Assembly (NCBI GenBank): GCA_015179125.1
Contig: WHVA01000026.1
Location: 124,001-188,000 of the forward strand
Length of the DNA stretch: 64,000 nt
Direction: 5' to 3'
Source of the DNA: Gautieria morchelliformis
Lineage: Eukaryota > Basidiomycota > Agaricomycetes > Gomphales > Gomphaceae
Shown: piece by piece, positions 1 to 64,000 of the stretch
Position numbering within the stretch: position 1 is the stretch's first letter
Layout: each line of letters opens with the position of its first letter
Translations under genes and position numbers: made by a program
The notes under the pieces: generated by a model
Told to the model about the DNA's origin: nothing
Database searches by the model: none
Seen by the model: the letters and a program-made list of their open reading frames with translations, nothing else

Positions 1-1250
1 CTCCAGCGCACGGACATGGACTTATACCGATGGTACGTCCCCTTGCCCAGTCCCTCGTGTCTCGTACCGAACGCCACTCGGTACTCCCTAGACTCCACCA
101 TCCCACCCCTCACATCCCACATCCCGCACCGCCCTCCCACCTCACGGCGGGTCTTTCCCACCGCCACCCACCGGGCACGAGCTCATGAAGATCTTCCCGA
201 CTTGTCCCCTGAGCGGTGACACCTTCCCGCACGACCCCCACGCCCACCCCGACGTGGGGGGCTTCCCTGTGGAGGACGCGCGCTGCCCGTGAGAGGTGGG
301 TGCAGGGAGCGACCTCGAGAACTTAATAGGCAGCTACGGCGTGAGCGCGGCCGCAGTGTGTGGTGTGGGATTGGTCTGGACTCTAATAAAGGGTTTTTAA
401 CTATGATGGATTGGGAGTGCTTAAGAGATATCTTGACTGCGGCCTTGTGGGTCCTGCAGATCGAGTGGACACTCAGGGTCGAAAGCGATGGGAGTGAGTG
501 ACAGGGTCATAGTGTACAAATGTCCCAGTAGTATGTGCCGCCTTTAACCAGGAGCGACTGCAAGTGCTACGGAGGGACTCAGACAGTGGAGAACGCGAGG
601 ATGGACAGATACAATTCTGCCTAATTCTTTGTTACATGGAATAGCTACTTTATATGACCTGAAGTATCACTAACTAGAAGATATTGTGGTTGGTGTGGGG
701 CAGGAAGAAATGGTGAATGTATGTGCAAACGATCGGTGGGGTGTGCGGGGATAGATGCCCAGGGTTGGAGTCGAGTCATGGGGCTGTTGCATAGCTAAAT
801 GTACATGTATATACTTACAATCTGAGTGGAGCGCATGAAGGTGGAGTGTGAGAACGGGAATGGGTCATGGGGTGAGTGTCAGTCGGGAAAAGGGAGTGGG
901 GAAATCGGACGGTGCGTGTGTATGCATGCGGCGTCGGTCCGGGGCCGTCGACACGTTTCGGGTTTCATAACATGGACTGTAGTGGCGCGCGTTTTTGTGG
1001 GGTGGGGACAGGGCCAGGCGTGTGCCCCAGATGGCAGGAGTTCTTCAAGACAGCGCCTGTGTTGAGTAAAGGACGGTGTGGCATGGATGCAGCACTTCGG
1101 TCTGCTAACGTAAGCCGATGACGCGTATAGGACACAAAAGAGTGAGCGGACAAAGGAGAGCAGGAAAATACAATGAACTATAGAACAAGGAAACTTAATA
1201 CAATTAGGATAGAATATGTATTTAGGACAGCGACTCTCATCGCTGTCAGA
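1..1250. other. Unassigned left flank
   Basis: No reading frame here resembles a known family, and the longest frames are about 80 codons with low-complexity composition. The right-hand part must contain the 5' LTR of the copia element that follows, because a primer-site-like sequence sits at 1304. The left boundary of that LTR cannot be placed, since no second LTR copy exists in the window for comparison. Confidence 0.4.
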
Positions 1251-1303
1251 TTATCAAACTACGAACCTCTATAACCTATCTACTGTGAGCACTTCGACCT
1301 ACA

Positions 1304-1316
1304 GGTTATGGGCCCC
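1304..1316 (+). other. Putative primer-binding site of copia element (half-tRNA type)
   Basis: The motif GGTTATGGGCCCC directly follows a CTACA that would make a normal LTR end. It is close to the complement of the anticodon stem-loop of initiator tRNA-Met, which is the half-tRNA primer used by Drosophila copia and relatives. It lies 57 bp upstream of the gag start codon. Position and similarity support the call. The LTR border itself is inferred. Confidence 0.5.
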
Positions 1317-1372
1317 GGCCGTAACTAATATCTGACCAACCAACCCTCCATATCAGTAACAATTGACCTACA

Positions 1373-3800
1373 ATGTCCCTTGCCACCACAAATAGTAATT
1401 ACAAGATCGAACCCCTAAATGGGGATAACTACGCCGCATGGCGCCGCGGCCTTGAGTGCATACTTGATGACCAAGAACTGTGGGACATCACAATCAGCAC
1501 CGAGGCTGAACCCACGCCAGCGGACCCGGACAATGTAACGTCGGCAGAGAGACAGGCAATCGCTGATTGGAATAAGAAAGACAAGAAGGCAAGAAAGGAG
1601 ATCTGCTTACGTATATCTGATGATCACCTCGTTTATATTGACCAATTCTTACAGGAAATATTTGAGTCCAAAGGGGCAGTCGGAATTGTCAACCTCCGCC
1701 GCGATTTCTTCCGTACTTTTGCAGAGGATGGAGCCAACATGGAAGAACATGTTCGAAGGCTCCAAAAACTCAGCCAGGAATTGAGCGCCCGTGGTCAATT
1801 GATCACAGACATCGACTTCTCTAATACATTACTCACATCACTGCCGGAATTTTGGTCTTCGTTTATTACTGCGGTTAATGCCGGTGGTGCCACAATCTCG
1901 TCAGACATCCTGATAGCCAGGATCTTGGACGAAGATCGGGTACGACAGGCTGGGTCGACCCGACAAACAGCCCTCAGGACCCAGTCGCGTGACGACTTGG
2001 GTGCCATGAAAGGGAAATGCCACAACTGCAGAAAGAAAGGTCATTACGTTAAAGACTGCTGGGCGCCGGGCGGGGGCAAAGAAGGGCAAATGCTGTCATG
2101 GTACAAACCCAAGAATGATTCAGCTAAGCAAGCAGATGAGAATGATTTCGCATTTATGATTAATGAAATTTCCCTCGTCTCAACGTCAGCATCAAACTGG
2201 CTTGCTGACTCTGTGGCAAGCACGCACATAGCTTGCAACAAAGATGTTTTCTCAATGTACACAGCAGAGAATGTCGAGATTGATGGCATCACACCCGGCG
2301 CCTCGCTCAAGGCACTAGGACGAGGCACGGTGCCTTTGGAATTCAAAGTTGGGTCCAATATATTTATGGTTCAACTCAAAGATGTCAAACATGCACCTGA
2401 GGCGCCGAATGATATAATTAGCGTAGGGCGACTCACGGACATCGGATATTCAGCCACGTTCACATCAGCAGGAGTAGAATTCAAATCCAAAACCGGTACT
2501 ATTTTTGGGATAGGCAGGAAAATAGGGAGGATGTATCAAGTGAGGTGCCGGGTAACACCAGGAAAGGAAGGGAAGGACTTCGCTACTGTAGCAAAGGCAC
2601 GGACTATGGACAAATGGCACCGCGTTCTAGGCCACATCAACCCATGGATGATCCAGACCTTAAAGGGTAACCAACTAGTTACTGGGTTAATCATTGATGA
2701 GTCACAGGCACCGACCCAATGCACCGCTTGCATCCAGGGCAAGTGACACATTGATCTGTTCCCCAAAGACGCTGAGGAAACAGCTCAACTACCCAGTGAC
2801 TTAGTCGTATCCGATGTATGGGGGCCTGCCCAGACCGAAGGCCCAGCCAGGGAGAGATATTTTTATTCTTTCACTGATGCCAAGACCAGGTATTCAACGA
2901 TCTACTTCGGGAACACCAAAGACAAGGCATTGAAGAATTTTGATACCTTCAAGAATCTCATTGAGACACAAACTGGGAACAAAGTAAAAAGGTTCAGATC
3001 CGACAATGGTGGAGAATATATCAACAAACCCTTCAAAGAATACTGTGCCACCCTTGGAATAATTATGGAAATGACTGCTCCATATTCCCCTGCCCAAAAT
3101 GGTATTGCCGAAAGACTCAATAGAACCCTTTTGGAGCATGCACGCGCAATGATATTCGAGAAAAATTTACCGAAGGTACTATGGCCCAAAGCAGTAGCTT
3201 ACGCTTGTTATATCAAAAACAGGTCTCCAACCCGAGCACTTGGGACACACATCACCCCGTATCAAGCCTTCTTTGGGTGGAAACCCGACGTATCAAGACT
3301 GGATGAATTCGGCACCAAATGTTGGGTAATGGTACCCAATCAATGCCGTGCCAAGCTCGACCCAAAAGCAGAAGAGCACATTTTTGTTGGGGTCGCTGAG
3401 AACGCTAAGGCATGGAAATATTATAATCGGCACTCCAGGCACGGACAAGTTTCGAGGAATATCACTTTTGATCTAGGGGATACTACATTACATGGAATAC
3501 TGGACACAGATGATCCTGAGCTTGAGGGGGAGCATCATGGACATGGAACGCACGAGCTACAGACAGGGGGAGTAGAGACAGCAGGAACGACAGTGGAAGA
3601 GACAGCAACAGGGACAGTGGCAGAAGAAGTGAGCAGAGATGAGGATGGAGATGCGGGGAAGACTCCACAGATGTCTGTGGCGACGGCACTGGCAACAGAA
3701 GTTCGACGCAGCACCAGAACGACCAACAGGCCAGACTACTGGAAACTGAACGATCCAGACTCAGTGGACCGTGCACTAATCAGCAATGAGATCGTCATTG
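1373..3800 (+). pseudogene. Ty1/copia gag-pol, truncated before reverse transcriptase
   Basis: One reading frame encodes a copia polyprotein. Residues 1-200 are the Gag (UBN2-like) domain. A CCHC zinc knuckle follows (CHNCRKKGHYVKDC, around 2018-2060). The protease region reads DSVAS where the active site should read DSGAS/T, so the catalytic Gly is lost. A GAG-pre-integrase HHCC region ends in an in-frame TGA at 2744-2746. Beyond it the same frame carries the integrase core, with Asp at VVSDVWGP, Asp at RSDNGGEY and Glu in NGIAERLN. Similarity stops around 3800 at the linker before reverse transcriptase. No RT, RNase H or 3' LTR was found. The frame stays open to 4159, but that tail looks like unrelated AT-rich sequence. 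The element cannot move on its own. Confidence 0.88.
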
Positions 3801-4290
3801 AACCCCACAGCTGTTGGGTGCATTTATGCTCCTGCACCAAAATCAAGCATAATATATTCGATTTATTGTATGGTGTTTCAATCCTTTCTCACATTGTTCT
3901 TGTACCATGCATCTATTTCTTTGATTATTTTCGAAATTTTCCAGTCACTCCTTATCTCTCCATTTCACTTTGTTATTCCTATTTTCACAGGCGGCTGCAC
4001 CCAGCGGAGTTTGAAATGACTTCGACGCGCGAGCCCTTGGGCGCTAAAGGGCCGGGTGCACGTATATGCCTTCTGAGACAGGATTGTACTCCTCTCTCAG
4101 TGACAATAAATTCACTGAGAGAGGCGAGTAGTATTCTTTGTATTTTCATAGCATGTTGACTGAAAATCATGTAGTATATTTGATTCTAGGTGTTGTATTA
4201 ATATATCAGTGACAATAAATTCACTGAGAGAGTATATTTGATTCTAGCTTTCTAAGAACTCTACCGAACCTTCCCTGCCATAGCCCCTAG
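3800..4290. other. AT-rich junction DNA after the copia truncation
   Basis: The copia polyprotein loses similarity here and is followed by AT-rich sequence without a recognisable frame. The notable content is the duplicated stem-loop described separately. Nothing else is supported. Confidence 0.4.
4091..4124. repeat. 13-bp stem-loop, partly duplicated at about 4205-4233
   Basis: CCTCTCTCAGTGA (4091-4103) is the exact reverse complement of TCACTGAGAGAGG (4112-4124), leaving an 8-nt loop. The loop and right arm recur about 110 bp downstream (TCAGTGACAATAAATTCACT, then GAGAGAG). A shared 15-bp word, TATATTTGATTCTAG, follows both. The layout suggests the end of a small mobile element or a local duplication. 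Confidence 0.7.
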
Positions 4291-4316
4291 TTGCTAACAC
4301 GCCGCGCACTTAAGGG

Positions 4317-6009
4317 CCGCGACAGGCACCCGCAAGGTCAAATTGCGGGACGAAGACATCGGTGATGCCGTCGATGCAGCCTGGGGATGGCTCCCAAGGA
4401 GCATCATGCCTGACGCGTGAGAAGAGCTCCTCAGGGACACCCACGACCTCAAAAAAGAGGTCAAGGAGTTGGAATGCACGGTCGAAGACCGCAACGACAC
4501 GCTCAAAACCAAGCGCGCCAAGATCAAGGAACTGGAGCAGCAGCTGAGCGCAGCCTAGCTCCAGCTCAAGTTCGCCCACGCTGCCTCAAAAAGGCCACGA
4601 CATGACCCGGCCATGGACCCAGTGGCCGGGCCATCATCACCTCGCGCGACGGCACCTTTGCCGGCGCGTGCAACATCGGGGCTAGCATCCCGATTGTCGG
4701 CGCTGACCCTGATGACGACAACGACGGAACGGCATAGTGCGCCTTCCGCCTCTGCATACGGCGTCCCAGAAGGATGGGAGTCAGACTCATCCGTCTGGAA
4801 AACGTACAACCCGGAAAGGGCACAGCGGCTGGCAGAGCAGCCAAAGAAAAAGTGCAAGAAATTGCGCAGCACCCCCAACACTGTCAATGGGCTAGCCATT
4901 GCAAGGGAAAGTGCGATTAGCGCTTACATAGCGGCGTCATTTTCGCACACTATCAGCAACCCCGCCCTTCAACGGCGGATAGCACAGGTCGAGGCCCAGT
5001 ACATCGGGCCTGGCGTGGCCCTGCCTCCACCGGCGGGGACAGTTCACCCTCCCTACCCGGGGGAGGGGATGCTCATCCCACTCGGAGATCCACCGATCTC
5101 TGAGACAGGCCTCCTACCACGGCCGGTAGGGAAGGCCCAACAGCATCATACTCAATGGTACGATGTCTGCCCTCTTGACGACCCACGCTTCGTCGAACTC
5201 CTAGCACGGGCAAAAGAAACGCCACAGCTCGCGCGTACGCGCGAGATGATCGGCATATTTAAACGCATCGAGCGCGAACAATGCGCTCGCAATCCCAAAA
5301 GGGATTGTCTCGTGATAGCGGGCGGTACCCCGCACGATATTGCAACCATCCTAAAGGGTTGGATACACAACCCTGAAGGAATCCCATCAGCCATCTGTGA
5401 CAACGCGGATGGCACCTTCAACCTAGATGACATGGACATCTGGATGTGGTTGAAGGCCCTTGCGCCCCGGGTCAAAGGGGTCGCATCACCTCTCAGGGCG
5501 AGGCTACTCGACCTATTCGGCTCGACAGACCAATGGTCGAGCCTTGTCGACGCCAGGGAAGTGCTGACACCTCAGAGCACCACCCTGCAGCTCTCCATCA
5601 CGGGCCCATTCCCCGTGGGTGGGGGGCTGAGCCAGCCCCGACATCCCCCTCGCCAAGATCGTGAGTTGGTTGGCCCGCTACGCAGGGGTCACTCGTGAAT
5701 GAGTGGCACGCATTGAACACTATGTTCAATGCAGCATCACCGGCGCGGCATTCAGTGCTGGCACGCTTCCGGCCCCCTCCTCAGACTGAGGACCCGGCCG
5801 ATGAGGTGATGCTCCGCAAGGACGCTGGCCTCATCACCCAAGCGGATACTGCCGCTAGTGGTGAGGTCAACCAGCCTCACCCAATCACCACCAATGATGC
5901 GGAGGTGCCCCCGGAGGAGTCACGCGCTCCACCAGCCCCGTACGACAACGACGTCATCGTATCGGCCACTCTAGAGTACTCCATTATGGATGACCTCTAT
6001 GAGTCGTAG
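4317..6009 (+). pseudogene. Decayed gag-like retroelement gene of unknown class
   Basis: A single frame can be followed from about 4317 through stops at 4418 (TGA) and 4556 (TAG) into the long open stretch starting at ATG 4613. The first part predicts an alpha-helical coiled coil (heptad-rich, EVKELE...KIKELEQQL). The middle is a Pro/Ala-rich linker. The main body (residues about 180-320 from 4613) is a helical domain I do not recognise. Around 5640 the best continuation moves to another frame and meets more stops, and an acidic tail ends at 6009. The coiled coil, unknown domain and LTR-like DNA downstream fit a Gag relic. A decayed host gene is possible. Confidence 0.45.
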
Positions 6010-6400
6010 TTGACCCCTATAGTTGTCTATAGAGGGGGAGGGTGTAAATAACCTATGTATCTACATGTACAATAGTTATTACATAATCCCAGTGTAAGAT
6101 TAGATGATCTGTAATAAGAGTCTCAGTGTTTGAACGCGAGAGCGTAGCCAAACAACTCTGTATATTCACCTGTAATAAGAGTCTATGATATACAGGTGAG
6201 TTAAAAGAAAATAGATACTAAGTATTGTGTCTCACCTCAGTGTTTGAACACGAGAGCATAGCCAAACGACTGAGGAGAGCGATCTAATGGTGTTCTACTT
6301 ATACTATAAGAGACCATTGTTATAAACTAAAAGGGATAACAAAAGAATAGAGAGAACAATAACTACAATGGGTGTTCCACCCACATATACCTGGTGACCA
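6010..6400. repeat. Hairpin-rich repeat segment, possible LTR remnant
   Basis: A 30-bp motif beginning CAGTGTTTGAAC and ending TAGCCAAAC occurs at 6124-6153 and 6238-6267. The copies differ only at two G/A positions, both at CpG. In each the GTTTG and CAAAC ends can pair. The second copy extends to CCTCAGT/ACTGAGG with a 1-nt bulge. The word TGTAATAAGAGTCT is also duplicated (about 6110 and 6171), and TGTAAATAAC is near-inverted at GTTATTACA (about 6043-6083). This is compatible with LTR or leader DNA of the gag relic upstream. Confidence 0.45.
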
Positions 6401-7300
6401 AGTACAATGCGCGGCTGTCACGTGTTTGCATTATGCCCGCAGTACCCGCAGCTCCAACACCCAGTGGGCCCCTTAGGGACCCACTGTATAGTTTATGCAT
6501 GGGAACCGGCCAGCGGTTCCCATCGCATCTTACTCTTACCTGTCACTACATAGCATTCAGAATACCACTCATTGGTCAAGTTCTGCAGTGCCCTTGTGAT
6601 ACAAGGTCCTAAGATCGACATCCTTTACAATGTATGCAGGTCCCAAGGCATGGCTTTGGACATAAGTGCCTTCGCCACCTTTACTCTCTGTCATTTCATG
6701 TTCGCACTCTTCCCTCACTCTATTGTATGTTTATTCCATCTACTTAGTATCATGACTGTGCACCCCTATCCAACCCTGACTCACAATGGCCCCTTTCCTA
6801 TTCGCTGATGCCTTACGAGCATTCGATATAAGTAGTTTACATTCGCATGTATATTCTCCAGTTCAATTATCATACGTCGTCCATCTTGTGCAAACTTGAC
6901 CTCACTGTGATCATCGTTCTGAGCCTTCTCCTGGAGATTTCTATCTTCAACCAGAAGAGGACTTAGGCATCACTGGTGAGTTCTCATACTTCATCTTCGT
7001 TACCTTAGCCTTGGAACAATTTTCTGTGCTGGCGGCGAAGGGCTCCGAAGGAGTGCCTTCGCCGGCGAAGGGATTGTCACTACTTAGACAACCCTTCCGT
7101 GACACCTTGCACGTTACATCGTCAAGTGCCACGGGCTGTTTTGCTACGACTGTAGATAGGGCGAGCTCCGCTCGGGCAGCCCTCTTACCTTGTGAACATT
7201 TATTGGTTCGCCTATTTGCCGAATGGCATACTTATTCGCACAAGTTATTCGGGCATTCGCTGTGTTCACTAATACACGATATTAACGCCTGAAAACCAAT
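6400..7300. other. Unassigned DNA between retroelement fragments
   Basis: Short open frames here (6394-6612, 6572-6808, 7011-7292) match no family I know and have no Gag, Pol or host-gene motifs. A GGCGAAGG...CCTTCGCC hairpin lies at about 7034-7065. The segment is probably retroelement-derived, since it joins straight onto pol sequence at 7302, but that is inference. Confidence 0.35.
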
Positions 7301-7301
7301 C

Positions 7302-8326
7302 TTGAGACACACACACAAACTTGTCCCGAAGTATGTCGGACCATACCGCATCACGAAGGAAGTAATGTCTAAAACAACATATCAGCTGGCTCTACCATCT
7401 GACTTACTCAGCCATGGAATACACCCTGTATTCCACGCGAGCCTCCTGTGTGGTCACTTAGCAAATGATGACCGACATTTTCCCGGTCGATCGATCGATC
7501 AAATAACTAGTTTAGACAACACACCAGCTGAATTCCTTGTAAAGGCAATCCTGTCTCACTTCGGACAGGGTCATACAGCTTGGTTTGAGATCGAATGGCA
7601 ATCCAGGGACCGGACTTGGTTACACTATGGAGCCATGAAACATCTATCGGCACTAGAGGTATACCTGGAAAACAACAGTATTGATCAGATTGATCATATG
7701 ACGAGTGGATCAGGAAACCCCCCCCCCAGACGTGCGAATGCAGGCCAATGTCCCTGAAACATTTGTAGCCTCTCCGACCAACCCGGTGGACCTACAAGCA
7801 AACATAATAGATACACATGGGGAATTGCATAAAAGCTCACCAAGGACGAGTCCAACCCTCCCAACATGCACCCCCTCTAGACAGATGCATTCTGCTGAAG
7901 AGGCCTTTACGTTGGGAGTCTATTACCAATATCTTTACAAGCTTACCGAGAACGCAAACTACAGTGCCCCACACCCTGGTGACGCTCCCGATGGGTTTGA
8001 GGAATGGGCCACGAATCATAAAAAGCCCCAGAATGCTGAGGAAGCTAGAATTCACCTTCAGCATCCTCCTGCCAAGATCATGGACACTCACCGCAACATG
8101 CAGCTCCCAGCTGCTCACCTACCCAATCCTTACCCCGGCGCACATGGCCCCTACGCAGCTGGGAATCTTTACCCAGGGGGGTATCCCACGTACGCGCCGA
8201 TTGCCGCACCTGCCACCAGCCTGATGTCAATGGACAACAACATGGCCTTAATGCAGAAGATCCGCGATTTCGATCGCAGAAATGGCCATGGCGGCGCAAA
8301 GACCTATAGAGGAGGTTGAGGAGGTC
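7302..8326 (+). pseudogene. Ty3/gypsy pol 3' fragment (integrase C-terminus plus tail)
   Basis: The translated start (KLVPKYVGPYRITKEV) and the later HPVFHASLL match the integrase C-terminal SH3-like region of fungal gypsy elements. A chromo-like segment with FEIEWQSRDRTW follows. After a run of C at about 7720 the frame shifts by one and continues as a 204-residue His/Pro/Gly/Tyr-rich tail that ends in an RGG-like stretch and a TGA at 8317. No reverse transcriptase, RNase H or integrase core is present upstream and the frame has no ATG start, so this is a 5'-truncated relic. The RGG stretch appears to resume at 8979 beyond the inserted element. Confidence 0.7.
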
Positions 8327-8328
8327 AA

Positions 8329-8976
8329 GGGAGGATGTTCACATTGACAACAATGTACATTCTTCTAGGATATATTAGATATCTTTTAAAATATCAACCC
8401 TAACCAAATTCATAATCCATCATTTTGAGCAACTTGTATATTGTGGACATCCTAAATTTTTTTGAATGTTCTGATATTTTAAAAATATGGTTGTATGTGC
8501 TAAAGCATGGTGTGTATTGAGATAACAGAGCAATTTCAGATAGGATTTGGATGACTATATATTAAAAGTATATATGAAGCTTGTTACATGTATGATGATA
8601 GAATGTAGAGGCAAGTATGGACCATATGAGTACATGTTAGAAGTAGATATGAAACATGTTAGATGTACAATCACAGAATATAGAAGCAAGTATGGACAAT
8701 ACCTGTACTATATTATTATATATGGTTGAGAGATCTGATTAGAAGGTATGTTTAAAATAATATGCATGTATAGTACAAAGATATGTAACTATTGATGTTT
8801 AGACAATGGGGTATACACCCTTTCCTGGGGGAGCAGCAGACTGTGAGAAAGAACTTTGGGGCTAGGATTAAGCATGCCTTACAGATGCTGGCAACTGCCT
8901 CAATTGTGATATATTTTATGAAATATAGTTGAGCTAAGTTATATATACATATATATGACATTTATAAACATCCCCC
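8329..8976. mobile_element. 648-bp AT-rich insertion with imperfect terminal inverted repeats
   Basis: The left end reads GGGAGGATGTTCACATTGAC. The reverse complement of the right end reads GGGGGATGTTTATAAATGTC, so the ends match over about 20 bp with one gap and several changes. Both flanks carry AA (8327-8328 and 8977-8978). Removing the segment joins the Gly/Arg-rich frame at 8326 to QGGWHSRNKGW at 8979, which supports a true insertion into existing coding DNA. It encodes nothing. A solo LTR (TGTT...AACA at 8335-8970) is the main alternative to a MITE, because TG/CA termini are also visible. Confidence 0.55.
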
Positions 8977-9410
8977 AAGGAGGATGGCACAGCAGAAATA
9001 AAGGGTGGTACAACCCGCATGCTTATAAAAACCATGCACCCCCTTCCCATCGCAAATCCGCCCGCGACTATGACGAGAGCAGTTCGTCGTCCTGCATCTC
9101 AACACGCCTTTCCAACCTAGCAAAAGTCATCGAAACACAGTGCTTGGCCTTGGAGGCCTTGCAGAAGGAGATGACGGAGTGCCTCGACGATGCCGCTAGC
9201 GAACCTGGAAAAGGCAAAGGCAAGGGTATGCCTCATCAGCCTCACACCAGTAGCTATTCCACACTTACCAACGTAATATCCGATGTTTGCAGCCATATTG
9301 CCAATGGCACCTGGGATCGAGACGGATTCCAATATGGATGTCACGGCAGACACGTCTGAGACATTCCCAGACAGCCTGACTGAGCTGCCATTTGGGATCG
9401 AGAATTATTG
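8977..9410 (+). pseudogene. Continuation of the RGG-rich gag-like tail
   Basis: The frame opens with a Gly/Trp/Arg/Asn-rich stretch that continues the RGG-like end at 8316. It then gives a Ser-rich segment and a short coiled coil (KVIETQCLALEALQKEM). Around 9290 the best continuation shifts frame and ends as FPDSLTELPFGIENY with TGA at 9408-9410. The reading is broken by one stop, one insertion and one frameshift. I do not recognise a defined domain. RNA-binding Gag or a pol C-terminal extension is the most likely origin. Confidence 0.45.
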
Positions 9411-9761
9411 AACACGACGGAAACTGCACCAATGTGCCATGTACCTTTTTTTTTCTTTCTTCTTCCAAGTTTCTCGTCAATTGACATAAGCATGTCAGAC
9501 ACCAAATGTACTTTACCAGCATTTTCTGGAAGCTACTGGGCTTCAAAAGTACCGTTTTCTCTTCCTGTCAGCATTTTTGTTGAACAGGGAGGGCAAGTGT
9601 AAGGAACCAGCATAACTATTAGCGGAGAACCAATACAGCCGACCACTTACACACACCAAAGGTAAGACACGGGCACCTAGGCCCGTGTCTCCTCATATAA
9701 GTAGTCTACCAAACGATACATGTAAACTAGAGAGAGAGAACCTACCCCGAACATACACTTG
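9411..9761. other. Flank upstream of chromovirus
   Basis: The segment holds a T-rich run (about 9445-9470) and no supported gene. An inverted GACACGGGC...GCCCGTGTC (about 9666-9692) forms a short hairpin. The last five bases (GTTAC, 9762-9766) are the left target-site copy of the element that follows. Confidence 0.4.
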
Positions 9762-9766
9762 GTTAC

Positions 9767-10240
9767 TGTCGGGGACACCCTATTTTCCATTTCCAGTTCC
9801 GACTCCATTTCCGACTCCGCTTCCAGTTCCGATTCCATCTCCGCCTCTGCTTTCGGAAATGATTCCGCATCTGGGAGAACTTCCACCAGTTCTGTTCACT
9901 TTGCCAGTTCCACTCCAATTTCCAACTTCCGCTCTCGGAACAGTGTCGGAAATCAAGCGACTCACGTAATAGGTGGCATCAAGGGTCGATCAAGGGTCAG
10001 GGAGGTCAGGGGGATGCAGGGTTGATGGCAAGTGCCAAGTGTTGTCCCTGGCTGCACAGCGTAGTATAATACGGGCTCGCTGACATTGGGGGTCCTTAGA
10101 CTTTTCTCTTTGGATTTCCCCTTGTCAGGTGAGAATCCCCTCTCTTGTATACTCTGTTGTTCATTTATACATGCTTTGGATTTCCCCTTGTCAGTTGTGT
10201 GGTAGTGTGATCTCCACAACCAGCCAGGGTTGCCCTTACA
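9767..10240 (+). repeat. 5' LTR of chromovirus
   Basis: The LTR begins TGTCGGGGACACCC and ends TTGCCCTTACA. The first 170 bp are an array of degenerate six-base units of the TTCCRN type. A TATAAT box with a downstream start-like region lies at about 10064. Two copies of TTTGGATTTCCCCTTGTCAG occur at about 10109-10128 and 10176-10195, the first followed by GTGAGA. Compared with the 3' LTR, the last 390 bp differ at nine positions. Confidence 0.93.
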
Positions 10241-10426
10241 GCAGAAAAGTCTCTCCCTAGAGGACCGGCAGTCATACTGCGCGTTGCATTCGCCATAGGT
10301 GCGTTCGGAATCGGAGACAGCGACTCAGAGATCGCAACCTCTTCCGCGCACACGGCATACGACAGCCCCTCTTCCTACGTCGAGCTCCCAACCCCGGAAA
10401 TCCCGTCCCACATTTCTCCTTCTGAC

Positions 10427-11601
10427 ATGGATCCAGATTATCGTCTCCGGAATATGGAGGAGGAATTGACGCGGAACCGGATGAAGACCGACGTGATTGA
10501 AACAGCCTTACAAACGATTTTGGCTAAGTTAGATATTCCACAAAGTGGTGGAAATGCAATGCTGGATGAGCCGGATTTCAGAAAAGTGGAACTAGTGGAA
10601 GAGAAGATGTCCGCGAAGTTGGCAAAGGTCAAACCCGCAACTCCGGTGGACTTTGATGGAGATCAGGAGAAGGGACGTGCATTCTTCAACACATGCATCA
10701 TCTACTTCGCAATTGTCGGAGACTCTTTCCGAATGACCAGGCTTGGGTTCACTGGGCATTGTCCTTTTTCAAGTCGGACCGCCCAGCCCGTTTTGCAAAC
10801 AAGGTGATCTGACATGAAGCAAAGGGCAAGGGGAACTACTTCCAGGACTGGGACGCCTTCGAGAAAACATTTTCCGACCAGTTCTGCCCGAAGAATGAGC
10901 AGCTCACAGCCCTTACGAAGCTCGAGGGAACCAGCTGGTACCAGGCCAAGGATCCAGTCGATGACTACATCGACCGCTTTCAGGAGCTCATCGACCTCGT
11001 GGAGTACGACAACGACAAGACAATCGTCATCAAATTCCGACAAGGGCTTGATCTGATGCTCCAGAACCAAGTCGCACTGCTTGGGGATGGAGCTCCGGAT
11101 TTCGATGACCCGGAAGGGTGGTATCAAGCTGCGCAGAGGGTGTCCCGAAACAGGGAAGCAAATGAGGCCTTCATGGAGACAAACCGGAACATGACACGCA
11201 GTTCCGCTCGTCCTCCTCCACCTGTGCCAAAACCCGGAAGTGCATTCATTCCCACACGGAAAATATTTCTGACGGTTGTTCTGCCTGCCCCTATGAGGAA
11301 CCCTAGCCCCCCTCCCTCGAAGAGTGGCCCTGCCCTGATGGATGTTGACCGCATGCACGGAAAAGGCCACGGAACCATCACTTGCTTCCGATGCCAACAA
11401 CCAGGCCACTATGCCCGCAAGTGCCCCCAAGCCTTTGACATCCAGCTTATGACCACAGAGGAGAAACTCGAGCTCCTTCCAGAGTTCCTCGCACTTGCGG
11501 ACATAAGCGGAGTGCCCATTGCGGAAGGAATTTCCGAAAATGCGGAACATGGCACGGCAGAAGTGGAAGATGCATCGGATTTTGTGACGCGCAGCAGGTG
11601 A
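10427..11601 (+). pseudogene. Chromovirus gag
   Basis: The open frame from ATG 10427 gives an N-terminal coiled coil (MEEELTRNRMKTDVIETALQ) and the retrotransposon Gag domain. It then loses frame near 10770-10810, where the main frame also meets a TGA. The second part (readable from about 10815 to 11601) supplies the rest of the Gag core (YIDRFQELIDL), a Pro-rich linker and a CCHC knuckle (CFRCQQPGHYARKC, about 11382-11423). The same frame as ATG 10427 stays open upstream to the LTR edge at 10242 and is conserved in the inverted copy, so the protein may start earlier than this ATG. It packages element RNA when intact. Confidence 0.85.
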
Positions 11602-11818
11602 GATGTGTGCCCCTGCTGCCTGTACATAACCGGTTTGCCTGTCTCGAAGTAGAGAATTAAAAGCCCCTACTCCCCTCACTTCATACAGAACCACCGGATA
11701 AAGTCACACAAAAACCGAATCCGACAGCCCATCCATCCCGCATCCGCCCTGGGAGAGATGCCTTCCGAAGCGCTATGTTGTTGCTGCCACCCCTGGCCCC
11801 AAGTCACTAGTCATTAAG

Positions 11819-14800
11819 GTGGAGATCCAGACGACAGATACAGCAGAAGTCAAATCCGGACCCGCCCTTGTCGATTGCGGGGCCACTGGTCAGTTTATAG
11901 ACGGGGACTATGTGGAACGGAACCGACTGACCACATGGAACTTGCAACGTGCAATCCCGGTGTTCAATGTGGATGGAAGCCCCAATAAGGCAGGGTCCAT
12001 CACGGAGATAGTAGACACAATTCTCCGCTACGATGGACACACAGAACGCACTTCCTTTGCAGTCACCAGTCTGGGGAAGCAAGGCATCATCCTCGAGTTT
12101 ACCTGGCTTCAGGAGCACAACCCGGAGATCAATTAGCAGACTTGGAAGGTGCTGATGAGTCGATGCCCAGCCAAGTGTCACATGTGCCGGTCGGAAATGC
12201 AGAAGAAGCGCCAGGAGCAGCGGAAGACCGAACGGCTCATACAGACATGTCGTTCTGGCCCCCATCCAATGCTTGCAGAAGAAGACTCAGAAGCGGAATT
12301 TGAACTGGCTCCCACTTCCAATTCCAATTCCAATTCTGACTCCGATGTCATCCGACTCAGCCCGGAAGACACTCTGGCGGAGGGGGAGCGTTTGCTGTAC
12401 GTAAACCTTCCACCGGAAGCGGAACACATCCGCGCGACCGGAAATATTTTGCAATGCCTTGCTGAAGCCTCCAAGAAGCATGATAAAGTGGAAGCGGAAA
12501 TTCCGGAGTACCTGCAGGAGTTCGAGGACGTCTTCTCCAAGGAGTCATTCGATGCCCTGCCTCCACGGAAGCTGTGGGACCATGCTATCGAGTTGGAGCC
12601 TGGGTCAAAGCCTACCAACTGCAAAGTCTACCCGCTGTCACCCAAGGAGCAGGTAGAGCTCGATGCATTCCTTGCGGAAAACCTCCGTACAGGGAGGATC
12701 CGCCCCTCCAAGTCACCCATGGCATCCCCGGTGTTCTTCATCAAGAAGAAGGACGGCTCGCTCAGACTTGTGCAAGATTACCGGGCCTTGAATGCGATAA
12801 CGATCAAGAACCAGTACCCCATTCCACTCATTTCCTAACTGATCACACAACTCCGCAGGGAAAGGTACTTCACCAAGCTGGATGTCCGCTGGGGCTTCAA
12901 TAATGTTCGGATCCGGGAGGGAGACGAGTGGAAGGCCGCATTCCGCACCAACCGAGGACTCTTTGAGCCGCAGGTCATGTTCTTTGGCCTCACCAACAGT
13001 CCTGCCACGTTCCAGACGATGATGAATGACATTTTCCGTGACATGATAGCAGAAGGGGTTGTCTGCGTCTACCTCGATGATATCCTCATCTTCACAAAAA
13101 CAATGTCAGAACATCGGGAAGTCGTGCGGAGAGTGCTGGAACGGCTCCGGGAATACAACCTGTGTCTCAAGCCGGAAAAGTGCGAATTTGAGCGGACACA
13201 GATAGAGTATCTTGGGGTGATTGTGTTGGAAGGAAAGGTGGAAATGGACCCAGTCAAAGTTTCCGGTGTATCGGATTGGCCTGTGCCGTGGAACAAGGAG
13301 GTCCAGTCCTTCATTGGGTTTGTCAATTTCTACCGGCAGTTCATCAAGGACTTCTCCTGCCATGCCCGTGCCCTCTTCGACCTCACCAAGAAGGAGGTTG
13401 GATGGCAGTGGGGAGAGCCAGAACAAGCCTCCTTTGACAAACTCAAGGAGCTGATCACTTCTACCCTGGTCCTGATCTTTCCTGACGACTCTCGCCCTTA
13501 TCGAGTCGAGGTGGATTCTTCCGACACAGCTACCGGAGCGGTCTTGTCACAACAGTCATTGGAAGATGGTGGGGGGTGGCATCCGATTGCCTTCTTCTCT
13601 AAGAGCCTTAGTCCAGTCGAGTGGAACTATGAGATCCATGACAAGGAGATGCTGGCAATCATCCGAGCGCTGGAGGAGTGGCGACACTTCCTCGAGGGTG
13701 CTCGATGCCCATTTGAGATCTGGACAGACCACAAGAACCTCGAGTATTTCCGCACATCTAAGAAGTTGAACCGACGACAAGCACAGTGGTCCCTACACCT
13801 GTCCCGGTTCGACTTCATGCTCCACCACTGCCCTGGCCGCACCATGGGCAAGCCCGATGCCCTATCCCGCCGTGCGGATCATGGAAGCGGAAGCGGAGAC
13901 AATGCGGATATGACACTGCTCTTCCCAAGTCTCTTTGCAATCCGCGCCCTCGAAGGAGTGACTGCAGTTGGGGCAGAAGCGGAAATGCTCCGGGACATCT
14001 GGAGGCAGTACCGGAGTGGAGAGAAGGAGGAGTCGGTGGTGAAAGCGGTGGAGGAACTTCGGAAAGGGCACTCACGGTCTGTACGGACAGCGGAATGGAC
14101 GGAACGTGATGGGCTGCTCCACTTCAGGGGCAAGGTCTATGTTCCAGGTGGGGCGGGCCTCCGCCGCCGCATTGTGTCCCAGCAGCACGACACAGGGGTC
14201 GCTGGGCATGCTGGCAGGTGGAAGACACTGGAGTTAGTGGCTCGGAACTACTGGTGGCCTCAGATGTCCCACTACATTGGACAGTACGTGAAGACATGTG
14301 ACCTTTGTCTCCGAACCAAAGCACAATGACATCCGCCAGTTGGAGAACTTGTTCCACTCCCGATTCCAGAATCCCGCTGGGACACCATCAGTGTCGACTT
14401 CATCGTTGAACTCCCAGAGTCTCATGGCTATGATGCGATCATGAACGTCGTGGACTCAGTAAGCAAGGTGTCCCACTTCATTCCGACACACACGACGATC
14501 ACGGCCCTTGGAGCGGCCCGCCTGTTCCTTGCGCATGTCTGGAAGTTGCATGGGCTCCCAAAGCAAGTTGTTTCCGACCGAGGTCTGCAGTTTGTCATGG
14601 AACTGACTTGGGAGCTCTATTGCCTGCTTGGAATAAAGCTGGCTACCACCACAGCGTACCATCCACAGGGTGATGGACAGACGGAACGGGTCAATCAGGA
14701 GTTGGAGCAATATCTCCACCTCTTTGTCAATGAGAGGCAGGATGACTGGGATGAGTTACTTCCACTGGCGGAATTCCAATACAACAACCATGTACATTCC

Positions 14801-15109
14801 GCCACACAACAGACTCCCTTTATGCTTGACTCCGGACAACACCCGCGGATGGGCTTCGAGCCATGCCAGGCAGAGTCCCGACTCGAGACAGTCAATGAGT
14901 TCCGAGACCGCATGGACTCCACCCTTTCGGAAGCCAAGTCGGCCCTTGCGAAGGCCAAGGATGACATGGCAAGGTACTACAACCAATGCCGGGTTCCTGC
15001 CCTGGAGTACCAAGTTGGGGACAAGGTGTATCTAGATGCAAGTGACATCCGCACCACACGCCCTTCACAGAAGCTTGCCCACCGCTATACCTTGGGCCCT
15101 TCACAGTGA
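11819..15109 (+). pseudogene. Chromovirus pol (protease, RT, RNase H, integrase)
   Basis: All main segments share one frame. The protease motif is LVDCGATGQFID. An acidic Ser/Asn linker follows. Reverse transcriptase spans about 12540-13100 with [19 protein letters not shown] and the catalytic VYLDD. RNase H (about 13500-13870) shows Asp in VEVDSSD, Glu in KEMLAII and Asp in WTDHKN. The integrase zinc-binding HHCC lies at 14188-14310. The DDE core has Asp in SVDFIVELP, Asp in VVSDRGLQF and Glu in GQTERVNQELEQY. Stops interrupt at 12134 (TAG, at a Trp position), 12836 (TAA) and 14327 (TGA, at an expected Arg). A 1-nt deletion near 15095 shifts the frame just before the chromodomain. Confidence 0.92.
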
Positions 15110-15517
15110 TGCGGAGGGTTGGATGGAATGCATACCGCCTCCGACTTCCAATGTCCATGTCCCGACTCCACCCCATCTTCAACGTGGTGAAGTTACTCCC
15201 TACGCTTGAGGACCCAATTCCAGGTCGGAAGGCTCGTCCTCCCCCTCCACCGGAAATTGTAGATGGGGAAGAGCACTATGTGGTGGAACAGATACTGGAC
15301 AGCAGGTTTGTGCGAGGACGACTCCAATTCCTCGTGAAATGGGAAGGGTATGGGTATGAGGAGAATTCATGGGTCCCAGAGCAAGATGTCTCCACTCCAG
15401 ACAAACTCCGTGAGTTCTATAGGACACACCCTGGTGCCCCTCGCCGAATCCGCTCACTGGCATTTCAATCCCTCGTGTCCCGTGCTTCGAGGACGCAGCA
15501 CGCTAGAGGTGGGGTGA
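15106..15517 (+). pseudogene. Chromovirus integrase C-terminus and chromodomain
   Basis: This frame continues pol after the frameshift. It begins with the end of the integrase SH3-like part (GWNAYRLRLP...HPIFNVVKLLP). A chromodomain follows with YVVEQILDSR, FLVKWEGYGYEENSWVP and the closing helix KLREFYRTHP. The aromatic cage positions (Tyr, Trp, and Tyr/Glu before NSWVP) look intact. Such domains direct insertion to H3K9-methylated chromatin in fungal chromoviruses. The frame runs on into the 3' LTR without a stop before 15518. Confidence 0.88.
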
Positions 15518-16010
15518 TGTCAGGGGACACCCTATTTTCCATTTCCAGTTCCGACACCATACCCAGTTCCAACTCCATTTCCTACTCCACTTCCGGTTCC
15601 GATTCCATCTCCGCCTCTGCTTTCGGAAATGATTCTGCTTCTGGGAGAACTTCCACCAGTTCTGTTCGCTTTGCCAGTTCCACTCCAATTTCCGACTTCC
15701 GCTCTCGGAACAGTGTCAGAAATCAAGCGACTCACATAATAGGTGGCATCAAGGGTCGATCAAGGGTCAGGGAGGTCAGGGGGATGCAGGGTTGATGGCG
15801 AGTGCCAAGTGTTGTCCCTGGCTGCGCAGCGTAGTATAATACGGGCTCGCTGACATTGGGGGTCCTTAGACTTTTCTCTTTGGATTTCCCCTTGTCAGGT
15901 GAGAATCCCCTCTCTTGTATACTCTGTTGTTCATTTATACATACTTTGGATTTCCCCTTGTCAGTTGTGTGGTAGTGTGATCTCCACAACCAGCCAGGGT
16001 TGCCCTTACA
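15518..16010 (+). repeat. 3' LTR of chromovirus
   Basis: The LTR begins TGTCAGGGGACACCC and ends TTGCCCTTACA. It is 19 bp longer than the 5' LTR, mainly because of extra units in the TTCCRN array (about 15537-15620). The rest aligns without gaps at a constant offset of 5770 bp. The GTTAT directly after it is the right target-site copy. Confidence 0.93.
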
Positions 16011-16074
16011 GTTATGACTGGTCATCCCGTCTACTGAGATATTTTCGAAGTCATATCTATACCATCTTACACAA

Positions 16075-16822
16075 TTGCATCAGTCTTCATCCGGTTCCGC
16101 GTCAACTCCTCCTCCATATTCCAAAGGCAGTTGTCCAGATCCATGTCAGAAGGAGAAGTATGGGACAGGATTTCTGGTGTTGGGAGCTCGATGTAAGAAG
16201 AGGGGCTGTCATATGCTGTGTGCACGGAAGAGGTTGCAATCCCTGAGTCACTATCTCCGATTCTGAACACACCTATGGCAAATGCAATGCGCTCTACCAC
16301 TGCTGGTCCTCTAGTGGAGAGACTTTTCTGCTGTAAGGGCAACCCTAGCTGGCTGTGGAGGTCACACTACCACACAACTAACAGGGGGAAATCCAAAGGA
16401 TACATATAAATGAATGAACAGAACCCACAAGAGAGGGGATTCTCACCTGACAAGGGGAAATCCAAAGAGAAAAGTCTAAGGACCCCCAATGTCAGCGAGC
16501 CCATATTATACTACACTAGTCCGCAGCCAGGGACAGCACTCAGCACTCACCATCAACCCTGCATTGCCCTGACCCCTGACCCTTGACCAACCCTTGATGC
16601 CACCTACTATGCGAGTCGCTTGACTCCCAACACTGTTCCAAAGGCAGAAGTCGGAGAGTGGAGCGAAATTGGCAAAGCAAACAGAACTGGTGGGAGCTCC
16701 CCCCAAAGCAGAACCATTTCTGAAAGCAGAGTTGGAGATGGAACCAGAACCAGAACCAGAACCAGAAATGGAAGTGGAACTTAGGGTGTTGTCGGAGCTG
16801 GAAAACAGGGTGTCCCCTGACA
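16075..16822 (-). mobile_element. Inverted second copy: LTR plus start of gag
   Basis: On the minus strand 16822 down to 16332 is an LTR of the same family (TGTCAGGGGACACCC ... GCCCTTACA, 491 bp). It continues directly into the gag leader and the first residues of Gag (MDLDNCLWNMEEELTRNRMK; 16179-16120). Homology ends near 16075. The copy has diverged clearly from the neighbouring element; for example its TTCC array reads as GGAACCA units on the plus strand. Whether it is a truncated independent insertion or a rearranged part of an older element cannot be told. Its 5' flank (16823 onward) carries no matching target-site copy. Confidence 0.88.
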
Positions 16823-18388
16823 CCATCCCCTTGTTATTTTGCCCATTGTTCTTACCTCCACCCTGCACCCCCCTTGTAGTTCTTTGTTCCTGATTAGTTA
16901 CTTACCCCATATATCTTATCCGACTTCCACTTTCCTCAGAACATGCTTAGTAGTACAACATTACATGTTGCTTCAGCTCTTTGTATAAAACCCCTTTATG
17001 TATGCTCTCTATTCTGCAATCAGATAATCATCTTCAATATGTGATCCCCTTCACTCTGTCTCCTGTTCTTAGCACAGCGAGTATTGCAAGACCTCTGTCC
17101 CTCTGCTTTCCAACATCTGCCTTTCCACCCTCCTGCCTTCCACCTTCCAACTTAGTTTCCAACCTTTAACCTTTTTCAACACTTTCCAATTTTCAGCTTC
17201 CGATCCAAAATACTTATGATGATAGTTCATTGGGGGCACAACACATACATTGAAGCCACTGTCCTTTCAGATCCGAAACCTTGGGATTCCCAATACATAA
17301 CAGCTGGGATGAAGAATTTGAAGGATGACAAATTGACTAGTTATTTCACTCGTAAATAGCCTCCACACTAGTACTCTCTGGCAGGTCTCGCACTGCTAAC
17401 CCTAACCCCCAATCTCTCGAGTACCGCATACTCCTTATAACACATACTCCAAGGCCTATCTCGAGGGGTATGCGTCAGGAGGGCTTGTAGCGAGCTGCAA
17501 CAGACCGGAGAAACTCGGGTGATCAAAAGAACGAGGATCAGGGACAAGCCCGGGATCCGAACGGATCAGACGGATATAAGAAGGAAGATCATCGGGCTTC
17601 TATCATCAGCGAACAAATGTAAGCTAATCCTTATAAGGCAACTATAAACGTTTATGGGGATACGTGGCTCCGTATTTACCGCGCCGACTTGTGTAAGTTC
17701 GGCAGTGTAATGACAGCTGTGGTCAAGGACTCGCCTAACGGTATCGACATAATATATATGTATGATAAATAGGACGACCTATGAGCCTTGTTAAAGCAAA
17801 AAAAAAGGAAACAAGGACAATGCGAAAAGGAATATAAAATGACAGGAAGCAAGGACCGGTTCCAGGAACAATAGTAATGCTCTGGTAAAGTTGCTCAGAG
17901 GCCGTGGATGGCGAGAAACATCAAACAAGTGGAGATAGATTGGGGACCTATCATGATATCATGACCAGTGGATATTTCCAAACATCGCGAGGTGCCACGG
18001 TGCTGGAAGTAGGGTTAGCTAGCTCCGTGCTCCGGGTAAGGTGCACGAATGTAGTAGGAAGCGATGGAGAGTACTGCCCTCAGTGTAGCCTCAGCCAGAC
18101 GGTCCCATGCAGTGAGTAGGCATCTTGCTCTGCTCAATCAAAACCTGAGTTAATAAGGTCGTGACCCGCCGGCGGGAGTGCACCGTCACATCGTCCCCTG
18201 CGCCAACGACAGTCTGTACACCGAGCTCATCGCCAACGGCCCCTCTCTCAAAGGAGCTGCGCCTTTGGGCGTAACAGGCGTGGGGAGAGTTCAGACGAGA
18301 CGACGAAGTATTAACGCGCAAAATCAGAAAACCTATATTATTAAGGTCATACAATATAAGTATTCTCACTCTCGTACATTTGTTCTTC
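16823..18388. other. Low-information DNA next to the inverted element
   Basis: The first part (16830-17220) is C/T-rich with short repeated words and could be further retroelement DNA, but no LTR ends can be matched. A 48-codon frame at about 17216-17359 has no relatives I recognise. From 17400 to 18388 there is only AT-rich sequence with an A9 run near 17799. No gene is supported. Confidence 0.35.
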
Positions 18389-19236
18389 CTATGATACGTC
18401 CATCGAGTCGCCAGCATCCTGAGAATTATTCTGTGTGAGGTCTGGCAGGTCTGCTGCATCTGAATGGTTTCCTTCGTCATCAGATGCAGTTGCAGGTTTC
18501 GCTCGACCTCGACCGAACGCCTCTTCGATACTCATACCCTCGGTATCGTTGGCAATGGCGGTACTCGCTTTTGTTTTACGTTTTGTAGGCGCAACAGATG
18601 TCCCAGACGCGCCACTGGAAAGAATCTCTGTTGTGCAATAGACTCAGTTACCTGTTGCGAGGATTCGATGATGACTAGCCTTCTAAGAATACAAATTCAT
18701 CTGCTCTCCGTACGGCATTCACTTCTCAGACCAGTCAAAATACGGAAGAAGGTAAAATTGCGACGGAAGCACAGACCGACATCTTTTCGCTGAACAGTCG
18801 AGCGCTTCTCTCTGACCGCTTGTAGCTGACCGGCTTGGCCTAGCCGCTTTATAAACTCTTCCTGATATTGTTCTGGCTGAGCCAACGCTGATATCTCAGT
18901 TCTGTGTCTTACAGTAGCGACTGAAATAAGAAACACGGCTTCCTTGTTGCAGCTAGGAAGTTCCTACAGTTTCAAAACCCGGATCGGACGGCGTTTCATT
19001 GCTTAGTGAATAGCAAGACTTGCCTTATCTGCTTTCATTATTCGCTGCACTCTCGCCAGTGGAAGGAGTGATTTCCCATGGGGCCTATCAGCATTAGGCG
19101 GAGCTTTTGGTGCTGCTCTAGGCTTTTTGGCCTTGGGCTCTGTCGATGGCGCAGACACCTCTGGCTGGCTTTGAAATTGATTTGCTTCATAGTTGATGAA
19201 TGGTTCCGCAACTACCTCAGTTTGAGACACGTCCAT
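18389..19236 (-). CDS. Histone-fold protein, DNA polymerase epsilon/CHRAC subunit (Dpb3/POLE4-like)
   Basis: This is a small nuclear protein with one histone fold of the NF-YC/POLE4 class. Exons, read on the minus strand: 19236-19024, 18963-18913, 18861-18777, 18721 onward and 18614-18389. The fold begins SLLPLARVQRIMKADK and continues CNKEAVFLISVAT and EEFIKRLGQAGQL. It ends with TVQRKDV and NAVRRADEFVFLEG, matching the POLE4 pattern of a DEF.FLEG end. An N-terminal Ala/Pro/Lys linker and a C-terminal Lys-rich then acidic tail flank it. Intron 1 uses a GC donor (AAG/GCAAGT). The join between exons 4 and 5 is uncertain: an in-frame TAG follows LEG unless a short intron with a GTCATC donor removes it. 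The ATG at 19236 is used because nothing upstream in frame offers an ATG. Dpb3 or CHRAC15-type cannot be separated by eye. Confidence 0.75.
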
Positions 19237-21090
19237 TACTGTAGTAAGGTGGCGGTGGGAGTTTGTGTACGCGTTGTTGTCTGTCGCCAACGGGGTTTGA
19301 ATTCCGGCACTTTTGAACTCCGTACGACTCACAAAACTTGTCTTTACCTCCCAAGGCCTAGCACTTATTGAATATGCTTCACGCAGAAGATGAGTATGGT
19401 CTCTTCCTAATAATCAGCGTTTAATGCTTCTCTGTGGGCACTTCCAAATATGTCGCCAAATGTATGCACACATACATGTCGCCCTTGCCATCCTCCCCTC
19501 GCCGCATACAGCGACGGTAAGTGCACCCCCTTTACCCCTGTCTCGTACAACTGCTACGGATACAAGATGATATCAAAGGGCGCCTACGATGGTACTGTCT
19601 ATCGTGTACCTAAGCCACCAGGCTGGAAAACGCGAAAAGTCACTTGCTTCCGCTTGTGCCCGATATTGACATCCTTACAGTACGATTGCTGAAGCCCAAT
19701 GAATCGCCTCGGGCGCGTCTGAATGTAGCGGGACTCAGAGGTAAACTTAGAAACAAACTCTCTCGGTAAAGCCATGTACTTTTACAGTTTAAACGATCGC
19801 CGGGTCTTTTTTATTCCTTTTCACGACCTCGGTACTTGTCGGCGGTATCCTTTGTTCTGTACCAGCTTCATGCCGCGAGACTGGCCAAGGTCTAGTGCGA
19901 GTGTTCCGCATATTAATATTACGAGGGCGGCAAATGGGTGGATGCTTCAAGCTGCCCTCCCCTGCGTTCGTCCCTTCGGCGATCCGGGTAAAAATGATTT
20001 AGAACCACGAATTTAGGCCAGGGCTTACGCGTTACAGATAGTCATCACTATCCTTATTTTTCGTGATGGCGCTGAGCTAACAGCTCAAGTATTCCAATCT
20101 CTCAAATTTCAAACTCACCGCTATAGTATGACTTATCTATCGACACGCTCAATATGCACACATGTCAGGACTCATTTCACCGATTTGATAAACTCAATCT
20201 CAAATACAATCCTATCCACGAATCTAGGCTGCGAGAGATCTTTCTCAAGACAGACAACTTCATATAATGCCGTTATCTAGCTGAAATAACGGAAGGTTTG
20301 TTGTTTCAACGACATCTAATTTGAATATAGAGGTTACGGCGGGTCTTGAGCAGAGCAAATATCAGGTGTCATATTTCAATCCAACTTGCACGTATGATTT
20401 ATCCGTACCGAGTCAGAATTGCGAATGAAGGATCAGCGTATACGGTCGATTGACGAATGGGACAAATTAGCTAAGTGGATCGTCAATAACAAGTTATATT
20501 CACACACAACGTACGCGGTGGTTGATTCACATGCCCCGGCCGCACGATGTCTATAAGGCCAGTGGTATCGTGAAGAGTTTCGAAGACATTGTCCGCAGCA
20601 AGTATGCGACGTCTTCTCGGTATGTCTAGCAATCAAGTGGCACAGGGGATGTGGGCACTCGTTCACCTTCAACTATGAATCCACTCCGTCTTCTGCCCGT
20701 CCTCACGATAGTCATATCTGCATGGATACCACGGGCACAGGTACAGGTACCTATTCGTCGAATGATGTTGCTAGATGATAGTGTGCCATGCCTTCGTCCC
20801 ACCATTACAGTAATTATGGCCTAGTTAAAAACGTAATCGTCTCCAATGGCTTCAAGCTTGACCAGAGATAGATAATCAGGAATCGGCTGCCGATAATACA
20901 ATCAAAAATCGGCTACCGATAATCTAATCGCTATGATCCATCAGCGGTTATACGAGACGTACTAGTTTGGTCGTTGAGGTGCCGCGCGCGTATCCCTATC
21001 GATATCTTAACTTCGGGGTTGCTAACCTATTATAAGGATAAGTAGATGACAATGGTCGCTGGGAAGTATATAAAAGGCAGCTTTCTCAGC
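19237..21090. other. Gene-poor stretch
   Basis: No gene is supported. A short stretch at about 19640-19745 reads protein-like in one frame (LVPDIDILTVRLLKPNESP) but has no start, no recognisable family and quick stops on both sides, so it may be a relic. Two copies of a near-palindrome (AATCGGCTGCCGATAAT and AATCGGCTACCGATAAT) lie at about 20880 and 20907. Confidence 0.35.
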
Positions 21091-21886
21091 TTATGTCACC
21101 ACATAGGAACGTGGATCACCACTGCAGAAACAGAAGAGGACCCTCTCAGGTATTTGATCGTCAAGGTGCGCCACAGAGGAGGAGAAGCATCCGACATCAG
21201 GTGAGTATTGGCCTATACTTCCGCTGAGAAGCATCAGCCGAGTATCTCTTTCTGGTGGACAGACTGTCAGAGCCTTGCCATCAGAGCCTTGATGAGTGTC
21301 CACAAAAATCCTGGACACATGGGCACGTGCTTCGCAACCATGACAGATACAGCATCTCCCACTTGACAGGTCGAGATCGACGAGCAATGCCTGGCAAGGA
21401 TGCCTTCCAAATCGGAGTCCTGTTGCTCCGCCATCTGCCCATTTGCTCGGGATGGAAATATCATGCCTGTTACAGTCATATTTGAAATACTAGGGAGATG
21501 CGATAATCAGCCTCAGTCAGAGCTCCCGGTGAGCTGTCCGTCGCTATCCTCTGAATAATATCGGAAGTTAAGGATCTTCAGCGGAGTGGTGTTGTGTATC
21601 TGCCGTATCCATCACTTGTGAGTTTATCCTTACCAAAATCCATGTAGGCTACTTTTCCGGGAAATATTTCTAACATTCGATGAAATTAATATTCAAAATT
21701 TCTCTAGTAGACTGGAGGTACAGGGTTGACGTCGTCATAGCAGTATCTAAGAGTCTCGTAGGCTACCAGCGATGTCCTCGGCCCATCGAGTACTGTGGTA
21801 ACTACTATTCCTAGCAAGTTCACCCCACCCTGAGGCGACTCATGGCACCATTCTGGAAACACCGGGTCACCGAGCACACCAGGCAC
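21091..21886 (-). CDS. Possible unrecognised gene, model uncertain
   Basis: Three minus-strand frames in this stretch look weakly protein-like. One is a 60-codon piece (21886-21704) with VFPEWCHESPQGGVNLLG. One is a short piece near 21600-21520 with LKILNFRYYSEDSDG. One is a roughly 98-codon frame (21387-21091). Acceptor-like CAG sites separate them, but no full splice chain keeps frame and no domain is recognisable. It could be a fast-evolving orphan or chance open frames. The call rests only on composition. Confidence 0.2.
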
Positions 21887-21889
21887 CGC

Positions 21890-23290
21890 CGCTCACGATC
21901 TGGATGGCTTCCGCAGTGACTACCAGTATATTTAGATGGTACATCTCTATCATTGTGACAATTTGCAATGGCTCAAACGCCTTGAATTAGCACTCAATCC
22001 AATGCCCAAATACGAAAGCTCAACAAATATACTAGCATCAGCAGGGCTGCTGCCCTCTTCTTCTTACCCTTTATGCCAATGAGGACCCCGAGCTCCCTTC
22101 TGCGTTGTTATTGTGAAGGTACCGAACTGCAAGCAACATATCAAAAGCCTCTTATCGTGCCGGAACCGACCCTCCCCTCGCCTGTTACAGTAATTGCCCA
22201 TGCGGGTGTAATTGGGTGAGGATTGTATCTGACGTTTTTCCCACTGACACGCTGGGATTGCGATATGCCAAACACTAGTACTAACAGGCTCTGTAGCACA
22301 TCATGATATCACATCGGACAGCAGTATTGCGACTACCACTTTCCTTGACCATTTCGGAGGGAGTCCTATAGGCTTCAGCCCGGGTACAACTATATGCGCT
22401 CAAATGCGCAATCTAGGTAAGTCACGCACCAATAAGAATATGGTGGCGATTGTGGGGCATCCCATACCCGCATGTTTGGGAACTTGCGGCGGATTCGCCT
22501 TCCCGCTTTTGACTCATTCGGTCGTCCGCTGTATCAAAGCCCACGAGACATTGTTAAAAGACGTAGCTCAGGGTGTGTCGATGGACCTTTGGTAACCTCG
22601 AACAGCTGAGGTTGGAAAGCGTCTGCGCGAAGCTGACGTTGATTTCAGAGAAAACGGACGAACCCGTGCCGATTCCTGCAGAGATGCACATTTCTTTGAA
22701 ATTCTCAGGCGATGATCTGGGGCCTTTGCACAGGCTTCATCAATGTTTTTCCCTGATTTGATGTTGCGTCAATGCGTATAGCTTAGATGCGGGGCCAATT
22801 CCTTTTTGGGGGTTTTACAAGTACGAAATCCGAGCAATCCTGGCAGGACGGGATTCACTCTGCGATATGGAAAGTTTCAGGGATTGAGGTCAACCATCGT
22901 CGTTGAGGGGGGTAGCAACGTCCATTTCCGAGGCATGGGTCCAGAAATCGCTCGGACTACCTTTACTAAAGGCGCTGAGGAGGAATCGACTAGGCCTTTG
23001 GAGGTGCCACGTCGTGGGCACGTGTCGCCCTCTTTGTTGTGAACATTCATTGACGTACCGTTCCAGTACAGGGATGAAGGACTTGCCACAAAGTCGCGCG
23101 ATGGAGAACGTATCTGATAAGTATGAGATACATGTACAATGGTATCCAAACAAGAACTAGGAACACAGAAAAAAGGGGGAACATAACTACAACGATGGGT
23201 CCACTGATTGGCAGACAGGCAATAATTATAGTACAGATATATAAGTGTTCTCCCACGTCAGGGCAAGGCGGTGGGTATTGTTTAATATGT
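21890..23290. other. Unassigned intergenic DNA
   Basis: Several open frames of 60-90 codons exist on both strands (for example 22404-22595, 22573-22761 and 22903-23160). None has a recognisable domain, signal peptide or consistent splice partner. Part of it must hold the 3' end of the minus-strand gene that stops at 23291. Confidence 0.35.
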
Positions 23291-24684
23291 TTAATACCCG
23301 AAACTAGGTCTTGCAGCGCCGTAAGAGCCGGTGCTACGGGCGCGATGGTGTCGGGAGGTATTTGGAGCCGAGAGGTACGGCCCCGTAGGCGGAGGGGGCA
23401 GACCAACGGTCGACCCTGCATATGTGCTGCTCATGTACGGCGACGCCCCCGCCACAGCATACCCAGTCGTCGGGGGTAACTGCTGGGATCCGTACCCGGT
23501 CGATGACGCGCCATAGTACGGGGATGCATTTGGGTAGTAGGTCCCAGGAATGCCGGGTCCAAGTACAGGGTCGTATTGCGCAGTGGGGTAGGTTATGGCG
23601 GCTGATGTCAGTCCGACAGCTGAGCCTGACCCCATGCCTCCATATCCGATTGGAGACCGTGGACGACTGCTGAAAGTCACCGGGGACGGAGTACGATAAC
23701 GAGAGAAGGAGCGGGCGCGGCTGCGACTGCGACTGCGACGGGGATATGCGTCGAGATAATCGGCGCGAGTGTCGAGGACAGCATCGTCATACAAAGCGTT
23801 TTCATTGGAGCGAGAACCATACCGCGTCCCTGAAATTGACCTTCGACGCGTACGCGGGTAACGCTCATAGGATTCGTAAGGAGTATCATAATCATAGCTC
23901 TGGAAGGGAACGTCAACGCTTAAAATATGTCCGTAATAAAGGCTACGGAAACCTTGGTGAAAATGCGAGACGCTGTTGCAGCAGCGACTTCGGAAGCTTC
24001 CATACGACCATATTTATCCCTCGGACGCAGTGTGTACCCCCACAGTTTTGTGGCTAATGCAGTCCAATGAGTGAACCAACATAGCGTATACGGTGACCCA
24101 GGTAATATATACCTTCAGCAGCGGCGAGGCCAATCAAAGCCTCTCTCTCCCTTTCACGGTCATCGCTCAGAGGCTGGACATAGATTGCTTTGTGATGTTC
24201 CCAGCAGCGAATTGCTTCATATCCCGCAGCTGCACCAATCTCGCGGGGGAGGAGCTTCGAGGGATTGATCTATTGGATGAAAACATAAGGACGTTTGTAC
24301 GACAAAGGATAGGAGAGACTGACAAGGCCACCATACACTCTTTTCCACAAGTGGTGGGCCTCATTTCTTCCGACACTTGTGCCGGTGACAATATTTTTAA
24401 CTTTGGACAAGACGTAGTCGAAGAGATTGCTACATGGCAGACGTCAGGACGCATGAAACACGCGCGGGAAGTAAACATACTTGTCTGGGCTATCAGCGTG
24501 CGCGCGATAGTAGTCGCCACCGTGCCCTGATTGAAAGGCGAGTCAGAAAGACGCGTTATGGGAGACGAATAAGGCGCTTACATGATGGCTGGGGTTGATA
24601 CAGCGGGGTGGGAGGAGGAACGAACTGGTATTGCTGGGTGCCCCAGGTGGGCTGAGAATTTTGATAGTAAGAGTAGTAGGCCAT
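23291..24684 (-). CDS. Tyr/Gly/Pro-rich protein with helical core and RS-like tail
   Basis: Six exons splice in frame on the minus strand: 24684-24582, 24526-24481, 24429-24324, 24269-24113, 24053-23953 and 23899-23291. The N-terminus is Tyr/Gln/Pro-rich (MAYYSYYQNSQPTWG). A helical core follows with VGRNEAHHLWKRVYGGL, then REIGAAAGYEAIRCWEHH and REREALIGLAAAEATKL. The AAGYEA...LAAAEA pattern resembles the DUF3759/CipC-type repeat of small fungal stress proteins, but I am not certain of that assignment. The tail has Arg/Ser dipeptides (RRSRSRSRARSFSRYR) and a long Gly/Tyr/Pro/Ser-rich low-complexity stretch to the stop. The tail suggests a disordered, possibly RNA-associated or condensate-forming region. 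Function is unknown. Confidence 0.8.
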
Positions 24685-26755
24685 GGTGGTGGGTGGTACA
24701 AGGGAAAGAGGGTCTCAAGCGGTCAAGTGCCTCTAATCAGCGTCTGACCTGGTGGAGTGGCGCCAATGACATCAGGTACCCACACCGCCTTTCGTAACCG
24801 GTTTACCATCGAGTCTTGGTCTTGGCGCTGACACAGGGCATGCTCCTCAAGACGGCGTCCTGGCAGCACTCTATGGCAGCGTCTCGCGGTGACTAGGCCG
24901 TACCTGCGGCCGTGCTATGTGGGCCAGATACCTCGGAGTAGAATGGCACCGAGTCGGACGTGGTTGGCAGTTTTGGCAACAATACTTGCCTCCTATCTTT
25001 CTCGGTACTCACGCTCCGCAGAGAGCGTCAGAATTCAGGCTATACACCGGCATATCCACCCTAATCGGGCGTCGTAGACTCCCAGTTCGATCCGGCAATT
25101 GTCACTCTCCGGTGTTCTTCCCTCCGTGTACTCTGGCGCAACAAAATATCTAACAAACTAGTAAGAGCTAGCCAAACGGCATGGGGAATCCCATTTGTTG
25201 GTCACATACCAGAGGCCTCACAGCCAGTCAGTCGCAAATGAGTCCGATGGACAAGCAGCACTTGGCCCCCTAGACTTTAGCGCTGCCACTGCCTAAGTGG
25301 CGTTATTTCATCTTTGAGCTGACTTGGTTTCCCCCTTGGCTAGCCCCCCTTGGGCGTCATGCAAGAATGTATTCCTAGGGATGATCACCTCCTACAATTC
25401 AGGCGAAAAATCCACTAGGTAACTATTCTGGTCATCGTTGATATTTTGACCATTCAGTTGAATTTCATACACACAGGTGTATAGATGGAACATATCTGTA
25501 CTGCTAAAATTCTTCGGGTGTAAGGCTGGGATCTCCAACTCAGTCTTGCGCACTTGGTATGGAGGACTAATCTCATGCGCCCTACTTTTCCTCTCACAGC
25601 CGCGCGTGATCGAGTAAACATGCACCCTCCCCTCACCCCCTTTCACCCCCGGTTGGTATGTTGATAATGCCTACCTGTGCGACAATGTCGCATCACGGTC
25701 GTACTCCTCAAAGTCCCGCTGCTACCCCGCCGTGCCATCTCTCGTGAATCGTGTTGTGATCTTGGGCTCGTATGCGGTTGGCGGACACCCAACCCCCTTG
25801 GACTGACCTTTATTGGAAGGCAGGCCAGAACACTCCGCATATAGAGCATGGTGGCCGCACCGGTAATGTCAGAAATTATGACAATCCCTCATGACCATTG
25901 ATGGCACAGTCGGATAAACGCGAGGGCTGCATCGCCCCTACTGCGAGCCGCAGCGAGCTAAGAACTGCGCAAGTCGCATTACACCGCAGCCATCGATCAT
26001 CGAGTGCACCCAGGTGGGACGTTAGGACATTCCGATTTGCGCTGCTGACTAGTGCAGACACTTCCAAATGATGGGATTACCACCTCTGTTTAAAATTTTG
26101 ACTGGACCCTTGAGGCAGGCCATACAGCCCCACGGCTGTAACAAACCCCACGTAGAGGTGTTATGGTTAATTTAATACACCAGTGTCATTAATCTCATTA
26201 ATTAATTCATCGCTCCTCAGGATACTCATCTGAGCGCAGGAGCTGGCTGTCGACCATCAAGCAGGTTTATGTGAATTTCTAACTTTAACTTCATACTGTA
26301 TACTAAATGATTGTCCTAATGATTTAGTACCCAAAGGTATGTTATGGCCGTCATTATCGCAACTAGCTGTATCTCAGATCTAGTTGTCATTGGATTCAGT
26401 TCTGCGAAAATACTCCTCGATGATATTCGAGATGCTCAATTAGTGCATTTGGGACGTCTGTCGACTTTTCTCTTGTACCACACATAGTATGGTAACGCAA
26501 ATTCGCCTAGTCAGCATGCGGCGTACGATCTCCCTGCCAACTCGGAGTAGTACTTACCACAGCTGGGAACGTTGACGGCAACATGCACATGCGGCGAGCT
26601 TAATGGGGATTCCTGCGGCTTATCTCGATGATGCTTCTGTAGTGTTACCGGGCCGTGCGCAGAAGTGACAGTTCGTTATCTTGGCTGATAGCCTATATAC
26701 TGAAGTATCCAAGCGACAATTCTCGCCTTGATCTCGAACCGCTCTTCAGAAGGAC
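24685..26755. other. Intergenic DNA between divergent genes
   Basis: This 2.1-kb stretch lies between the start of the minus-strand Tyr/Gly-rich gene and the start of the plus-strand transporter, so it holds both promoters. It turns AT-rich at about 26150-26400. I see no supported gene in it. Confidence 0.45.
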
Positions 26756-28712
26756 ATGGAAGAGCTCAAGAAGGACTCAGATGTCGAAAGCGGTTCGTTG
26801 ACCAATGCCAAGGACGATGTCTTTGGGAATGAAGAAGGTCATCAGGTGTGTTTACCATTTTAGGCGACAAGTTTCAAATTCCGTTTCGCGGTACACTAGC
26901 CATGACCTTTGCTAGATTCACTACAAAACGTTATCATGGCAAGTAAGCATCTTTTTCTTAATGCGTCGACCGACCTCATTTCTCGGAACTTTCTGTTTTC
27001 ATAGTTCGTGTCTTTGTTGATGATAGCAGAGATTGTCAGTAATGGCCTGCTGTCTCTCCCAAGCGCCTTGGCGACAGTAGGTTCGCTTTGTGTGCAACTC
27101 GCGGCCAGGATGGGAACTAATTTCAAGAAATACAATATAGGTATCTTCCCAGCTGTGTTTCTGATTGTTTTTCTGGGGATATTCGCGCTTTTTACCGCGA
27201 AACTCCTCGTCGATTTCAAACTCAATCATCCAGAGGTACACAGCATGGGTAAACGGTCTATGGATGACTATTTTCATTCGTACACTCAACACCGTCACAA
27301 TAGGCGACGCAGGTCTGATTATCTTTGGTCCTGTTGGGAGAGAAGTTCTTAGTCTCGGCACCTTGATCTTCTCCATTTTCGCTGCTGTGCGTCTCGTTTA
27401 CATCCGGAGGCGTAAACGTATGCCTGAATCTCCTCAAGGGGTCAGAGCTCGTCTCGGGGCAACAGGCGTTATCAGCGCTAAGCAATAATGGCCTGTGCTC
27501 CATTTACTTCGTCCTTATATTTGCACTCGCATCGTTCTGCGTGTCTCTTCCTCGCACACTCAGTAATCTGACATGGCTGGGGTTGGGAAGTGCTCTATCA
27601 ATTTTAATCGCAGGGCTCGTGGGCATGATCGGAGCCGGAGCGAACCCTGTTCCTGATAGAATTATACAAGCAACGGTCCCTCAAACCTTTAATCAAGCAT
27701 TTTTGGCTATCACGAATCCTGTGAGTTTTTCGCCAGGTAGATGTTCAACTAACTCAAGTTCATAATGGAAGGTTTTCGCATATGCTGGTTCGTTCACATC
27801 TTCCAGCATGAAATTTGTCGTTGAAGTATGACATACGTATGCCAGGGCACTTCATGTACGTCTTTCCAAAACTCCAAAAGCCCCCTGAAGGTAGAACTTG
27901 CCCAGGTTTTTCATTCTCATATCTGAGATGAAACGACCGCAGGATGCCATGAAAGTACGCTGAAAGTTACATAAAGTTGACCTGCTAAACTTGCTGAAAA
28001 TCATATTTGGCTGGCTAGGCAGCATATGTGTTGCAAGGATTCGCGACCGTTTTCTATGCCGTCTTCGCTGTTGTCGTTTACGTGTACATCGGTTCGACAG
28101 TACAGTCATTTTCTCTCCTCTCTCTGCCTCCCATATGGGCAAAGGTCGCTTTCGGCTTGGCGCTTCCGAATTTTCTCATTGGAGGAGGGTTGTATATCCA
28201 CGTTCCGGCAAAGCTTGTGTTTGTCAGGCTCTTTCGACGCTCGAATCACGTACACTCGCATACGTATCTCGGATGGATAACGTGGATTGGTCTTTGTTTC
28301 ACTGGTACAGCGGTGGCCTTCATATTTGCGGTGGCCGTGCCTATATTTAGCTTCCTTATTGGCCTAACGGCCGCGCTGTTTGCGTCCTGGTATGTGGTTA
28401 TCCTTCGTCTCACCACGACCACTAACTGTTGAGACACGCAGGTATACGTATGGGATCGCGGGTTTCTTCTATTTACATGACGCGTATCATCTTGGCGGTG
28501 GAAAGAAGGGACTGAGAGAACACCCATGGATGGTTCTGGCGTCCCTTTTAACCATTGTTGCGGGAGCATTCATGTGCGTCGCTGGAACTTATGTGTTTAT
28601 CAAGGTGACTTTCTTTGCCTGGCACCTCTAGTTAGCTTGGAAGCTCATACGATTTTAGCTCATCGTTGATGCCTATGCGACCGGTGTTATTAGCAAGCCT
28701 TTTAGTTGTTAA
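26756..28712 (+). CDS. Amino-acid transporter, AAAP family (Aa_trans)
   Basis: A multi-pass membrane protein that imports or exchanges neutral or aromatic amino acids in relatives such as Neurospora Mtr. About ten short introns are needed. The N-terminal cytosolic part is acidic (MEELKKDSDVESGS). Membrane segments follow, beginning with FVSLLMIAEIVSNGLLSLPSALATVG, where the SNGLLSLP motif is the family signature of helix 1. Other landmarks are GDAGLIIFGPVGRE, FAYAGHFMF with ISEMKRPQDAMKAAYVLQGF, and the closing FIKLIVDAYATGVIS. Splices at 27720-28030 keep the conserved FAYAGH...EMKRP block in frame. Eleven helices are plausible, as usual for the family. Start ATG 26756 gives the expected short hydrophilic leader. 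Substrate cannot be predicted. Confidence 0.9.
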
Positions 28713-29165
28713 TATCAGGCCCGTATCAGAGTTGTCCTTGTTTTTTATACCCATTGCAAGGGGAGCTTATTCCCCAGCCAATACTAGAAAAATGTCTCTG
28801 CGTACACGCACCGCCGCTTGCAGTAGAGGCTTGCACTGTAGTACTGATCCGTTCGACCCTACTGTACATTTTCTATGGTTTCAACCTAGTTCGTCATGGA
28901 GACTTTGTTTCAGCTTTTCTTTGTGCAATAATACAAGACCTTTTAGAGTCCCCATGTACTTTTAGAGTACCCCATGTACTAGACTCTATAGCGACGGGGA
29001 TTTGCGAAGGGGCAATTAGAACCCACAGCGTTCTCGCTTACAGTTTGTCCCCGCGACACTATAAGTACACCTCGTCCTTCCTTGTGGCCTACCCCCCATT
29101 CGCTTTGCCCCACAGTAAGGACTAATAACAAACGTCGACCACATCTCCACAGGCTCCATCCCACC
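28713..29165. promoter_or_regulatory. Intergenic region and 5' flank of the checkpoint kinase gene
   Basis: This gap lies between two genes on the same strand. It has a 20-bp tandem duplication, CTTTTAGAGTCCCCATGTAC repeated with one added base at about 28940-28980. A C/T-rich stretch ends just before CACCATG at 29166. No separate gene is supported. Confidence 0.4.
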
Positions 29166-31909
29166 ATGACCACGTTCGGCTTGCCTGCAGAATCAGAGAG
29201 TTTAGACTCTTACGAATATATCCCTGCAAATGGCGGGTCACGTCCAGTGCCAGACGTCGTAATAGAAGAGGCGGATTCTGGGCTTAATGACCCTGGTCTG
29301 TAGCCACTCCGATCTTTTCGACTAACCCAACACATTTACGTTTTCTGCACAGGCTCACACACCGACGTTAATTCTCCAGATATGGGAGATTGCTACGACG
29401 ACGCAGCTGGATCCGATGGCGATTACTCACTTATCGCAACGCAACCGATGTCGCAATCCCAAGGTGTTTCGGTATACACTGATAATCCCGACCAGCATCT
29501 CGTTGGCTGTCTCATGCCGGCCACGGCTGCATGCTCGCAGTTTGATATAGTCAAGGAAAAACGCGAATGGAAGATAGGACGACATCAAAGCAACGACCTG
29601 GTACTGCCGGGAATTCGTCTCAGTGAGCACCTAACAACCTATTATCACATTATTTTAATTATATTCATTACCCTAGGCAACTTTCATTGCATATTGAAGT
29701 GGAACGGAGAGCTGGGGCCACAGTCTGAGGTGAAGCTCGAAGACCGTTCCTCGAATGGCACGTGGGTCAACAACACGTACTTGAGGAAAGGCCAGCAGGG
29801 TCTTCTCCGCGGCGGTGCCGCTATTTCTTTTGGTGCAGCTCCGGAGAAGGCCAATGATTTTCGTAAGCATAAAGCTTCTTCTGTTCCGTCTTGGCCTTCC
29901 TTGGACTCTCACGCTGTACGTGCGTGTATACTTCGCATCGCATCTGACGCGTTTTACACGCGTATTTTCATGCTGCACGCGTCAACTTGTATGCTGATTC
30001 ACGCGCACGCCTAGGGTTTATATTTCGTGACATAGAGGGTCAGTCGACTCGACATGCTAAGCAGATATGGGAGAAGTATGACCTTGGCTATGAGTACGTC
30101 TTCCCTGCTGTCCTGGCATCTCCAACCTTATGAATACGGCTAGGCTGGGTGCTGGTGCTTTCGCACGCGTTCATAAGTGTATGGAGCGCGTGACCGGTAA
30201 TGAATATGCTGTCAAAATAATCAACAAGGCAAAACTGAAAGGTTCAAGTGTGGACGAACAGGCTGTCAACCGAGAGGTTTCGATACTTCAGCGGTTGGCG
30301 GAATTCAACCACGTTTGTGTCTCTATGTCTTAAACCGATTTTCTCTGAGCCCCTCTTGCAGAAAAATATTGTCTCTCTACATGAGCACTTTGAGGAGAAA
30401 GATTCAATTTGTACGCTTGTTCATTTTCGTCCATTTATCGTCTCCACTAATTTCACCCTGTTGCTAGATTTGGTTTTAGAATTTGTCCGCGGCGGCGATC
30501 TCTTGACATATATATCGACGCATGGGCCACTGCGTACGTTAATGTGCTAGTTTCGTTCTTTTGTGCTCCTCATTACTTTATCACAGCGGAAGAACAAGTC
30601 CGGCGCATGGCGGCGCAGATATGCAGTGCAGTTGCCTATTTTCATTCACATGGGATTACGCATCGCGATCTCAAACCGGAGAACGTGTTGATGACGTCCA
30701 CGAATCCTCCGGATTGCAAAGTCGCTGATTTTGGCTTGGCCAAACTTGTCGACCACCACACGTTCCTTAAAACTATGTGTGGGACGCCAGCGTATCTGGC
30801 ACCGGAGGTTGTGCTGCGGGCCGATCCGAAACAGGCTTATGATTGTCGCGTTGATACTTGGAGTCTAGGTGTCATATTTTTTTGCATGTGAGTGGTACAA
30901 GACCATGGTTCCAGCACAAATGGAGTGAGCCCGCTTGGTACAGGCTCACGAATTGTGCGCCCTTTCACGGTATCGACGACCCAAATCCAGACATGGAAGC
31001 GCAAAGGCGATATTTTGGTACGCGGAAGGTGAACTGGCAGGTCCTTGAGCATATTCACTTAAGTGAAGAAGGTATGTGCCATCGGCATGCTTCTTTACTA
31101 AGACTTTGATACGGTTTCCATTAGGTAGAGACTTTCTGCGTAATATGCTGATAGACGACCCTCGCGGTCGCAAAACGGTGGCATATATGCTTGACCACCC
31201 CTGGGTGTCCCACCTCATTCCCAGTGATTCTCGATTACAACGCGCGCCCGAAGGCACGCCCCCACCCTCTGGATCGTCGGCCACCCCTCCCACCACTGAT
31301 GGTGCCCTTGCATGCAGCCAGAGCATGGAGACTCTCAACTTATCGGATATCCCGATTCCGGGCTTGAGCATGATAGATCAGAATGCCACGAAACGCAAAC
31401 GCGCGACGACTGGTTCATCACAAGCCGCTGATCAGGAGATGAAGGTGGACAGTTTCTCTTCTTCTGACTTTTCAGTGACGAGCAGGATACCCGGGGCCTT
31501 CCCGAAACCTAAGGGTGCTCGACAACGACTAGCCGCCGTAGATGAAGTAGGTGGGGACGGTGTATCTTGGAACTTTGCGGGGACGCCCGCTGGTCCCTCG
31601 ACCCCCGGTCCCTCAGTCCCCGTTAAACGTAGAAGTGATCTTATTGCGGGCAGCTCGCCACTGTCATCCCTCTCTTCCGAGGACGATGAGCCGACTCCAG
31701 CGGTGTCGCCGAAGACAAAGCCAGTTACTCGCCGAAACGTAGCTGCCAGAGGCAGAGGCAAAGGCAAAGCCGTGGATACGTCGACCCACAAGCGTAATCG
31801 GCCACCTGCGTCGACTATGAAGGTTCGACGCGCGATGCCAAAGGACGACGAGGAGTATGGTGGGAGGAGTAAAGGTCGTCCTCCAGCCAAGGCACCCCGC
31901 TACGCATGA
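29166..31909 (+). CDS. cds1: Checkpoint kinase Cds1/Chk2/Rad53 (FHA plus Ser/Thr kinase)
   Basis: The effector kinase of the DNA replication and damage checkpoint, acting in the nucleus. The N-terminus has a small SQ/TQ cluster (IATQPMSQSQ), the usual site for ATR/Mec1/Rad3 phosphorylation. One FHA domain follows, with WKIGRHQSNDLVL, the RLSNFHC core split by an intron at 29621-29676, and LEDRSSNGTWVN. The kinase domain carries the glycine loop LGAGAFARV, AVKII, HRDLKPEN, DFGLAK and GTPAYLAPE, then WSLGVIFF and the final DHPWVS (to about 31205). A Ser/Pro/Lys-rich tail of about 230 residues completes it, with basic NLS-like runs (KRKRATT, KVRRAMPK). A single FHA matches Cds1/Chk2 rather than the two-FHA Rad53 of budding yeast. 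All catalytic residues appear intact. Confidence 0.95.
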
Positions 31910-34303
31910 AAATTACGTCTTATCCCATCTCATCGCAAACTGAGACACCGGACCAATACATTTACATGACACCGTGGCACAAGCTGCCAGTGAGTGTTAG
32001 CAATTTATGCTTTACTTTTAGTTTCCCCCTCCACAAATCTATCGTCACATATCCACATACACAGTCTCATAACCCTCGTCACATGTATCATCATCTCCTC
32101 ATGGTGTTGTTGGTAACGCAATTTTTGAAGCACATTCACACGTGGCTCAGTCGATAAATACTTAGTGTATATGCAGTAGCCTGCCATCCCTTGGGTATTC
32201 TTGCATGTAGCTAGAACTCGAATGTTGAACGTGGAATGTGGGTGGAAGCTGAGGTCACTTTGATGTGACCGTCGTGTGACGGCTTTCGGCAGCGGACTTT
32301 GACCACTTTCAACTTGCACCAAACCTTCATGCACCCGAGATGGTTTAGTCCCCTTGGCTATCAGAGGCAGTGGATAAGACCACAACGTGAAACCGTTCCC
32401 TGCGAGATAACAGTCAGCTCGTCGATATTGGTAGTATGTACCTGACACGAGAACTATATTTCATCAGTTGTTGCCTGAGCTTGATGGACAAGTTACTCGT
32501 GGACGGTTACCCCTTACTGAGGTTGAGAACGATGATGCAGGATCCACGGCAGCTTCTCCCCAAGCTTGAAGCCGCAGACTCTGCGCTTGGAGCGGTACTT
32601 CCACCTTTCTGGGACGAAGGTCTGCAAAACGAAGTGGGCGTTTTCGATAGTCAATTGCGGTCTGGTCGAGGTACTGCCGCTGTAGAACGGAGTGCCATGT
32701 TCGTTTCGCACTAGTGGCTCAGAACTACGCTTCCCGACGATATCTAGATTTCCGACGACATCACTCACCCAGGCACGTGCTGTCTGACCGTCTGACGACC
32801 GAAGTGGCAGTCGATGGAGGTATAGGTGTCGACCGATATGAACCATCTACGTCTGCTTGCCCCCTGGATCTGACAACTTATGCCACCACTTGATCATACG
32901 GTATTACGGCCGCTGAACATGCTAAAGCCAATTGATTGGACACGACTGTGTGGTGGTTCACCATAAAAATACTGTGGCTTTCCTGTGGTCTGTGGCTGGG
33001 TTTTATGGGTCCTCCGCATCAGCCATCAGATCTTTTTTTTTTGGCTTCCCCTGGTCAGTGCTCCACCCATTGCATTCGGCAGTCGGTCAGGGACCTTGGC
33101 AGCTAAGCTCTAAGCGTTAGACTTGCTGTGTCGCTAGCTCAAGTTATCGCGCGTGTGAATGTAGACTCACGTTTGAACTTTATCATGTTATTCACTCTCG
33201 CATTAGGTGTAGGGCAGGCATGCATGGGCGCTATGAGTTTCTTCGATTCTGTGTGGGAGGTCGCTGACGGCTGACTGACTCCACAGGCAACACCTTCCGT
33301 TTTCGGAAATTCAGGTGCACACGTCAAGCCACCACTGACCGTAACAGTTGCTGTCTTCGCAGCCGTTCGCCTTTCGGACCGGTGTCCTTGTATTGGCTTG
33401 CTGTCAGGTGCTCTTTTCAGACTATCTGGCATACGCGCCTGTCGCTATTTGGTGAGTTTCACGATCGAATCTGGGTGATGTTCTGGCTGAAACGAGGCAC
33501 TGGCACCGCCTCGTCATGTTTCATTAACCTAAATTGCTTAGAAGATCAGCGCCATAATGGTAGGATCTCGTCCGGGCGAGTCGGGTTTCTCAGGTGTACG
33601 CGGCTCGTGAGCCGGTTTCTTTTACTGGTCACCAACATAGTTCTGAGACCATTCCCGACTAGTGAGCGTGCGTGACGGGGCCATCTAGCATATGTGATCT
33701 TGGCACACAGCACAGGCCAATAGAGACCAACGCCAAGCGGGTCAAACAGTCGACAACCAAAATCAATGCAGTCGAGTCGGTTCTTGAGAGGAGTTATCAC
33801 TTAGCGCGGATAACCCATCTAAGTCAATTTATAAGTGGAAATCGACTATTTACTTTTGAGGCGTAACGGTACAGAACACTAAGTACAACGCAGAGACCCA
33901 AGGTGCTGGACCAAAACTGAACGCGAATGCTTCATGATACACGTGGTGAAGAAAATTAACGGTAGCATATGATAGAGACATCGATGTGGCATAGCAAAGA
34001 CCCGTGAAAAGCAAAAAAAGAAACCCCGGTGAAAGCCTAGAAGATAGCGATGATAGCGATGACAGCAGGGTGGAAAATGCAAACGCAACGAAACACATGC
34101 CAAAGTCGCAGAAACAGTAACAGGAAAATAGGAACATATACACCGTCATGGAAACCAGGTGAGGCGGTGGGGAGATATATAGACTCCCCGCGGCAGCATA
34201 CTTTTATCATAGCGTCACTCGCTAGTTCCCTTACCATGATCGCGGTAAGGGAACTAACAAGCATGCGATGCTACCGCGATGCCACCCCTTCTCAGCGAAA
34301 GAG
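31910..34303. other. Intergenic DNA between convergent genes
   Basis: The kinase gene ends from the left and the Zn2Cys6 gene ends from the right, so this 2.4 kb holds two 3' ends. Frames at 32436-32714 and 33382-33675 (plus) and 33139-33432 (minus) have no recognisable features. A strong hairpin lies at 34223-34256. No gene is supported. Confidence 0.4.
34223..34256. terminator. 13-bp perfect hairpin in the 3' flank of the Zn2Cys6 gene
   Basis: TAGTTCCCTTACC (34223-34235) pairs exactly with GGTAAGGGAACTA (34244-34256) around the 8-nt loop ATGATCGC. It starts 48 bp past the stop codon of the minus-strand regulator, so it would sit in its 3' UTR. Fungal genes do not normally terminate at hairpins, so an RNA-stability or protein-binding role, or a tiny fold-back insertion, is equally possible. 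Confidence 0.55.
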
Positions 34304-36741
34304 CTATTGCTCTTCCATTTTTCGCGTCGAGCTCGCCTCGGCCCCCGCGTGGTCCTCCTCCTCCTCACGGTCATCGGCGTCGAGGCCGGTGACACCGTCC
34401 TCATCTGACGGCGCAGTCTCATCCTGGTCAACCGGCGGCCGCAGACTAAGCGCCAGCCTGACGCGAGACTCGCCCAGACCTGGACCCTCCTCAGCCTCCT
34501 CCACCGCATCCTCGCCATGCTCTGCCTCCTTCCCCCGCGCCTTGTTGCCCCGCCGGACACCGCGGCGTGACTCCGTCGGCCGCTTGCATTTGAGCCCGCG
34601 CCGCGCACACTGACTATAAAATACGTAGTTTTTGTCAGAGCCTATTTTGATGATAATAATATGAATGAAATGTTTCTCACTTGCATGAATCCTTGTCGTT
34701 GTCGTCCATGTTGCCGGGCTGTGCACTGGGTGGGGGCTGCGGGCCCGGTCCACACGCAATCTTGCGTTTCCGGCAGAAAAAGCACGCCATGCGCGGGCGC
34801 CGGGCCGGCTGGACGGGCGGCGGCGGCGGCGGAGGCGGGGGCCGCTTGAACGGCGGCGTGAGCACGAGCCGCATGACCGAGCTCGAAGACTCGGGCGCAC
34901 ACGTCGGGCCCGGGAGAGGCTGCTCCCGGGGGCCGCGCGACAGCGGGTACGACCCGAACAGCCCGAACACGGGCGCGGGGGGTATGCATATCCCGCCGCC
35001 GCCGCCGCCGCTCCCGCCCATGAAGGAGGAGGAGCCCTCCGAGGCGCCGGCACGCTGGTGCGAGGGGTATGGGTGGAAGGGGCGGAAGGACGGCTGGGAG
35101 TGGTGGCGGCGGCGGTCTGTCCTGTCCCTGCGCGGGGCGAGGTGCGATTGCGAGGGCACGATGGGCGCCTGGGGGAGCGGCTCCTCCATATGCGCGCTGT
35201 GGGGGCGGGACGAAGGCGACGTTCGGCGGTCGCTCCGCGTCGAGGTCAAGTACGACGGGGAGATGCTAGGTCCCTCCCCCGAGCCAGAGCCAGACGCGGG
35301 GGGCGGTCGAGATCTGCGGGGATTTGTGAGGCGCGGGATCGGCTCCGGCTCCAAGAGTTGCGAGGGCCGTATTGGTGCCCGCGGTGTACCCCCAGGCGCG
35401 TGTACGCGCGATAGGTTCTCCTCCTCCATGGGCGACTGCCTCAATGGGCCCTGGAATGGCAGCATGGCATGCGCAGGCTGCGGCCCCGCCAGGGAAAGCT
35501 GCGGGGCGGGATGAAGCCCCAGTGCGGATTGCTCGGACAGGTGCTGCTCGTGGTAATCAGTGCCAGCGTGCGCGTACGGGGATTGATCGTAGTCATCGGG
35601 GGAGGAAGACGCCCAAGACGGTCCCGCCTCCGAATACACCGCGGAAGGCGGCGGATGCTCCTGGAATGCGCCTTCCACTTGCATATGGTGGATCAGTCCC
35701 TGCTCCATGTCTGGGCCCGGTAGAGAAGGATACGCATGTTCAGTATTTTCTTCGAAAGAATCCCGAAGAGGTTCGCGCAATGGTGAATCAAAGATGCCTT
35801 CGCTGGGTGGCAGTGGCGAGGGATCAAAGGCACTGGCGTGGGGCCTTCCTTCTGAGTTCTCCACTGGACTCAGGGACGCGTGCGCAAACGACGCAGAGGG
35901 GTGATAGAGGCCCATTGTGTCTTGGTGGATCATCTGCAGCGGGAACATGTCCTGATGCTGATCATGCTCGTAGACGGGTTGCGAAAGGGGGCCGGCTGTA
36001 TATTGCGAGGGATGGGGATGTTGCAGATCTGGGCGATACACGTCCGAAACAGCAAACTGCTCGCCCTCAGGCTGAGACTGGGCAGAGGGATCTTGGTAAT
36101 AGGACAGGGCGGGCGGTGTGTAAGGCGGGGAAGGGTGAGCGTCGTCGTACGCGGGAGAGCAGTGCTGGCTGGAGGCGAGACAGTTTGACAGTCAGCGACA
36201 GGCAGAATGTGAGAGGTGATCGGACTTGCCTAGTAGCTACTGGCTCGGAAACGGAGCGTGGATAAGCCAATAGCGGGCTGTCGGCAGGGGGCGAAGGGTG
36301 CCATAGGGAGGTCGCCAGCGCTTCGGGGTGGGAGCGGTGGGGCGGCTGATGGGCAGGGTGGGAGCCGTACACGTACTCTGTGTGGCCAAAGGGTGCCGTG
36401 TGGGGCGCGGGTGAGGGTGGGGTAGGCGGTGGGTACGGAGTCAAGGTCGACGCAGATGTGGACGCGTACGCGTATGGCGACGGGGAGTCGTGGTGTTGAG
36501 GGTGGAGGTCGTCGGTCTGGATATGGAGCTGGGGCGGATACTGGGAGTAGTCCTGGAGACACGGCTGTGGGTAAGCGTTCGGATATGAGTCCTGGTATTG
36601 CGACGGGTAATAGTGTGGGTCCAAGGCAGGCGGAGGGGCAATATCAGAGTGGAGAGAAGAGACAACGGGATAAGCGTTATAGAGGGTATCGTCGTCGTCG
36701 TTTGGGGGCGACATGGGGTGGTGGTCCTGGTGGGGATACAT
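34304..36741 (-). CDS. Large Pro/Gln/His-rich Zn(II)2Cys6 transcription factor, zinc cluster C-terminal
   Basis: Three exons splice in frame: 36741-36230, 36168-34681 and 34613-34304. The first 600 residues are low complexity, rich in Pro, His, Tyr, Gln and Ser, with a Gly run and a poly-Pro run (about 35000 and 34830). The binuclear zinc cluster comes late. CFFCRKRKIAC is followed by a Pro/Asp-rich loop and, after intron 2, CNQCARRGLKC, giving six cysteines in the CX2CX6C...CX2CX6C pattern. The loop between the halves is longer than usual. Basic residues (KRPTESRRGVRRGNKARGK) and an acidic tail follow. Intron 1 has a GC donor (AG/GCAAGT); only this choice keeps the frame. Position and composition suggest a DNA-binding regulator, target unknown. 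Long plus-strand frames here are its GC-rich shadow. Confidence 0.88.
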
Positions 36742-38556
36742 GAAGGGAGGAGGAGGGAGAGGATAAACCTTGGAGCGCGTTTTGAAGCCGGGTAAGAAGA
36801 GACCTTCGAAATAAAATAAAATAAATAAATGTATGAGAGGGGAGCCGCTTAGATTGGCTTTTTCAGATCATTGATCTACATGTAGCCACAATTGAGTACC
36901 GGCCCAAACCGGCACATGAAAGGGCAGCAGGCCGGCAGGTGCCTTGCTCGACGTGCACGTCGACAGACACGACGAGCACGATAAAGGAAGAGGCTTACAC
37001 GTTGTGGGCGATAAAGAAATTTGGCGGGGAGAAAGATGGATGTGCTCGGGGAAAGGAGGGTGACCCTGGATATGTTATGATTAGGTTCGGGAAATAATTG
37101 AAAAGAGCTGTGGCAATATTTAATAATATTTGCGAGCTCACCCGATTTATAATCGAACATCAATATCCACGCCTTTCTTGGATGAGTCAGCAGGAGCGTT
37201 TGATCAGTCTGGACTGGGACGCATCCGCTGACTGGCATCGCACGGTGTCTTTTACCTAATCAGTACGCATGTCGGCCACTCTGGGATCCAAAGGGTCGCT
37301 CACTAGATCAGGCAGCGTCAGCCTACGCTACGCTGTAGTATGCTCGCTGCCTGCCACCTGTCTCCCCGCGCAGCAAGAAGACAGACAATATCCAATTCCC
37401 CAGTCCCCCGGCATCTCAACGTGAGTGGTTCGGGATCAGTCAGTGCATGCTACAATCACTCGTGAGACACCCTCGAAGATTGCAAATTCGTGCCTCAGCT
37501 GCAGGAATGCATATTCCCCTGATCACCCCCTCCTCCTCCCCATTTCTCACATGACCCCCAATCGTGTCCTCCATTATCTCCTCTGGGCCGCCAGCCGCCC
37601 CGGCATCCCATCAACTGTCGGACTTTCGGAGATCAAATCACACTCCTTCATCGAGGCAACAGCACCCATGTATCGCTCGCTTCTCGCCACGCATGCTCAT
37701 ATCGACAGAAGATCTCTTCCCTTGTCCAACCAAAGAAGCCTCCCTATGAACGCAGACTTCGCACCGGCCCATTCCATCCTTCGACACGGTACTTATCCCC
37801 GGTGGGAATATTCCCAGAGAGTCCTCCATATGCACGAGCTCGTATCTCTCCACCACGGCTGTCCCCGAGTTAACCACCTCGTGAGTCATTCAATCCAACT
37901 CCAGGCGACATCACCACGTCCCTTATGTCATCCGGGACGCTAACCGACTCTTTGCTATTTCTTTCTCCTTTGCCTTGTGCCTGTGGGTCGTGCCCGCATG
38001 CATCCTTCGCCAATCCACATATACTACCCTCCATTGTGATCTCGGACCACTCCGCGACTCGCTAGGTTAGCATTTTCTATTCTTTCCTGTCCTTCGCATC
38101 TTCCCGTGGCCCTTTGCGATGATATTCAAGGTATCCTGCATTTGCGTTTTGCAAAACAGCGGCCGTTTATACAACCCTTGATCTAGCCGTGGTCCAAATC
38201 GGGCCGTGTTGGAGCAAGGTATTATGCCACGATTTCCCGATGCGTCCCTCAAACCTACCGGCGCCTAGTTTTTCTTATGCTCCCATGGCTTTTATCTACA
38301 GAATGTGAGTGCCGTGAGCGTGTTGACTACCCACAGTCAGCCAGCCGTACAAACATCTAACTACGTCTGTGTCCATATGATGTGCTCCTGCCCGCCCATG
38401 TTGAGCTCGGTGGTTCCACTCTTCTGGAGCTATAATTTTACAGGTGGCGAGATGCAATGCGGTAACTCAAGCCACGCCGTGTTCCGGCTATCACAGCAGG
38501 GTAATACGAGCGTGCGCGGTCGGTCCATATTCCAAATGGGAGCTTTGGTGATACCC
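36742..38556. other. Upstream region of the Zn2Cys6 gene
   Basis: This flank is rich in A/T runs near 36800-36830 and in C/T tracts from 37370 on, as in many long basidiomycete 5' leaders. A 172-codon plus-strand frame (37425-37943) has no recognisable domain and a composition like its surroundings, so I do not call it. Confidence 0.4.
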
Positions 38557-38632
38557 GATCGCATATGTGGCTTTCGATCGTATTTGTGGCTTTCGATCGC
38601 ATTTGTGGCTTTCGATCGCATTTGTGGCCTTC
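38557..38632 (+). repeat. Tandem repeat, 19-bp unit, four copies
   Basis: The unit GATCGCATTTGTGGCTTTC is repeated four times head to tail with single-base changes (CATATG in copy 1, GTATTTG in copy 2, GGCCTTC in copy 4). Each copy begins with the palindrome CGATCG or its core. It lies in non-coding DNA. Confidence 0.9.
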
Positions 38633-39049
38633 AGCACGCCTTTGCTAGTACTTCCCGTGGCTCCAATTTCTCAGCATCAAGGTTATATGCGGACAAAGGA
38701 AGACTTATATGCTGCGTGCTTTTCGTTGACAGATATATATCATTCCAGGTATCCATGACAAACCACACACGAACCCTGATGCCATCGCGTTATGGCGATT
38801 TGCGTGGCCGGCGATGCCTTTTACAAAAAAGAAAGAAAAAAAACTAGATGATCGTCGTGTTCTTACAATATCTGTTTTATAATACGGGTTCGATCATCGT
38901 TTAGATGATGCACTTGCCATGGTGATGTTTTAACTTATAGGAGCGTTTCGTAGTTCCCATGGCGAGCAACACAATAGGACCGCGTGTGTCATTCCTCCGA
39001 AAAATTAGGTAAGACCGCCTCTTTCACACAACCCGCACTCTGACGTTCA
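38633..39049. other. Non-coding spacer between two tandem repeats
   Basis: A-rich run near 38826-38843 (AAAAAAGAAAGAAAAAAAAC). No gene or repeat is supported in between. Confidence 0.4.
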
Positions 39050-39050
39050 G

Positions 39051-39650
39051 CAGTGTATCATTTTTTTTATTTTTAAACACAAGGGAGGCTGAGTATGCAC
39101 GGTAAGCTGTTGCTTCCTGCCACATGGAGCCTGTTATTCACCTTTTCTCCAGCGTGCAATGTTTCTATCGGAAAGACTACGCCAAGAGACACATACGAAT
39201 AGCAGTGTACCATTTTTATTTTCTAAACACAAGGGAGGCTGAATATGCTGGTACGCTTATTGCTTCCTGCCATATGGAGCCTGATATTTCACCTTTCCTC
39301 CAGCGTGCAATGTTTTGATCGGAAAGACTACGCCAAGAGACACATACGGCAGTGTACCATTCTTGTTTTCTAAACACAAGGGAGGCTGAGTATGCTGGCA
39401 CGCTATTGCTTCCTGCCATATGGAGCCTGTTCTTTGACCGTTCCTCCAGCGTGCGATGTTTCTATCGGAAAGACTACGCCAAGAGACTCATACGGATGAT
39501 ATAGCTGAGTCCAAGGAGAAGGCTATGTTACGGTATTGCTTCCTGCCATATGAAGCCTGCTACTTCACCTTTCCTCCAGCGTGCAATGTTTCGATCTCGT
39601 AGACGACGCTAGAGGCACATACAAAGGATATAGCTGAGCCCAAGGAGAAG
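39051..39650 (+). repeat. Tandem repeat of about 150 bp, four copies
   Basis: Copies start near 39052, 39203, 39350 and 39500, so the period is 147-152 bp. The conserved core runs from TTGCTTCCTGCCATATGGAG through CACCTTTCCTCCAGCGTGCA to GGAAAGACTACGCCAAGAGA. Copies 1-3 share AAACACAAGGGAGGCTGA upstream of the core. Copies 3 and 4 share a downstream block, GATATAGCTGAG.CCAAGGAG, so copy 4 is a variant. The array carries no supported ORF. Confidence 0.88.
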
Positions 39651-42172
39651 GCGGATTATGTTATAAACTCGGAGAGCCAGCTGTCCCGCTCATACCACTG
39701 GCTCACTTGTTGACATCCGTCCATTATATATCCCGTCGCGCAACGTCTCACGCGAATTGGGTCCTTTCATTTGTCTGGCACGATTCGGACACACCCCACA
39801 CCATCGCACCTTTCTTGAAGGATGCTGTGAGGTGGAGACTGACGGTCGCATTGTTTCGAAATATGCCAAACTGAATAACTCTAGAATCTGCCGGAGGCTT
39901 CACCGGACCGTGATTTGTTTTCTGCCGAGGTTCAGGGGTCGCATCACGACGTCGGTAGCCCGGAGCAACTTCCTGCACAGTTCATCGCTCGGAGGCTTAC
40001 GCTACAGGTAGTGAGTGGTACATGGGATCGGGACTGATCAATGATCATGCCGTTTTCTGTTCGATCTTCTATTTGGGCGAGATTGATGATTTATCTCGCA
40101 GATCGTTGACACATGCAGTCTTCGACTGGCAGATAAGTCCTTCCATGTCGAATCCCGCTCTTGACAGCCACGCTGTTCGTTTTTCCTGGTTTCTCTCTCG
40201 CATGCAGGCCAGAGGCACCGATGCTACTTATAAAATCCCCCATAAATTGTTTAAATGGGGGCAGAGCGTCATTCATAACTCCCTCATGCCCTGCACTGAC
40301 AAATTGATTTCATCTCGTATTCCAAGGGGACTGTTCCGATTTCATCTAATCCCGTTCTGTCCCATATGTCCCCTGTGTTGACTCGATCCTTTTTTTCTCT
40401 GCATCACATTGACAGTGCTCAGACGCAACGTTATATTCTCCAGCAGCTTCGGAGGTGTCTTCATATAGACTGGGCATGAATTGTTTCATATCCCCTCTAG
40501 ATAAGAAAGCCGAGAGCCGAGAGTCTATTATCCATATGAACCGATGAATTGCGACACGTGTTGGCTGGATTCTATCGCCAATATGACACGCTTACCATTG
40601 GAATACTGAAGGGAGATACCGCACATCTTACCGGTAAGTATGACATTGAGTTTCTAAGTTAACAGCTATTTGCGGGCGAACCCCAGTATCCCATTCAGCT
40701 TCAGGGTTAAGAACCTTGATGATCAACAAGGCCTAGGAACATCATACTGGAGGTCGCACAAGTGCCGAAGGCCCTCCAGCGGAAGGCCTTCACGTCCGCC
40801 ACACAGCCTTGACGTCGCCAGCTCGGGACATAAGTTGCTGGATGAATCCGCAGTCAACGTGTTGGTAAGCCATCTGTCTCAAAGGGAGATGTGCTTCAGG
40901 TTATCCTGATAGTATAATATTAATGTACTGACGCCTTTCGGGTGCATCGATAGGATGATCATCGGCATGTCCAACGAATATGTTATTGGACTTCACCATG
41001 GAGACCTCGATATACGACAGTGTTCAGACTTCGTTCGTTTAATCCGAGTCCAGGTAACTGGTAAGGCTTCATTCTGTGGCTGACCTCAGCCATATGTAGT
41101 TATCATGCTTCTAAGCCTATGGAATAATGTTAAATAGACTCTCAAGTATACAAGCTGGTGTGACTCGAACCAGCCGTGTCATGGCAATAATAGGCTCAGT
41201 GCACGACGCTCGCACATGAGCGCCACTGGATCAGTGCTGCATCGAGTGAAACTTGACAGAGCGCATGGCGATCCGACCCATCCCGGCCACGAAGCATCAG
41301 GTGCGCAGCCGCAGTCTGATGTTCGCAGTCTACATATAAGTACTGGTGGCAGGAAACTAGAAATGACAAGCAAAGCGGCGGACACCGCGCTTTGGGACGT
41401 GCACTTCAAGTTGACCGTGCACTTCAATTTGACCGTCGGACGTTGTTCCCTTGTTACACCCACGCACGTCGTCCACATACCTTCGCTGTTATACGTCCGA
41501 CCCGCGCGCGAGGTCGTGTGCCGCGTTGGTCTGGAGCAATACGCGCTCTCGGTCACTGGCACCCTCTGGGCTAGAGATTGGAGGCGGGGTGGCTCCATAA
41601 TCAGACCAAGATCGAGCGGCTCTGAGAAGAGTTTCGTGATTAAAGCCAAGGGTGACTGGCACCGCAGGGGAAATTCGGTGGAGGATCCTGGCCAGTTTTT
41701 GGACGTACTGGAGAGGCTTTGTCCCGGTATCACAAAAGCTGCTATGGGCGAGCAGGAGGATGCTGAGATTCGGTCCGAGGTGGAAAGCGAGGCAGATGTA
41801 AAGTGAAGGGGAGTCAAGTCAAGGTCAATGAGGTGCATAATTGAGAATGTTTGGCCGCCGGGCCTCAGATCATCGGATCCGAGCTACTACATCATAATGT
41901 GCGCTGCTTGGAAGACATAAACAGTCAAGTTGTACCTGATCATGTGGGTTGTCAACAGCAGGCACTTATTCAAAGGGGGGCGTAACTACTACTATCTCGT
42001 TGACACGATGGCAAACCCCACGCAAGGAACTGGGGGGTTAATTTCTTCTCCAGACAGCTAATGATATAAACTGTGTAAAATAATATCCATAATCTAAAAT
42101 TAGAAATGGGGTTGGCGAGCAGTACAAATTAGAGGAAGCTTGAACGATGATTGTGGCAGAATAACAGCCGTA
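39651..42172. other. Unassigned DNA with weak open frames
   Basis: Frames at 40022-40381 and 40670-40909 (plus) show no domain. A 196-codon plus-strand frame at 41216-41806 overlaps a 219-codon minus-strand frame almost exactly. The plus version ends in an acidic, more protein-like tail (GEQEDAEIRSEVESEADVK), so it is the likelier of the two if either is real. Neither has introns or relatives I know. I therefore list them here rather than as genes. Confidence 0.3.
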
Positions 42173-42640
42173 TCAGGTGCGGTTGTGTCTTCCAAGACGA
42201 CTAGCACCTTTCCTGATAGTTTTCACTTCCCGCTGCTTGGCGTGCGCTCGCCGAGCCCTGGGGAAATGAACCCATTGTCAGCGCAAAGTGCTCACGGTCC
42301 GCACGATTGAATACACGCACTCTTCCAGCGCAGCCAACTCCAGATTTTTTACATGCTGGTGTGCCTCTCTAACGGCACGGCGGGCAACATCGAGAGCCCT
42401 ATCTGCATCCCTCTCGGCCTGTTCTGCGTCAGTCACCTTCTGACGGGCAGCTTTGATGGTGGGATCAGCCACGAAAGCAGCTGAAGAGTCGGAGGACATT
42501 TCTCGGAAGCGCGAGAGGATGCTTCCTGAGCGTCCGGGACTTCCGGAGCTCGAAGATGATTTTGAGTCGCGGTTGGCAGAACCCCCCGGCTTGCTCTCCG
42601 TCTGGCCGGGCTGACTAGACTTGGAGGCGAAGAGAGGCAT
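42173..42640 (-). CDS. Small coiled-coil protein
   Basis: Two exons (42640-42321 and 42257-42173) splice with a GTGCGT donor and a CCCCAG acceptor to give about 134 residues. The first 55 are Ser/Gly/Pro-rich and disordered (MPLFASKSSQPGQ). From residue about 57 a continuous helix predicts a coiled coil (KVTDAEQAERDADRALDVAR through HVKNLELAALEEARRAHA). The end is basic (KTIRKGASRLGRHNRT). The splice is supported because the heptad pattern continues across it. I do not recognise a named family; the layout resembles small conserved agaricomycete proteins of unknown function. Confidence 0.75.
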
Positions 42641-43408
42641 AAGTATGGCGTTTATGTCAGAGCAGCAAGTTAAGTGTCGTTGACGTATCGATGAACCGAT
42701 AAGAGTTGCTGCTCCACCGTAGCTTACTTACTCGAGGCTTTATGCACCAAAGGGAACGACGTCATACTTGGTCATCCGGGAAGTTCCACACGTGACGTTT
42801 GTCGTATCAGTGGGGCACATATTGCAGTGATAAGTATACATAGGTACTGTACCTGTGTTCGACGTGTTCGACAGATTTCCTATCTGCAGAGCAAAGCGGT
42901 CACCCGTCACCCGCGAGTTCCAAATGGTTCCGCGAGTCATACCGCTTTCCTGTTTAGTTCATCTCCACACACCAGACGATTGCCTAAAGCTGAGCGCTGA
43001 GCAGCGTGAGCTTCTAGGAATATGGTTAACTGCACTAGTATCGTAGCCGTTTGGATAAGTGTTTCGCTCTATATGTAATAATATTTTTACTGCGATATTA
43101 GGAAGTTGATGACACAGGTTTCTACAAAATGATGAAGAGGGCTTGTATTACTGACCGTTTTCAAAGCCTCCCTCCCTGACTCGGGGGAGACCGCTGAACT
43201 AGTGACTAGTGTACAGGTGGGCCATCAAAGTGTCGTTTCAGGTGGTCACCGGCGACAAACAATATTTCGCTTACAGGAATGAACCCCCTCTACTGTACTA
43301 TGTGGCGTGCTCAGCAGGCCCATGAATATTCGCTTTGATTCGGGACATCTTCTAGACTGCCGTAGAGACGGAGTTAACACGTCAAATCGACAAACAATCG
43401 CACCAGAC
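42641..43408. other. Intergenic DNA
   Basis: This gap between two minus-strand genes holds the promoter of the coiled-coil gene and the 3' end of the MYND gene. I see no further gene. Confidence 0.45.
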
Positions 43409-45519
43409 TTACTCAACCTCCAAGCAATCTCCGACGCGTTTCACCCAGACATACAAAAGTTGGAAGCCATGACCCTTCTTCTGGATGAGTTTAACAAACT
43501 TGGAATACCCTTCCTTATCGAAGGGTATGGTGATCCCCGCCTCCATTGCCGCCCGATGCTCCGTATGTCCGGCCATCACCAGCACGCTGCGCCTTCTGTC
43601 GAACATAGTTATGGAGATTGATGGCCCCACCAGTCTGAGAATCGCAAAACAAACGAAACGCTCATCGCCATACTCGTTGCGAGGGCTCTCGTAGACGGTA
43701 CCACTCCCCATCTTGACTATTTCCTGCTCATTGGCAAATCCAAAATCAAGGGACCACGAGAAGTAAGCTCTCGCTGGTATGAGGAACTTGTTGGACGGAA
43801 GGGAGGCAGGATCGTCGAGGATTTTCTTGCTGAATTTGCACACAGCTTTGTGTTTCGGCCAGCCCGCCTTGCTACATTGCAGGTCGCAGTAACACTACAG
43901 GCAGTTAGTGCTGAGAGAACGTGAGCATGGAAGCTCACTCACAGCGGCTTTGCAACTGGATCAAGGAATTTTTCATCACAATACCTTGTGTCAAGAAGTG
44001 AAAAGTTCCTACGAGCCACAGACTGACTTGCTACCATCTTTGCCGCATGTACTACACCTGTTGAATGGAGTCGGTGGTTTGCCAGTTTCAATCTCTTCCA
44101 AGGCCCTTGTGCATTCCCCACCATAAGTAACATTCCCTTGGCATATATGAAGACAAACCTGAATCTGAGCCTAGGACACGGCACAAAGAACGAAATGTTG
44201 GTTTCCTGTTCAACCTCCTTCGGCAAGAACCAATGACTTTGTAGGTCGTCTCTCCATTCGCAATCCACGAGTCCAGCATTGTGGGAAAGTAGACGGGCAA
44301 ACATGCGGATATGCTCTTCAGGTATTGTTTCGCCGCACTTCAAGTGAAACATCAGCTTATTCCGGAGAGCAGCAGCTGAGGTATTAGGTGGCATGGTTTC
44401 TTTGAGGCGAGACTCAAGATAGCGGGTGAATTGGGAACCCCCCTTGGATATCAACCGTGAATCAAATGAACAGAAGTACTTAAGGACAATTTACCTCCCG
44501 AATAGCCCGAGTACCTTCTATGTACGAGTACCTGACGACCACAACAGGTACTTTTGGTGTCTGCATCATTGGATTCAACGGGCCTATGGCACACATAAGT
44601 AGCTGTAATTTGTTCACTGATATTTTGCATACCATCGGAGGAGTTGCCAAATTTGCGCTCCTGTGCCATTTTGATTTCTCGCAAAAACTAAAAGATTAAA
44701 TAAATACATGTTTACAAGAATGGAAATACCTTTGGCCCAGGTTCCGGCCACGACGCTTGCTTTACCTCCATGATCTCCATAATAAGCGCGCTCGTCGCGG
44801 GCTGCTTACCTTCAGCGTAATAAATAACAAAGGGAGTGTCTTTGCCGCCTGGGCGAGCTGTGTCATCGACACAAAAATCAACGACAGTTTTAGATGTACC
44901 TTCACGAGTAATGTCAAGGGAAGCTTTAGCCATGATCTGTTTTGTGCCGATCCATGCACCCGTGATGTCTTTAGCCGCGTTCATAGGAGTCACTTGGATG
45001 TTTTCTTGCTGTGTGAAGGCCATAGTACTGAAATGGCGCATAACATAGCTGTGGACGAGGGTTGGTTTTAGGGTACAATCACTTTCAACTCGAAAACTTA
45101 CGAATCGATACGCGCGGCATCTGCGTAACCATCCACTTTCTGAGGACCGGTACTTGTGAACCGAAGCTCAGGGCGTGCATCGTGCCAATTCGGCCAAGAA
45201 GGGAGATTTCCTAACTTCATATTAGGGGATTCACCGTAAACATAACCGGGGAAAAGAAGGTCGAGCCTTTGTAATGGTGGCGTCAGCTTCATGGATGCGG
45301 CCCCTTAGGCGCAGACAGGCACCTCTGAACGTCGCACAGTGCCAAGCGCAGCTTTGTTATGAGCACTTGCTTCTGTTCCTTGCCGTTCTTCTCTACAGCC
45401 TCACTTACGCTTGGCCCCAGTGTATTGACACCGAGCAGCTTGAGCCACTGGAGGACGTCTCTCTTGGTGAGCGACGAAAAAGCACCGCTGCCTTGCTTCT
45501 GGTCGGACACAGGCGTCAT
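43409..45519 (-). CDS. MYND zinc-finger protein of the expanded agaricomycete family
   Basis: A multi-exon minus-strand gene. The N-terminus (MTPVSDQKQ...LTKRDVLQWLKLLGVN) matches the short helical start typical of this family. The middle is a diverse region (VPVVVVRYSYIEGTRAIRE, then YLESRLKETMPPN). The MYND finger is complete once two introns are removed: CSTCGKDGSKSVCGSC (to 44010), an intron with a GTAGGA donor, KAAC, another intron, then YCDLQCSKAGWPKHKAVC (43911-43858). This gives the C4-C2HC ligand pattern, which usually binds proline-rich peptides. A C-terminal domain of about 140 residues follows to the stop at 43409. The first junction (around 45290-45330) is uncertain because the two frames do not join at an obvious site. 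Partner and role are unknown. Confidence 0.78.
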
Positions 45520-46413
45520 CGCTTCTTTGGTGTGTTCTTGAGGTGGCTGCGACCAGACAATAATAAAGGGGTGGGTAGAAAAAAAAAAATAGTTTCCAAG
45601 AGCTGTATGTCACGATAAACGGGATTGTCCGAGGCCTGGCTAAAATCAAATCGAGTTCTCAAGGAAAGGTAGATACCATAGGTACATAAGACCCCACGTC
45701 AGGAGAGCAACTTGCTAGTTTGAAAACAGCTGGCGATTGGCAAGATTAATCTGTACAACAGATTTGCAAACTTAGTTTTGAGACATGTGGATAACTTGAC
45801 CCGACCACTCATGACCTTTTTTAAAAAAATTGTCCGAGGCGTGGTCTCGGAAGGGCAGTGTCCGGCGATGCTTCAAGGCTGCTATTCCGACTTAGTGATG
45901 TGCGGGCTTGGGCCGGGCTATAGCAGGCTCAGGCTCAATGAAGCTTAGAGCCCGGCCCATTAATTGGCCAGGCTCGGGCAGCGGCGGGCTGGGTCCGGGC
46001 TCGAGCCCGGGCATAACCACCATGAAGATGCTCTGGCATCTGGACTCTACGTTCAAGGAGATCCTGGACGAGTCCTTGACTTGCAAGTACGCTGGAGAGG
46101 AAGAAACGTAAATGCCGGGTTTGCACGCAGTTGTCTGCCAGCTCATGAGAGCCCATTCTCAAGATGTTGTGAGCCGGACTAGAGGGCCGAGTGTGATATG
46201 ATGGCCAACCATCGGACTCAGTTCTCTGTCCTTCAAGCTTCCAACGCCATGCTGAACCGCCTGAACCACGGAAAACCAATTATTTCTTAGCACCATTGAC
46301 CAAATCTAGCTCACCTACACTGGATTCCGGTTAGGTTAAGACGAACTGCCACGACTTCCCTTTCCTCTGTGATTACGTAAGCTGAAACGAACGTTAGAAC
46401 GTTAGAAAACACC
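45520..46413. promoter_or_regulatory. Divergent intergenic region
   Basis: The MYND gene leaves to the left and the WD40 gene to the right, so both promoters are here. The central part holds the GC-rich GGGCTCGGGC repeat described separately. No gene is supported. Confidence 0.45.
45893..46015 (+). repeat. GGGCTCGGGC-type repeat, hAT-end-like
   Basis: From TTAGTGATGTGCGGGCTTGG onward the sequence is built from variants of GGGCTCGGGC and GGCTCAGGC in both orientations, including the palindromes GGCTCGAGCC and CCATTAATTGG. This style of subterminal repeat after a (C/T)AGTGATG start is known from ends of hAT-family DNA transposons. No matching second end, 8-bp duplication or transposase was found, so this is at most one end of an element. 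Confidence 0.4.
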
Positions 46414-47846
46414 ATGTCGCAGAGTACATCTCTCCAATACGAGGCGCCATGTAAGCCAAATCTACGTAAATGGTTGGCTAACCCTCATGCTCCCTGGGAT
46501 AGGGCCGGTATATGCCATGGACTGGTGCAAGACATGGGCTCCTGGGCAAATTCGAGCTCGCGCTGCATTCCGTCTCGCACTTTCCTCATATACCGAGGAT
46601 TATCGAAATCGGCTCGCAATCATCGGTCTTCAGGACGAACGCTCGTTGGTGGATGATGAGCTGCACGAGGGGTACTCTGACTTTGTGCTTCTCGCGGAGA
46701 CCATGCATGGATATCCTGCTACAAAACTGCAATGGCAGCCGCTCTCTTCGGCGACTTTTGCTTGGGCCGTGAAACCCGCAACTACTGAACTTTTAGCGAC
46801 CACAGGTGATGCTCTTCGAATATGGGACTTCACATATGATGGCGAACAGAAACCATCCAGTTTCGTTGGGAGACACCCTACAACAGCAGGATATCACCTG
46901 GGCCAGCGGGTTGCCTTGTCTGGAGTATGTTTCACTCGTTTCCGTGTCTCCGAGCATTCTGATGCTACTTTCAGTCTAAAGTACCTACTACTGCCTCCTC
47001 TGGCGCACCATTAACATCTTTCTCCTGGAATACTATTTTACCGAGTCACATTGTTACCTCATCCATTGATACAACTTGCACCGTGTGGGACATCAATACC
47101 TCCACTGCCATCACGCAGTTGATTGCCCATGATCGTGAAGTGTACGACGTAGCGTGGTTGCCTGGTTCGACCGAGGTCTTCACCTCTGTAGGGGCGGATG
47201 GAAGTCTGCGGCTCTTCGACCTCCGTTCCCTCGAGCACTCCACTATCCTATACGAGGCTTCCACCGTCAGAGCGAAAGAGTCAGCCAAAGCCACGTCGCC
47301 ACAGACGCGACCTGTCTCGACACCATTACTGCGGATTGCTTTCAACCCGTCAGATTCCCATTACATCGCCACGTTCCACGCGGACTCTACTGAAGTTCAG
47401 ATATTAGACATGCGTAGTCCTGGTGCGCCCGTAGTGGAGCTCAAAGGTCATCGCGCACAGGTGAATGCTATCGGATGGGGCAAGCAGGACAGCATGCTTG
47501 CCACTGCAGGTGAGTGGTGCGGTTACATCACCATGACTTTGCTTTGATTTTTGGGACTATACTAGGTGACGACTCGCAGATACTAGTGTGGGATCTATCG
47601 CAGCAATCACTGGCGTCTCCACGACACCACGGCTCATCGCGACTGCCATCGTCTCCTCGACCAGATTCTAAACGACGCATCCTGACAGACCCCGTACTTG
47701 CATACACCGCCCCCACCGAGGTCAACAACTTTGCATGGTCTCCTCCTTTACCGCAAATGGGTGTACCTAGCTCTGGCGCCGTGATCGCTGGCGGTGAATG
47801 GCTGGCCATGGCTCTTGGTAAAACAGTGAAGGTTCTTAGAGTTTAG
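46414..47846 (+). CDS. DCAF7: WD40 scaffold protein, DCAF7/WDR68 (AN11/LWD1) family
   Basis: Four exons: 46414-46450, 46503-46924, 46975-47509 and 47566-47846. The protein opens [14 protein letters not shown], the hallmark start of DCAF7 relatives. WD repeats follow with [54 protein letters not shown] and [10 protein letters not shown]. It ends at [17 protein letters not shown]...VKVLRV, as the family does. It is about 420 residues, longer than human DCAF7 because of inserts before repeat 1 and near SPRPDSKR. In animals it anchors DYRK kinases and serves as a CUL4 substrate receptor, and in plants it acts in pigment and clock regulation. The first intron (46451-46502) is placed by the APW codon it splits. 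Confidence 0.93.
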
Positions 47847-48663
47847 ATATACCTGGGGGAACTACGCTTTCCTTGATGTAACACTATTATGTCCATGTTT
47901 CTAGCCATCTCCGGTACTGTATCCTTAGCGACGTTGACACCAATGTCCAACAGCCTATTAATCGCAGAAGCCATATGTTTCAGGCCGGGTGAGAAGTACT
48001 CTTGCAACAGTATTATCAAGTACCTATCGCTGCTGAAGTTGACACTCATGTACTCAATGATCTGTTACCAGTGTAAGTAGACCCTGCATGCCGAAAGAGG
48101 TCAAATCGCTTCGCTTTACCGGCTACTAATAAGGTAGTGTCACCAAACAACACCAAGCGCGTCTGCCCTACTAAGTATTTTGTTACCTGAGAAATACTTA
48201 CGGTACAGGAGAAACTTCTTTGATCTCGACCCCTCAGCGCTAGCAACAAAGCTTCTATTCGATAAGCATAAGGAGTGTTACTTATGAGTGCAGAGAAGCA
48301 TGTGCTCGAGGCAAGTCCGCATCTTACATTCCTTCGCCGCCACCCGCGACCGTGACGCGTCATATTCACCATGCCAATAGTACGCGAAGACAAGTCGCGC
48401 AAAATGTCGTGGTGCATGTAAAGGGCTGATCTCTCAAGGCACTTTGCGATACGGACAGAAGGCCCCTCACGAGAAGTATGGGGAAATAATTTCATGGATG
48501 CATTGGTGTGCAGACCCTATTGATCGCCCCTTGGATGACCTCACGCTTCAAAAGGGAGTGCGCAGGAAAGGTGCTTGGCAAACTGGCGGCCGTGCGTTTG
48601 GACAACGTACCTGGGTTCCGTTTCTTACGGTTTGCTCTTTCCCAAACCCCTATATGCAGCTCA
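47847..48663. other. Intergenic DNA before rad5
   Basis: A 149-codon minus-strand frame (48046-48495) shows no domain. The rad5 reading frame stays open upstream of its first ATG back to a TGA at about 48667, preceded by an acceptor-like TATGCAG, so a short upstream coding exon may lie in this region. None could be joined in frame with confidence. Confidence 0.4.
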
Positions 48664-48767
48664 ACTGAGGAGACCTTAGCCCTGAAGATCAGAGTAGGGT
48701 TCTGCAAGATGTCCAGGCTCGCAGAATTGGCTCTTCGGTATCTAATCTACCTACGAACAGTCAACCT

Positions 48768-51700
48768 ATGAGCAGTCAGCCTATGAGCAGCCAGCCTACA
48801 AGCAGTCAACCTACGAGCAGTCAACCCACAGCGAGCCAAAAGCGGAAGGCAGAGCCATCGCCTGGCCGACCGTTGGCAGCGCCTTCACAGTCACAAGTCA
48901 GAGAGGAAGACTTAGATGGATATTTTGACAATTCGCAGGATGAGGCCAAGGACGAGCTTTATGTATCACTCCGGGCAAATGTCGTCGGTTTACAATATTA
49001 TAAAGGCAAGATCTTCGATAAATTGTCATGGTGGCTTGACGAAGCTACGTTTAGGTATGGTGGGACCTGGCGAGGAAGTGACTCTTGTGCGGGAACCGCA
49101 CAATACGTACGACAGGAATGCCCTTCAAGTCATGAATATCTCTGGCACGCAAGTCGGTCATATTCCCCGCAATATAGCATTGAAACTCGCGCCGTTGATG
49201 GATCGCAACCTCGTCACGGTCGAAGGTGATCATGCTCGCTCTTAGATGAAATTGACTGACATGCTCAAGGGGTTATCCACGAGGGGAACCTCAACCGTTT
49301 CGAATACTCCATTTCTATGTGAGCATTCGCTCCTCAGTTCCTGTCATTGTTTTATATGCGATTTGTCCTACAGCACCCTGAAGATATACGGTGCTTCTCA
49401 CAGGCGCGCTCAACTGGAACCACTTTTAGTATGGGCCACGCCAAGACAGCAAGGTATACACGTCAGTTGAACAATGTACTACTGCTCAAGCTGTTCTAGG
49501 TTTCACAGACGCCATGCGTCCAGCGAGTTATCAAACTCAACCTTCTGGCTCAAACGCCACCTACGCCCTTGTCACACCTCCCAGGCCTATTAGCACAGCT
49601 GGACCATCGGCGTCGCAGTCAGCGACGAGCATGTCTGCTTCTCAGCGGAAGGCCCACGAGGACCACATGGAATCTTTGCGAAAGGCGGCAGAGCTACGCA
49701 CCATGCTTAGTTCTCTTGAGAAGGTTGACGATGAAGGACGGAGGACATCTCTACTGGACTCGGTTTGTACGACCGACGTGAGCACTTCCTAATTGTTTAT
49801 CCAAGCATTTAATCATTCAAGCCAGGATATACTGAATCTACCTGAACATCCTTCTCCACCCTGCGTGGCCTCTGGAGAGCTCACTGTCAATCTTCTACGG
49901 CATCAGGTATGCATAATCCTCCAGTTGGGGCTATTTCGAGGTTTAAAAACTTGGTGCTGCAGAGTCAGGCCTTACAGTGGTGCCTTGAGCGCGAAAATCC
50001 CTCACTTCCACAGCATGAGTCTGACAGACCAGTTCAGTTCTGGCAGTTGAAGTTGGCGCCAGGAAGGTCCAAAGTAAGCATATAACAATTAAGATTCTAC
50101 TTTCTCTAGACTGATTCTCAAATTACTTCATAGGTTTATTATTTGAATCTTGCAACAAAAACGCCCCAGGAGACCAGGCCAGTCTTGGGTAAAGGTGGCC
50201 TTATGGCTGATGCCATGGGATTGGGTAGGTCGTTATCGAAGATATCAACACTCGTTGCTGAGGTCCTCTGAGGTAAAACCCTTACCATGCTTGCCCTCAT
50301 CCTTGCGACCAAAAAAGATACGCCTAGTGATTTTAGCAACACAACTTTAATAGGTTTGCTATCGAGTCCGCATGGACTATGATGCTCTTATTTGACGACG
50401 GTGTAGTTGTTCCGCTATCGGTCCTGTCAAATTGGAAGACACAAATCGCTGAACATTGTGCAAGTGGCGCCATTACTTCTCATGTTTATTACGACTCGGG
50501 ACGAAACCTTGCTCCCCAAGATTTGCCTGAATTTGACGTAGTCATCACAACATATCAAGTGGTGACTCAAGACCACAGTTCAAGCAATGGCATTGTGACC
50601 AAAATGGAGGCGGACGGAAAAGCTAAAAAGAAAAGGAAGTCCAAAGGTGGACTGTTCGACGTGAAATGGAAGGCGAGAGATCTTTTAGTTAATTACTCCA
50701 TTGAGCTGACTTCTACTGAATAGCGTATTATCCTGGACGAAGGGCACACGATACGAAACTCCAAGACGAAAATGGCCACAGCGGTCAGGGCATTGAATGC
50801 TCAGCGAAGATGGGTATGACTACCTCGTGTGGCATTTTACTTCCCTCACTGCGGCTCGAATAGGTTGTGACAGGCACCCCTATAATCAATTCGCCAAAAG
50901 TAAGGAGCTCGTTGCGTGATGCAAGTCCGGATTAACGAGTTGGTTCCCATTACAGGATCTCGGCTCTCTTCTACAATTTTTACAGATATGTCGGCCCCTC
51001 GACAACGAAGATTACTACAAACGTCTCCTCCTACGTCCAATAGCCCAAGGATCTCCTGAAGGTGGCGAGCTTCTGAAGGTGCGTAGCTGATCGCATCTTC
51101 AGCAACCATTGGATATTGAACATGTTCAGGCTTTGATGTCTCATATATGCATCCGTCGCACGAAGGAAATGCAAAATAGTGAAGGAGAACACCTTGTTCC
51201 TTTACCACCGGTCGAGATGACTTTGATTCCGGTCCAACTTGACACAGACACCAGAGTAAGTGATCTAACTGCCTGATCTCCCCGTGTGCTCTCAACACTT
51301 TTCAGGAATTATACGACGAAGTCGAGTTACTTTCAAAGGAGAGGTTCGCCTCCTACATGGCACGTCAAGGAGTTTCTGATGGCCGGAGCGTGAGCTTGCT
51401 AACCTGTGATGAGAGACCACGCATTCATGCTTATTATTCCATGGTTCATAGATGCCGACAAACGTCTTGTCGCTTCTCACCAGACTGAGGCAGCTGACTC
51501 TTCATCCCGGACTAATTCCAGGCGACTATGTCGAGCAGCTTCGCTGTATGGGGGAGACTCCGGACAAACCTGCTCCGGCTATCCCAATCACATCGGGGGA
51601 CCGTATCAGGCTTGCAGCGCTGCTAGCTCGAGCAATCGAAGATCGAGAAGAATGCCCTATCTGTTTCGATATCAGTAAGGCCTTCATCCATTTTCCTTGA

Positions 51701-53257
51701 ACCTTGTAACACGGATAATAATTGTGAATATAGCCTCAGATCCTCGTATCACGCCATGTGCTCATATCTTTTGTTTGGCATGCATCTCCGAGGTTATCTC
51801 CCGGGACGCCAAGTGTCCAATGGTGAATGTCAACCTGTTTCAAACGCGAACACTTTCATATCACTTGCGATACAGGATCGCCGAATTATTAACATGTCAG
51901 ATCTAATTGAACCGCCACCACCTGCCGACTTCACACAAGCTCCACCGCCACCTGAACCTGACGAAGACACTTCAGGCATTCGCACGGGATCTTCTGCCAA
52001 AATAGATCAGCTTGTGCACCTTCTGCAGCTCACGCCAAAGACTGAGAAGTCGTTGGTTTTCTCCCAGTTTACTGGGTTTCTCAACAAGGTAATGACTTTC
52101 CGACACTCATGTCTGTTATGTTGATCACAGCATCCCATTGCAGATTGCCGAGGCGCTCGACGAGAAGGGGTGAGTGCAGGTACAACCCTGCGAAAGTGTA
52201 CAGTCATTGAAGTTTCGTAGAATACCATACGTTAGGTTTGACGGCCAAATGTCAGCTCGTCGGCGTCAGGAAGTCCTTGAAAGATTCAGTATTCCCTTGG
52301 AGGTCAAGAATACTCTATCCCTACCCAAACGCAGCCGCCGTTCTACCGCCAAAATTATCATGGATTCAGATGCAGATGACTATGATGCACAAGGCCCACA
52401 AGACCCACAGGACCCTGATTTTGTCTTGAAAAATGAGGACGACGATGACTTATTCCTCGGCGATTCTAATGACGAGGACACCCCGTGGACAGCCAAGAAA
52501 GGGAAAGGGAAGGCAAAACCAAAGTCGAAAGCAAAACGAAGAGGCCAAATTGACGCGTTTAGCGACTATAGAAACCCAGTGGTGATGCTGATATCACTTA
52601 AGGCGGGAGCTTTGGGCCTAAATCTTACCGTTGCGAATAATGTTAGTGCCAACACATCGTATGTAGATTCCAGTTGACGAAATCAACAGGTCTATCTGTT
52701 GAGTGGATAGTTCCTTCCTCATGGCCGTGTCTGATATACAAACGCTCCAAAGAATGGATCCTTGGTGGCGTACGTGACTATTGTCTCCTATTTTTGGGGA
52801 AGTGTGTTTTTAAATGATTGACATCCCGATTCATCCAGAGGAAGGAATCGAAAGTCAAGCAATTGACAGATGTAATCGAATTGGCCAAACCAAGCCGGTA
52901 CACGTATATCAGTTGGTTGCTGAAAACACAGTAGAGGCCAAGGTACTACAGATTTACCACTCCATTAGGCCGAGTGCACTTTTAACGCAGCATCTTTAGG
53001 TCCTTGAAATCCAGGAACGTAAGAAGAACCTCATCAAACAAGTAAACGCCCTATACTTATCCTCTGCCTGGTTTATATTTTGATTATCACCTCCATATAG
53101 GCATTCTCGGGCATCAAGTCGACCGAAACGCAGCGCGAGAAGAAACAGGCTAGACTTCAAGGTACTTTCATCGTTTTTGCACAATCTCATATATACTCAT
53201 GGTTTTCTGTCAGATCTTGTTGAACTGTTTGGTATTCGTGCGAGCGCTGCTCCTTAA
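48768..53257 (+). CDS. rad5: Rad5/HLTF-type SNF2 translocase with HIRAN and RING domains
   Basis: An error-free postreplication repair protein that polyubiquitinates PCNA and remodels stalled forks. After an N-terminal SSQPT repeat comes the HIRAN domain (NVVGLQYYKG, then VGPGEEVTLVREPHN), split by a GC-AG intron at 49006-49054. The SNF2 N-lobe has LLRHQ, GLMADAMGLGKTLTML (Walker A, interrupted by an intron), DEGHTIRN and VVTGTPIIN. The RING sits between the lobes (CPICFD, then CAHIFCLACI and CPMDRR). The C-lobe has EKSLVFSQFTGFLN, IPYVRFDGQMSARRR, a 100-residue charged insert, VMLISLKAGALGLNLT and QAIDRCNRIGQTKPV. It ends IKSTETQREKKQARLQDLVELFGIR. More than a dozen introns are needed. RING and helicase order identifies Rad5 rather than Rad16. 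A small upstream exon is possible, since the frame is open to 48668. Confidence 0.92.
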
Positions 53258-53318
53258 TTAGAATTAGATTAGTCAGCCTTCTACACCCCTTACTCACCAC
53301 CTGTACTGGCTGCAACTC

Positions 53319-54956
53319 ATGAAAAGATCGTGGTCCCCAAGTTCACTTGTCATTCCTCCAGCAAAACGTGTACATTCCTCGGGGATACTAGGGCACAGCC
53401 CTCTCTCTACGAACTTCGACAACACACTATACGACGAGTTGATCCTCTCGATCTTTTCATATCTTTCATATATGGATCTCTGCAATATTCAGCGAACCAA
53501 TACCAACTGGTCGCGGCTCGCACTCGATAACCAGGTATATATCTCGAGTTGCAAGCTTTTCTGAAAGCCATTGAACAACCTTGGGTTCGCTGAGATCAGT
53601 TATGGAGAACTCTCTATCTACGCGAATTCGGGAGGTCGAGACTCCGTGGAAGCAGAGGCTTTCTGGCGTTTGACACAGTTAGAACTGATGGCAAGCATGT
53701 CAAACCGTTACCTAGTCGAGCTCAAGCGCGGTCTGAGCTCGTCAAGGACTGGAAGCGGATGTTTCGCACAAGCTGTAATTGGCGAAACGGTTTGTTTCCA
53801 ATTTGTTGCGTTGCTCGACCGCTCAGAATTTAAAACGCACGTAGGTCGTTCTTCTGCTGAGGAGGAAATAACATGGGAGGATTCTGAAGAACCAGAGCTA
53901 CCTGTCCACGTTGCTTTAGCCGGGGGGTTGATAATCACAGCATCTCCGCTGCCTTCGTGTTCGCCTCAGATCATGCTGCACACGGCAGATCACCCTGTGC
54001 ATTCTTTCTCGGCATCGTCAATGCCTTCCAATCCGTTCAATAAGGTCACGGCTATGGCTTTAGACCAATCGCAGCCAACGGGTTCCGAATACCGACTCGC
54101 TGTATTCTATTCTATCGGCAATTTTTGTCTGTTCCTAACCTCTCCCTCCAACCCTAAAGAGTCGATGGAAATTTTGTCCCATATGCCCACCACGAGGAGA
54201 CAAAGGACGTCCTCAATAGTGCAAGCGGTGTACCACCATCCGCTGCTCATAACGCTATCTACGTCTTTCGACCTGACGATATACGAGTTACCATCTCACA
54301 ATGCTGCAGGCCATCCTCCTCAGATACGACTCACACAGACCTTGACGTCTTTCACCTCATATCCGCCCACATCTCTCATACTGTCCAATCCCTCACCACA
54401 AAATTACAAACTCGTGCTGGCGTACTCAGTACCTGTATATCCATCGCATTGGACCGTTGCCATCACAGAGCTTGGGATTTCTTCGTTTACCGTGCAGTCC
54501 ACTCAATCCACCAACGCGTTCGATCTCAGTCCTGGATGGTCGCCGCTAACGCCCGAGTTATCAGACGCTCTAAGCGATCAGTATGCTCTCAAACTTTCCG
54601 AGGTGTCTTCTACATGCACAGATGGAAAGTATGTTGTGTTAGCGGGCGCAGTGTCAAGTTCGATCCAACTCTACCGCCTTTCTTCTCGTTCACGCGCCAC
54701 GGGGCCCAAGTTGACATTTCTGAGTACGTTACAAGGGCATACGAGTCCAGTGCAGGCGCTCTCTGTTGCAGACGGCCGGTGCGTCAGCCTGTCACGAGAT
54801 GGAAGCTTGTGGGTGTGGGACCTAGAGCGAGGGGGTGTAGAAGTCAAGTGTGCCACATTAAATCCCTTACCAGGCTCGGCGAGAGTTCTCTTCGATGAAC
54901 GGCAGATTCTTGTGGTTCTTTTTGGCCGGATTGTTATCAAACGGTTTGATGTGTAG
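53319..54956 (+). CDS. F-box protein with C-terminal beta-propeller-like region
   Basis: Exon 1 from ATG 53319 gives a Ser/Pro leader and an F-box (LYDELILSIFSYLSYMDLCNIQRTNTNWSRLALDNQ in spaced form). Intron 53535-53599 is followed by exon 2 with LWRTLYLREFGRSRLRG and KDWKRMFRTSCNWR, the stretch that normally follows F-boxes of this type. The next intron leads to a long exon ending at 54956. Its last third has WD-like units (LQGHTSPVQAL, SLSRDGSLWVWDLE), so a divergent propeller is likely. It should act as a substrate receptor of an SCF ubiquitin ligase. The substrate is unknown. It starts only 62 bp after the rad5 stop codon, so the two genes nearly abut. Confidence 0.85.
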
Positions 54957-55127
54957 AGTACGCTTACTGGTAGCATATTTTTCTTGTATCGCGCCGGATG
55001 TATTTACTAAATAATATTTGTTCTCTCAACATGCTTAGTAAACTCCGACGGCCAAAGAGCGCCTATAAATTTGTCGATCGCGTCTGCGACTTTGCTTCCT
55101 CGTTCTTCACTCCACCACAAAAACACG

Positions 55128-56677
55128 ATGGTTGTCGCCATTGCTACTTGGTCTCTTGTTGTCTCGCCTGGCAAAAAGGTAACTCAGGAAGTGTATCGTG
55201 ATTTTAAAATTACAAATGCTGCACTGGGAGCCAAACTCGAAGACGAAAAAGCCAGGTCGACTCTGAAGGTCTCATATGAACCTCCGCCATTGTCTGATTT
55301 GGACTCGGACGAGGAGGATTCGCCCAAAAAAGGCTCCCCAAAGAAGGTAAAAAAGTCGGAAATCGCGTTATGCTCGTTGACTCCCGGTACCGTAAGTTCA
55401 TGGTTAATCAGACCGTAGGTGGAGGTTCTGACCATGGAATGTTCCTAATAGATTGAACAAGTAAGGTTTTACAAGGTGGTGACATGCCCTGTCAATAATA
55501 GCTTCTTTAGGCGGCCTTGGACATCACGTTCCTGGAGGAAGATGTTGTCGAGTTCGAAGTTGTTGGAAAAAAGTAAGCTCTCAAATTCCTGAGGCCACCA
55601 ACGGCTAACAACCTGTGAAGTTCCGTTCACTTGTTTGGTAACTACGTCGGTATGCATAATGTCTTTGGGGTGCCACAGTCTTGGAATAAATATTATCCCC
55701 AGACCAGGCACCTTTACCAACGGATCTTCCTCCAGACTTCAGCGATGAGGATGAATCTGTGGATCTTCGCGACGTCAGCTCCGACGTCGAGATGAATCCG
55801 GATGACATCATCGGACTGGACGACTCCGATGACGAAGAGTACGTACACATCTGTGTTTGCTAACAAGTCATGCTGAGCTTAGGTTTTCTTGAGCCGATTT
55901 GAAGAGGTCGAAGATAAACCCACGGCGGGTAAAAAGCATCCTCGTGACTCGGATGCAACGGCGGATGCCTCTATGGCGTCGACCTCGGCGAAAAAGGCGA
56001 ATAAAAAACTCAAAGGCGAAAGTGGCTCAGCTGTTCCCGTGAACACAGAGGCAGAGTCCAAGGCAAACGGCGAGGCAACCGAGTCGAAGAAAGAGAAGAA
56101 GAAGAAGGACAAAAAGAAGGACAAGGGGGATGCGAAAAGCGACGTTGAAGCACAATCTGGTGGCGAAGGCACTGCGACCAAGGCCAGCAGTCCCTTGAAG
56201 ATGCTGAGTGGAGGTTTGCAGGTCAAAGATGTGAAAGTGGGTACCGGCAAGCAAGCAAAAGCCGGCAATACCGTGAGCATGAGGTGTGGATAATTGTGAC
56301 CGTTCGGAGAATTGCCCTGAGATTTTCCTTCCAGGTATATCGGTAAACTCCCAGACGGCACCAAATTCGATTCAAACACCAAGGGCAAGCCTGTGCGTTG
56401 TTCCTTTCAAGGCCACCATGCCACACTGATTCGCTATTTTTAGTTTACATTCCGGCTGGGCAAGGGAGAGGTAATCAAAGGGTGGGACCAGGGCGTCGCC
56501 GGGATGCAGGTCGGCGGCGAGCGATTACTCATCATCCCCCCCGCACTAGCGTATGGCAACAAGGCACAGCAAGGAATACCGGCAGGGTCTACCCTGCACT
56601 TCGGTGAGAGAATTCTTTCCTCTCTACAGGCCTATTCTGATTGTGGTTTAGAGTGCAAGTTGGTACAAATTAAGTAA
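55128..56677 (+). CDS. fpr3: Nucleolar FKBP-type peptidyl-prolyl isomerase (Fpr3/Fpr4-like)
   Basis: The N-terminus ([17 protein letters not shown], then ITNAALG) matches the nucleoplasmin-like domain of Fpr3/Fpr4. Acidic runs ([28 protein letters not shown]) alternate with Lys-rich runs ([14 protein letters not shown]), as expected for a histone-binding nucleolar protein. The C-terminal FKBP domain (from [15 protein letters not shown]) keeps the active-site residues: Tyr in MRYIGKL, Asp in KFDSN, Phe in FTFRLG, VIKGW, and Tyr in ALAYG. It closes [11 protein letters not shown] at 56677. At least six introns are needed, one of which interrupts MR/YIG. ATG 55128 is chosen because it starts exactly at the conserved WS motif region. 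Related proteins isomerise prolines in histone tails and silence rDNA. Confidence 0.92.
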
Positions 56678-56900
56678 CCAGAACGATGTCGTTCTCAGCT
56701 CGGGATGGTTATTCAGCTATTTTGTTTAAATTAGTACTACGTGGTTGTTAACGATGGATTGTACTCCACGATTGCTATGAGAACGTGTTGCTCCCGTGCG
56801 TATCTGTCGTGTACCTTCTACTGCATTCCCAAGGCATCCAGGAAGGGAAGGTGCGTTACATAATCACAGTTCCCACCAAGTACTTGCCGCGGAAGCAATC
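56678..56900. promoter_or_regulatory. Short spacer before MED27
   Basis: The 223-bp gap between two genes on the same strand must hold the 3' end of the FKBP gene and the promoter of MED27. No specific motif stands out. Confidence 0.4.
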
Positions 56901-58060
56901 ATGTCTACCACAGACCCGCAAACCAACGAGACGATCTCCGCGCTGCAGAATCATGTAGCACACTTGACAAGCTTGTTGGAACGCATTCATACTCTCAGGA
57001 AGATTCCAGGTCTTCTGCTAGCACCGTCGACTCTCACCGGCTCCCAGCTTGAACATGGCTTCGAACAAATCAATGATTTAAAGGACGTGATGGGAGGCCC
57101 GGTCACCCAGGACTGCCTCAAGCTTGCTGAAGATTCGTTTTCCAAGAGCAGTGATAATATAGGGTTGGAAGGAAGGAGACAAAGCCGGAAACGAAGGTAT
57201 GTGATTGCCTCATTCACTCTCCAGGCTTCTTCAGCTTGCCTCTGTGCAGACGACCCCCGAGTCCCATCCCTGACTCTCCTCGACCTCCTCCGGCACTCCC
57301 AAAGCATATTTTCCCTCCCTCGTCACGCTCTTCACATCTTTCCGCGACCGAGCTACCTTCCTATTTTCGCGAAAACAACAAGGCAGGCACAACACTGAAA
57401 CTTCACCTCTGGACCCCTACTCGGCCTAAAGCACGAGATAATGCGTCCCATATAGATCTGCTGTCGCAGTCCAGAGAAATAATCGTTCGTGTTAGCATTA
57501 AAGACGTTCTTTATGCGTATGTCACCCTTGGTATCATGGACCACCACCGTGTCCCAACACAGCCAAACCCCATTGAAGACTCCAGCAGGCTCATTGTAGA
57601 AAACGTCACCGTCTTTGGACCCAGAGAGGCAGTATGTCGTCGACTTCTTAATTTTTCTGATTTCGTGCGGCTGAACGTCTTGTCAGAAATCACCACACTC
57701 CCAGTCGGATTTTACGGTATTTCTGAAGCTGTCTCAACATCTTGCTTGGATGATACAAGCTGAGCCTGATGTTACTTTGGAAAGCCTTGTGGTCTGTGCC
57801 TATCCACCACCAGATATTCACTACTTCTGATTTTGCAAGTGCAGGCCCTCTTTAACTCATATGAAACACTATTTGTATCTCAGTGCACTGTCTGCCATCG
57901 AGTGTTGTCGGAAGAAGGGCACTTTCCGCCTGTATGCCGAATATGGACGCCACTTCGGAGAGGCAGGGACACAAATGCTCAGGAAAAAGAAAGCGGAATA
58001 CCGATTGATGATAGTGATGGAAAGTGGGAACCTCGGCATAAAGCTTGTCTCGGTGTATGA
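56901..58060 (+). CDS. MED27: Mediator complex subunit 27
   Basis: Four exons splice in frame, with donors at about 57196, 57631 and 57789. The N-terminal half is helical (HVAHLTSLLERIHTLRKIP), as in Mediator head/tail subunits. A central region has REIIVRVSIKDVLYAYVTLG. After the third exon (FTVFLKLSQHLAWMIQAEPD) comes the conserved C-terminal MED27 zinc-ribbon-like end. ALFNSYETLFVSQCTVCHRV is followed by LSEEGHFPPVCRIW, with Cys-Cys and His as likely metal ligands. The product is about 330 residues, typical for fungal MED27. It links activators to RNA polymerase II in the nucleus. An earlier in-frame non-ATG extension exists, and ATG 56901 is preferred. Confidence 0.85.
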
Positions 58061-58139
58061 GACCATCGACGAATGCAGTGTCGGGGCATCATATGCCAAT
58101 ACTACCGCTTATTTTGAGTGGCCGCTTCTGTACATGTAG

Positions 58140-58582
58140 ATACCAAGCTCAATGTCAAACATCAAAATGGAGTGGGATTGCAGCACTGACCTCGTCGTGT
58201 TGCATCTTCCAGGAGGTTCGTGTCCATAGCCTTAGCGGGCAGCTGTACATAGCGCACTACGGATCCACGAATGAAGCAATTCTTCACTGCCATCTAAGAC
58301 GCGTGAAGTCAAAAGTCCTGCGAGGTTTGGGTGAAGTATTAGCTTACCATATGAGGGTGTCTAGCCTCGTCCAACACCTTTATGGAGTCCAGTCTTATGT
58401 TAAGAAATCTGGGATGACTCGAACAGTAAGTATGAATCCTGGTCGAAAACTCGAGGGACGCACTGATCAACAGACTTGAGTACGCCCGTGATGCAGAGAT
58501 CATTCTTGAGCTCGACAGTTACGGTTTGGTCAGTCAGAGTCTTGAAGACAGAGAAGATGAGCTACACATCAGTGGAGTGTGA
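58140..58582 (+). CDS. Unrecognised coding segment after MED27
   Basis: From an acceptor-like CTTCCAG at 58206-58212 a clear protein-like frame runs EVRVHSLSGQLYIAHYGSTN, then RRVKSKVLRGLGEVLAYHMR and VQHLYGVQSYVKKSGMTRT. Downstream of a GTAAGT donor and an ACAG acceptor (58482) another frame gives LEYARDAEIILELDSYGLV and ends ELHISGV with TGA at 58582. The two pieces belong together by composition, but the splice leaves the frame off by one and the first exon is unclear. It may be a real gene with an unusual junction or a decaying one. I do not recognise the family. Confidence 0.5.
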
Positions 58583-59305
58583 TTAATACTAGTCGCCTGC
58601 GAATCGAGAGAACGCGCACCATGGAGGTCGAGGACTTCGGCAACAACCGAAATTGTTCAAACTCCGGCGTATCCCGCGGAAAAAAATTGCCTACGCTCGG
58701 TGAGAGGATTGAGACAGGTGCGTACGGACTAGGAAATCGTGAGATCCGACACTTTTCCCCGAGATTTCTCGGCGCACTCTAAGCTCTAACAGCCGAAGGC
58801 CACGCGCGGCCTTTCTCTGAAATTATTCCGGAAGGGCAAGCTAAGACTGTCGACACGCGACCCCCCATAGATTAGACAGATTTAATATGCATAGATGTAG
58901 AGATTTCAATTGCAAGCAAAGAGTAAAATCCACAGCTTAAATTCAAGGTGTTGCCACTTGCGACAATTTTAGTGGTACATGCTACAAAGAGCACACTGGA
59001 AAGTCCGTCCGCGAGGGGCCTTCGCAGAGCGCGGTCTAGTACAAGAAATCATGAAGGGACAAGATACCGGGAGGGAAAGAGACAAAACTACAAGAATATG
59101 GATGGCAGGGGGTGGATGGAGATAGACACAAAGAGAAGACAAGAGGAAGGGGGGAGTAGGTAGGTCTTACAGTGTGCAGCAAAACAAGAGGCCAGAGGAA
59201 AGGGTTGCGGGGAGGGAAGAAACCCAGGGATGGGTCTAGGCCGGATACATAAAAGATAAGACGAGCGTTGACAGTTGTGCAGGAGAAAGAGTTGGCGTCG
59301 GCCAT
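58583..59305. other. Convergent intergenic region
   Basis: Genes end here from both sides. The segment is A/G-rich on the plus strand from 59040 to 59220. No gene is supported. Confidence 0.45.
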
Positions 59306-61733
59306 CTACAGCTGGCGGTGTGAGATGCGGATGGGCTCTGAACTGGCACCAGGAACAATGGGTGTCGCCGCCAGGTCCTGATTTTTTTCCACGTGTCCTG
59401 CATCGCTGTTGGTCCCACTGCTGATGCTCAGCGTCGAGCTTAACGGCGAGTTATTGCACGACAGCGGTGAGCCCGGCCTAAAGCCATCATGGCGCCTCCC
59501 TGTAGTCGCGGGTGCGCCCCCAAGTCCGTTGGCGAACCCCATGTCGGCCTTCAGGAGCGCATGATCTAATTCCAGCGGACAGTCAAACAGCCGCATTCCG
59601 GCATAAGAATTCCCCCCCGCAATGCCATCATCGTAGTCATTGTACCGAGCTGGCAGAAGATGCTCCGAATACGTCAGGCTCACATTTTGGTTCTGGAGAG
59701 AGGTGTGCAATGGAGGAAGTAATGGTACATCTCTGAGCCTTGCGCTTGGTAGAGGCGAGCATCTCTTGTGCGACCTGGGTCTCGGGGGAATGGGCGTGAC
59801 TGGGAGACGAGGGAGCTCTACAGAGCAGCCTCGGATGGCTTTTGGGATCAACCTTGATGCCCCATGCGTAGGCCTGTCGTGTTGGGGAGGAGACGCGTTC
59901 TGATTAATGGGGACCGTGGACTAGTGCAAGGGATGAATGTGACATGAGGTTCTAATCGAGTATGTTGGGTAATTTGGACATACGTATTTTGAAAACACCT
60001 TTTCAAGCATCATCTTCAGCTTTCCCCATTCGAAAACCTTGACGTCTTTCTCAATATTCCGAGGCCTCGGCGAGGGCAACTCCATGATCAATCTGAAAAA
60101 CTCTTCTGTCCCGGGCTTGCTCTTGCTGATGGTCATGGGCTTGAAGCCCTCGAGGTTCCGTCTGATGCGATTCTTCTCTTCAACTTCAAATCTGTTGCCA
60201 GCGAGCGCTTCGAGGAGGTAGATAACGTCGACAGAAGTGACGAAATAATCATCCCTGTATATGCACGAGACAACGATCGTGTTCTCCTTGTAATCATTCT
60301 GGGAGATCGCCGCGAAGGATATATGCAATGTTGTGCCAATTTGCCGCTTCCAGAACTGGACAAGCCGACGTCCAGTACAAGATTCACTCTCAGCCCTACA
60401 TCGGCAAACGTCAAAAGGGGATAGAAGCAGGAAGGGAAGGGAGCATACCAGCCGCGCTTCATAGTCTCCAGATCACCTTGAATGGATATGCTCGCCTGCT
60501 CCGGCTTTGCATCTTGCCCAAGCTGTGACGTGCGAACGAGCGCAGGGCTATCGTCCGAATGTGCGCCTAGACTGGATGGAACGGCGGGCACCGGATGCAC
60601 GGGCTCAGAGTGAAGCACGGGCTCAGAGTGAAGCACAGGCTCAGAGTGAAGCACAGGCTCAGGGTGAACCACACTTTCGACCTGAGATTCTAGCTTAATA
60701 CGCGGCTGCATATGTTGCTTGAGGGATTGCGTGGAAATCCCATGTAAAGACGATGGGAGTGAGGGAGGATGCGGGGAGGGCAGCGAAGACGGGGGCGTCC
60801 CGAGAAATGCACAGTGAGCAGTCGGGGCCGCATGTGAGCGCACGAACGAGCTACCGACAGATATGCGGCGGAAGTCATTGCCTACAGCGAGACGCTTTGT
60901 GGGACTTGGCGAATACTGATCGTCGTCTTCACGGGATCGCTTGTTCGGGGACCCAGACACGGGCTTATATTCGTACGGGCTAATGCCTGTTTGAAGCATA
61001 ACGAAGCGTCAGTAACAATGCATACAACGCAAGGTGAGCAGGTAAAAGCGAGCCTCAACGTTTGTGTCAAAGCACGCCAATTTTGGGAAATACCATAGTG
61101 CCGACAGGGATACAGTAACTATGTCGGGGGTAGAACGGGTAGAACCAAGAACAACTCACTCTCGTATGCGAAAAGGCCAAAGCCTATCGTGTCAAGGAGA
61201 CTTCCGCCAGAGTCGAGGGCCTGAAGAGTGAGGGGCCATTCAAGACGGCCATCTGGACCCATCTCTGCCATGTGAGCTGAAGCCTGGCCTACGGGCGGGA
61301 CGGAGATTGTGAGTTGCCAGTCGCCCCGCTCATGCCCGGGCTCTCGGTCCTGGAGAGGTGCGTTTGGGGACACCGAGGTGGGGAGAGCGAGGTCACCAAA
61401 GACGACGCGAAGGCGGACGTTGGCATTAGTGTAATTGGTAAAATCTACCTGTGCGGTGAGTGGTTCACCGGGGGGCGCAGAAGCGGGGCCGTAGGAGTGA
61501 ACGACAAGCATTCCACTAGGGGAGGCGACCGACTCCGGAACCGGGGGCTGAGGGTCCGGGGGCTGATACTTATGTTCATCTGGGGTAGGCGGGCGTGGAT
61601 AGCCTAGAGAACGGGGTGAGTCTGACCGATTGTCGCGGTAGGCGTCCATGAGGGTATGTAGGTCGACGACTGACGGTGAGTCGACTGGGGAGTGGAGGAG
61701 ATGTGGGGCAATGGCGGAGGGCACGGTAGACAT
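59306..61733 (-). CDS. MedA/Acon-3-type developmental regulator (DUF7082)
   Basis: Four exons splice in frame: 61733-61160, 60986-60449, 60395-59984 and 59899-59306. The N-terminal 190 residues contain a beta-rich region (MLVVHSYGPASAPPGEPLTA, later DWQLTISVPP) that opens the Medusa family. A disordered stretch follows with NLS-like NKRSREDDD and SPTKRLAV and an imperfect HSEPVL repeat. The conserved DUF7082 block begins RGWAESESCTGRRLVQFWKR. It continues VVSCIYRDDYFVTSVDVIYL, EVEEKNRIRRNLEGFKPMT and PRPRNIEKDVKVFEWGKL. Relatives (Aspergillus MedA, Neurospora acon-3, Magnaporthe ACR1) control conidiation and morphogenesis. The start at ATG 61733 (MSTVPSAIAP) is preferred over an upstream TTG in the same frame. 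Confidence 0.87.
60598..60673 (-). repeat. 18-bp tandem repeat within the MedA-like gene
   Basis: GGCTCAGAGTGAAGCAC with one variable base is repeated about four times. It encodes the HSEPVL units of the disordered middle region on the minus strand. The unit length is a multiple of three, so copy-number change would keep the frame. Confidence 0.85.
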
Positions 61734-62891
61734 GGCTGGCAAAGGCAAGAGGCGGATCTGGCTATACAAGAAATACTATTAAATCCTTGGAGGCGCTGAT
61801 ACGGTAGAGTCGACGAAAGAAAACAGTTATCGTGTGGCGTGCAGGCAAAATAGCAGTCTAATCCGTCGTCGGACCCCCAACTCGTATGCCCCCTCGAGAA
61901 GACCTCCGGAGCCAATAACGCCAATCAGATGCAAACACCGGCACCCACACGGCACCCCTCTTCGGTACCAAACCTACAGATATTCCCGCGCTCGTGTTTG
62001 TTCCCTGGAGGACCGCCCTCTGCCAGGGACACGGCGCACGACGCCACGAAGCCTCCGCTAATTGCTTACCCATCTCCCCTAGCCCGTATTCGTCGCCAGA
62101 TTCGTTCCGGGATCCTACCACCGCGGCCTTTTACGGCCCTGTCAGATTCCTTCCCATCATCATTGTCGACCACATGGTCCACCACCCATTGTACTTCCTA
62201 CATACCAGATGCCCTAATATTTTGATCTACACCGCCTGTCCTATATCCCTGCACATCCAATAACCCTGGTCAAAAAAGATTGTCAATTGATTGCCGCACC
62301 CCACAGATTGTGGGCGTAACCCTGTCTCACCATCTTCCCTCGGAATACACTTTTTTTGATCGCTGTGGGAGGCAACATAATCCACCCTGCACCGACAAAT
62401 GACTTTGGAGTCATCACCAGCTAAGATCGACACTCTCTGCACCGTTACGCATTGAAGAAACGAACTTGAAGACAAAAGGGCTTCTCCTTTTGCATGCCAA
62501 GGCTCGGCGGAGCATTCATGCTCTCGATCATAAGCAGTGAAAAAGGGTCGTCAGGGTTTTCTAGGGTACCCTTAGATCCCGCGATTGCGGTTCGAACCGT
62601 ATACGATGTAATTCATACTCTAAACTCACTTAGTAGTTTGATAGCGATCGTTCGCGTCAGAGCACTGTGCCGCTGTGCGACGCGCAAGTCGATTTCCACA
62701 TTTCGGCCGATTCGCTGAGACATCTCTCGGCTGATTACATCAAGTGCTGATGCATCCCACGGTACACCTGAGGAGCTCAAAAAGCTCTTGGTGAAGCATG
62801 CGCGAGAATTTATCTCTTCCACAATCCGGTCAAACCGGGCACATACGGGCCAGGCACTATGCCGCCGCTAGTCCAACATGGGATCAGAAGG

Positions 62892-62921
62892 CTGAACGGT
62901 TAACACGTGTTAACCGCTCAG
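62892..62921. repeat. 30-bp palindrome centred on CACGTG
   Basis: CGGTTAACACGTGTTAACCG (62897-62916) is a perfect palindrome. Four more paired bases (CTGA/TCAG) lie outside one mismatched pair. The centre is an E-box and each arm contains GTTAAC. Confidence 0.9.
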
Positions 62922-62977
62922 ATTTGATGACCATATAAACGTTTGACAGGAGTCAACGTTTATATGGTCATCAAATC
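62921..62977. repeat. Near-perfect 25-bp inverted repeat with 4-bp loop
   Basis: The left arm (62921-62947) begins GATTTGATGACCATATAAAC and ends GTTTGAC. The right arm (62952-62977) begins GTCAACG and ends ATATGGTCATCAAATC. They pair throughout except for one extra T in the left arm. The loop is AGGA. The arms directly follow the CACGTG palindrome. Confidence 0.92.
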
Positions 62978-63649
62978 AGGAGCACTTTCGAGAGCGTGGG
63001 CAGTGGGTGGCACTCATGTGTTACGATGACGGCTGTGGTGCCTTGACCATACTTTGGAAGCCAAACTTGTGGTGCCCTCTTGTGGTTCTATCGAGTGGTA
63101 TCAGCGATAAGACGAAATCAATTGTATACTCGACTGCTATTTAGAAACGTGAAGTGCTGATGCGGAAGGATGTAACTCGGATCCGGCCGCGGCACGCCTC
63201 GATGTATAGTGGCATAAACAATATCAGAGAGCACAGGGCAGGGTGTCGGCGCAATACTGGCGTGTTCTGTCGAAGGGTTAACATTCATCAGGATGATTTA
63301 TCATTTTGTTCAATTGTTATACAGGCAAGCATTCTAGTATGCTGCGCACCACTTGTAAGGCTTGCTGCTTGTTGGAATGCGCTGCAGTGAAGGACTACGG
63401 ACGGTTTGGAGAAGGCTTGTTAGACTTGTCATCATAATCGGAGTTTACTATGTGTCACTGATGTTCATCAAAATTTCCATTTGTTAGACGCGCTTCTGGC
63501 TTTCCATCACGTGATCCATCGCGTCACGTCCATTCCCACAAGTAGCCACAAACAGTCATCTATTATAAACGTCGTGTTGTGCTCTACCCAGTTTTTTCTT
63601 CTTATCTCCTGGATCATATATCGGAGCTGACTGCCCTATTTAAAAGACG

Positions 63650-63680
63650 GTCAACAACTTACTCAATAAAAGTTGTTGAC
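63650..63680. repeat. 11-bp hairpin with AT-rich shoulders
   Basis: GTCAACAACTT (63650-63660) pairs with AAGTTGTTGAC (63670-63680) around a 9-nt loop. Outside, TTTAAAA and TATTTTTAA could extend the stem weakly. It is non-coding. Confidence 0.8.
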
Positions 63681-64000
63681 TGTAGTATTTTTAAGTTCCC
63701 ACTCATTGTCGATACATTTGGCTGGTCTCCAATGCTAAACCGACTCAGCGAACCGTAGGCTCCCCATGATGTTATTCGGCGTCTTGGATCGGATGTCATT
63801 GGTAACAGACGAGTTCAAGTTCGGTCCTACCCGGCAAGCTGTAGGTCGCCCGGACACTAAAACAACAAAAGACTGGGATCAGATACACTGTCGCCCTACA
63901 ATTACGCGTGCTCGTCGCCGATTAGCATAAAATATTTGTAGAATGTTTCATATTTATTGTTTATTGTGTTCTCAGGGGCAGATCAACTCTCCGAATTAAC

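Follow-up and report, generated by a model that had tools for sequence, protein, structure and literature searches.

Two LTRs of one chromovirus family face each other at close range in the genome of Gautieria morchelliformis, a gomphalean basidiomycete fungus. We consider this arrangement most likely to be incidental: in a stretch rich in transposons, layered insertions would have left the two LTRs in this position. The site itself is a real, well-bounded, and ordinary nested insertion with an imperfect fold-back. The locus was analysed within a window of 64,000 nt (contig WHVA01000026.1, 124,001-188,000, forward strand); "the window" means this whole stretch, and all positions without a contig name are counted from its first base. 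The features on which the argument rests are as follows:

9598-9766, plus strand: opening portion of the R1 3' LTR, which element 1 interrupts (from comparison with R1 copies L076-L080, which are uninterrupted)
9762-9766: left copy of the target duplication of element 1, GTTAC
9767-16010, plus strand: element 1, a chromodomain Ty3/Gypsy retrotransposon (from its LTR pair and Pfam domains)
9767-10240, plus strand: 5' LTR of element 1
15518-16010, plus strand: 3' LTR of element 1 (LTR3), 493 bp, the left arm
15843-15918, plus strand: 76-bp segment with perfect complementarity to the inverted LTR, within a well conserved LTR block
16011-16015: right copy of the target duplication of element 1, GTTAT
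16016-16071, plus strand: final 56 bp of the R1 LTR, with CTTACA at the end (from R1 copies, with limits from the copy on C1048)
16072-16331, minus strand: leader of element 2, truncated at 16072; its part 16072-16314 shows 85% complementarity to 10257-10499
16332-16822, minus strand: LTR of element 2 (the inverted LTR), 491 bp, the right arm
16477, minus strand: putative transcription start within the inverted LTR (AGACTTTTCT with complementarity to the leader, TATAATA 33 bp upstream)
16823-17303, plus strand: repeat R2, interrupted by element 2 (R2 copies continue past the edge)

Element 1 and the two facing arms

Element 1 has LTR ends of the TG...CA type (TGTC...TTACA) and is flanked by a short target duplication, the two copies of which agree in four of five bases, with one mismatch. 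Without gaps, its two LTRs share 97.5% identity (K2P 0.026): 12 of 474 aligned bases differ, and 19 gap columns fall into two gaps. The three plus frames of 10501-15517 contain 39, 19, and 49 stops. Pfam searches on the separate open stretches of the element recovered a zinc knuckle, RVT_1 (partial), RT_RNaseH, Integrase_H2C2, rve, and Chromo; one of the five stretches scanned, 12149-12835, was without a Pfam match. The last part of RVT_1, RT_RNaseH, and Integrase_H2C2 lie within 12977-14326 and are followed by rve at 14441-15106, with an E-value of 3.5e-05 and a score of 24.4 bits that is under the Pfam cut-off of 32.6. The chromodomain (PF00385, 15106-15516, E 4.4e-16) comes after rve at the 3' end of pol. 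This domain order, RT-RNase H-integrase, is that of Ty3. A first-pass annotation of this DNA had called the LTRs chromoviral, and the label is borne out by the presence of reverse transcriptase/RNase H, integrase, and chromodomain in element 1.

The same annotation had placed the LTR at 15518-16010 (plus strand) opposite an LTR of the same family at 16332-16822 (minus strand). Both coordinates hold, and the spacer between the arms measures 321 bp. Pairwise alignment of LTR3 with the inverted LTR gave 418 matches, 67 mismatches, and 14 gap columns in five gaps, corresponding to 86.2% identity without gaps. By BLAST, the identity was 83.6% with gaps at an E-value of 4.8e-152, far beyond chance. 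The longest perfect run between the arms is 76 bp, and the pairwise alignment contains no second run of at least 20 bp. This 76-bp block is a well conserved part of the LTR: across 73 sampled LTR sequences it shows 98.4% identity to LTR3, against 93.3% for the remaining LTR. With the two arms included, the whole block is present in 30 of 74 distinct LTR sequences, and every one of the 74 carries at least one of its exact 21-mers.

LTR3 also contains the 21-mer CTTTGGATTTCCCCTTGTCAG twice, at 15878 and 15944, the first copy being followed by GTGAG. The segment 15899-15964 thus bounded in LTR3 resembles a 66-nt intron bordered by a short duplication. Elsewhere in the window, Ty1/Copia gag and integrase-related domains occur at 1373-4156, and overlapping direct repeats, 78-84% alike and offset by about 150 and 300 bp, occupy 39049-39663.

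Proposed layered insertions at the locus

The 321-bp spacer is composite and consists of the right target duplication copy (16011-16015), the R1 LTR end (16016-16071), and the element 2 leader (16072-16331). The first-pass annotation had described the inverted copy as also carrying leader sequence of the family. This is correct for 16072-16314, which is complementary to 10257-10499, but the homology ends at 16072 and the 56 bp next to it belong to the other repeat. Consistent with a boundary inside the spacer, all 39 listed matches to 16011-16331 (window excluded, from the best 40 of 971 candidates scored) begin at query position 62 or 70.

The R1 LTR is a 225-bp stretch with TG...CA ends, and its limits were set by an independent 5' copy on C1048 (L082) that ends in CTTACA. 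In copies on C204, C256, C704, and C1048, the first part of the stretch is found again 7-10 kb away in the same orientation. Judged from these LTR-like ends and the recurrence, R1 appears to be another LTR retroelement, different from the family of element 1. Among the few R1 and R2 copies fetched for comparison out of those listed, all five of R1 (L076-L080) run uninterrupted across the element 1 junction as empty sites, and all four of R2 have other sequence, without an LTR match, at the edge that adjoins element 2 in the window. The R1 copies without element 1, together with the near-perfect target duplication, indicate that element 1 landed inside the R1 LTR. We also considered the inverted LTR as the 3' LTR of a rightward element, in view of the adjacent purine-rich GGGATGG. 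This candidate was rejected because R2 copies that have no LTR carry the same or nearly the same bases.

We propose the following order of events. An older family element (element 2, minus strand) would have inserted into repeat R2, after which R1 would have inserted into the leader of element 2. The latter step we infer from the R1 LTR end, which exactly abuts the leader at 16071/16072, the second junction of this event not having been found. The 5' part of R1 and the remaining part of element 2 were probably deleted; blastn recovered neither the rest of element 2 nor the R1 5' LTR, either to the left within the window or in the adjoining 4 kb upstream. Finally, element 1 inserted inside the R1 LTR, placing LTR3 321 bp from the inverted LTR.

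The divergence between the arms bears on whether the two LTRs share an origin at this place. The inverted LTR differs from LTR3 by a K2P distance of 0.158, against 0.026 between the LTRs of element 1, so that the arms have no common time of origin. By this measure, the inverted copy belongs to an older or divergent lineage, and the distances agree with an inverted copy that predates element 1. A copy of the same family with LTR and leader in the right order would also result if element 1's own end had been inverted locally or duplicated as a foldback. We reject this origin as extremely improbable on the arm divergence and on the R1 LTR sequence that sits between the arms; in addition, the outer edge of element 2 is a clean insertion in R2. 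An artefact joining unrelated copies is conceivable for a highly repetitive family in an assembly of 122 Mb and 1,113 contigs. However, the junctions are biologically sensible, with LTR ends, a target duplication, and empty sites, and the arms are too different to be collapsed copies, which makes this explanation very improbable as well. The layered insertions set out above are very probably the origin of the facing LTRs.

Inverted LTR pairs across the genome

The LTR family is abundant. Exact matches to the 15-base start of the LTR number 2,486 in 122 Mb (1,242 forward, 1,244 reverse), or about one per 49 kb, whereas the reversed pattern used as a control had 0 matches. The count is a lower bound for family size, as it leaves out diverged starts and the true family is larger. 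Random placement of the 2,486 starts alone would, by simple arithmetic, give each LTR about 0.03 inverted neighbours at a distance of up to 1.5 kb.

We compared this with 59 LTR places that are top-ranked matches and not a random sample. They derive from 73 loci, after eight same-place duplicates had been dropped along with six loci lacking a focal LTR, namely L012, in which the LTR piece falls outside the focal position, and the five R1 loci (L076-L080), which the compared set did not contain; seven hand-picked loci (L038-L044) were kept out of the sample. An inverted LTR sequence lies within 1.5 kb at five of the 59 places, window included, and a direct LTR neighbour at seven. Three of the five inverted neighbours are tail-to-tail (among them the window and one 67-bp fragment) and two are head-to-head. 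Among 100 listed of the 2,486 starts, six neighbouring pairs on opposite strands are less than 3 kb apart, five head-to-head and one tail-to-tail. A genome-wide pattern search for exact 13-base LTR ends placed tail-to-tail at 1-61 bp, a range outside which the window pair falls, returned one pair, counted on both strands. This search gave tail-to-tail LTR ends at G000:C25:44389-44421, which lie 7 bp apart with a palindrome at the junction.

Arm identity was compared for eight inverted pairs, namely four of the five inverted neighbours (the fragment being left out) and four noticed among the best LTR3 matches. The values were 98.8, 97.7, 96.6, 96.3, 95.1, 93.4, 86.2 (window), and 79.5%. The window pair thus ranks seventh, in a ranking that leans against it because the four pairs from the LTR3 matches, which gave the four highest values, were noticed on account of both arms matching LTR3 well. 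In six of the seven other pairs the arms are 93-99% identical, and only the window and the 79.5% pair are tail-to-tail. As far as sampled, the window pair is ordinary for this genome and is not singled out among inverted pairs.

The hand-picked loci include inverted and tandem arrangements. Head-to-head pairs at L038, L039, L040, and L041 have arms 96-99% identical at spacings of 49, 85, 0, and 1,737 bp; these arms are better matched than those of the window pair, and LTR-driven transcripts would diverge there. Three family LTRs stand in direct tandem at L043 (C178:150000-154300, at 1124-2645), with nearly equal spacers of about 35 bp, and two stand in direct tandem at L042 (C371:220500-225000, at 1776-2718), with zero bases between them.

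Folding, transcription start, and a possible hairpin RNA

Folding predictions suggest that a hypothetical transcript across the site can form a long imperfect stem. The first-pass annotation had expected a stem close to 490 bp and had raised the possibility of arms too dissimilar for a stable duplex. At the arm identity found here, the plus-strand fold of the 1,305 bases reaches an MFE of -842.5 kcal/mol, against a mean of -384 and a lowest value of -390.5 over ten folds in which the right arm had been shuffled in blocks of two bases. The duplex would be stable, but it is imperfect: 428 of the 493 bases of the left arm are paired to the right arm, and no more than two helices (76 and 26) extend over 20 or more pairs without a break. 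The minus strand forms the better fold, at -925.6 kcal/mol and with helices 93 and 69 pairs long, since G-U pairs take the place of many A-C mismatches.

This asymmetry follows a wider trend in the family. Among the 18 listed copies below 92% identity to LTR3, the inverted copy included, C>T exceeds G>A relative to LTR3 on the sense strand in 16 (with one tie and one opposite case), and A>G exceeds T>C in all 18. Near copies also show 4-9 A>G differences from LTR3, so that part of the A>G bias belongs to LTR3 itself. Among listed copies that have 20 or more such changes, the inverted LTR shows the strongest C>T versus G>A skew (24 vs 5), a feature noticed post hoc. As the C>T and A>G bias is common to most older LTR copies, we do not claim that the better minus-strand pairing is a selected feature. 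The excess of both changes in older copies could reflect strand-biased mutation or differences between lineages.

A putative transcription start can be placed within the LTRs. The start of the leader (10241-10262) is complementary over 10 nt to AGACTTTTCT, which is found in each of the three LTRs, at 10098, 15868, and 16477 (minus strand). Complementarity of this length to LTR3 was reached by 20 of 5,000 leader shuffles. In LTR3, TATAATA lies at 15835 and the AGACTTTTCT site 33 bp past its start, with the same spacing in the inverted LTR. Fungal LTR retrotransposons of the Tf1/Tj1 type are self-priming and use the 5' end of the mRNA as primer, as described for Tf1 and Tj1 (PMC4600332). Element 1 resembles them in that its leader is complementary to 10 nt past a TATA-like box of the LTR, a likeness drawn from sequence. 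This would fit Tf1-like self-priming and yields the putative start. A hypothetical minus-strand transcript starting at 16477 would pair 138 of its 146 R-U5 bases with LTR3 antisense, the longest helix being 52 bp. A minus-strand transcript from the inverted LTR would be a better hairpin candidate than plus-strand read-through, because the pairing is more continuous and no read-through of the element 1 3' end is required.

The idea that nested LTRs give rise to hairpins has already been published for other species; a literature search returned no report of such a hairpin LTR locus in Gautieria. For EVD (ATCOPIA93) in Arabidopsis, nested or tandem LTR insertions were proposed as sources of dsRNA through hairpins and convergent transcription; one antisense nested insertion was confidently found, and the hairpin and siRNA output was only proposed (PMC11624286). 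The likeness lies in same-family inverted LTRs brought close by antisense insertion of one copy into another. However, EVD is an active element that had newly inserted into itself, with LTRs 2562 and 1942 bp apart (PMC11624286), whereas the Gautieria locus involves a fungal Ty3 chromovirus with arms 86% identical, 321 bp apart, and R1 in between. For silencing by an inverted transposon copy, Mu killer of maize is the established precedent (PMC3440606). Both cases have inverted transposon copies able to form hairpin RNA, but Mu killer is a partial inverted duplication of a DNA transposon with reported silencing (PMC3440606), while the Gautieria locus is known from its sequence alone.

Could the site be a working hairpin-RNA locus, at which read-through or minus-strand transcripts fold, Dicer cuts them, and the small RNAs silence the LTR family? 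A Dicer dimerisation domain is encoded at two loci of the G. morchelliformis genome, which means that hairpin RNA could be processed by the host. The stable computed folds on both strands, the perfect 76-bp stem in a conserved block that shares at least one exact 21-mer with each of the 74 sampled LTR sequences, the extensive R-U5 pairing of the minus transcript, and the Mu killer precedent (PMC3440606) would all fit such a role. Against it, the arms are just 86% identical and have only 57 of 473 LTR3 21-mers in common, and the family includes several inverted pairs whose arms match better. Moreover, silencing by Mu killer is reported to have accompanied short antisense transcripts and not read-through sense ones (PMC3440606). 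Taken together, a silencing role for the fold-back is possible and not favoured over other inverted pairs, and we regard a working hairpin locus at this site as improbable.

More doubtful still is a broader model in which the orphan promoter of the inverted LTR would produce a short self-folding transcript, and tail-to-tail pairs would jointly act as a self-limiting brake that scales with copy number. If this reading of the inverted-LTR promoter were true, small RNAs would arise from the highly conserved LTR block of the family; if expressed, the locus would be a fungal case in which self-insertion gives rise to a hairpin that restrains a retrotransposon. With arm identities graded from 79.5 to 98.8%, the eight compared pairs form a natural series in this genome that could reveal whether arm identity or spacing predicts small-RNA output.
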